DNA of 42,932 bases. It comes from Caulobacterales bacterium. GTDB taxonomy: Bacteria > Pseudomonadota > Alphaproteobacteria > Caulobacterales > Caulobacteraceae. Every line of letters begins with the position of its first letter. Positions within the stretch are counted from its first letter, which is position 1. The notes under the pieces are model-generated. The model searched no databases and was not told the DNA's origin. It was given only the letters and a program-made list of their open reading frames with translations. Shown here piece by piece: positions 1 through 42,932 of this stretch. Both the position numbers and the translations under genes were made by a program. The stretch lies in the NCBI GenBank assembly GCA_016234625.1, contig JACRBD010000028.1, forward strand, positions 1 through 42,932, in the 5' to 3' direction.

Positions 1-10
1 ACAAATGCTC

Positions 11-53
11 GTCATCCTGAGCAGCCGGCAAGGCCGGCGTGTCGAAGGACGCA
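11..53 (+). repeat. REP-like palindromic repeat family 1, copy A (plus orientation), 3' of pepA
   Basis: GTCATCCTGAGCAG-CCGGC-AAG-GCCGG-C-GTGTCGAAGGACGCA; conserved arms shared with six other copies, inner perfect 5-bp hairpin. Confidence 0.9.
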
Positions 54-60
54 CGCTGGA

Positions 61-1539
61 TCACCCCTCGTAGTGGTCCGCCACCATCCGGTTCAGCAGC
101 CGCACGCCAAAGCCCGTGGCGCCGTCCGGAATGGTCGGGATAGTCGAGGGCTTCTTCCAGGCGGTCGAGGCGATGTCGAGGTGCGCCCATGGCAGGCCAT
201 TGACAAACTTCTGCAGGAACAGGGCGGCGGTGATCGAGCCGCCGGCCCGGCCGTTGCCGGTGTTCTTGAGGTCGGCGATCATGCTCTCGATCTGCTTGTT
301 GTACGGATCGGGCATCGGCATGCGCCACAGGGGTTCGGCCTCGGCCTTCGACGCCGCCAGAAGATTATCAGACAAGGCATCGTTATTGCTGAACAAACCG
401 GCGTAGTCGTTGCCAAGCGAGATGATGATCGCGCCGGTCAGGGTCGCCAGGTCGACCATGAACTTCGGCTTGAAGCGGTCCTGGCAGTACCAGAGGGCGT
501 CGGCCAGAACGAGGCGGCCCTCGGCGTCGGTGTTGATGATCTCGATGGTCTGGCCGGACATCGAGGTGACCACATCGCCGGGGCGCTGGGCGTTGCCGTC
601 GGGCATGTTCTCGACCAGGCCAAGAATGCCGACCGCGTTGACCTTGGCCTTGCGGCCGGCCAGCACATACATGACGCCGGCCACGGCGGCCGCGCCGCCC
701 ATGTCCCACTTCATGTCCTCCATGCCGTCGGCCGGCTTGATGCTGATGCCGCCGGTGTCGAAGCAGACGCCTTTGCCGACAAAGGCGACCGGCTGGGCGT
801 CGCCGGCGCCGTTCCACTGGATGACGGCCAGCTGGCTGTCGCGGACGCTGCCCTGGCCAACGCCGAGCAGGCTGCCCATGCCCAGCTTCATCATCGCTTC
901 CTCGTCGAGGATTTCGACCGTCAGGCCCAGCGACTCCAGCGCCTTGACCCGCCTGGCGAACTCCGCCGGGTACAGGACGTTGGGCGGCTCGGAGACCAGG
1001 TCGCGGGAGAAGTAGATGGCCTCGCCAAGCGCCTTGAGCGGGGCGAAGGCGGCGTCGGCGGCCTTCACGTCGTCGGTGTGGATCTGGACCGTCTGCAGCG
1101 ACGGCTTGGCCTCGGCCTTTTCGGTGGTGCGGTAGCGGTCGAAGCGATAGGCGGCGAGGGTCGCGCCAAGGGCCGCCTGCGCCGCTTCGGCGGCGGTCGC
1201 GCCCGGCAGCAGGACGTGCAGGGTGTCGGAGCCGCTGGTCCTGGTCGACTGGAAGGCCTGGGCGGCGAACCGCTCCGCCGCATCGGCGTTCCAGTCGGCG
1301 CCGGCGCCCACGACCACCAGCCGCTGCACATCCAGCCCCGCCGGGACCACAAGCTCGACGGTCTGGCCCGGCTTGCCGGCAAAGCGGCCGGCGGCGATGG
1401 CGCGGGTGACCGCGCCTTCGGTGGCCTTGTCCATGTCCTCGGCGGCCCAGGAGAGCTTGCCCCCCTCGAACGCCATAACGGCGACCGCGCCGCCCTTGGG
1501 GGCCCTGGTCCGGTCGGCGGCGACAAACTCGATGCGCAT
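61..1539 (-). CDS. pepA: leucyl aminopeptidase (M17 family)
   Basis: 492-aa ORF with M17 hallmark NTDAEGRLVLADAL and VGKGVCFDTGGISIKP. Confidence 0.95.
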   Translation of the reverse strand: MRIEFVAADRTRAPKGGAVAVMAFEGGKLSWAAEDMDKATEGAVTRAIAAGRFAGKPGQTVELVVPAGLDVQRLVVVGAGADWNADAAERFAAQAFQSTRTSGSDTLHVLLPGATAAEAAQAALGATLAAYRFDRYRTTEKAEAKPSLQTVQIHTDDVKAADAAFAPLKALGEAIYFSRDLVSEPPNVLYPAEFARRVKALESLGLTVEILDEEAMMKLGMGSLLGVGQGSVRDSQLAVIQWNGAGDAQPVAFVGKGVCFDTGGISIKPADGMEDMKWDMGGAAAVAGVMYVLAGRKAKVNAVGILGLVENMPDGNAQRPGDVVTSMSGQTIEIINTDAEGRLVLADALWYCQDRFKPKFMVDLATLTGAIIISLGNDYAGLFSNNDALSDNLLAASKAEAEPLWRMPMPDPYNKQIESMIADLKNTGNGRAGGSITAALFLQKFVNGLPWAHLDIASTAWKKPSTIPTIPDGATGFGVRLLNRMVADHYEG

Positions 1540-1691
1540 GGATCACTCCTGAAACCTGTCGGGCGGGCATAGTCCAACCCGTCGCGATAGGAAAGCTTGG
1601 GCGGTTGTGTCGGCCGGCGGCGGGCGTATAGAACGGGCGGCCCCCTGTTTGGGGTTTTCCCTGACTCCAAACGGGTTCAGCTTCCTCCCCG

Positions 1692-2837
1692 ATGCGTCTG
1701 ATCGAGCGCTATCTGTTCCGCCAGCTGTTGACGCCGACGCTCCTCGCGGCGGCGGCGCTTGGCGCTGTGGGGTTGCTCAGCCAGAGCCTGGGCCAGCTGG
1801 ACATCATCATCGAGCAACGCCAGACGGCCTGGGTGTTCCTCAAGGTCATCGTGCTGGCCATGCCCCAGCTGCTGAACCTGATTCTGCCCATCGCCGTGTT
1901 CGTCGCCGCCCTGATCGGGCTCAACCGCCTGCATGCCGAGCATGAGCTGGTGGTCTGCTACGCCGCCGGCATGAGCCGCTGGCGGGTGATGGCGCCGGGC
2001 ATGCGGCTGGCGGTCATGGCCACCCTGGTGGGGTTGCTGATCAATCTGTGGGTTCAGCCGGCCGCCTACCGGGCCATGCGCGAGATCTTCTACGCCGCCA
2101 AGACCGACCTGGCCGCCACCCTGGTGCGCGAGGGCGAGTTCACCGAGCCGGCGCCCCGCCTGACGGTCTACGGCCAGACGGTCGAGAGCGACGGCAAGAT
2201 CCTCAACCTGTTCATCCATCACCGCACCGAAAAGGGCGGCGCCACCACCTACACGGCCAGGGAGGGCCGCATCACCTACCGCGGCGGCCAGCCGGTGCTG
2301 GTGATGCGCAACGGCTCGAACCAGGAGTTCTCCCGCACCGGGGTGCTGAACTACCTGTCGTTCGAGGAATACGCCCTGGACCTGACGCCCTTCCTCAAGA
2401 CCCGGGACGGGGTCACCTACGAGGCTTCGGACCGCTATCTGCACGAACTGCTGTTCCCCGACCTGAGCAAGCCCTACGAGCGCAAGAACCGCGACAAGCT
2501 GGCCGCCGAGGGGCATGCCCGCCTGGCCTCCCCGCTCTACAGCATCGCCTTCATGGCCATGGCCTTCGCCGCCGTGCTGGGCTCCAGTTTCAGCCGCCTG
2601 GGCTACGGCCGGCGGATCGCCGTGGCCGGGGGCGTCGCGGCCCTGGTCCGGATCATCGGCTTCGCCGTGCAGTCGGCCTGTGAAGACAGTCCCGAACTGA
2701 ATTTCCTGCAGTACCTGATCCCGATGATCGCCACCGTCTGGGCCTTCGGGCAGCTGTTCCGCCAGGTCGAGCGCCGCTCCGGCTGGCGCGAATGGCTGCC
2801 GTTCGTCGGCGGCAAGGCCCGCGGAGCAACTGCATGA
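1692..2837 (+). CDS. lptF: LPS export ABC transporter permease LptF
   Basis: YjgP/YjgQ-family permease (MRLIERYLFRQLLTPTLLAAAALGAVG), next to lptG and lptD. Confidence 0.93.
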   Translation: MRLIERYLFRQLLTPTLLAAAALGAVGLLSQSLGQLDIIIEQRQTAWVFLKVIVLAMPQLLNLILPIAVFVAALIGLNRLHAEHELVVCYAAGMSRWRVMAPGMRLAVMATLVGLLINLWVQPAAYRAMREIFYAAKTDLAATLVREGEFTEPAPRLTVYGQTVESDGKILNLFIHHRTEKGGATTYTAREGRITYRGGQPVLVMRNGSNQEFSRTGVLNYLSFEEYALDLTPFLKTRDGVTYEASDRYLHELLFPDLSKPYERKNRDKLAAEGHARLASPLYSIAFMAMAFAAVLGSSFSRLGYGRRIAVAGGVAALVRIIGFAVQSACEDSPELNFLQYLIPMIATVWAFGQLFRQVERRSGWREWLPFVGGKARGATA

Positions 2838-3982
2838 ACCAGGGCATCGGGCGCCTCGAACGCTATGTCCTGACCCGCACGCTCGCGGGCGTTCTGGGCG
2901 CGCTGGCGGTGATTGGCGCGGTGATCCTGCTGATCGACTTCGTCGAGGTGTCGCGCACGGTGGGCGGCCGGGGCGACGCGGGTTTCCCGCGCCTCCTGTG
3001 GCTGACCATGCTCAAGGCGCCGTCGACCATCCTGACCCTGTTGCCGTTCGCCTTCCTGTTCGGGACGCTGGCGGCCTTCGTCGGCCTCAACCGGCGCAGC
3101 GAGCTGATCGCCATGCGCGCCGCCGGAGTCTCGGCCTGGCGCTTCATCCTGCCCGCCGCCGTGGCCGCCTTCGTGGTCGGCGCGGTGACCGTGGCCGCGC
3201 TCAACCCGCTGGCGGCGATGCTGGGCGCCGCGTTCGAGCAGTCGCGCACGGCGATCACCGCGGAGTTCCAGACCTCGGCGGCGAAGGACACCTGGCTGCG
3301 CCAGGGCGACGCCAGCTCCCAGGTGGTCATCCGGGCCCGCTCGCACGACGAGATCAACGGCACGGTGCGCCTGAAAAACGTCTCGATGTTCGTCTACCGC
3401 GTGACGCCGAGCGGGGGGCTGGAGTTCTCGCGCCGGCTCGAGGCCGAGGAGGCGCGTCTGATGCCCGGCTACTGGCGACTGCGCGGCGTGCGCGAGGCGG
3501 CGCCGGGGGCCGGATCGGTGCGGTCCGAGACCCTGTCGATTCCCTCGACCCTCGACGAACAGGCGGCCATCGAACGCTTCACCACCCCTGACGCGATCGC
3601 CTTCTGGCGCCTGCCGGCGACCATCCGCGGCACCGAGGCGGCGGGCTTCTCGGCCCTGCCCTATCGCCTGAGGCTGCACCAGCTGCTGGCCACGCCGCTG
3701 CTCTATGCCGCCCTGTCGGTGCTGGCGGCGGCCTTCTCGCTGCGGCTGATGCGGCTGGGCGGCCTGGCGGCCCTGGCCGGGTCCGGCGTGGCGCTGGGTT
3801 TCATCTTCTTCTTCTTCAACCAGTTCTGCGGCGCGCTGGGCAAGGCCGAGATCCTGCCCGCCTTCGCCGCCGCGTGGGCGCCGCCGCTATTGGCGCTGTT
3901 ATCGGGACTGACCTTGCTTTGCTATACGGAGGACGGCGGAATCGTGCGGGGGCGCGTCGCCGGGAGAAAGACCGCGCCATGA
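2834..3982 (+). CDS. lptG: LPS export ABC transporter permease LptG
   Basis: Second YjgP/YjgQ permease (MNQGIGRLERYVLTRTLAGVLGAL); ATG at 2834 overlaps the lptF stop (ATGA). Confidence 0.93.
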   Translation: MNQGIGRLERYVLTRTLAGVLGALAVIGAVILLIDFVEVSRTVGGRGDAGFPRLLWLTMLKAPSTILTLLPFAFLFGTLAAFVGLNRRSELIAMRAAGVSAWRFILPAAVAAFVVGAVTVAALNPLAAMLGAAFEQSRTAITAEFQTSAAKDTWLRQGDASSQVVIRARSHDEINGTVRLKNVSMFVYRVTPSGGLEFSRRLEAEEARLMPGYWRLRGVREAAPGAGSVRSETLSIPSTLDEQAAIERFTTPDAIAFWRLPATIRGTEAAGFSALPYRLRLHQLLATPLLYAALSVLAAAFSLRLMRLGGLAALAGSGVALGFIFFFFNQFCGALGKAEILPAFAAAWAPPLLALLSGLTLLCYTEDGGIVRGRVAGRKTAP

Positions 3983-6234
3983 GCCATGCTCGACGCCTTT
4001 CCGGACGCGCCGGCCTGCTCGCCGGCGGGGCCCTGATCGCCCTGGCCGCCGCCGCGCCCGCGACGGCCCAGGGTGCCCCGACAGCCCCGGTCGCCGCCGC
4101 CGAGGACGATGGACTGGGCGCGCGCGGCTTCTATCTGGAATCGGACCTGCTGATCCAGGACGACGCCAACCAGATGGTCACGGCCAGGGGCGACGTGGAG
4201 GTCCGCTATCGCGGCCGCACCGTGCGCGCCGGCGAACTGACCTACGACATCAGGAGCGGGGTGATCACCGCCCGCGAGAACGTGGTGATCATCGATCCGT
4301 CGGGCGGGGTCAGCTTCGCCAATGTGATGATCCTCGACGAGGAGCTGCGCGCCGGCGTGGCCGAGGGCTTCTCCGCCCGCCTGGCCGGCAATGTGAAGAT
4401 CGCCGCCGCCACCGCCGTGCGCCGCAGCGACGCGGTCAACGAGCTGAACAAGGCGATCTACACCCCCTGCGAAATCTGCGCCGCCGACCCGACCCACCCG
4501 CCGACCTGGTCAATCCGGGCGGACAAGGTGGTCCAGGATCGTGACAAGCAGCTCATCTACTACCGCAACGCCGTCATCGAGCTGTTCGGCGTACCGGTAT
4601 TCTACGCGCCGGTGTTCTGGCACCCCGACCCCAGCGCCGAGCGCAAGTCGGGCCTGCTGCAGCCCAAGATCGTCGCCTCGGCGCGCCGTGGCCTGTCCTA
4701 CGAACAACCCTATGCCTGGATCATTTCGCCGTCGGAAGATCTGGTCATCAGCCCCCAACTGAACACCAATGTGAATCCGTTCCTGAACTTCCAGTGGCGG
4801 CGGCGGTTCACCAACGGCCAGATCAACGCCCGCTTCGGCTACACCTACGAGCGTGATCTCGACGGCGACGGCGACCGTATCGGCGACCTGACCTCGCGCA
4901 GCTATGTCCTGGCGGACGGCCTGTTCGATCTGGAGAACCACTGGCGCTGGGGCTTCGCCGCCGAGCGCGCCTCCGAAGACCTGGTGTTCGACAAGTACGA
5001 CGTCGGCGACGTCTACGCCCAGCGCGGCCTGGTCGCCTCGGACGACAAGCGCCTGACCTCGCAGATCTACGCCGTGCGGCAGGACGAGCGGTCCTACTTC
5101 AGCGTCGCGGCGATCAGCTTCCAGGGCCTGCGCCCCGGCGACAATGACCGCACCTTCCCGACCATCGCCCCGTTCATTGAGGGCCGCTGGCAGCCGGAAG
5201 GGCCGGTGTTCGGCGGACGACTGCGGGTTCAGGGCAGCGCCGTGGGCCTGACGCGCGAGCAGTCGCAGTTCGTCGCGGCCCAGCCCGGCGCCGACAGCCG
5301 CCGGGCCACGGCGGGTTTCGACTGGCGCAGCACCTATACCTACGCCAGCGGTCTGCGGATCTCGCCCTTCGCCCAGGCTCGCGGCGACGTCTACAGCCTT
5401 AGCGACCTGGCGCCGCCCAACGCGGGCCAGGACGAGACCGTGACCCGCGCCCTGGGCGTGGCCGGGATCGACGTCAGCTATCCCCTGTTCCGGCGGGACG
5501 GCGACCGGACGATCGTCCTCGAACCCCTGTTGCAGGTGGCCCTGTCGCCGGACACCGACCGCGACCCGCTGATTCCCGACGAAGACAGCACGGTGCTGGA
5601 GTTCGATGAAACGAACCTGATGCGGGCGGACAAGTTCCCCGGCTTCGACCTCTACGAGGGCGGCCAGCGGATCAACGCCGGCTTGCGGGCCACGGCCCTC
5701 TACGACGACGGCCGCGGCATCAGCGTCCTGGTCGGCCGCAGCTTTCGCGCCAAGGACGACACCCAGTTTCCCGCCCGGAGCGGTCTGCGGCCCAAGGCCT
5801 CCGACTGGATCGTCGCCGCCGAGGGGGCGCCGATCGACGGCCTGAGCTTCTTCACTCGGGCCCGGTTCGACGCGGCCGACTGGGGCGTGCGGCGGATGGA
5901 AGCGGGGGTCAACGTCGAGTTCAACCGCGCCCGCGGCTTCGTTCGCTACCTGCGGGACAACCAGGACATCACCGGCGTCCAGCGCGAAGACATCGACTTC
6001 GCCGGCGAGGTCATGATCGCGGGCAACTGGGGCGTGACCTTCGCCGGGGTGCGGGATGTCGAAGGCGACATCTGGCGGCGGCAGGAATTCGGCGGCCTCT
6101 ACCGCGACGACTGCCTCGATCTGGCGGTCGTCTGGGTGCACGAAGAGACCTACAACCGCTCGCTTGGTCCGTCGGACTCGGTGATCCTGCGCCTAACGCT
6201 CGCCACATTGGGCGATAAAGGCTACAGGCAATGA
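3979..6234 (+). CDS. lptD: LPS-assembly protein LptD (outer-membrane translocon)
   Basis: Signal peptide, OstA-like N-domain and beta-barrel-rich C-terminus; start at 3979 overlaps the lptG stop; followed by surA. Confidence 0.92.
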   Translation: MSHARRLSGRAGLLAGGALIALAAAAPATAQGAPTAPVAAAEDDGLGARGFYLESDLLIQDDANQMVTARGDVEVRYRGRTVRAGELTYDIRSGVITARENVVIIDPSGGVSFANVMILDEELRAGVAEGFSARLAGNVKIAAATAVRRSDAVNELNKAIYTPCEICAADPTHPPTWSIRADKVVQDRDKQLIYYRNAVIELFGVPVFYAPVFWHPDPSAERKSGLLQPKIVASARRGLSYEQPYAWIISPSEDLVISPQLNTNVNPFLNFQWRRRFTNGQINARFGYTYERDLDGDGDRIGDLTSRSYVLADGLFDLENHWRWGFAAERASEDLVFDKYDVGDVYAQRGLVASDDKRLTSQIYAVRQDERSYFSVAAISFQGLRPGDNDRTFPTIAPFIEGRWQPEGPVFGGRLRVQGSAVGLTREQSQFVAAQPGADSRRATAGFDWRSTYTYASGLRISPFAQARGDVYSLSDLAPPNAGQDETVTRALGVAGIDVSYPLFRRDGDRTIVLEPLLQVALSPDTDRDPLIPDEDSTVLEFDETNLMRADKFPGFDLYEGGQRINAGLRATALYDDGRGISVLVGRSFRAKDDTQFPARSGLRPKASDWIVAAEGAPIDGLSFFTRARFDAADWGVRRMEAGVNVEFNRARGFVRYLRDNQDITGVQREDIDFAGEVMIAGNWGVTFAGVRDVEGDIWRRQEFGGLYRDDCLDLAVVWVHEETYNRSLGPSDSVILRLTLATLGDKGYRQ

Positions 6235-7643
6235 AATTCGGCCGGATCGCAGCGTCCCCGCCGGGCCAAACACTCAAGGGAACGACCAGATTGATGAAGT
6301 CGGCGCGTAGCATGACGGGCTTGGCTATGGCGGCCGTGTCCGCCCTGAGCCTCGGTCTCGCTCCCATGGCGTCCGCCCAGGACGCCGGTCTGGCCAGCAT
6401 GGCCACGCCGACCGCTCCGGTCGTCCCGCAAGCGCCCCTGCCCACGGTGTCCGAAAGCGTGGCGGCCATCGTCAACGACGACATCGTCTCGACCTACGAC
6501 CTGGTCCAGCGCATGCGGCTGCTGGCGATCACCTCGGGCATTCAACCCGACGAGAACAACCTGCAGCAGCTGCAGCGTGAAGCGCTTCGCGGCCTGATCG
6601 AGGAGCGCCTGCAGATCCAGGAGCTTCGCCGCATCGAAAAAGAAAACAAGATCGATATCATCGCCAGCGACCCCGAGGTCGATGCGGCCCTGGCCGACAT
6701 GGCCCGCGGCGCCAACAACATGACCGCCGAACAGCTGGTCGGCCAGCTGGCCGCCGCCGGCATTGGTCCCGAGACCCTGCGTGCGCAGCTTCGCGCCGAG
6801 ATCAGCTGGCAGGGCTACATCAACGGCCGCTTCCGGTCGCGCCTGCGCATCGGCCGCGACCAGGTGAAGGCCACGCTCGACCGGCTGGCGCTGGCCGCGA
6901 CAAGGCCGCAGTACCAGATCAGCGAAGTCTATATCGAAGCCTCGCGGGTCGGCGGCATGCAGGTGGCCTACCAGGGCGCCCAGTCGCTGATCGACCAGAT
7001 GAAGCAGGGCGCGCCCTTCCCCGCGGTGGCCCGACAGTTCTCCGCCTCGCCGACGGCGGCCAACGGCGGCGACGCGGGCTGGATCAGCGCGGGTGAAATG
7101 CCGGCCGAGGTTGAAGCCGTGCTCGACCAGATGCCGGCCGGCAACCTGTCGCCGCCGATCGCCACCCAGGACGGCGTCTACATCATCTATCTGCGCGACA
7201 AGCGCGCCGGGTCTAACGTGACGCTGGTGTCGCTCAAGCAGGTCGCCGTTCCGCTGGCCGAGGACGCCACGGCCGAGCAGATCCAGGCCGCCGCCGTGGA
7301 ACTTGAAGCCCTGCGTCCGAAAGTGACCGGCTGCGCCGATCTCGAGGCCAAGGCCGCCCTGGATCCGGGCGTGCTTGCCGGCGATCTGGGCGAGGCTGAA
7401 ATCAGCGGCCTCGCCGACGGCTTCCAGCAGGCGGTGGCCAACACGCCGGACGGCCAGCTTTCGCAGCCCATCCGCACCCAGATGGGCCTGCACCTGGTCA
7501 TGGTCTGCGGCCGCCGCTCCAGCGGCGCGCAGCTGCCCACCCCTGAACAGGTCGAGGGCCGGCTGATCAGCCTGCAGCTGGCCAACATCTCCAAGCGCAT
7601 CCTGCGCGACCTGCGCACCAGCGCGACCATCGAGACGCGGTGA
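6231..7643 (+). CDS. surA: periplasmic peptidyl-prolyl isomerase/chaperone SurA
   Basis: SurA N-domain (AAIVNDDIVSTYDLVQRMRLL) plus parvulin domains; ATGA overlap with lptD. Confidence 0.9.
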   Translation: MKFGRIAASPPGQTLKGTTRLMKSARSMTGLAMAAVSALSLGLAPMASAQDAGLASMATPTAPVVPQAPLPTVSESVAAIVNDDIVSTYDLVQRMRLLAITSGIQPDENNLQQLQREALRGLIEERLQIQELRRIEKENKIDIIASDPEVDAALADMARGANNMTAEQLVGQLAAAGIGPETLRAQLRAEISWQGYINGRFRSRLRIGRDQVKATLDRLALAATRPQYQISEVYIEASRVGGMQVAYQGAQSLIDQMKQGAPFPAVARQFSASPTAANGGDAGWISAGEMPAEVEAVLDQMPAGNLSPPIATQDGVYIIYLRDKRAGSNVTLVSLKQVAVPLAEDATAEQIQAAAVELEALRPKVTGCADLEAKAALDPGVLAGDLGEAEISGLADGFQQAVANTPDGQLSQPIRTQMGLHLVMVCGRRSSGAQLPTPEQVEGRLISLQLANISKRILRDLRTSATIETR

Positions 7644-8644
7644 CGACGGCGCCACTGGCTCTGAGTCTGGGCGATCCCGCCGGGATCGGACCCGAGATCA
7701 CGGTCAAGGCCTGGCGGGCGCTGCGCGAGCAGGGTCCGGCCTTCATGGTTGTGGGCGACGCCCAGGCCCTGGCCTCCGCCCCCGGCCCCCCTGCCCCCAT
7801 CCGCGCGGTCACTGGCCCCGAGGAGGCCCTGCGGGTGTTTTCCGCCGCCATCCCGGTGCTCGATCTTCCGCTGGCCGCTCCGGTGGTCGCCGGCCAACCC
7901 AACCCGGCCAACGGCGGCGCGGTGATCCGCTGGATCGAGACCGGGGCCGGCCTGGCCCTCTCCGGCGCGGTCAGCGGCCTGGTCACCGCCCCGATCGCCA
8001 AGGCCCCGCTCTACGCCGCCGGCTTCCGATTCCCCGGCCACACCGAGTTCCTCGCCGACCTGACCGACGATGGCCGCCGCGATGGCCCGCGCGGGCCGGT
8101 GATGATGCTGGTCGCCGCCGACCTGCGGGTGGCGCTGGTGACCATCCACGCCCCCCTGGCCGCCGTGCCGGGCCTGCTGACCATAGAGACGGTGGTCAAC
8201 GCGGGGCTGGTGACCGCCCAGGCGCTGAAGCGCGATTTCGGCATCGCCCATCCGCGTCTGGTCCTGGCGGGCCTCAACCCGCACGCCGGCGAGTCCGGAA
8301 CCATCGGCCGCGAGGAGATCGACATCCTGGGCCCCGCCGCCCGGACCCTTGCCGACCTGGGGGTGTCCCTCCGGGGCCCCCTGCCCGCCGACAGCCTGTT
8401 CCATGCCGAGGCCCGCGCGACCTATGACGCGGCCCTGTGCCTCTATCATGACCAGGCCCTGATCCCGGTGAAGATGCTCGACTTCTGGGGCGGGGTGAAC
8501 GTCACCCTGGGCCTGCCGATCGTGCGCACCTCGCCCGACCACGGCACCGGGTTCGACATCGCCGGACGGGGCCTGGCCCGTCCCGACAGCATGATCGCGG
8601 CGATCCGGCTGGCGGCGCAGATCGCGGCGCGCCACGGCAGCTGA
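7640..8644 (+). CDS. pdxA: 4-hydroxythreonine-4-phosphate dehydrogenase
   Basis: PdxA motifs GDPAGIGPEI, GHTEFLADL, LNPHAGE; GTG start overlapping the surA stop. Confidence 0.95.
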   Translation: MTTAPLALSLGDPAGIGPEITVKAWRALREQGPAFMVVGDAQALASAPGPPAPIRAVTGPEEALRVFSAAIPVLDLPLAAPVVAGQPNPANGGAVIRWIETGAGLALSGAVSGLVTAPIAKAPLYAAGFRFPGHTEFLADLTDDGRRDGPRGPVMMLVAADLRVALVTIHAPLAAVPGLLTIETVVNAGLVTAQALKRDFGIAHPRLVLAGLNPHAGESGTIGREEIDILGPAARTLADLGVSLRGPLPADSLFHAEARATYDAALCLYHDQALIPVKMLDFWGGVNVTLGLPIVRTSPDHGTGFDIAGRGLARPDSMIAAIRLAAQIAARHGS

Positions 8645-8651
8645 ACGCGCC

Positions 8652-8696
8652 TGCGTCCTTCGACACGCCCCGCTGCGCGAGGCTGCTCAGGATGAC
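8652..8696 (-). repeat. Repeat family 1, copy B (minus orientation)
   Basis: TGCGTCCTTCGACACG-CCCCGC-TGC-GCGAGG-CTGCTCAGGATGAC. Confidence 0.9.
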
Positions 8697-8723
8697 GTGT
8701 TCAGTTGGACGGCAATAGTCTAC

Positions 8724-8764
8724 GTCATCCTGAGCAGGCCCGAAGGGCCGTGTCGAAGGACGCA
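8724..8764 (+). repeat. Repeat family 1, copy C (plus orientation), abutting the rsmA start codon
   Basis: GTCATCCTGAGCAGGCCCGAAGGGCCGTGTCGAAGGACGCA; exact reverse complement of copy D. Confidence 0.93.
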
Positions 8765-9580
8765 ATGACCCGTATCGAAGACCTCCCTCCCCTGCGGGAC
8801 AGCCTCGGCGAGCACGGGCTGCTGGCCGACAAGAGTTTCGGCCAGCACTTCCTGCTGGACCTCAACATCACCCGCAAGATCGCCCGGCTGGCCGGCCCGC
8901 TGGAGGGCCAGACGGTCATCGAGGTGGGGCCGGGCCCAGGCGGCCTGACCCGCGCCCTGCTGGAAGCCGGCGCCCGTGTGGTGGCGGTGGAGAAGGACGC
9001 CCGCTTCCTGCCCCTGCTTGAGGAACTGGCGGAGGCCGCCGACGGCCGCCTGACCCTGGTCCAGGGCGACGCCCTGAAGGTCGACGAGGCGGCCCTGGCG
9101 GGCGGCCCGGGCCATGTGGTGGCCAACCTGCCCTACAACGTCGGCACCCCACTGCTGATCAAATGGCTGACCGGCCCCTGGCGGCCGATCTCCATGACCC
9201 TGATGTTCCAGAAGGAAGTCGCCGACCGCATCGCCGCGGGGGTCAATGACGGCGCCTACGGCCGGCTGGCGGTGGTCTGCCAGGCCCTCTGCCAGGCCAA
9301 GGTGGTCATGGACCTGCCGGCCCGCGCCTTCACCCCGCCGCCAAAGGTCGCCTCCGCCGTGGTGCGGCTGGACCCGCTGGCCGAGCACCCGACGGCGGCC
9401 GAGATCGCCGCGCTGGAAAAGGTCACGGCGGCGGCGTTCGGTCAGCGCCGCAAGATGCTCCGCTCCAGCCTCAAGGTGCTGGGCGGCGAAGCCCTGTGCG
9501 TGAAGGCGGGGATCGACCCGAACGTGCGGGCCGAAACGGTGCCGGTGGAGGGGTTTCTGGCCCTGGCGAGGGCGCTTTAG
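8765..9580 (+). CDS. rsmA: 16S rRNA (adenine(1518)-N(6)/adenine(1519)-N(6))-dimethyltransferase
   Basis: KsgA/RsmA motifs [36 protein letters not shown]; the upstream TTG-initiated extension is repeat sequence, so start is set at 8765. Confidence 0.94.
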
Positions 9581-10056
9581 CTAGGCCGAACCGGCGCGCC
9601 TGGCCTCGATACACGATAGAATAGGTAGCCAGCCAGCATGGCGCAGATCAGATAAAGAAGGCCGTTTGGCGCCGGACGCACCCATTCGGCGACCTCCACG
9701 TCCGTGGTATAAATTGGATGGTAGCGGATGACGACCGTCCGCCCCGTCCAGCTTCGGCGTACCGCGTCGGTCCCCAGATGGGGAAAATAACAAGCTCGGT
9801 GTTCCTGTGTTTGTGCGCCCGCTTCATGCCGCCTGTAGGCGACCACAGGCGTCCAGCCCCGGCAGCGTCGCCCATTGCTGTAGTCGAAACGGATGATCGT
9901 GCCTTCGGTCGACGTCCATGCCGCGTGCTCGCGGACGATGAATCGGTCGAGCCCGTACATAAAGGGGATCGCCAGTAGCGGAATGAGGACGGCCAGAGCA
10001 GCGACCGCGTAGCGAGCCCTCGGCGTCATTCCAAGTGGGAGTATGGCAGACCTCAT
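9577..10056 (-). CDS. hypothetical membrane protein, DUF3592-like
   Basis: C-terminal part of a longer ORF; TM helix, GxxxPVVAYRR-type segment and a second TM helix. Start uncertain (10056 or 10029). Confidence 0.6.
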
Positions 10057-10100
10057 GCCGAGCGATGCCTTGTGACCAACGCGCAAATCATTGCCCGCCC

Positions 10101-10754
10101 CTACAACTCCGGCAGTTCCTCGGCCAGCAGCTCGTCCACGAACGGCGCGATCCACAGGTTGCGAGCCGCCCGGCGGCGTTCGGCGTGGTAGATGTGGGCC
10201 AGGTCCGCGTAGGCCCGGTCGAAGTCCTCGTTGAGAACCACGTAGTCGAAGGTCTCCCACTGAATCAGCTCGTCCTTGGCGCGGGAAATCCGCTCGCGGA
10301 TGACCTCCTCGCTGTCCTGCGACCGCGCCAGCAGCCGGCGGCTCATCTCCGCCAGGGAGGGCGGCAGAATGTAGACCAGCACCGAGTCGTCCGGGGCCTG
10401 GGCGTGGATCTTCATGGCGCCCTGGTAATCGATATCGAACAGGGCGCTCTCGCCGCGGGCCAGGGCGTCCATGATCGGCGCCCGCGGGCTGCCGTAGCGG
10501 TTGCCGTAGACGTCGGCCCATTCGAGGAAGGCGTCCTCCTCGATCATCCGGTCGAACTCGGCGCGGTCGACGAAGTGGTAGTCGCGGCCCTCGTGCTCGC
10601 CCGGACGGGGCTGGCGGGTGGTGGCCGAGATCGACAGGTGCAGGTCCGAATGGTCGGCGACCAGGCGCCGCGTCAGAGAGGTCTTGCCCACCCCGGACGG
10701 CGCCACGATCATCAGCATCAGGCCGCGCGTCTTGCGGGGTTCCTCACTCAACAT
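10101..10754 (-). CDS. gmk: guanylate kinase
   Basis: P-loop APSGVGKTSLTRRL and guanylate kinase signature STTRQPRPGEHEGRDYHFV. Confidence 0.95.
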   Translation of the reverse strand: MLSEEPRKTRGLMLMIVAPSGVGKTSLTRRLVADHSDLHLSISATTRQPRPGEHEGRDYHFVDRAEFDRMIEEDAFLEWADVYGNRYGSPRAPIMDALARGESALFDIDYQGAMKIHAQAPDDSVLVYILPPSLAEMSRRLLARSQDSEEVIRERISRAKDELIQWETFDYVVLNEDFDRAYADLAHIYHAERRRAARNLWIAPFVDELLAEELPEL

Positions 10755-11625
10755 TCTGCACCTGCTCGCGGAACTGCTCGATCACCGCTTTGAGGTCGAG
10801 GCCGATAGCGGTCAAGGCCGGGGTGGCCGATTTCGAACACAGGGTGTTGGCTTCGCGCATGAATTCCTGGGTCAGGAAGTCCAGCCGGCGGCCGGCGGCG
10901 GCGTCCGCGGCCAGAAGCAGGCGGGCGGAGTCCACATGGGCGGCCAGGCGGTCCAGTTCCTCGCGCACGTCGGCTTTCACGGCCATGGCGGCGGCTTCCT
11001 GGACGATCCGCTCCTCGGAAGCGGCCTCCCCGGCCAGCTCCTTCATCCGGCGGGCGAAGCGGTCACGAATGACGGCGGGGTGGCCGGCGGCTTCGGCCTC
11101 GGCGGCGGCGACGAGCTGGCCGATGCGATCGATCTGGCCGGTCAGCACCGGCAGCAGGGCCGCGCCCTCGGCCAGGCGCGAAACCTTCAGCCCGTCCAGC
11201 CCGGCCGCCAGACTGTCGGCCATGGCCGCCTCGAGCGCCGCGCGGACCTCGGGCTCATCCTCGGCGTCCGTGGCCTCCAGCACCCCGCGCAGGGCCAGCA
11301 GGCCGTCCGCCGAGGGCGGCCCGGCCCGGCCGGCCTTCACCATCGGCTCAAGCAGGGCCAGGTAGCGGTCCAGCTGGTCGGCGTTGACCGAGATGGCGAT
11401 CGCCGATTCCGCCCGTTTGGCCTGCAGGTTCACATTGAGCTGGCCGCGCTGGAACCGGGCCGTGGCGCCGTCGCGGACACCCTTTTCCAGCACATCGAAG
11501 CCCGGCGGGCCGCGAAAGCGGACCTCGAGGTTGCGGCCGTTGACGGAGCGGGCCTCGACGGCCCAGGTCCAGGCCCCGGCGGCCCCTTCGACCCGGGCGA
11601 ACCCGGTCATGCCCGACAGGGCCAT
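10744..11625 (-). CDS. YicC/YloC family endoribonuclease-like protein
   Basis: MSGMTGFARVEG-type N-terminus, SVNGRNLEV and C-terminal RRLDFLTQEFMREANTLCSKS typical of YicC; upstream of gmk. Confidence 0.92.
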   Translation of the reverse strand: MALSGMTGFARVEGAAGAWTWAVEARSVNGRNLEVRFRGPPGFDVLEKGVRDGATARFQRGQLNVNLQAKRAESAIAISVNADQLDRYLALLEPMVKAGRAGPPSADGLLALRGVLEATDAEDEPEVRAALEAAMADSLAAGLDGLKVSRLAEGAALLPVLTGQIDRIGQLVAAAEAEAAGHPAVIRDRFARRMKELAGEAASEERIVQEAAAMAVKADVREELDRLAAHVDSARLLLAADAAAGRRLDFLTQEFMREANTLCSKSATPALTAIGLDLKAVIEQFREQVQNVE

Positions 11626-12645
11626 CTACTTGCCGGTCCGGGCGCGCCAGGCGCGCCATTTCTCGACGTTCCGCTGATGCTCTTCGTAGGTCGCCGCGAA
11701 GGCGTGACCGCCCGAGCCGTCGGCGACAAAGAACAGGTAGTCGGTGGTCGGCGGATCAAGCACGGCGGCCAGCGACGCGCGGCCCGGATTGGCGATCGGC
11801 GTCGGCGGCAGGCCGCTGATGGCGTAGGTGTTGTAGGGCGTCGGGGCCTGCAGCTCCGACAGCAGGATCCGCCGGCCCAGCGGCCGCCCGCGGGTGATGC
11901 CGTAGATGATCGTCGGGTCGCTCTCCAGCCGCATGCCCTTGCGCAGGCGGTTGACGAAGATCGAGGCGACCTGCGGCCGCTCGCGGGCGACGCCGGTCTC
12001 CTTCTCGACGATCGAGGCCAGGATCACCGCCTCTTCCGGGGTGCTGATCGGCAGGTTCGGCTGGCGTTTGGCCCACAGCGCAGCCAGCAGCTTGTCCCGC
12101 GCGTCCATCATCCGCTGCAGCACCGCCGCCCGGTCCTCGCCGCGCTGGAAGTCATAGGTCTCCGGCAGGATGGCGCCTTCCGGCGGCGTGGCGGCCTCGC
12201 CGGAAAGCGCGCCTTCCCTGTTGAGGATCTCGATGACCATGTCCGAGGTCGCGCCCTCCGGGATGGTCACCTGGTGGCGCACCACCCGACCGGCGCGGAT
12301 GTCGGCCAGCACCCGGGCCATCGAGGCCTTCGACGGAAACGCGTATTCGCCGGCCTTCAGGCCCCGCGCCGCGCCGGTGACCTGGGCGGCGGCGATGAAG
12401 ATCGAGCCGGAGCGGACCACATGGGCGCTTTCCAGCGCCCCGGCGATCTCGTTGAGGCCCGCGCCCTTGCGCAGCATGACGATGGCCGGCTTGCCGTCAG
12501 GGGTCGCCGGACCCGCGCCGCGATAGCTCCACACCGCCCACAGGCCGACCAGCACCAGCGCCAGGCACAGGGTGGTGAAGGCGCTCATCGCCATGATCAA
12601 CAGGCGGCGCATCAAGGGCAGTCCGGGGGAGGCTTTGCGGCTCAC
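11626..12645 (-). CDS. mltG: endolytic murein transglycosylase MltG
   Basis: YceG family: ILASIVEKETG, MRLESDPTIIYG, YNTYAISGLPPTPIANPG. Confidence 0.94.
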   Translation of the reverse strand: MSRKASPGLPLMRRLLIMAMSAFTTLCLALVLVGLWAVWSYRGAGPATPDGKPAIVMLRKGAGLNEIAGALESAHVVRSGSIFIAAAQVTGAARGLKAGEYAFPSKASMARVLADIRAGRVVRHQVTIPEGATSDMVIEILNREGALSGEAATPPEGAILPETYDFQRGEDRAAVLQRMMDARDKLLAALWAKRQPNLPISTPEEAVILASIVEKETGVARERPQVASIFVNRLRKGMRLESDPTIIYGITRGRPLGRRILLSELQAPTPYNTYAISGLPPTPIANPGRASLAAVLDPPTTDYLFFVADGSGGHAFAATYEEHQRNVEKWRAWRARTGK

Positions 12646-13922
12646 GGGGCCTTCTTGAAGATCACGCAGGCGTTGGTGCCGCCGAAGCCGAAGCTGTTGG
12701 ACATGGCGACGTCGATCACCATCGGTTTCGCCTTGTGCGGGACAAGGTCGATGGGCGTGTCGAACTCGGGATTGTCCAGGTTGATGGTCGGCGGAGCGAT
12801 CTGGTCGCGCAGGGCGAGGATCGAGAAGATGCCTTCCACCGCCCCGGCGGCGCCCAGCAGGTGGCCGGTCATCGACTTGGTCGAGGACATGGACACGTTT
12901 TTCGCGTGATCGCCCAGCAGTCGGGTCACCGCGCCCAGTTCCAGGCCATCGGCCATGGTCGAGGTGCCGTGGGCGTTGACGTAGTCGATGTCCGAAGCCT
13001 GCAGGCCGGAGTCCTTCAGCGCCGCGGTCATGGCGCGGAAGCCGCCGTCGCCGTCCTCGGACGGCGCGGTGATGTGGTAGGCGTCGCCCGACAGGCCGTA
13101 GCCGGCGACCTCGGCATAGATGGTCGCGCCGCGGGCCTTGGCGTGTTCGTACTCCTCCAGCACCACGACGCCGGCCCCCTCGCCCATGACGAAGCCGCCA
13201 CGGTCCGTGTCATAGGGGCGCGAGGCGGCCTCGGGCCGGTCATTGAAGTCGGTGGCCATGGCGCGGCAGGCGATGAAGCCGGCGACGCCCAGCGGACAGA
13301 TCGAGGCCTCGGCCCCGCCGGCGATCATGATGTCGGCGTCGCCGTACTTGATCAGCCGCGTCGCGTCGCCAATGGCGTGAGCGCCGGTGGCGCAGGCGGT
13401 GACCACCGCGTGGTTGGGCCCCTTGAAGCCGTAGCGGATCGAGACCTGCCCCGAGGCCAGGTTGATCAGGGCCGAGGGGATGAAGAAGGGGCTGATTCGC
13501 CGCGGGCCCTTCTCGGCCAGTTCCAGGGCGTTCCTGGCGATGGTCGCCAGGCCGCCGATGCCCGAGCCGATGATCACGCCGGTGCGGAGTTTGATCTCCT
13601 CGTCGACATCGGCCAGGCCGGCGTCCTTCACCGCCTCGTCGGCCGCGGCCATGGCGTAGAGGATGAAGTCGTCGACCTTGCGCTGGTCCTTGGGGGCCAT
13701 GGTGTCGTCGGGGTTGAACGACCCCTCGACGTCGGGCCCGCCGCCGCCGCGGCCATCGACCCGGGGCACCTCGAAGGCGATCTGGCAGGCGTACTCTTCC
13801 GGATCGAAGGTGGTGATCCGCCCGGCGCCGGACTTGCCGGCGAGAATGCCCTTCCAGGTGACATCCACACCGTGCCCGCGGGGGGTCAGCATGCCAAGGC
13901 CGGTAACGACGACTCGCCGCAT
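12642..13922 (-). CDS. fabF: beta-ketoacyl-ACP synthase II
   Basis: MRRVVVTGLGMLTPRG, active-site region VVTACATGAHAIG, NAHGTST, SNSFGFGGTNA. Confidence 0.96.
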   Translation of the reverse strand: MRRVVVTGLGMLTPRGHGVDVTWKGILAGKSGAGRITTFDPEEYACQIAFEVPRVDGRGGGGPDVEGSFNPDDTMAPKDQRKVDDFILYAMAAADEAVKDAGLADVDEEIKLRTGVIIGSGIGGLATIARNALELAEKGPRRISPFFIPSALINLASGQVSIRYGFKGPNHAVVTACATGAHAIGDATRLIKYGDADIMIAGGAEASICPLGVAGFIACRAMATDFNDRPEAASRPYDTDRGGFVMGEGAGVVVLEEYEHAKARGATIYAEVAGYGLSGDAYHITAPSEDGDGGFRAMTAALKDSGLQASDIDYVNAHGTSTMADGLELGAVTRLLGDHAKNVSMSSTKSMTGHLLGAAGAVEGIFSILALRDQIAPPTINLDNPEFDTPIDLVPHKAKPMVIDVAMSNSFGFGGTNACVIFKKAP

Positions 13923-13968
13923 GGGATCAACTCCTGCCCCGGAGGCCGGGGGTCAGCTCAAAACGAAG

Positions 13969-14007
13969 CCGCCGCGCGCGTCGGGCGGACCCGACACCGC
14001 GCGGCGG
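13969..14007 (-). terminator. GC-rich hairpin between acpP and fabF; possible partial terminator/attenuator on the minus strand
   Basis: CCGCCGCGCG/CGCGCGGCGG 10-bp arms with inner GTCGGG-CGGA-CCCGAC; minus strand downstream reads GCTTCGTTTTGAGC. Confidence 0.5.
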
Positions 14008-14034
14008 TGAATCGACCGGAAAAGAGTCTGCGGA

Positions 14035-14274
14035 TCAACCGCCGACTTTTTCCGAGATAAACTTCACGGCGTCGCCGACCGTCTGGATGTGTTCGGCGGC
14101 GTCGTCGGGAATCTCGATATCGAACTCTTCCTCGAAGGCCATCACCAGCTCGACGTTGTCGAGGCTGTCGGCGCCGAGGTCATCGATGAAGCTCGCCTTC
14201 TCGGTGACCTTTTCAGGATCGGCGTCGAGGTGTTCGATGACGATCTTACGCACACGCTCGAGAATGTCGGACAT
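14035..14274 (-). CDS. acpP: acyl carrier protein
   Basis: 79-aa ORF with the DSL phosphopantetheine site in [29 protein letters not shown]. Confidence 0.97.
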
Positions 14275-14398
14275 TCGTTCTGGTCCTCTATAGGTCTTTA
14301 GTTGCCCCGGCCGCCGAAACGGTCACGGGAAATCGGGGGCTTCGCTACCATGTTCCATTCGGGGAGGCCAGCGGCCAGCCGATAGTCCATGGCGGTTG

Positions 14399-15148
14399 TC
14401 AGATCATCGCCATGCCGCCGTTCACGTGCAAGGTCTGACCGGTGACATAGGCGCCTTCGTCGCTGGCCAGGTAGACGCAGGCGGCGGCCACATCCTCGCC
14501 CGAACCCAGCCGGCCGGAGGGGATTTTCCCAAGGATGGCCTCGCGTTGCGCGTCATTGAGGCCGTCGGTCATCGGGCTGGCGATGAATCCCGGCGCGACC
14601 GTGTTCACCGTCACGTTACGAGTGGCCACTTCCTGGGCCAGGGCCTTGGAGAAGCCGATCATGCCGGCCTTGGAAGCGGCGTAGTTGGCCTGGCCCGGGT
14701 TGCCGGTGACCCCGACGACCGACGTGATGCCGATGATCCGGCCCCAGCGGCGCTTCATCATCCCCTTCAGGGCGGCCCGCGAAAGGCGGAAATAGGATTC
14801 GAGGTTGACCTTGATGACCTGTTCCCAGTCCTCGTCCTTCATCCGCAGCATCAGGCCGTCGCGGGTGATGCCGGCGTTGGCGACCAGAATGTCGAGCGGC
14901 AGGCCGGCGGCTTCCTCGGCGGCGGCGACCAGACCATCGACGCTGGCCGAATCGGAGAGGTTGGCGGTGACGATGCTGGTGCGCCCGCCCAGTTCGGCGG
15001 CCACCTCGGCTAGCACGGCCTCGCGGGTGCCCGACAGGATCACATGCGCGCCCTGGGCGTGCAGGGCTCTGGCGATGGAGCCGCCGATGCCGCCCGTGGC
15101 GCCGGTGACGAGGGCGGTCTTGCCGGTGAGGTCGAACATGGCTGGCAT
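14399..15148 (-). CDS. fabG: 3-oxoacyl-ACP reductase
   Basis: SDR: TGATGGIGGSIA, YAASKAGMIGFSKALA; start is 15148 or 15139. The ORF-track extension to 15229 encodes repeat sequence. Confidence 0.94.
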   Translation of the reverse strand: MPAMFDLTGKTALVTGATGGIGGSIARALHAQGAHVILSGTREAVLAEVAAELGGRTSIVTANLSDSASVDGLVAAAEEAAGLPLDILVANAGITRDGLMLRMKDEDWEQVIKVNLESYFRLSRAALKGMMKRRWGRIIGITSVVGVTGNPGQANYAASKAGMIGFSKALAQEVATRNVTVNTVAPGFIASPMTDGLNDAQREAILGKIPSGRLGSGEDVAAACVYLASDEGAYVTGQTLHVNGGMAMI

Positions 15149-15157
15149 TTCCTTTGG

Positions 15158-15198
15158 TGCGTCCTTCGACACGGCCCTTCGGGCCTGCTCAGGATGAC
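15158..15198 (-). repeat. Repeat family 1, copy D (minus orientation)
   Basis: TGCGTCCTTCGACACGGCCCTTCGGGCCTGCTCAGGATGAC, 41/41 identical to copy C reverse complement. Confidence 0.93.
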
Positions 15199-15224
15199 GA
15201 ATATTATGGCTGGCACAAATGCGC

Positions 15225-15266
15225 GTCATCCTGAGCAGCGCCGCAAGGCGCGTGTCGAAGGACGCA
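15225..15266 (+). repeat. Repeat family 1, copy E (plus orientation)
   Basis: GTCATCCTGAGCA-GCGCC-GCAA-GGCGC-GTGTCGAAGGACGCA. Confidence 0.92.
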
Positions 15267-15271
15267 AACTG

Positions 15272-16216
15272 TCAAAGCGATTTGGCGAACGCTTCCAGGT
15301 CCGCCGGCGTGTTCAGCGGCGTGGCCTCGGCATCGGGCGCGATGCGCTTGGCCATGCCGGACAAGACCTTGCCGGCGCCGGCCTCGGCGAAGCGGGTGAC
15401 CCCGCCCTCCCCGGCCATCCATGCCATGCTCTCGCGCCAGCGCACCCTGCCGGTGACCTGCTCCACCAGCATCCGGCGGATGGCTTCGGGGCCGAGGGTC
15501 GGGCGGGCGGTGACATTGGCCACCAGCGGCGCGCGGGGCGCCACGATGGTCGCGCTCGCCAGGGCGGCGGCCATCTCGTCGGCGGCCGGCTGCATCAGCG
15601 GGCAGTGGAAGGGGGCGGAGACGTTCAGCGGGATGGCCCGGGCGCCCAGCTCCTTGGCCTTCTCGATGGCCCGGTCGACGCCGGCCTTGTCGCCGGAGAT
15701 GACCACGTTGCCGTTGTTGTTGTCGTTGGCCACGACGCAGACCCCGACCTGCGCGCCCGCCGCGGCGGCGGCCTCGGCCAGGGCCACGTCGGTCTTCGGA
15801 CCGATCAGCGAAGCCATGGCCCCGGCGCCCACCGGCACGGCCCGCTGCATGGCCTGGCCGCGCAGCTTCAACAGACGCGCGGTGTCCGACAGGCTGATGG
15901 CGCCCGCGGCGGCGAGAGCGGCGTATTCACCCAGGGAGTGGCCGGCGACGAAGGCGGCCTTCTCGACCGACACGCCCATTTCCCGTTCCAGGGTGCGCAT
16001 CACCGCCATGCTGACGGCCATCAGGGCCGGCTGGGCGTTCTCGGTCAGGGTCAGGTCGGTTTCGGGGCCCTCACGCATCAGCAGCGACAGCTTCTGCGAC
16101 AGGGCGTCATCGACTTCCTGGAACACTTCACGGGCGCTGGCGAAGGCCTGGGCGAGCTCGGCGCCCATGCCGACGGCCTGGCTGCCCTGGCCGGGAAAGA
16201 TGAAGGCGAGGCTCAT
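15272..16216 (-). CDS. fabD: malonyl CoA-ACP transacylase
   Basis: FIFPGQGSQAVGMG, GHSLGEYAAL motifs; next to fabG. Confidence 0.96.
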   Translation of the reverse strand: MSLAFIFPGQGSQAVGMGAELAQAFASAREVFQEVDDALSQKLSLLMREGPETDLTLTENAQPALMAVSMAVMRTLEREMGVSVEKAAFVAGHSLGEYAALAAAGAISLSDTARLLKLRGQAMQRAVPVGAGAMASLIGPKTDVALAEAAAAAGAQVGVCVVANDNNNGNVVISGDKAGVDRAIEKAKELGARAIPLNVSAPFHCPLMQPAADEMAAALASATIVAPRAPLVANVTARPTLGPEAIRRMLVEQVTGRVRWRESMAWMAGEGGVTRFAEAGAGKVLSGMAKRIAPDAEATPLNTPADLEAFAKSL

Positions 16217-16322
16217 GGCCGCTCCTGCTCAAAGCGAATTTTGGCAGGCACGGTTAGGCGAAAGGCTGGCGGCGGGCAACCTTCCCGGTTTATCTCGGCG
16301 TTCCGTATCAGGACCGTTCCCT

Positions 16323-16952
16323 TTGCCCGCCTACAAGCTTGTGATCTTCGACTTCGATGGAACCCTCGGGGACACCATGGCCTGGTTCCTCGACACCGCC
16401 GACGCCATGGCCGACCGCTTCGGCTATCGCAAGATCGACCGGTCGCAGCTGGACGTCCTGCGCACCATGAGCGCCCGCGACCTGATGAAGCTGCAAAAGC
16501 TGCCGGCGCTGAAGATGCCGATGATCGCGGCCCACTTTCACACTCTGATGGCCCACGACGCGGGTTCGATTCGCCTGTTCGACGGCGCGCCGGAGGTTCT
16601 GCGGACCCTGCACGCCGCCGGGGTCAAGCTGGCGGTCGTCAGCTCCAACACCGAGGCCAACATCCGCGTGGTGCTGGGCGAGGAGCTCAGCGGCCTCGTC
16701 TCGCAGTTCGCCTGCGGCGCCTCGGTGTTCGGCAAGGCGAGCAAGTTCAGGCGGGTGCTCAAGGCCTTGGGCGTCGCGCCCGGCGAGGCGATCAGCATCG
16801 GCGACGAGATCCGCGACATCGACGCCGCCCGCGAGGTCGGCCTGGCCACCGGCGTGGTCTGCTGGGGCTACACGGCCCCGGACGCGCTGAAGGCCCAGAA
16901 CCCGGACCGTGTGTTCGAGACCATCGCCGAGATCGTCGATCAGATCGGCTGA
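16323..16952 (+). CDS. HAD-superfamily hydrolase (phosphoglycolate phosphatase-like)
   Basis: DFDGTLGDT motif I, SSNTE motif II, GDEIRDIDAA motif IV; TTG start likely (16323). Confidence 0.85.
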   Translation: MPAYKLVIFDFDGTLGDTMAWFLDTADAMADRFGYRKIDRSQLDVLRTMSARDLMKLQKLPALKMPMIAAHFHTLMAHDAGSIRLFDGAPEVLRTLHAAGVKLAVVSSNTEANIRVVLGEELSGLVSQFACGASVFGKASKFRRVLKALGVAPGEAISIGDEIRDIDAAREVGLATGVVCWGYTAPDALKAQNPDRVFETIAEIVDQIG

Positions 16953-17016
16953 CGCCCCCTCTGGTGTTGCCCTCACGTCATCCCCTACGGTCGCGAAAAC
17001 GACAGGGAGAACGACC

Positions 17017-18090
17017 ATGCGCGCAGTCGTGCGGCGAGACGGGAAGCTGGTCTGCGATGTGATCGAGGAGCGTGATCCCGGTCCCGGCCAGGTGCGGGTC
17101 AAGACCCTGGCCTGCGGCATCTGTGGCTCGGACCTGCACGCCCTGCACTACCTCGACCACATGGTCGAGCTGGCCCAGCGGTCGGGCGCCAGCGGCGGCA
17201 TGGACCCGAAGAAGGACATCGTCTTCGGCCACGAGTTCTGCGCCGAGGTGCTGGAGGGCGGGCCGGGCGCCAGCCGCTTCAAGGCCGGGACCCGGGTGGT
17301 CTCCATGCCGGTCAACATGGGTCCCGACGGGTTCGACGCCATCGGCTATTCCAACAAGTACGTCGGCGGGTTCGCCGAGCGGATGATCCTCACCGAGGGC
17401 CTGCTGCTGGAGGTGCCCAACGGCCTTTCCACCGACCACGCCGCCCTGACCGAGCCCATGGCCGTCGGCGCTCACGCCGTGGCCAGCGCCGCCCTGGACA
17501 AAAATTCTGTCTCGCTGGTGCTGGGCTGTGGCCCGGTCGGCCTGGCGGTGATCGCCGCCCTCAAGGCCCGCGGCCACGGTCCGATCATCGCCGCCGATTT
17601 CTCGCCGCGCCGGCGGGCGGCGGCCGAGCTCATGGGGGCCGACGTCATCATCGACCCGGCCCAGACCGGCCCGCACACCAAATGGAGTGAGTTCGGCGTG
17701 CCGGCGACCCTGGACGCCATGCGCGTGGCCCTGTTCGGCGGTCAGACCTATGGCCGGCCGGTGGTGTTCGAATGCGTCGGCTCACCCGGCGTGCTGCAGA
17801 GCGTCATCGAGGGCTGCCCGCCCAAGGCCCAGATCATCGTCGCCGGGGTCTGCATGGAGCCGGACCGGATCGAACCCTCGCTGGCGATCAACAAGCAGCT
17901 CGATCTGCGCTTCGTGCTCGGCTACCAGCCCGACGAGTTCGCCCAGACCCTCGCCGACATTGCCGACGGAAAGCTCAATGTGGAACCGTTGATCACGGCC
18001 AGGGTCGGTCTGGACGGCGTGGCCCAGGCCTTCGCCGATCTGGCCAATCCGGAGTCGAACGTGAAAATCCTCGTCGAGCCGGGCCTCTGA
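17017..18090 (+). CDS. zinc-dependent alcohol dehydrogenase (MDR family)
   Basis: CGICGSDLHAL, GHEFCAEVLE and a Rossmann GCGPVGLAVIAALK motif. Confidence 0.9.
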   Translation: MRAVVRRDGKLVCDVIEERDPGPGQVRVKTLACGICGSDLHALHYLDHMVELAQRSGASGGMDPKKDIVFGHEFCAEVLEGGPGASRFKAGTRVVSMPVNMGPDGFDAIGYSNKYVGGFAERMILTEGLLLEVPNGLSTDHAALTEPMAVGAHAVASAALDKNSVSLVLGCGPVGLAVIAALKARGHGPIIAADFSPRRRAAAELMGADVIIDPAQTGPHTKWSEFGVPATLDAMRVALFGGQTYGRPVVFECVGSPGVLQSVIEGCPPKAQIIVAGVCMEPDRIEPSLAINKQLDLRFVLGYQPDEFAQTLADIADGKLNVEPLITARVGLDGVAQAFADLANPESNVKILVEPGL

Positions 18091-18145
18091 CGTTGACCAT
18101 TCAATTGGCCGTCCATGGCCGACTTGATGACACCTGCCCTTTGGC

Positions 18146-18269
18146 CTTGATGGAATGATGCGCTCCGGTCGGTCGTCCTGGTCAAGGACGACCCCTGCGG
18201 GGTCGCCGCTGGGCGGCGGCGAAGCGGTCCTTGAGCAAGGTCTCCGCCGGAGCAACACTGGCCGTCAAG
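18146..18269. repeat. Long-stem multibranched palindromic element, copy 1
   Basis: Nested pairings CTTGATGG/CCGTCAAG (one T-G), GCTCCGG/CCGGAGC, TCAAGGAC/GTCCTTGA; tip hairpins GACCCC-TGC-GGGGTC and GCCGC-TGG-GCGGC. Confidence 0.8.
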
Positions 18270-18373
18270 ACATCAGGGCGAGTGCGCCGTGAGGGCGATC
18301 TCTCGAGCCCCCCGGATGAGGGATGCGCCGCCCACGGCCGGCGGGGCATCATGAGGCCCGCCCCAACAGGATC

Positions 18374-19336
18374 ATGTCGATGCGCCTCGCCGCCGGACTT
18401 GCCGCCGCGCTCCTGCTCACCGGTTTCAGCACGGCCCAGGCCGCGCCAGGGCCGCCCGAGGCCGTGCGCGCGGCCGTCCGGGCCGAGATCGACGCCGTCC
18501 TGTCGTTGCCCGAGCCGGACGAACCCGCATGGATCCGCACGCCGACCGCGGCCATGTTCCGCCGGGTGGACATCAACGACGACGGCGTCGCCGATTGGCG
18601 CATCGACTACGAAAAGGCCCCCAACCCGTCCTACTTCTGCGGCACGGGCGGCTGCCGGCAGCAGATCTATGTTTCCAACGCCGCTGGCGGCTATGACCTG
18701 GTCTTCAATCTGACGGTCCGCGCCTTCAGGCTTCACCGCAAGGACGGCGGGGTGCTGCTGGAGGTCGATTTCCACGGCTCGACCTGTAACGGCTTCGGCG
18801 TGGATGAGTGTCCCCGCGGCTATGGCTGGGCGAAGGCCGATCGGCGCTTCATCGAGCGGGCCGGCCCGGCCGGCGGCGCCTTCCTGATCGGCGGCCCGAT
18901 ACGGCCGGTCCTGCGTCCGCCCGCCGCCCTTCCCGCCCCGGTCCAGGCCGAGGTCGAGGCTCGGGCCCAGGCCTGCCGCGAGGCCGGCGGCGATTATCCC
19001 CATGCCGACGCCCCGGTCACCGACGTGACCGACCTCAACGGCGACGATGTCCGGGACTGGGTAGTCGGCGGGCTCTACGACGGCTGCGCCTTCGAGGAGA
19101 CGGCGCCCGACGACCCGCCCGTCTTTCCGGTCATCGTCTTCGTCAGCCAGCCGGACGGGTTCGCCAAGGCGCTGGACGCCCGGCCGATGGCCTGGGGCCT
19201 GGCGCTGACCGGCCGGAGGGCGACCTTCGTCACCCTGGACGGCGCCGGCGACGACTGCGGCCTGAACGGCGAGGGCTGCATCAAGACCCGCTGGCGCTGG
19301 GACGGCTCGGCCCTGGTCAACAAGGCCGCCGAGTAA
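18374..19336 (+). CDS. secreted hypothetical protein with two Ca-loop-like DxNxD motifs
   Basis: Signal peptide MSMRLAAGLAAALLLTGFSTAQA; DINDDGVADW and DLNGDDVRDW. Confidence 0.7.
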   Translation: MSMRLAAGLAAALLLTGFSTAQAAPGPPEAVRAAVRAEIDAVLSLPEPDEPAWIRTPTAAMFRRVDINDDGVADWRIDYEKAPNPSYFCGTGGCRQQIYVSNAAGGYDLVFNLTVRAFRLHRKDGGVLLEVDFHGSTCNGFGVDECPRGYGWAKADRRFIERAGPAGGAFLIGGPIRPVLRPPAALPAPVQAEVEARAQACREAGGDYPHADAPVTDVTDLNGDDVRDWVVGGLYDGCAFEETAPDDPPVFPVIVFVSQPDGFAKALDARPMAWGLALTGRRATFVTLDGAGDDCGLNGEGCIKTRWRWDGSALVNKAAE

Positions 19337-19395
19337 GCCCGGGCTGGACTGTCGCGCCGGACGGACTAACTATCCGCCCAACCGGGAGATCCACC

Positions 19396-19935
19396 ATGAA
19401 ACGCCTTGCCGCCGCCGCCCTTGCCTTGTCGCTCGTCGCCGCGCCCGCCTTCGCGGCGTTGAAGGTCGGCGCCGTGGCCCCCGACTTCACCACCACCGCC
19501 TTCCTGGCGGGCAAGGCCACGCCGTTCAAGCTGTCGGACGCCGTCAGGAAGGGACCGGTGGTGCTGTATTTCTTCCCCTCGGCCTTCACCTCCGGCTGCA
19601 CCGCCGAGGCGCATGAGTTCGCCGTGGCCACGCCGGAGTTCGCCGCCATGGGCGCCAGCGTCATCGGCGTCACCGCCGGCCGGGTGGCCGATCTGGCCGA
19701 GTTCTCCAAGAGCGAATGCCGCAACGCCTTCCCGGTGGCCGGGGTAAGCAAGGAAACCATCAAGGCCTACGACGCCGTGCTGGCGATCAAGCCGGACCTG
19801 TCGGACCGCACCACCTATGTCATCGCCCCCAACGGCAAGATCCTGCTGGCCTACACCGCCCTGACCGACCCCCTGTCGCACATCGCCAAGGCCAAGGAAG
19901 CGGTCGCGGCCTGGCGCAAGGCGCACCCGAAGTAG
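19396..19935 (+). CDS. periplasmic peroxiredoxin (AhpC/TSA, Bcp-like)
   Basis: Signal peptide, VGAVAPDFTTTAF, LYFFPSAFTSGCTAEAHEF. Confidence 0.88.
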   Translation: MKRLAAAALALSLVAAPAFAALKVGAVAPDFTTTAFLAGKATPFKLSDAVRKGPVVLYFFPSAFTSGCTAEAHEFAVATPEFAAMGASVIGVTAGRVADLAEFSKSECRNAFPVAGVSKETIKAYDAVLAIKPDLSDRTTYVIAPNGKILLAYTALTDPLSHIAKAKEAVAAWRKAHPK

Positions 19936-19942
19936 GCCGCGA

Positions 19943-19971
19943 GGGGACATGTACCGAAGGTACGTGTCCCC
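19943..19971 (+). repeat. 29-bp GTACC palindrome, copy 1
   Basis: GGGGACATGTACC-GAA-GGTACGTGTCCCC (13-bp stem with one T-G). Confidence 0.92.
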
Positions 19972-19994
19972 CAATCGAGCGACCACGGGGTTTA

Positions 19995-20023
19995 GGGGAC
20001 ACGTACCTTCGGTACATGTCCCC
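19995..20023 (-). repeat. 29-bp GTACC palindrome, copy 2 (exact inverted copy)
   Basis: GGGGACACGTACCTTCGGTACATGTCCCC, exact reverse complement of copy 1. Confidence 0.92.
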
Positions 20024-20147
20024 ATCCCCCCTTCCCTTGCCAATCCGGCCAATCTCCCCTATTAGCGCGCCCTTTCACGGAAGGCGGTCTCTCGCGGAGC
20101 CTTTCAGGTCGGGAAACACCCGGCCGCCGCGAACAGACCCATCGTGA

Positions 20148-20169
20148 CCCCGGGAGCTTCCGCCCGGGG
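20148..20169 (+). promoter_or_regulatory. Leader hairpin upstream of rpsF; candidate r-protein autoregulatory structure
   Basis: CCCCGGG-AGCTTCCG-CCCGGGG, 7-bp perfect stem 33 nt upstream of the rpsF ATG. Confidence 0.35.
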
Positions 20170-20201
20170 CCGCGCCGCCTTCCAAACGGAAGAAGGAACC
20201 T

Positions 20202-20597
20202 ATGGCGCTTTACGAACACGTGCTGATCGCACGCCAGGACATCTCGCCCCAACAGGCTGAGCAACTCAACGAGGACATGAAGGCTCTCATCGAAGGTCTC
20301 GGCGGCCACATCGCCAAGATCGAGTACTGGGGCCTGCGCAACCTCACCTACCGCATCAAGAAGAACCGCAAGGGTCACTATTCCCTGATGGCCATCGACG
20401 CCCCGGCGCCGGCCGTGAAGGAAATGGAACGCCAGCTGTCGATCAACGAAGACGTGCTGCGCTACATGACCATCCGCGTCGAGGAACTCGACCTGGAACT
20501 GTCCCCGGTTCTCGCCCGCCGCGATCGCGATCGCAGCGACCGCCCCGAACGCCCCGAACGTGGCGATCGTCCCCGTGACGACTTCGCCGCGGCGTAA
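20202..20597 (+). CDS. rpsF: 30S ribosomal protein S6
   Basis: [36 protein letters not shown]; rpsF-rpsR-rplI order. Confidence 0.97.
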
Positions 20598-20611
20598 GGG
20601 AGAAAAAGATC

Positions 20612-20896
20612 ATGAGCGACACTGATATCGACTCGGGCGCTGAAGCCCCCGCCGCGCCGGCCGCCGCCGGCGCCCGCCGCCCGTTCTATCGCCGCCGCAA
20701 GGTTTGCCCGTTCTCGGGCGCCGGCGCGCCGAAGATCGACTACAAGGACGTCAAGCTGCTGCAGCGTTACGTCTCCGAGCGGGGCAAAATCGTCCCCTCG
20801 CGCATCACCGCCGTCTCGGCCAAGAAGCAGCGTGAGCTGGCCCGCGCCATCAAGCGCGCCCGCTTCCTCGCCCTGCTCCCCTACGTCGTGAAGTAA
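20612..20896 (+). CDS. rpsR: 30S ribosomal protein S18
   Basis: [51 protein letters not shown]. Confidence 0.97.
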
Positions 20897-20909
20897 GGGA
20901 ACCGGACCG

Positions 20910-21494
20910 ATGAAAGTTATCCTGCTCGAACGCGTGGAGGGCCGCGGCGCCCTCGGCGACGTCGTCACCGTCAAGGACGGCTTCGCGCGCAACTACCTCC
21001 TGCCCCGCGCCAAGGCGCTGCGGGCCACGGCGGCCAACATGAAGGTCTTCGACGCCCAGCGCGCCGAGATCGAAGTGCGCAACGCCAAGGCCAAGGAAGC
21101 CGCCGGTGAAGCCGGTGTGGCTCTGGACGGCACCTCCTATGTCCTGATCCGTCAGGCGGGCGAAACCGGCCAGCTGTACGGCTCGGTCTCCGGTCGCGAC
21201 GTGGCCGACATGGTCAATGCCGAAGGCGGCAAGATCGACCGGTCGATGGTCATCCTCGACAAGCCGATCAAGACCCTGGGCGTCCACCCGGTGAAAGTGA
21301 AGCTGCACGCGGAAGTCACCATCACGGTGAACATCAACATCGCGCGCTCGGCCGACGAAGCCGAACGTCAGGCCAAGGGCGAGAATGTCATCGCCTCGCA
21401 GTACGACGAAGACGTCGCGCTGGCGGCGGAAGCCGCGGCCGACATGGTCGAGGGCGGCGCCGGCTCGCACGAAAGCTTCGGCGACGACCGCTAG
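20910..21494 (+). CDS. rplI: 50S ribosomal protein L9
   Basis: MKVILLERVEGRGALGDVVTVKDGFARNYLLPRAKA. Confidence 0.97.
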   Translation: MKVILLERVEGRGALGDVVTVKDGFARNYLLPRAKALRATAANMKVFDAQRAEIEVRNAKAKEAAGEAGVALDGTSYVLIRQAGETGQLYGSVSGRDVADMVNAEGGKIDRSMVILDKPIKTLGVHPVKVKLHAEVTITVNINIARSADEAERQAKGENVIASQYDEDVALAAEAAADMVEGGAGSHESFGDDR

Positions 21495-21521
21495 GTCGCT
21501 TCCGGGTTTCGAACAAAATCA

Positions 21522-21552
21522 GGGCGGTCCGGATCTCCGGGCCGCCCTTTTT
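21522..21552 (+). terminator. rho-independent terminator after rplI
   Basis: GGGCGGTCCGG-ATCT-CCGGGCCGCCC followed by TTTTT. Confidence 0.93.
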
Positions 21553-21677
21553 CGTGCCGCGAATGTGAGCCGGCCGACTCGCCGGTCCGTGCGAACATAC
21601 ATGGAACCTCACAACTGAATCGCGGGTGCGACGGATCGGTCCGCGCAACCCGCGAGCGACTTCGTTAACCTAGGTCC

Positions 21678-23165
21678 ATGGCCCTCGTTCCCGCACTCGA
21701 TCTGCGCCCCGTCCAGGGGGATGCCCCCCTCTCCGTCGCCCCGTCGAACATCGAAGCCGAACAGGCTCTGCTGGGCGCGCTGCTGTACGACAACGCCGCC
21801 TATGAACGGCTGAGCGACCGGCTGCAGGCCCGCCATTTCTACGAACCTTTCCACCAGCGGCTGTTCGCGGCGCTGGAGATCCACATCCGCAAGGGCCAGC
21901 TGGCCGAGCCGATCCTGCTGGCCGACGAGTTCAAGCGCGACCCGGCGTTCGAGGAGCTGGGCGGCCTGCGCTACCTGGCCGACCTGGTCGACCGCGCCCC
22001 GCCGGCGGCCAACGCCCCGGACTATGCCCGGGCGATCTACGACCTGGCCCTGCGCCGGGACCTGATCCGCATCGGCGGCGAGATCACCGTCGAGGCCCAG
22101 GCCCATGACGCCGACATCACCGCCCGCGACCAGATCGAGAGCGCCGAGCAGAAGCTCTACACCCTGGCCGAAAGCGGCACCTCCTCGACGGGCTTCATCC
22201 CCTTCGCCGACGCCCTCACCGGCGCGGTGCAGATGGCCGCCGAGGCCTACAGCCGCGACGGCGGCCTGGCGGGCGTCTCGACCGGCCTGACCGACCTGGA
22301 CAAACAGCTGGGCGGCCTGCACCCGTCGGACCTCTTGATCCTCGCCGGCCGCCCGTCGATGGGGAAGACGGCGCTCGCCACCAACATCGCCTTCCATGTG
22401 GCCCGCAACTACGCCTGGGAGCCGCAGCCGGACGGCTCGCGCAAAACGGTCAACGGCGGAGTGGTGGCCTTCTTCTCGCTGGAAATGAGCGCCGAGCAGC
22501 TGGCCATGCGTCTGCTGGCCGACGTGTCGGGCGTCTCCTCCGACCGCCTGCGCAAGGGCGAGATCGACGCCAGCGAGTTCGGCCGCGTCCGCGACGGGGC
22601 CATCGAGGTGCAGGAAGCGCCGCTGTTCATCGACGCCACCGGCGGCCTGTCGATCTCCAAGCTGACCGCCCGGGCCCGTCGGCTGAAGCGCCAGCACGGC
22701 CTGGACCTGATCGTGGTCGACTACCTGCAGCTGGTGACCACCGACGGCTCCAAGGGCGACAATCGGGTGCAGGAGGTCAGCGCCATCACCGGCGGCCTCA
22801 AGGCCCTGGCCAAGGAGCTGGGCGTGCCGGTCATCGCCCTCTCCCAGCTCTCCCGCCAGGTGGAGAACCGCGAGGACAAGCGGCCGCAACTCAGCGACCT
22901 GCGGGAATCCGGCTCGATCGAACAAGACGCCGACGTGGTCATGTTCGTCTACCGCGTGGCCTACTACCTCAGCCGCGCCGAGCCCCGCGAGGGCACGCCC
23001 GAGCACATGACCTGGCAAGAGGACCTGGAGAAGATCAACAACGTCGCCGAAGTGATCATCGGCAAGCAGCGTCACGGCCCGATCGGCACGGTGAAGCTGC
23101 ACTTCCACGGCGACACGACCAAGTTCGGCAACCTCGCCCGCGAGGGCCGGTTCGACGTGCGCTAA
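21678..23165 (+). CDS. dnaB: replicative DNA helicase
   Basis: Walker A AGRPSMGKTALATN, VVDYLQLV, DLRESGSIEQDADVVMF; no intein. Confidence 0.96.
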   Translation: MALVPALDLRPVQGDAPLSVAPSNIEAEQALLGALLYDNAAYERLSDRLQARHFYEPFHQRLFAALEIHIRKGQLAEPILLADEFKRDPAFEELGGLRYLADLVDRAPPAANAPDYARAIYDLALRRDLIRIGGEITVEAQAHDADITARDQIESAEQKLYTLAESGTSSTGFIPFADALTGAVQMAAEAYSRDGGLAGVSTGLTDLDKQLGGLHPSDLLILAGRPSMGKTALATNIAFHVARNYAWEPQPDGSRKTVNGGVVAFFSLEMSAEQLAMRLLADVSGVSSDRLRKGEIDASEFGRVRDGAIEVQEAPLFIDATGGLSISKLTARARRLKRQHGLDLIVVDYLQLVTTDGSKGDNRVQEVSAITGGLKALAKELGVPVIALSQLSRQVENREDKRPQLSDLRESGSIEQDADVVMFVYRVAYYLSRAEPREGTPEHMTWQEDLEKINNVAEVIIGKQRHGPIGTVKLHFHGDTTKFGNLAREGRFDVR

Positions 23166-23211
23166 CGCGCTATGGCTTGACCCATACCCCCTCGCCCCTT
23201 AGCCGCAACGG

Positions 23212-24252
23212 ATGACCGCTGCCCGGCTGACCATCGATCTGGACGCCCTGGCCCGCAACTACGCGGCGCTGCGGGACATGGCCGGCTGCGAGGCGGCGCC
23301 GGCGATCAAGGCCGACGGCTATGGCGTGGGCGGGCTGGAGGCCGGCCTGCGGCTGTGGCGCGAGGGCGCGCGCAGCTTCCATGTCGCCCGGCTGACCGAA
23401 GGTGAGGCCCTGCGCGGGGCCCTTGGCGACCGGGCGGCGGTGATCTACGTCCTCGACGGGCCGACGCCGGGAACCGGCGACCGGCTGCGCGCGGCGGCCC
23501 TGACGCCGGTGATCAACAGCCTGGAGCAGGCCGCAGGCTGGGACGGCCCTGCCGCCATCCACGTCGACACCGGCATGAACCGCCTGGGTCTGACCCTGGC
23601 GCAGGCTCAGGCCCTGACCGGCCGGCCGGACGTGACGCTGGTGATGAGCCACCTGGCCTGCGCCGGGCAGCCAGAGCATCCGATGAACGCCGTGCAGCTG
23701 GCCCGCTTCCGGGAGGCGCGGGCGCTGTTCCCGGCGGCCCCGGCCAGCCTGGCCAGCTCGGGCGGCATCTTCCTTGGCCGCGACTACGCCTTCGACCAGG
23801 TGCGGCCGGGAATCAGCCTGTTCGGCGGCGGACCGCATGACCGGCCGCATGAGCGCATCACCGCCGTGGCGACCCTCGAGGCGGCGATCCTGCAGGTCAG
23901 GACCGTCCCGGCCGGCGAGACCATCGGCTATGGCGGGGCCTTTACCGCCGAACGAGACCTGACCGTCGCCATCCTGGCCGCCGGCTACGCCGATGGCGTG
24001 CCCTGGACTTCGCATCCAAGGGGCGCGGTCTGGTTCGAGGGCGCACGGCGGCGGATGCTGGGCCGCATCTCCATGGACATGATCGCCGTCGACGTCACCG
24101 GCTGCGCCACGGCCCGTCCCGGCGAGATGGCTCAGATATTTGGCCCCAACCTGCCGGTCGAGGGCGCGGCGACGGCGGCCGGAACCACCGCCTATGAATT
24201 ATTGACCCGCCTCTCTACCCGCGCCGAGCGTCGCTACATCGGCGCGCCCTAG
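23212..24252 (+). CDS. alr: alanine racemase
   Basis: PLP lysine motif [33 protein letters not shown]. Confidence 0.95.
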
Positions 24253-24338
24253 CGACAAGTTGTGAACGAAGACGGAACACCCGCGCGGGCCGCCGGGATT
24301 GCCGCTATGCTGCCGCCAACCCCGAATCAGGAGACCGC

Positions 24339-25700
24339 ATGGCTCGCGACGGCGCCGTCTATGTTTGCCAGTCTTGCGGCGCGGCGCAGTCGAAGTGGGC
24401 CGGTCAATGCCCGGCGTGCAACGCCTGGAACAGCCTGGTCGAGGAAGTGACCGCCCGCGCGCCGGGAAGCCTGGCGCCGACGAAGGCGACCAAGTCCCGG
24501 GGCCTGGCCTTCGAGGGTCTGCAGAGCGAAACCCCCGCCCCGCCCCGCCTCGCCACCGGCGTTGACGAATTCGACCGGGTCTGCGGCGGCGGCGTGGTGC
24601 CCGGCAGCGCCATCCTGCTGGGCGGCGACCCGGGCGTGGGCAAGTCGACCCTGCTGCTGCAGGTGGTCGCCAACGCCGCCCTGCGCGGCGTCCGTTGCGC
24701 CTACATCTCCGGCGAGGAGGCGGTGGAGCAGGTGCGCGGCCGCGCCGAGCGCATGGGCCTGGCCCAGGCCCCGGTCAAGCTGGCCGCCGAAACCGCCCTG
24801 CGCGACATCATGGACGGGCTGAAGAAGGAGCCTTTCGACCTGGTGGTGATCGACTCGATCCAGACCATGTGGAGCGACGCCCACGAGGCCGGCCCCGGTT
24901 CGGTGACCCAGGTGCGCAACTGCGCGTCCGAGCTGGTGCGGCTGGCCAAGAAGCGCGGCATGGCGGTGATCCTGGTCGGTCACGTGACCAAGGATGGCCA
25001 GATCGCCGGCCCGCGCGTTGTGGAACACATGGTCGACGCGGTGCTGAGCTTCGAGGGCGAGCGGGGCTATCCGTTCCGCATCCTGCGCGGGGCCAAGAAC
25101 CGGTTCGGCGCCACCGACGAGATTGGCGTGTTCGAGATGGGCGACGCGGGCCTGACCCAGGTGATCAACCCCTCCGCCCTGTTCCTCAACGAGGGCGGCG
25201 AACGGGCGGCCGGAGCGGCCGTGTTCGCCGGCATCGAGGGCTCGCGCCCGGTGCTGGTGGAGTTCCAGGCCCTGGTGGCGCCCAGCGCCTACGGCACGCC
25301 CCGGCGGGCCGTGGTCGGCTGGGACTCGGGGCGCCTGGCCATGGTGCTGGCGGTGCTGGAGTCCCGCTGCGGCCTCGCCTTCGGCAACAAGGATGTCTAC
25401 CTCAACGTCGCCGGCGGCCTGCGCATCACCGAGCCGGCGGCCGACCTGGCCGCCGCCGCGGCCCTGGCCTCGTCAGCCCTCGATGAGGCCCTGCCGCAGG
25501 ACTGCGTCGTGTTTGGCGAGGTCAGCCTGTCGGGCGAAGTTCGCCCGGTCGGCCGGGCCGAGACCCGCCTCAAGGAAGCCGCCAAGCTGGGATTCAGACG
25601 GGCCCTCGCCCCGGTCGGCGCCGGTGACAGCCTGGCGGTCACCGGGGTGTCCCGATTGGTCGATGCCGTCACACGGATTGGGGAACAGCGATGGTCGTAG
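24339..25700 (+). CDS. radA: DNA repair protein RadA
   Basis: Zn finger CQSCGAAQSKWAGQCPAC, Walker A GGDPGVGKSTL, KNRFG motif. Confidence 0.96.
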   Translation: MARDGAVYVCQSCGAAQSKWAGQCPACNAWNSLVEEVTARAPGSLAPTKATKSRGLAFEGLQSETPAPPRLATGVDEFDRVCGGGVVPGSAILLGGDPGVGKSTLLLQVVANAALRGVRCAYISGEEAVEQVRGRAERMGLAQAPVKLAAETALRDIMDGLKKEPFDLVVIDSIQTMWSDAHEAGPGSVTQVRNCASELVRLAKKRGMAVILVGHVTKDGQIAGPRVVEHMVDAVLSFEGERGYPFRILRGAKNRFGATDEIGVFEMGDAGLTQVINPSALFLNEGGERAAGAAVFAGIEGSRPVLVEFQALVAPSAYGTPRRAVVGWDSGRLAMVLAVLESRCGLAFGNKDVYLNVAGGLRITEPAADLAAAAALASSALDEALPQDCVVFGEVSLSGEVRPVGRAETRLKEAAKLGFRRALAPVGAGDSLAVTGVSRLVDAVTRIGEQRWS

Positions 25701-25710
25701 GGACGGGTCG

Positions 25711-25765
25711 CGAACCTTCTCCCTTCCCCCTGGAGGAGGGAAGGGTCGGGTTTGGGGGTGGAGGT
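25711..25765 (+). repeat. Repeat family 2, left copy
   Basis: CCCTTCCCCCTGGAGGAGGGAAGGGTCGGGTTTGGGGGTGGAGGT; inverted counterpart at 25905-25954. Confidence 0.85.
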
Positions 25766-25787
25766 TATTCCGCAAGCAAAAGAATAC

Positions 25788-25830
25788 GTCATGGTGAGCA
25801 GCGCCCGCAGGGTGCGTGTCGAACCACGCA
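25788..25830 (+). repeat. Repeat family 1, copy G (variant arms)
   Basis: GTCATGGTGAGCA-GCGCCC-GCA-GGGTGC-GTGTCGAACCACGCA; CC-to-GG in one arm compensated by GG-to-CC in the other. Confidence 0.88.
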
Positions 25831-25839
25831 AACTGGTCC

Positions 25840-25882
25840 TGCGTCCTTCGACACGGCCGTTTCACGGCCTGCTCAGGATGAC
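25840..25882 (-). repeat. Repeat family 1, copy F (minus orientation)
   Basis: TGCGTCCTTCGACAC-GGCCGT-TTC-ACGGCC-TGCTCAGGATGAC. Confidence 0.92.
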
Positions 25883-25904
25883 GGGCAAAGTGGGTTGCCC
25901 GACG

Positions 25905-25954
25905 ACCTCCACCCCCATCCCAACCCTTCCCCCCTCCAGGGGGAAGGGTTTCGG
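25905..25954 (-). repeat. Repeat family 2, right (inverted) copy
   Basis: ACCTCCACCCCCATCCCAACCCTTCCCCCCTCCAGGGGGAAGGGTTTCGG. Confidence 0.85.
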
Positions 25955-25968
25955 ACCGCGACGCTGTC

Positions 25969-26579
25969 ATGCTGACCCAGTTCGACTTCATCGCCGGGCC
26001 CTTGTTGCTGGTCTGCGCCATCTACGGCTTCGCCCGGGGCGCGACCCGGGAGCTGATGACCGTCCTGTCGTTCCTGTTCGCGGCCATCCTGGCGGTGATC
26101 GCCCTGCGCATCACCGCTCCCGCCGGACGGGCGCTGATCGATCCGGACTGGGCCGGCGTGACCATGGCCCTTCTTTTCGTCTTCGGCCTCGCCTATATCG
26201 CCCTGCGATTGCTCGGGGCGAACCTTGAGCGACGGGTCCACGAGACACACAGCATGGGCATGCTGGACCGGGCGGTCGGCACGGGCTTTGGCCTGATCCG
26301 CGCCCTGGTCCTGCTCGGCGGGTTCAGCCTGCTGTTCCACATGGCCACGCCGCCGGACAAGGCCCCTGGCTGGGTCACCGGCGGGCTGTTCTATCCGGTC
26401 TCCGAAGCCTCTGGCCGGATCCTCAAGGCCTTCGCCCCGAGCGGCTTCGCCGTGGCCAAGACCGTGGCGCCGAAGGTGGAAGAGGTCGTTCGCACCGGCG
26501 TCGGGGCGCCCAAGGCGAGCGAAAAGGGCTATGGAGCGCGCGAACGTGACGCCGTGGACGATCTGGTGGAGAAAACCCG

Positions 26580-26583
<4 letters not shown>
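25969..26583 (+). CDS. cvpA: CvpA family protein
   Basis: FDFIAGPLLLVCAIYGFARGATRELMTVLSF membrane N-terminus; located upstream of purF. Confidence 0.9.
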
Positions 26584-28072
<1,489 letters not shown>

Positions 28073-28076
<4 letters not shown>

Positions 28077-29053
28077 ACCAGAAGGGCCCGGGCTGGCTCA
28101 AGACCCTCCGCCCCGACCCTTTCGTCACCGCCCTGCTGGCCACGGTCGTGGCCGCTTCCTTCCTTCCGGTGCGAGACGCCGCCGCCGACGGCCTGGCCCT
28201 CGCGGCCAAGGGCGTCATCGCCATGCTGTTCTTCCTGCATGGCGCCAAGCTGTCACGGGAAGCGGTGGTGGCAGGCGTCACCCACTGGCGGCTGCACCTG
28301 ACCGTGCTGTCGGTGACCTTCATCGCCTTCCCGCTGCTGGGCCTGGCCGCCGGCCTGCTGCCCGAGAGCCTGCTGCCGAAGTCCCTGGCCATGGGCGTGT
28401 TGTTCCTCACCTGCCTGCCCTCGACGGTGCAGTCGTCGATCGCCTTCACCTCCATCGCGCGGGGCAACGTCGCCGCCGCCGTCTGCAGCGCCTCGGCGTC
28501 AAACCTGCTGGGCATGGCCCTGACGCCGCTGCTGGTGGGCCTGCTGCTGCATGCCCAGGGCGACGCGCTAAGCTTCTCCGCCGTGCAGGCCATCGCCCTG
28601 CAGCTGCTGGCGCCGTTCATCGCCGGCCAGCTGGCCCGGCGCTGGGTCGCGCCCTGGCTGGCCCGGCGGGCGAGGATCGTCGGGGTGGTGGACCGTTTCT
28701 CGGTCCTGCTGATCGTCTATTCAGCCTTCAGCGGCGCGGTCGTCGCCGGGGTCTGGAAACTGGTATCGGCCCGGGAGCTGGGCGTGATCGTCGTGTTGAG
28801 CGCCGTCCTGTTGGCCATCGTCCTGGCCGGGTCGCGGCGGCTGGCGCGGATGTTCGGCTTTTCGACCGAGGACGAGATCACCATCGTCTTCTGCGGCTCG
28901 AAGAAGAGCCTGATCACCGGCGCGCCGATGGCCGCCATCCTGTTTCCCGCCGCCACGGCCGGGTTGATGATCATTCCCCTGATGGTCTTCCACCAGATGC
29001 AGATGATGGCCTGCGCGGTGATCGCCCAACGCTACGCCGCGCGCCCGGACTGA
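28073..29053 (+). CDS. bile acid:sodium symporter family protein (SBF-like)
   Basis: Multi-TM; FFLHGAKLSREAV, FLTCLPSTVQSSIAFTSIARGN, CGSKKSLITGAP. Confidence 0.88.
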
Positions 29054-29143
29054 CCCCGGCGGGTCTTGCGCTGGATCAACGCAGCCCTCCGCGCACCGCC
29101 TAGGCTCGGCCCAGCCGTTGGCGCAACCTGGAGGAACCCGCGG

Positions 29144-29998
29144 ATGGACGAACGCCCCCCTGTCCGGTCGCATCTGAGCCGCGTCCTGCACGCCACCGAC
29201 CTGTCGCCCGAGGGCGATCTGGCCTTCGCCCACAGCCTGGCCCTGGCGCTGGCGGCGCGCGGCGACCTGTTCATCGTCCATACCGAGCCCGACCGGCAGC
29301 TTCCGGGCCGGGAATGGCACGCCGTCCCCGGCGTGCGACCGATGCTGACCCGCTGGGGCCTGTTGCCAGAGGACGCCGAATCCACGGCGGTGGCCGAATT
29401 GCTCGGCTTGCATGTGCGCAAGATCGACATCCCCGATGATGACCCGTTGCACGGCATCATGGGGCTGGTCGAGCGGCACGCCTTCAACCTGGCGGTGCTG
29501 GCCAGCCACACCCGGGACGGCGTCGGCCGATGGCTGCACCCCTCCGTTTCAGAAGCGTTGGCGCGGGAGACGGGCTTGCCGACCCTGTTCCTGCCGCATG
29601 GCGCGCGCGGCTTCATCGATCCGGCGGACGCCTCCGCCCGGCTGCGGTCCGTGCTGATTCCGGTCGATGACTCGCCGCCCGCTGACCGGGCCGTGGCCCT
29701 GGCCGTGGAACTCGCGGACCTGATCGGGGCCGATGAGGCGGTGTTCCACCTGCTGCATGTCGGCGAGGCCGGGCCGTCGCCGGACATTCCGGCCGGCTAC
29801 GAAGCGCGGTTCCGGCGGATCAAGGCAAAGGGTCCGGTGGTGGAGCAGATCGTCGCGGCGGCGGACTCGCTCGACGCGGACCTGATCGTCATGCCGACCC
29901 GCGGCCACAATGGCATGCTGGACGCCCTGCGTGGCAGCACCACCGAACAGGTCCTGCGGCGCGCCGGCCGGGCCCTGCTCGCCGCGCCGCCGGGTTGA
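29144..29998 (+). CDS. universal stress protein, two Usp domains in tandem
   Basis: RVLHATDLSPEGD N-domain; second domain SVLIPVDDSPPADRAV with DLIVMPTRGHNG. Confidence 0.85.
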   Translation: MDERPPVRSHLSRVLHATDLSPEGDLAFAHSLALALAARGDLFIVHTEPDRQLPGREWHAVPGVRPMLTRWGLLPEDAESTAVAELLGLHVRKIDIPDDDPLHGIMGLVERHAFNLAVLASHTRDGVGRWLHPSVSEALARETGLPTLFLPHGARGFIDPADASARLRSVLIPVDDSPPADRAVALAVELADLIGADEAVFHLLHVGEAGPSPDIPAGYEARFRRIKAKGPVVEQIVAAADSLDADLIVMPTRGHNGMLDALRGSTTEQVLRRAGRALLAAPPG

Positions 29999-30017
29999 CG
30001 AAGACTCCGGGGCGACC

Positions 30018-30413
30018 CTAGCCCTCGTTCAGCATCAACGCGTTGCCGTCGGGATCGTTGAAGAAGGCGATCTTCGACTTGCCGTCGGGCGAGGTCCAGA
30101 TGCCCAGGGCGTCCTGGCCCATGCCGTCGTAGATGTTGAACGTCACGCCCTTGCCGCGCAGGGCCTCGACGGTCGCGCGGCAGTCCTCGACCTGCCACCC
30201 CAGCACCGGATGCTCCGAAGGCTTATGGTCCTTGATCACCGTCAGCCGCAGGAGGGCGCCGCCCAGCTGGAAATAGTCGCCATAGCCGTCGGACGAGTTC
30301 AACGCGAAGCCCAGGGTGTCGCGGTAGAAGCCGACGGCCCGGTCGCGGTCGGTCGTGTAGACGTAGGCGATCGGCGTGCCGGAAAGCGGTCGGGTCATCG
30401 CGGGATCCTTCAT
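30018..30413 (-). CDS. VOC/glyoxalase family protein
   Basis: AYVYTTDRDRAVGFYRDTLGF and IAFFNDPDGNALML. Confidence 0.88.
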   Translation of the reverse strand: MKDPAMTRPLSGTPIAYVYTTDRDRAVGFYRDTLGFALNSSDGYGDYFQLGGALLRLTVIKDHKPSEHPVLGWQVEDCRATVEALRGKGVTFNIYDGMGQDALGIWTSPDGKSKIAFFNDPDGNALMLNEG

Positions 30414-30459
30414 TGAGCTAGCCGCAGCCTAGCAGAGGGCGATCCCCATCCTGAAGCGG

Positions 30460-30849
30460 TCAATCGAGCAGCGGCGCTTCGTGGTTCCTAAGGGCGAAAA
30501 CCGGATCACGCGGAGTGATGTAGAGAACCTGGCGATCGCTGCCAATCGTCAGCGTTCGCGTGTGATCGATCCCGTCGATGACAAGCCTGAAGGTCGTCGG
30601 ACCATGCACTGAGGCGTTGTGCACCCACGAGAATTCGGTCGACCAGTCCGGCGTCTCCATTATGCGGTCCACGACGAGGTCGCCATTGATGAACAGCTGA
30701 ACCTGGCGGTGGTCGAACCCCGTGAACGAGATCGTCAGGTTTTCGGTCGCCGGCGCTTCCGCGTCGGCGCGGGCGACGGCCGGCTGGGGCGACAGGCCGT
30801 TCGTCAGCCCGACGACCGCGAAGGCGAAAAGCAGGGTCAATGCGCGCAT
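30460..30849 (-). CDS. secreted hypothetical protein (~129 aa)
   Basis: Signal peptide MRALTLLFAFAVVGLTNG; no recognised domain. Confidence 0.6.
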   Translation of the reverse strand: MRALTLLFAFAVVGLTNGLSPQPAVARADAEAPATENLTISFTGFDHRQVQLFINGDLVVDRIMETPDWSTEFSWVHNASVHGPTTFRLVIDGIDHTRTLTIGSDRQVLYITPRDPVFALRNHEAPLLD

Positions 30850-30932
30850 GACCCGACCTTTGCATGGCCCGCCGTAGGTCGATAGTGGCCTCCGAAGATG
30901 ACGCATGGGGCGGGACCCGCTAGAAGCCCCGC

Positions 30933-31673
30933 ATGGAATCCCTCCCCTTGAAAGATCGCGTCGCCCTCGTCACCGGCGCGACCCGCGGCATCGGCTATCA
31001 GGCCGCCGTGGGTCTGGCCCGGGCCGGGGCCCATGTCATCGCGCTGGGCCGCACCCAGGGCGGGCTCGAGGCGCTCGATGACGAGATCTTCGCCGCCACC
31101 GGCCAGCACGCGACCCTTGTGCCCATCGACCTGAAGCAGCCCGAGGGCCTTGACCCGCTGGGCGCGCATATCTTCGAGCGCTGGGGTCGGCTGGACATCC
31201 TGGTCCACGCCGCCGGCGTGCTGGGCGGCCTCACGCCGACCGGCCATATCGACCCGAAGCGCTGGGACGAGACCCTGGCGGTCAACCTGACGGCTCCCTG
31301 GCGACTGATCCGCTCGTTCGAGCCCCTGCTGCGGGTCTCCGAGGCCGGACGCGCCATCTTCCTGACAACCGGCCGCGTTGTGCGTCCCAAGGCCTTCTGG
31401 GGCGCCTACGCGGCCTCCAAGGCCGGCATGGAGGCGCTGGTGCGCTGCTGGGCCGACGAGCTGGAGACGACCAACGTCCGCGCCGTGCTGCTTGACCCCT
31501 CGACCATGCGCACCCGCATGCGCGCGGAGGCTTATCCCGGCGAGGACCCCGCCACCGTCGCCGACCCGGCAGACATCGCCCCGCTGATCGTCCAGCTGGC
31601 CCAGGCCGACCTCGGCCAGCCGACGGCGACGGTCGTGTTCAATGACTGGAAGGCGGCGGGCGGCCACCTCTGA
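30933..31673 (+). CDS. SDR family oxidoreductase
   Basis: VTGATRGIGYQAAVGLA, YAASKAGMEALVR. Confidence 0.92.
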   Translation: MESLPLKDRVALVTGATRGIGYQAAVGLARAGAHVIALGRTQGGLEALDDEIFAATGQHATLVPIDLKQPEGLDPLGAHIFERWGRLDILVHAAGVLGGLTPTGHIDPKRWDETLAVNLTAPWRLIRSFEPLLRVSEAGRAIFLTTGRVVRPKAFWGAYAASKAGMEALVRCWADELETTNVRAVLLDPSTMRTRMRAEAYPGEDPATVADPADIAPLIVQLAQADLGQPTATVVFNDWKAAGGHL

Positions 31674-31674
31674 T

Positions 31675-31722
31675 CCTTCTCCCAACGGGAGAAGGTGGCC
31701 TGCGGAGCAGGTCGGATGAGGG
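31675..31722 (+). repeat. Repeat family 3, left copy
   Basis: CCTTCTCCC-AAC-GGGAGAAGG then CCTGC-GGA-GCAGG then TCGGATGAGGG. Confidence 0.85.
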
Positions 31723-31752
31723 CTTAAGGACGGGTCAGGCAATCGCCGTAAC

Positions 31753-31807
31753 CCCTCACCCTCCCGTCGCTTCGCGCCGGGTCCCTCCCTCTCCCGCCGG
31801 GAGAGGG
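31753..31807 (-). repeat. Repeat family 3, right inverted copy
   Basis: CCCTCACCCT-CCCGTCGC-TTC-GCGCCGGG-TCCCTCCCTCTCCC-GCC-GGGAGAGGG; same two-hairpin architecture inverted. Confidence 0.85.
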
Positions 31808-31811
31808 AAAG

Positions 31812-33470
31812 CTATTTCTTCCCCGTCCGGGTCGTCGGCCTCGGCGGACGCCCCTTTACGGACCCGCCGCCGCGCAACTTCTGGATGCCCGGGCGCGAGC
31901 CCTTGGCGCCCTTGGCCTTGGTGAACTTCAGGGCCACGGCGGCGCGGGCCTTGGCGGCCTTGACCCCGGTCAGCTTGACCACCGTCTTCTTGGCCGGTTT
32001 GGGCTTTTCGATCCCCGCCTCGGCGTTGGCGATCTCCTCGGCGCGGGCGGCCCTGGCCTCGGCGGCGAGCGCCATGGCCTTTTCCTTCTTGATCAGGCCG
32101 CCGGACTGATAGGACGGCGCCCCGCCCTTGGCCTCGCCCTCGGCGTAGGGGTTCTTGTTGCTCTTCAACGTCAGCCGGATCGGCACGCCGGGCAGGTCGA
32201 AGCTCTCGCGCATCGAGTTGACGAGGTAGCGGCGGTACTGCTCCGGCATCTGGTCGGCGCGGCTGGCGAACAGCACGAACGTCGGCGGCCTGGCCTTGGT
32301 CTGGGCCATGTATTTCGGCTTGATGCGTTTTCCGCCCACGGCGGGCGGCGGGTGGCGCTGGATGGCCATCGCCAGCCAGTCGTTGAGATCGCGGGTCTTC
32401 ACCTTGGTCGACCAGTTCTCGTAGACCTTGGCCAGGGCCGGCATCAGCCGCTCGACGCCGCGGCCGGTCTCGGCCGACAGGGCCACCACCGGCGCGCCGC
32501 GAACCTGGGGCAGCATGCGTTCGGCGTGTTCCTGGAAGGCCTTCAGCCGGGCCTGCGGGTCCTCGACCAGGTCCCACTTGGCCAGCACGAAGACCAGGGC
32601 CCGCCCTTCCCGCTCGACCAGGTCGGCGATCTGCAGGTCCTGGATCTCGAACGGGTGGGTGGCGTCCATCACCAGCAGCACCACCTCGGCGAAGGTGATG
32701 GCGCGGATCGAGTCGGAGGTGGACAGCTTCTCCAGCTTCTCCTGCACCCTCGCCTTGCGGCGCAGACCGGCGGTATCGACCAGGCGGATTTTGCGACCCT
32801 CCCACTCCCATTCGACGGAGATGGCGTCGCGGGTGATGCCGGCCTCGGGGCCGGTCAGCATGCGGTCCTCGCCGATCAGCCGGTTGACCAGGGTCGACTT
32901 GCCGGCGTTCGGACGGCCGACGATGGCGATCAGGATCGGTTTGTCAGCGCCGTCTTCCTCTTCCTGGAAGCCGATCTCCGCGTCATAGCCGGCCAGCAGG
33001 GCGTAAAGGTCGGCCATGCCCTCGCCGTGCTCGCCGGAGATAGCCAGGGGCTCGCCAAAGCCCAGCGACCAGGCCTCGGCGATGCCGGTGTCGCCGGCCC
33101 GGCCTTCGGCCTTGTTGGCGGCCAGGATCACCGGCCGCTGATAGCGGCGCAGAATGCCGGCGAAGATCTCGTCGCCCGGGGTGATCCCCTCGCGGGCGTC
33201 GATCAGGAACAGCACTACGTCGGCTTCCTGGATCGCCAGCTCGGTCTGGGCGCGCATGCGCGCCTCCAGGCTGTCGTCGTCGACGTCCTCGAAGCCGGCG
33301 GTGTCGATCAGGGTCAGGTCCAGGTCGCCCAGGCTGCCGCTGGCGAAACGACGGTCGCGGGTCACGCCGGGCCGGTCATCGACGATGGCGAGCTTCTTGC
33401 CCGCCAGCCGGTTGAACAGCGTGGACTTGCCGACGTTCGGCCTGCCGACGATGGCGAGTTTCAGGGGCAT
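31812..33470 (-). CDS. der: ribosome biogenesis GTPase Der (EngA)
   Basis: Two G domains ([18 protein letters not shown] and [18 protein letters not shown]); start [12 protein letters not shown] at 33470. Confidence 0.96.
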
Positions 33471-33546
33471 CGGACTTCTTGAACGACATTGACCGCGCTC
33501 CGGCAAGGAACGCGGTCACAGGATAGCAGACACGGCTCGAAAGGGA

Positions 33547-33569
33547 GGCGCGGCCCGCGGGGCCGCGCC
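33547..33569. terminator. GC-rich hairpin between bamB and der
   Basis: GGCGCGGCCC-GCG-GGGCCGCGCC perfect 10-bp stem; only a weak T tract (TCCCTTT) on the minus strand. Confidence 0.35.
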
Positions 33570-33583
33570 CATACCATGAAAAG

Positions 33584-34951
33584 CTAGCGGATCGCCACCA
33601 GTTCGCCCTTGTCGGTCACGACATAGATCATGCCATTGGCCGCCACTGGCGAGGTCAGGACCGGCGAGCCGATCTTGATGGTCTTGAGCACTTCGCCGGT
33701 CTTGGGGTTGAGGGCGATGGCCCGGCCATCGCTGGAGACCACCACCAGCCGGTCGGAGGCCAGCACCGGGCCGCCGAACAGGGCGCGTTCCTTGGACTTC
33801 TTGATCCCGGCGTTGAGGTCCTTGATCCAGTAGACCTGACCGTTCTCGCGGGCGGCGCAGATCACCTCGCCGGCCTGGGAGATCAGAAAGACCACATCGC
33901 CGGCCGGCCAGGGGGTGTCGATCGAGGCCACCGGCAGGGACCAGCGCGCCTGACCCGTGCGCAGGTCAGTGGCGGCGAAGATGCCGCCGTGGCTGGCGGC
34001 GTAGACGTCGCCCTGGTGGATCACGGGACGGCCGGCGATGTCGCGAATCTCCGACAGGGCGGTCGTCCGGCTGGCCCGGGACAGGGTGCTGTTCCACAGG
34101 TCGTTGCCATTGGCGGTGCTCAGGGCGACCACCTCGCCCGAGGCGAAGGCGGCGACCACGGTGTTGCCGGACACGACCGGGCTGGGCGAGGCCAGCATTC
34201 GCGCCGGTTCAACCAGGGCCTGGAAGGTCCAGCCCGGGGCGCCGGTGGCGGTGTCGTAGGTCAGGAGCTCGTTGTCGGTGCTGACCACGAACATCCGGCC
34301 GTGGTTGACGATCGGCGCGCCGTGGATCGGCGAGGCGGTGTCGCGCTTCCAGCCAACCGCACCGGTCGCGGCATCGATCTGGGCGACCATGCGGAAGCCG
34401 GACGCGATGTAGAGCTTGCCGTCGGCAAAGGCGATGCCGCCGCCGAAGCCGGCCTTGTCGCGCTTGGTGCGCGGATGGATCGACTTCTTCCAGATGACCG
34501 CGCCGGTCTGGGCGTCGAGCGCGGCGATGTCGGTCTCGGCGTCCATCACATAGACGCGGCCCCCGGCGATGATCGGGTCCGTGGTGATGTGGAAGGCCCG
34601 CTCGGACCCTTTGCCGAATCCCTTGCGCCAGGCGATCTCGAAGGCCGGCGCGGCCTCGACGTTCTCGACGTTGAACTCGCCCAGGCCGCCGGGCTGGGGC
34701 CAGTCGGCCTGCGGCAGGGCGGGCGGCAGGAAGAACTCGATGCCCTTGAGGGCCTCGGCCGCCTCGACACGCTGGTCGAAGGCGATGATCGAGATGCGGC
34801 GACCGTCGCCGGCCACTTCCTGCGGCTTGTCCTTCTTGCCGAAGGGATTGATCTTGCCGGCCATGTCGCCGACGGCGCCCACGGTGGAGCAGCCGCCAAG
34901 CGCCATCGCGCCGGCGATCAGGACGGCGACGCCGACATTACGCGTGATCAT
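33584..34951 (-). CDS. bamB: outer membrane assembly lipoprotein BamB (PQQ-like beta-propeller)
   Basis: Lipobox ALGGC, repeated PQQ-like blades (AALDAQTGAVIWKKSI); upstream of der. Confidence 0.93.
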   Translation of the reverse strand: MITRNVGVAVLIAGAMALGGCSTVGAVGDMAGKINPFGKKDKPQEVAGDGRRISIIAFDQRVEAAEALKGIEFFLPPALPQADWPQPGGLGEFNVENVEAAPAFEIAWRKGFGKGSERAFHITTDPIIAGGRVYVMDAETDIAALDAQTGAVIWKKSIHPRTKRDKAGFGGGIAFADGKLYIASGFRMVAQIDAATGAVGWKRDTASPIHGAPIVNHGRMFVVSTDNELLTYDTATGAPGWTFQALVEPARMLASPSPVVSGNTVVAAFASGEVVALSTANGNDLWNSTLSRASRTTALSEIRDIAGRPVIHQGDVYAASHGGIFAATDLRTGQARWSLPVASIDTPWPAGDVVFLISQAGEVICAARENGQVYWIKDLNAGIKKSKERALFGGPVLASDRLVVVSSDGRAIALNPKTGEVLKTIKIGSPVLTSPVAANGMIYVVTDKGELVAIR

Positions 34952-35709
34952 TGAGGAGTTCCCTGGACTTGCGGGCCACCGGGTCCCATCAGGCCCTCCG
35001 GCATCTGCGGGGCGGGCGGGGGCAGCAGGGCGGCGGCCTTGGCCGCTGCCGGAATGGCGCCGGCGGAGCCGGACTCGATCAGGGTGATCGCGGCCTGGGC
35101 GCGACGGCGCATGCCGTCGCTGGAGCCCAGGACCTGGGACAGATAGGTGAAGTCGGCCTTGGCCTCGGCGGACTTGCCGGCCATGATCTTGGCGAAGGCC
35201 AGCGCTTCGCGCGCCTGCAGCCGGTAGGGACGCTTGTCTTCCATCAGGGGGGTCAGCCTGCCCTCGATATCCTTGTAGGAAGCCGTATCCAGAAGCGCCA
35301 AGGCGGATTTGAGGCGGGCCAGATCGCCGAGCACCGGATCGCTCGAGGCCTTCGCCGCCGCGTCCCACAGCTTGACCGCTTCGTCGGTCTTGCCGGCGTC
35401 CATCCGCATGCCGCCCTGGGCCATCAGGGCCAGGCCCTTGTAGCCGCGCGCGCCGGACTTGGCGACTTCGTCCAGCTTGGCGTAGGCGCCGGCCTGATCG
35501 CCCTGGGCGCCGGCCTCCAGCGCCGCCATGAAGGTTTCGGACGCGCGGTCGGCCTTGCCCCGGGTGTAGGTATCCCAGCCCCAGAAGGCGAGCGTGCCGA
35601 TCAGGACCGCTGCGGCGATGCCGAGAACCCACGGCAGGGCCTTGAGCGCCAGGGTCCGATACCGCTCCGAGCGGATCTGCTCCTCGACTTCTTCAAAAAC
35701 ATCGACCAC
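34948..35709 (-). CDS. tetratricopeptide protein, YfgM-like
   Basis: VDVFEEVEEQIRSERYRTLALKALPWVLGIAAAVLIGTLAFWGWDTYTRGKAD; N-terminal TM, upstream of bamB-der. Confidence 0.88.
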   Translation of the reverse strand: MVDVFEEVEEQIRSERYRTLALKALPWVLGIAAAVLIGTLAFWGWDTYTRGKADRASETFMAALEAGAQGDQAGAYAKLDEVAKSGARGYKGLALMAQGGMRMDAGKTDEAVKLWDAAAKASSDPVLGDLARLKSALALLDTASYKDIEGRLTPLMEDKRPYRLQAREALAFAKIMAGKSAEAKADFTYLSQVLGSSDGMRRRAQAAITLIESGSAGAIPAAAKAAALLPPPAPQMPEGLMGPGGPQVQGTPQ

Positions 35710-35910
35710 GAACGGGCGCTCCGGGAAATCGGCTGATTGAGGTTGCGGAACCTATAGGGTGAGCCGCGCCGCTGCAACGCGGCGTGACGCGCCGTGTTCG
35801 AAGTCTGAATTGGCGCTGCTTCTTTGCGCCTGTCGAAGGGGCCGCGCGTTCATCGACCTCCTTGGCTGCGGCGGCGAACGAGCGCGAAATTCCCCAAATC
35901 CCGGCCCCGG

Positions 35911-36254
35911 TCAGCACCACGCCAAAAAGGCGGGCGTCGGGAACCAGGGATAGCCACTGTCGTATAGGAAAATGGCGGCAGCGATCAGCATCAGGCCGAC
36001 TACAGCCAATCCGTCCGAGGTTCGTCGGCGGTGCTTCCAATATACGGCTGCCGCCAGGCGCCCGTCGCCGCCAAGGTGAAGCAACCGACCTTCGAGCATG
36101 CGATGCTCTGCTTGTCGCTCTTGGCTGTGATCAACAACGGCATGAGGACAGCCGCGGCCATGAGGAACAATGTCTCGGCGAGGAGCAAAACCAGCCCTTC
36201 TTCGCAAGGTGGGTTCTCGATCGGCGATACGCGCTTTGCCATGAAGAAGAACAT
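35911..36254 (-). pseudogene. possible frameshifted small 2-TM protein
   Basis: ORF 36000-36254 carries TM1 (LVLLLAETLFLMAAAVLMPLL); overlapping ORF in another frame carries TM2 (GLAVVGLMLIAAAIFLYDSGYPWFPTP). Confidence 0.35.
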
Positions 36255-36282
36255 CCGCGCTGGAGCCTGCGGTCACGGCACT

Positions 36283-36425
36283 CCATCGAGCGCTTGATGG
36301 AATGGTCCTTTCGGGGGGCCGATTGAAGTCAAGGACAGCCCTGCGGGCTGCCGCGTCGCGGCGGGCGAAGCCCGTCCTTGAGTTCAACCGGCCCCCGAAA
36401 TCATGCTCCGCCAAGCGATCGATGG
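36283..36425. repeat. Long-stem cloverleaf-like palindromic element, copy 2
   Basis: CCATCGAGCGCTTG/CAAGCGATCGATGG (1 mismatch), TTTCGGGGG/CCCCCGAAA, TTGAA/TTCAA, TCAAGGAC/GTCCTTGA; tip AGCCC-TGC-GGGCT, GCCGC-GTC-GCGGC, GGGC-GAA-GCCC. Confidence 0.88.
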
Positions 36426-36477
36426 CGGGCTCTCGCTGAGTGGGCCACCGGCCATTGGCTGATCGCTTCTCTTCCAT

Positions 36478-36511
36478 TCCGCTCATCCTCGATGTCGCAA
36501 GGATGAGCGGA
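36478..36511. repeat. 12-bp perfect inverted repeat (hairpin)
   Basis: TCCGCTCATCCT-CGATGTCGCA-AGGATGAGCGGA. Confidence 0.85.
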
Positions 36512-36933
36512 GTTTAAGAGTCACAATACATTGAATTAACTTATGTTTTTTCGGATTGCTCCGGGGACAGACCGCGAATTCACCTCACCCTTCCCGCCAC
36601 CCCTATCCTTCACCCATCCCGCTGCACGGGGAGGGCGCCTCGGCCAGGCGATCCGATGCGGCGGCGGGGTGAGGTTCGAGCGGGGTCAGGTGAGCGGGGG
36701 TTACGCTCACGGTCCGGGGACGATTAGCCGCCACCCGCCCGCCGGGGGTCGATGCGGCTAAGCCTTAAGCGGGCTGCCCACCGCAGCACCCGGATAACGG
36801 ACTTCGCGGAGCGCGACGGTTTCAGCTCTCTCAGAACGACTACCCCTCAGCACCCGCTGAGGCCGAAGTGCTCCGCGCCCTCCCCACCTTCACAAGGCCA
36901 GGCCCGTGAAGCGGCGACGCCGTGGGCGCCGGG

Positions 36934-37761
36934 TCAGGACTTCTTCGAGAAGTAGGTCTCCGCTTCGCCGGGGAAGCGGCGGGCGCGGACGTCATCGGCG
37001 TAGGCGCCCGCCGCGCGGGCGATTTCGCCCTTCAGATCGGCGTAGCGGCGGACGAACTTCGGGGTCCAGTCGAACAGGCCCAGCATGTCGTCGGTGACCA
37101 GGATCTGGCCATCGCAGCCGGCGCTGGCGCCGATGCCGATGGTCGGCGGGGCGATGGCGGCGGTGATCTCGCGGGCCAGCGGCTCGGCCACCCCCTCGAC
37201 CACCACGGCGAAGGCCCCGGCGTCGGCGGTGGCCCGAGCCTCGGCGAGGATCCGGGTGCGCTCGTCGTCGGTGCGGCCCTTGGCCTTGAAGCCGCCATCG
37301 ACCAGCACCGCCTGGGGCCGCAGGCCCACATGGCCCATCACCGGGATGCCCCGTTTGACCATGTAGTCGATGGTCTCGGGCACCGTCGGGCCGCTCTCCA
37401 CCTTCACCGCCTGGCAGCCGGTTTCCTTCATGATCCGGACAGCGTTTGAATAGGCCTCTTCCTTGCCGCCTTCGTAGGAGCCGAACGGCATGTCGACCAC
37501 CACCATGGCCCGGCGCGAGGTGCGCATGACCGCCTGGCCGTGCAGGATCATCATCTCCAGGGTGACGCCGACGGTGTTGGGCAGGCCGTGCACCACCATG
37601 CCGACCGAGTCGCCCACCAGGAGCAGGTCGCAGACCTCGTCGAGGACGGCGGCCACCGGGGCGGTGTAGGCGGTCAGGCAGACGATCGGCTCGCCGCCCT
37701 TGCGGCCGGCGATGTCCGGCGCGGCGAGGCGGCGGATGGTCTCTTCACGATGGGCGGACAG
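36934..37761 (-). CDS. panB: 3-methyl-2-oxobutanoate hydroxymethyltransferase, probable CTG start
   Basis: [55 protein letters not shown]; in-frame sequence upstream of the tracked GTG encodes the conserved N-terminus. Confidence 0.9.
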
Positions 37762-37776
37762 GACGTCCTCCTGCGG

Positions 37777-38160
37777 CTACTGGAATTCTTCCACCGCCCG
37801 CGTGACGGCGAAGGCCAGCGCCATAACACCCAGAGCCGCCGCCAGCCACATCGCCTCGCCGCCAAACGGCAGGGCCGAGAGGTTTTCACCGGTCCGCATC
37901 ACGCTGGTGACGCTTTGGGTGAAGGCGCTGGCGTTGCGTTGGGTCGCCTCGCCGGCGTCGAACAACAGGCGCGAGCCCAGCACCTGGCTGACTCCCGCCA
38001 GACCCGCGACCAGGCCGGCCGCGCCGATGGCCACCTGACGCAGGGTCCAGCCGCGGTCGAGACGCATCTCCACCAGCCGGGCGAAGGCTTCCGCGTCCGG
38101 CATCGTCGGCGGCTCGTTGAACATCCGGTCGAGCTTCATCTCGAAATCGAGCTCAGCCAT
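37777..38160 (-). CDS. 2-TM protein, probable non-canonical anti-sigma factor
   Basis: Overlaps the 3' end of an ECF sigma gene; short N-terminal helix plus TM helices; no zinc anti-sigma motif. Confidence 0.65.
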   Translation of the reverse strand: MAELDFEMKLDRMFNEPPTMPDAEAFARLVEMRLDRGWTLRQVAIGAAGLVAGLAGVSQVLGSRLLFDAGEATQRNASAFTQSVTSVMRTGENLSALPFGGEAMWLAAALGVMALAFAVTRAVEEFQ

Positions 38161-38731
38161 GACCCTCCCTCCCCGCGGACTCAAGCGTTGCGCCTTCAGG
38201 CGGCGCAAGTCGGAGTCTGAGCTTATCCAGACCACGTTTGACATGGGATTTTACCGTTCCCAGAGGCGTATTTAAGGCCTCCGCTGCTTCGGCGTGCGAG
38301 ACGCCCGCTCCATAACAGAGCGACACGCACATCCGTTCCGCGGGCGAGAGCGTCTTGAGGGCCTCGTCCAGATCGATGCGGGCGGCGGCTGAAATCTCGC
38401 CGCCATGGCTCTCGTCGGCCGTCTCCGCGTCCAGGTCGTAGCGCGACTCCTTGCGCCAGCGGCGCACATAGAGCCTCGCGGCGATCTTGCGGACCCAGGC
38501 CGAGAAGGTGCCCTCGCCGCGGAATTCCGCGATGCGCTCGAAGGCGGCGAGGAAGGCGTCCTGGGCGATGTCGTCGGCCGTGGACGGCTCGGCGCCCATG
38601 CGCCGCAGCAGTCCCCGGACCGCCGAGCCATGTCGGCGAACGAGTTCGCCAAAGGCCGGCCGGTCGCCCGCCGCCGCGAGGGCGGCGAGCTCGACATCGT
38701 GCAGACTGGCGGGTGACTTTACCCCGGCCAT
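38153..38731 (-). CDS. RNA polymerase ECF sigma factor
   Basis: Region 2 DDIAQDAFLAAFERIAEF, region 4 SHAEAAEALNTPLGTVKSHVKRGLDKLR. Confidence 0.92.
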   Translation of the reverse strand: MAGVKSPASLHDVELAALAAAGDRPAFGELVRRHGSAVRGLLRRMGAEPSTADDIAQDAFLAAFERIAEFRGEGTFSAWVRKIAARLYVRRWRKESRYDLDAETADESHGGEISAAARIDLDEALKTLSPAERMCVSLCYGAGVSHAEAAEALNTPLGTVKSHVKRGLDKLRLRLAPPEGATLESAGREGHG

Positions 38732-38761
38732 GGCGGCGCCCCTCCGTTCAATCCGAACCGA

Positions 38762-39163
38762 TCAAGGCTGCTTGAACTTGTTCGGGTTGACGAAGCTGAG
38801 GGCGATGTAGGCCAGGCCGATGATGGCCGGGATCGAGCCAATGCCCACCAGTGGCTGGAAGGCGTCCGAATCCTCGAAGCCGACCATGTACCCGAAGGCG
38901 GCGATGCCCAAGCCGACCGCCAGCCAGATGACGCCGGCGCGCAGGTCGCTCTGGGACGTGGGAGCGACCTTCACATTCTTGGTCATCGCATCGATGATTT
39001 CGGCCGGGAGCGGCTGGCCCTTGTCGATAGCCGTGCGCAGCGTGGCCTGCATCTCGCGCCGTTCGCGGCTCTTGAGCCAAGAGGGCACGATCACGATGGC
39101 GCCGATCATGATGAAGAAGGTGATCGGAATCAGAATGGTGAAATCGAAAAACGGATGGTCCAT
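38762..39163 (-). CDS. DUF6249-like small membrane protein
   Basis: TM, then SRERREMQATLRTAIDKGQPLPAEIIDAM, then two TM helices. Confidence 0.75.
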   Translation of the reverse strand: MDHPFFDFTILIPITFFIMIGAIVIVPSWLKSRERREMQATLRTAIDKGQPLPAEIIDAMTKNVKVAPTSQSDLRAGVIWLAVGLGIAAFGYMVGFEDSDAFQPLVGIGSIPAIIGLAYIALSFVNPNKFKQP

Positions 39164-39278
39164 TGGATGTCCTCAATGCCTGTCTGGCGACACCTGATCG
39201 AGCCGCCTTCTGACTGATAAGAGGCCCGGCGGTGCGCCAACGGATGCGGCCGGCCAGATGAAATCTTCGTAACGCGGA

Positions 39279-39578
39279 TCAGAGCCGGAGTCGGAGCCAC
39301 GCCGGGTTCTGGCTGATCAGAACGACCGCCGCCGTCAGGGTCAGCATCCCGACGACCGGCGAGAGCATCAGCGCCATCGGTTCGATCACCGCATTGAGGA
39401 TCGGCGCGCAGGCCCACAGGCCGACCGCCGCCGCGGTGGCCAGCACCGCGCTGGCCGCCAGCTGGGCCTTCAGCTCGCGCCGGGCCACCTGACGCATGAC
39501 CTCGGCGGCGAACACCGGATCCTGTTCGGGTCCCCGGCCCTCCTGGAGGAAGGCTTCGAGCCGTTGTTCGGCCGTCAT
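39279..39578 (-). CDS. 2-TM protein, probable anti-sigma partner of the downstream-overlapping ECF cassette
   Basis: ATGA overlap with the sigma gene; QDPVFAAEVMRQVARREL then two TM helices. Confidence 0.65.
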   Translation of the reverse strand: MTAEQRLEAFLQEGRGPEQDPVFAAEVMRQVARRELKAQLAASAVLATAAAVGLWACAPILNAVIEPMALMLSPVVGMLTLTAAVVLISQNPAWLRLRL

Positions 39579-40087
39579 GGCTTGTCTCCCAACACGCTGA
39601 GCAGCTTATCCCGTCCGCGCGCCACATGCGACTTGATCGTGCCGAGCGGCAGGCCCAGGGCATCGGCGGCCTCGCCATGCGACCAGCCGTCGGCCAGGCA
39701 CAGGGTGACCGCGGCCCGCTGGTCCGGCGCCAGGGTCGCCATGGCCGCTTCCAGGGCCATGCGGTCCTCGGCGGCCAGGCCGGCCCCCTTCCCGTCCCGC
39801 TCCTGCGTCCAGTCATGGTCGCGGCGGGCGGAGCGAGCGGCCGAGCGGTTGAGGGTCAGGGCCCTGCGCCAGGCGATGCCGTAGAGCCAGGGCCGAAACC
39901 CCTCGTCGTCCCGCAGCCGGTTCAGATTCGCCCAGGCGGTCACGAAGGCCTCCTGGGCGACGTCGTCCGCCTCCGCCCCCGCGGCGCGGCGCAGGAACCG
40001 TCGCAGGCCCTGCTGATGCCGCTCCACAAGCCGCCCGAAGGCGGCCTGGGACCCCGCTCTGGCCGCCCGGACAAGCGGCGCTTCCAT
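39575..40087 (-). CDS. RNA polymerase ECF sigma factor
   Basis: Region 2 ADDVAQEAFVTAWANLNRL, region 4 SHGEAADALGLPLGTIKSHVARGRDKL; start MEAPLVRAARAG at 40087. Confidence 0.92.
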   Translation of the reverse strand: MEAPLVRAARAGSQAAFGRLVERHQQGLRRFLRRAAGAEADDVAQEAFVTAWANLNRLRDDEGFRPWLYGIAWRRALTLNRSAARSARRDHDWTQERDGKGAGLAAEDRMALEAAMATLAPDQRAAVTLCLADGWSHGEAADALGLPLGTIKSHVARGRDKLLSVLGDKP

Positions 40088-40089
40088 CG

Positions 40090-40521
40090 TCAGTCCTTCG
40101 GCGTCCGCATCATCAGGGTCGCGACCAACGAGGACAGGCAAAGAGCCCCCATCACGAAGGTCACGATCACGAAAGCCGGCCCCGCTTCGTAGAGATCGGT
40201 CTGGGCCGCATAGCCGAAGCCGAGGGCCAGCGATCCGAACAGGACCACGTTGGGCCAGCCGCCAAAGCCCCGTCGGCCGTAGTAGCGGCGACCGCGGCGG
40301 CCACGCGGCTCATCCCAGTCGTCATCGAGCGACGGCTTGTTGAGGCTCTCCATCAGGCTCGGCGGGATCTCCTTGCCGCTGGCGACATAGGTCTTGATCA
40401 GGTCGAGATTGTCGCGATGGCGACGCAGGTTGATCAGGCTGTGCCAGGCTCCGGCGATGAACCAGAACAGCGGGAACATCAGCCACCAGTAGGAGCGGAA
40501 CAGGTCTTCGAAGGTGTTCAT
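40090..40521 (-). CDS. small membrane protein, paralog of 40526-40723 N-terminus
   Basis: MNTFEDLFRSYWWLMFPLFWFIAGAWHSLINLRRHRDNLDLIKTYVASGKEIPPSLMESL. Confidence 0.75.
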   Translation of the reverse strand: MNTFEDLFRSYWWLMFPLFWFIAGAWHSLINLRRHRDNLDLIKTYVASGKEIPPSLMESLNKPSLDDDWDEPRGRRGRRYYGRRGFGGWPNVVLFGSLALGFGYAAQTDLYEAGPAFVIVTFVMGALCLSSLVATLMMRTPKD

Positions 40522-40525
40522 GGTC

Positions 40526-40723
40526 TCAGTCTCCGGTCCGGGCGCGTCGGCCGAGCTTGTCCAGCAGGCCGGCGGGCACGTCGCGGCCACTCTTCGCATA
40601 GCCCTTGATGATGTCGAGGGTGTCGCGCCGAGCGCGTTCGCTCAGCCAGGCGTTCCAGCCGCCGATGACGAACCAGGCCAGCGGAAACAGCAGCCACCAG
40701 AACGAGCGGAACAGGTCTTCCAT
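40526..40723 (-). CDS. 65-aa single-TM protein
   Basis: MEDLFRSFWWLLFPLAWFVIGGWNAWLSERARRDTLDIIKGYAKSGRDVPAGLLDKL; similar to the adjacent ORF. Confidence 0.72.
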   Translation of the reverse strand: MEDLFRSFWWLLFPLAWFVIGGWNAWLSERARRDTLDIIKGYAKSGRDVPAGLLDKLGRRARTGD

Positions 40724-40819
40724 CGCATTTCGCCTCCCGGCCCCGGCACGATCATCGCGCCGTTCTGTGAGGTAGTCGCCGCCGACCCGCCGGGTGGATG
40801 CAGCGTCGGCGAACTTATT

Positions 40820-41428
40820 TCATGCCGCCTGCGCCGCCTGGGCACGCTGATAGGCCGGCCGCTCGGCCAGCCGCTCGCGCCAGGTCGCCAGATTGTCCGG
40901 GATGGCCCCGTTCAAAGCCCCCTTCCAGATGCCCAGGCCCGTGCAGATGGCGATGTCCGCCAGCGTCAGGTCGCCGCCAACGAGGAACGCGCGATCACCC
41001 AGCTTGTCAGCGGCGTAGCGGATGAACCGCTCCATCCGCCCGTGCCCGGTCCGCACCGACCAGTTCCCCTTGTCCGCCTCCGGCGCGCCGAAGTGCGCCA
41101 TCATCAGGGGGTTCATCTCGCCGCCGAGACTGGCCTCGCTGAACACGGTCAGTTGCAGCACGGCGGCAAGGTTCGGATCATCACTGGCCGGCAGCAGCGG
41201 CGTCGGGCCATAGCGCTGGGCGACATAGAGCATCATGGCGATGGACTCGTTGATCGCCACGCCCTCGTCCTCGAGGAACGGCACGGACCCCAGCGGATTG
41301 AGCGCCAGATAGGCCTCGCTCGGCGGGAAGGTCACCGGCGAGGTCTGGTACGGAACCCCCATCTCCTCGCAGACCCAGAACACGCGCACGCCCCGGGCGC
41401 CGCGCGGGAAGTTGTGAATGTGGATCAT
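40820..41428 (-). CDS. glutathione S-transferase family protein
   Basis: NPLGSVPFLEDEGVAINESIAMMLYVAQRYG; C-terminal LTLADIAICTGLGIW. Confidence 0.9.
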   Translation of the reverse strand: MIHIHNFPRGARGVRVFWVCEEMGVPYQTSPVTFPPSEAYLALNPLGSVPFLEDEGVAINESIAMMLYVAQRYGPTPLLPASDDPNLAAVLQLTVFSEASLGGEMNPLMMAHFGAPEADKGNWSVRTGHGRMERFIRYAADKLGDRAFLVGGDLTLADIAICTGLGIWKGALNGAIPDNLATWRERLAERPAYQRAQAAQAA

Positions 41429-42126
41429 GATTTGGCTCCCTTCGATGGTTTCGCGTCGGCTTTTGCAAAGGCCCTCAGCGCGTCCTTGCCGATCCAGCGC
41501 GGCGTCTTGTCGTTCGCGGCCGCCAACCGCGTCGCGGTTTCGCGGGCGGCGGCGCGCAGGGCCGGACTCTTCTTGCCGCCGATCGCCCGCAGGGCCCAGT
41601 TGACGCCCTTCCTGACGAAGTTGCGGTCGTCGGTGGCCGCCGTCTCGATCAGCGCCAGCCCCTCGATGAAGAAGGCGTCGCCCTCCCCTGCCTTGCCGTG
41701 CAGCGCCAGGCAGGCCAGCAGGGCGAAGGCCGCGCGGCGGCCCATCTCGTCGTTCAGCCCCGCCCATTGGGCCACCTTGGCCGGCGCGTGCGGGACCTGG
41801 TCGAACAGCTTGAAACAGACGGTGTCGGCGATGCCCCAGTTGTCGAAGTCGGCCCGCCAGGCGTCCATCTGCGCCGGCGTCACCCTGGCCGGGTCATCGA
41901 TCATGCAGGCGACCATCCGCGCCTCGTACCATCCCGTGTCCCACAGGGCCTGGGCCAGCCCATGGTCGCGGCCCAGCTGTCTGGCGAGGACCTGCATGTT
42001 GGCTATTGAGACGCCGAAGGCCTTGTCGGTGACAATGCCGTATCGCGGCCCCATCTCCTCGCGGATCCTGGCCGAACTGTTGGCCTCCAGCCAGCCAAGC
42101 GCCTCCTGGACCCGGGGATGGCTCAT
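41425..42126 (-). CDS. DNA alkylation repair enzyme (AlkD-like HEAT repeat)
   Basis: FGVSIANMQVLARQLGRDHGLAQALWDTGWYEARMVACMIDDP, DNWGIADTVC. Confidence 0.88.
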   Translation of the reverse strand: MSHPRVQEALGWLEANSSARIREEMGPRYGIVTDKAFGVSIANMQVLARQLGRDHGLAQALWDTGWYEARMVACMIDDPARVTPAQMDAWRADFDNWGIADTVCFKLFDQVPHAPAKVAQWAGLNDEMGRRAAFALLACLALHGKAGEGDAFFIEGLALIETAATDDRNFVRKGVNWALRAIGGKKSPALRAAARETATRLAAANDKTPRWIGKDALRAFAKADAKPSKGAKS

Positions 42127-42614
42127 GGCATCTCCGCCAGCAGGCGGTCGAGGCGGGCGTAGCCGGCTTCCATGCCGTCGGTCATGCCGGTGGCGCGGGC
42201 GCCGTCGCGGGCTTCCCGCGAAACGAAACTGATGGTCATGGTCACGGTGGTGACGCCGTCCGTCTCGCCGAAGCGGGTGGTGACCGTCGTCGGCTCGCCG
42301 CCCCAGTCTTCGTCGAACTGCTCGCGGTGCACGGTCAACTCGGGCGGCGAGACCTCGATAAAGGTCCCTGACATTCTCATGGTCCGGCCGTCCGGGTGCG
42401 CCCACATGTAACGGAAGGTCCCGCCGACGCGGGCGTCGATCTCGCAGACCGGCATGGTCCACCCCTCCGGACCGAGCAGCCACCGGCTGACGAACGCCGG
42501 CGTGTGGAAGCATTTCCAGACCAGCTCGCGCGGGGCGTTGAACGAGCGCACCACCAGGATGTCGCGGTCGGTCGGGGTGGTCACGGCCAGTGGCCGGATC
42601 AGGGTCGTGGTCAT
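42123..42614 (-). CDS. SRPBCC/AHSA1 domain protein
   Basis: RSFNAPRELVWKCFHTPAFVSRWLLGPEGWTMPVCEID. Confidence 0.9.
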   Translation of the reverse strand: MTTTLIRPLAVTTPTDRDILVVRSFNAPRELVWKCFHTPAFVSRWLLGPEGWTMPVCEIDARVGGTFRYMWAHPDGRTMRMSGTFIEVSPPELTVHREQFDEDWGGEPTTVTTRFGETDGVTTVTMTISFVSREARDGARATGMTDGMEAGYARLDRLLAEMP

Positions 42615-42626
42615 CGGGATTCTCCT

Positions 42627-42932
42627 CTAGCCTCTGTCGGGCGCGGGCTTCGCCGCGTCGGCCTGCAGTTGCTCCAGCAGCGCGTCGAGGCGGCCGAAAT
42701 TGGCATCCCAGATGCGCCGGTACTCTTCCAGCCAGCCGTTGGCCTGGGCCAGGGGCGCGGCCTCCAGGCGCACGGGCCGGCGCTGGGCGTCCTTTCCGCG
42801 GGTCACGAGACCAGCGCGCTCGAGGACCTTGAGGTGTTTGGAAATGGCCGGCTGGCTCATGGCGAATGGCTGGGCCAGCTCGCCCACCGACGCCTCCCCG
42901 GCGGCCAGCCGCGCCAGGATCGCCCGCCGCGT
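42627..42932 (-). CDS. ArsR family HTH regulator (partial at window edge)
   Basis: VGELAQPFAMSQPAISKHLKVLERAGLVTRGKDAQRRPVRL; reading frame open to the window end. Confidence 0.9.
   Translation of the reverse strand, partial: TRRAILARLAAGEASVGELAQPFAMSQPAISKHLKVLERAGLVTRGKDAQRRPVRLEAAPLAQANGWLEEYRRIWDANFGRLDALLEQLQADAAKPAPDRG

Follow-up and report, generated by a model that had tools for sequence, protein, structure and literature searches.

The stretch of DNA analyzed here (the window, 42,932 nt in all) is one contig, C304, of a Caulobacterales genome of 3.8 Mb in 365 contigs. The nearest named relative in our collection scan is a Caulobacter MAG (locus L170), whose ECF2 sigma is 92% identical. 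On the minus strand of the window lie two paralogous cassettes, each made up of DUF6249-type membrane protein(s), an ECF sigma factor, and a partner with 2 transmembrane (TM) segments (Table 1). Cassette A comprises p65 and p143, ECF1, and par1; after a gap of 115 nt from par1, cassette B runs through the DUF6249 gene, ECF2, and par2 to panB. The gene order and coordinates of the initial annotation were correct, and its notion of a duplicated regulatory module holds as well: ECF1 and ECF2 are 43% identical, and the cassettes correspond gene for gene, since iterated profiles merge p65 and p143 with the DUF6249 protein.

Table 1. Genes and promoter features of the tandem cassettes (positions in the window)
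Feature	Position	Strand	Basis and remarks
Promoter A, GCATCC-N17-CGACTA	40773..40801	-	49 nt before p65
p65, short DUF6249-like membrane protein, gene 1 of cassette A	40526..40723	-	65 aa; 47% to N-terminus of p143; iterated profile
p143, DUF6249-like membrane protein, cassette A	40090..40521	-	143 aa; iterated profile
ECF1 sigma, cassette A	39575..40087	-	170 aa; Sigma70_r2 and r4_2 over cut-off; A group, SH-aLRT 98
par1, partner with 2 TM segments in cassette A, probable anti-sigma	39279..39578	-	99 aa; D..F...V motif; 4-nt overlap
Upstream element TTACGAAGATTTCAT, putative UP element or activator site	39258..39272	-	10 nt before promoter B -35; alignment
Promoter B, GCATCC-N17-CCTCTT	39219..39247	-	55 nt before DUF6249 gene
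DUF6249 3-TM membrane protein, cassette B	38762..39163	-	133 aa; PF19762, E 8.5e-15; AlphaFold2
ECF2 sigma, cassette B	38153..38731	-	192 aa; Sigma70_r2 and r4 over cut-off; 43% to ECF1
par2, partner with 2 TM segments in cassette B, probable anti-sigma	37777..38160	-	127 aa; invariant D22, F26, W38, R41; 8-nt overlap
panB, ketopantoate hydroxymethyltransferase	36934..37761	-	Pantoate_transf, E 1e-98

Both sigma factors carry sigma70 regions 2 and 4 above the Pfam cut-offs with nothing in between, the layout by which ECF (group IV) sigmas, with their short linker, are recognized, and the best match of ECF1 elsewhere in the genome is ECF2. Region 4.2 is nearly identical between the two and region 2 differs, a pattern consistent with a -35 element in common and a -10 element that has changed. 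SigV of C. vibrioides was considered as a candidate and set aside, as it adjoins an EF-hand gene and belongs to a different system. A search of the open-access literature for Caulobacter ECF sigmas with panB returned no relevant paper.

The membrane protein that opens cassette B matches Pfam DUF6249 with 55 bits against a cut-off of 33, and the corresponding match of p143 is weak (E 0.079, 13.4 bits) and lies below that cut-off, which p65 does not reach either. p65 and p143 are paralogues (E 3e-24 for p65 against the p143 N-terminus), and iterated profiles gather one common set of about 100 proteins, whether started from p65, p143, or the DUF6249 protein. Family profiles are needed to see this relationship; direct BLASTP of p143 against the DUF6249 protein gives no useful alignment. 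The initial annotation had spoken of upstream "sensor or target" proteins, and membrane proteins they are, but not unrelated ones: a single DUF6249-like family stands in both cassettes. The AlphaFold2 model of the DUF6249 protein (pLDDT 87.8) has 3 long helices, with a short helix near a conserved GQPLPPE motif, and its hydropathy is consistent with 3 TM segments. A fold search with this model against solved structures gave nothing significant, and no functional paper on DUF6249 was found in the open-access literature.

The partner gene begins inside the sigma gene in both cassettes, as the initial annotation had recognized, by an ATGA overlap for par1 and with a median of -8 nt among relatives. 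Each partner consists of an acidic N-terminal cytosolic tail (35 aa in par1, 42 aa in par2) followed by 2 TM segments. The tail motif is approximately L..LF....PPARD..F...VM..VARR for par1 and F...L.RLF...P.F.DA..FA..V..RLDRGW..R for par2, the 4 residues listed for par2 in Table 1 being invariant. The proposal that the 2 partners are related survives in part: BLASTP of par1 against par2 produces no useful alignment, whereas comparison of the family profiles with hhalign relates them over 30 columns of the N-terminal tail only (E 7e-5, probability 63%). The Pfam family DUF5056 (PF16479), for which no paper was found in the open-access literature, has weak matches in 8 of 32 par1 homologues (best E 6.7e-4), and par1 of the window falls under its curated cut-off (E 0.021).

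The length of the tails, the lack of any histidine or zinc motif in either (HxxxCxxC was already reported missing by the initial annotation), and the lack of a match to any anti-sigma Pfam family place the partners outside the class I anti-sigma domains. Anti-sigma domains shorter than 50 aa count as possible members of class II (PMC7406223), and the tails fit this class because of their length and helix count. The AlphaFold2 model of par2, of modest confidence (pLDDT 75.7, pTM 0.35), has helices at residues 3-15, 23-95, and 102-126, that is, a short helix and then a helix that runs from residue 23 into the first TM segment. The likeness does not extend to sequence: profiles of both partner families, compared with all PDB chains, retrieved no anti-sigma, neither CnrY nor NepR, and no other relative, and a fold search with the par2 model against solved structures gave nothing significant. 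The best reading is that the partners are candidate class-II-like anti-sigmas, in line with the atypical membrane anti-sigma family that the initial annotation had suggested. In one genome (G033; locus L097, 5444-6397), ECF2 and par2 are joined in a single reading frame of 317 aa. The sigma part of this fusion is without the usual region 4 motif and looks degenerate, and the product is possibly a membrane-tethered sigma decoy; as a natural fusion it lends indirect support to the predicted binding of sigma and partner.

The distribution of the module is that of an order-wide trait. DUF6249 is present in 139 of 149 genomes of the family, mostly as a single copy, and in 102 of 120 genomes of a sample from the order; the counts drop to 6/114 for the class and 4/100 for the phylum, samples that include the family itself. 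The DUF6249-ECF-partner trio was found at 59 of 61 family loci and at all 80 of the named Caulobacteraceae loci that were found from ECF2 alone. Outside the family a strict profile detects the trio at 19 of 35 loci. The initial annotation had made synteny beyond close relatives the test of its proposal, and the gene order is indeed kept beyond close relatives, across the order; since it is kept across a whole order, it exceeds chance.

A different assignment of roles has to be weighed here. Sigma inhibition or sensing would in truth fall to the DUF6249 protein, either by itself or jointly with the 2-TM protein, and the latter would serve as anchor, chaperone, or output protein. The DUF6249 gene precedes the sigma gene in nearly all loci examined, its product has a conserved cytosolic helix and a G49/P53/E55 motif, and at a further 9 of the 35 loci outside the family the sigma and DUF6249 remain and the partner falls below the detection threshold. 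At most of those 9 loci, however, the sigma is still followed by a small protein that bears D..F, and it is the partner, not DUF6249, that overlaps the sigma gene and has once been fused to it, the position in which an anti-sigma is usually found. We consider this assignment unlikely, and prefer the partner as the inhibitor.

The gene panB, which starts 15 nt after par2, follows the trio within 400 nt at 51 of the 61 family loci and at 63 of the 80 named loci, and also follows it in 2 other families, f143 and f144. In the window (37755-37775, minus strand) a CTG stands at the place expected for the conserved start, after a good ribosome site, AGGAGG; among relatives the codon at that place is ATG, TTG, CTG, or GTG, and panB may thus use a weak start codon. 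Judged from the gene arrangement, panB is probably read through from cassette B. The association is frequent enough to suggest that the module is mainly a dedicated panB switch, for pantothenate and CoA supply, with the membrane proteins as its sensor side. Against this, a sizeable minority of trio loci have no panB behind them, cassette A is not followed by panB, and panB may have a promoter of its own. We therefore regard such a dedicated switch as improbable, and continue with the view of each cassette as a regulatory module in its own right.

The promoters bear directly on that view. Among 245 upstream regions of DUF6249-family genes, counted against shuffled sequences and the opposite strand, the hexamer GCATCC is dominant (169 regions versus about 25 in shuffles). 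The extended pattern GCATCC-N17-[CG][GCT][AT]CT occurs in 115 regions, whereas shuffles give 0.35 and the opposite strand gives 0. The cassette-specific forms stand out as well: exact promoter A in 44 regions and GCATCC-N17-NCTCTT in 52, each against 0 in shuffles, and TTACGAA in 65 against 1.35. The resulting consensus for cassette A is GCATCC-N17-CGACTA, and that for cassette B is GC(A/C)TCC-N17-CCTCTT, preceded by a TTACGAAnnTTTCAT element. In B-type promoters outside the family, the -10 is mostly GCATCT. Canonical ECF promoters have a -35 with AAC and a -10 with CGT (PMC8103513), and neither promoter A nor promoter B is of this type. Each operon is probably autoregulated from its conserved, cassette-specific promoter, with the cognate sigma as the putative reader.

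Genome-wide searches for sites were made with 2 sequence models, R1 and R2, and with exact patterns. The genome of the window contains 2 exact A matches, the second of them within a long reading frame, and a single exact B match; with 1 mismatch allowed, the pattern searches of this genome yielded hits at the level of the control. Full matches thus occur essentially only at these operons, and each sigma most likely drives its own. Among 41 genomes of the genus, the exact A pattern is found about once per genome in most, with few occurrences for the reversed control. With R1 and R2, most genomes show a single strong site, and the best B match is at cassette B in all 12 genomes for which cassette B coordinates were at hand, but since both models were built from cassette upstream regions, matches at the cassettes are expected and this result is partly circular. 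The independent tests of the promoters come from genomes without cassette A and from a TonB_C-like gene. In the genomes whose loci were retrieved, a strong hit of the promoter A model is present in 6/6 with cassette A and in 0/4 without it; promoter A is retained in a fifth A-less genome, G138. As for the second test, which concerns the second tier of B hits, a B-type promoter precedes a small secreted TonB_C-like gene (PF13103) in 5 genomes (G022, G457, G047, G454, and G473; E 2.5e-10 to 4.5e-4), and these same 5 are the only ones of the 41 with a close homologue of the gene, so that 5/5 have the B site. Some Caulobacter species are accordingly predicted to include this secreted gene in the B regulon.

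Several observations from the same searches are recorded here for completeness. At L387, L395, L396, L398, and L399, in 5 Caulobacter genomes, genes for small secreted TonB_C-like proteins have the B-type promoter together with the upstream element. In G450 and G461, a B-type site precedes a secreted alpha/beta hydrolase gene. In the comparison of 41 genomes, that of the window has no close TonB_C-like homologue. A B-like element, TGACGAAGATTTAAT...TGCATCC with a poor -10, is present in 3 genomes including that of the window (L391, 2739-2784; L388, 2743-2794; L390, 2744-2795), where it sits between TonB_C-like and small secreted genes, oriented against both.

Autoregulation is not the only way to account for such promoters. 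A different sigma might read them, the general stress sigma SigT for instance, in which case the cassettes would be targets and their own sigmas would act elsewhere. Hierarchies of this sort have been reported among Caulobacter ECF sigmas, with sigV under SigT (PMC13171946). The promoter motif, however, differs from the AAC/CGTT type of canonical EcfG (PMC8103513), the -10 boxes are specific to each cassette, and the A motif vanishes with cassette A, all of which makes control by a foreign sigma very unlikely.

The history of the tandem arrangement could be traced in part. Tandem trios are seen at 24 of 61 family loci and 33 of 80 named loci, and families f143 and f144 have them as well. A tree built on 122 sigmas of these loci and 3 outgroup sigmas, made by a quick method with SH-aLRT support and no bootstrap, collects 29 of 30 first-position sigmas, together with the second-position sigma of one inverted locus, in a single A group (SH-aLRT 98). 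The A group spans 3 families, and the duplication is hence at least as old as those families; to judge from the sequences compared, cassette A has since been lost repeatedly. In G138 (L058, 4815-4960), promoter A and the last ~20 codons of par1 stand before cassette B as a deletion scar, and at L404 (G445) a decayed promoter A site lies before cassette B where cassette A was lost. The inverted locus (L078, 2783-5426, in G030) has cassette B, then A, then panB, which shows at least one rearrangement of the tandem. L066 (5549-7848, G009) carries 2 copies of par1, separated by about 1.7 kb, in the interval from ECF1 to cassette B. That these are simply small conserved membrane genes beside sigma duplicates in decay, without any active part in regulation, would suit the absence of cassette A from many relatives and the degenerate fused sigma of L097, but is hardly credible given how strongly the sigma motifs, the promoters, and the N-terminal partner motif are conserved across the order.

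The account that we consider likely is that each cassette forms a self-contained ECF module under positive autoregulation, with the 2-TM partner as its anti-sigma. The 2-helix tail of the partner, with its D..F...V motif, would hold the sigma at the inner membrane, as CnrY does, until it is freed by some signal of the envelope or membrane, which the DUF6249 protein of the same operon perhaps senses or tunes. The freed sigma would then start transcription of its own operon at the promoter that precedes it, assuming cognate recognition; the B operon would run on into panB, and in some Caulobacter species the secreted TonB_C-like gene is predicted to join the B regulon. The 2 cassettes stem from an old tandem duplication after which the -35 stayed common and the -10 diverged, so that partial cross-talk between them may be possible. 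A more far-reaching version can be offered only tentatively, and we think it rather doubtful as a whole: an order-wide system in which DUF6249 proteins would be inner-membrane sensors or co-inhibitors of a new class and the partners a new 2-TM family of class-II-like anti-sigmas, in which tandem paralogues would share the -35 and be insulated by the -10 only, and in which nearly closed self-activating loops would couple the state of the membrane or envelope to pantothenate (CoA) synthesis.

Among known systems, the nearest in form are the class II pairs CnrH-CnrY and EcfG-NepR. CnrY is a small membrane protein whose gene adjoins that of its sigma. Its helix 1 lies on sigma4 and its helix 2 on sigma2 (PMC7406223). 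The present modules would share with both pairs a 2-helix sigma-binding domain of less than 50 aa, but the partners here have 2 TM segments instead of one and show no detectable sequence relation to any solved anti-sigma, and a DUF6249 protein takes the place of CnrX or PhyR. SigF-NrsF of Caulobacter crescentus comes from the same host group and resembles the modules in being a small ECF operon with a small regulon and a membrane inhibitor (putative here) without a classical anti-sigma domain; NrsF, however, is a 6-TM DUF1109 protein with metal-sensing cysteines, and its system has no DUF6249, no tandem paralogue, and no panB (PMC3511200). With class I zinc systems such as SigE-ChrR or RpoE-RseA the common ground is a sigma and an inhibitor (putative here) encoded together behind a promoter for their own operon, but the partners lack both HxxxCxxC and the multi-helix domain of about 100 aa. 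The likeness of par1 homologues to the small DUF5056 proteins is weak.

The tandem ECF module is thus not an artifact but a coherent and conserved variant of the ECF sigma/membrane anti-sigma theme. That theme is already well known, which makes the interest moderate; the variant is marked by a partner family out of the ordinary, by the constant presence of DUF6249, by unusual promoters, and by the old tandem duplication. The initial annotation had singled the locus out as its best candidate for an undescribed multi-gene system, and within the open-access literature searched no paper describing it was found and it apparently is undescribed. The analysis places DUF6249 and a family of small, nameless 2-TM proteins in a context, offers for both a role that can be tested, and links an ECF sigma to the vitamin B5 gene panB. 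It also provides exact promoter sequences for 2 paralogous sigmas of a model bacterial order, with which autoregulation, cross-talk after duplication, and the size of the regulons can now be tested with simple reporters.
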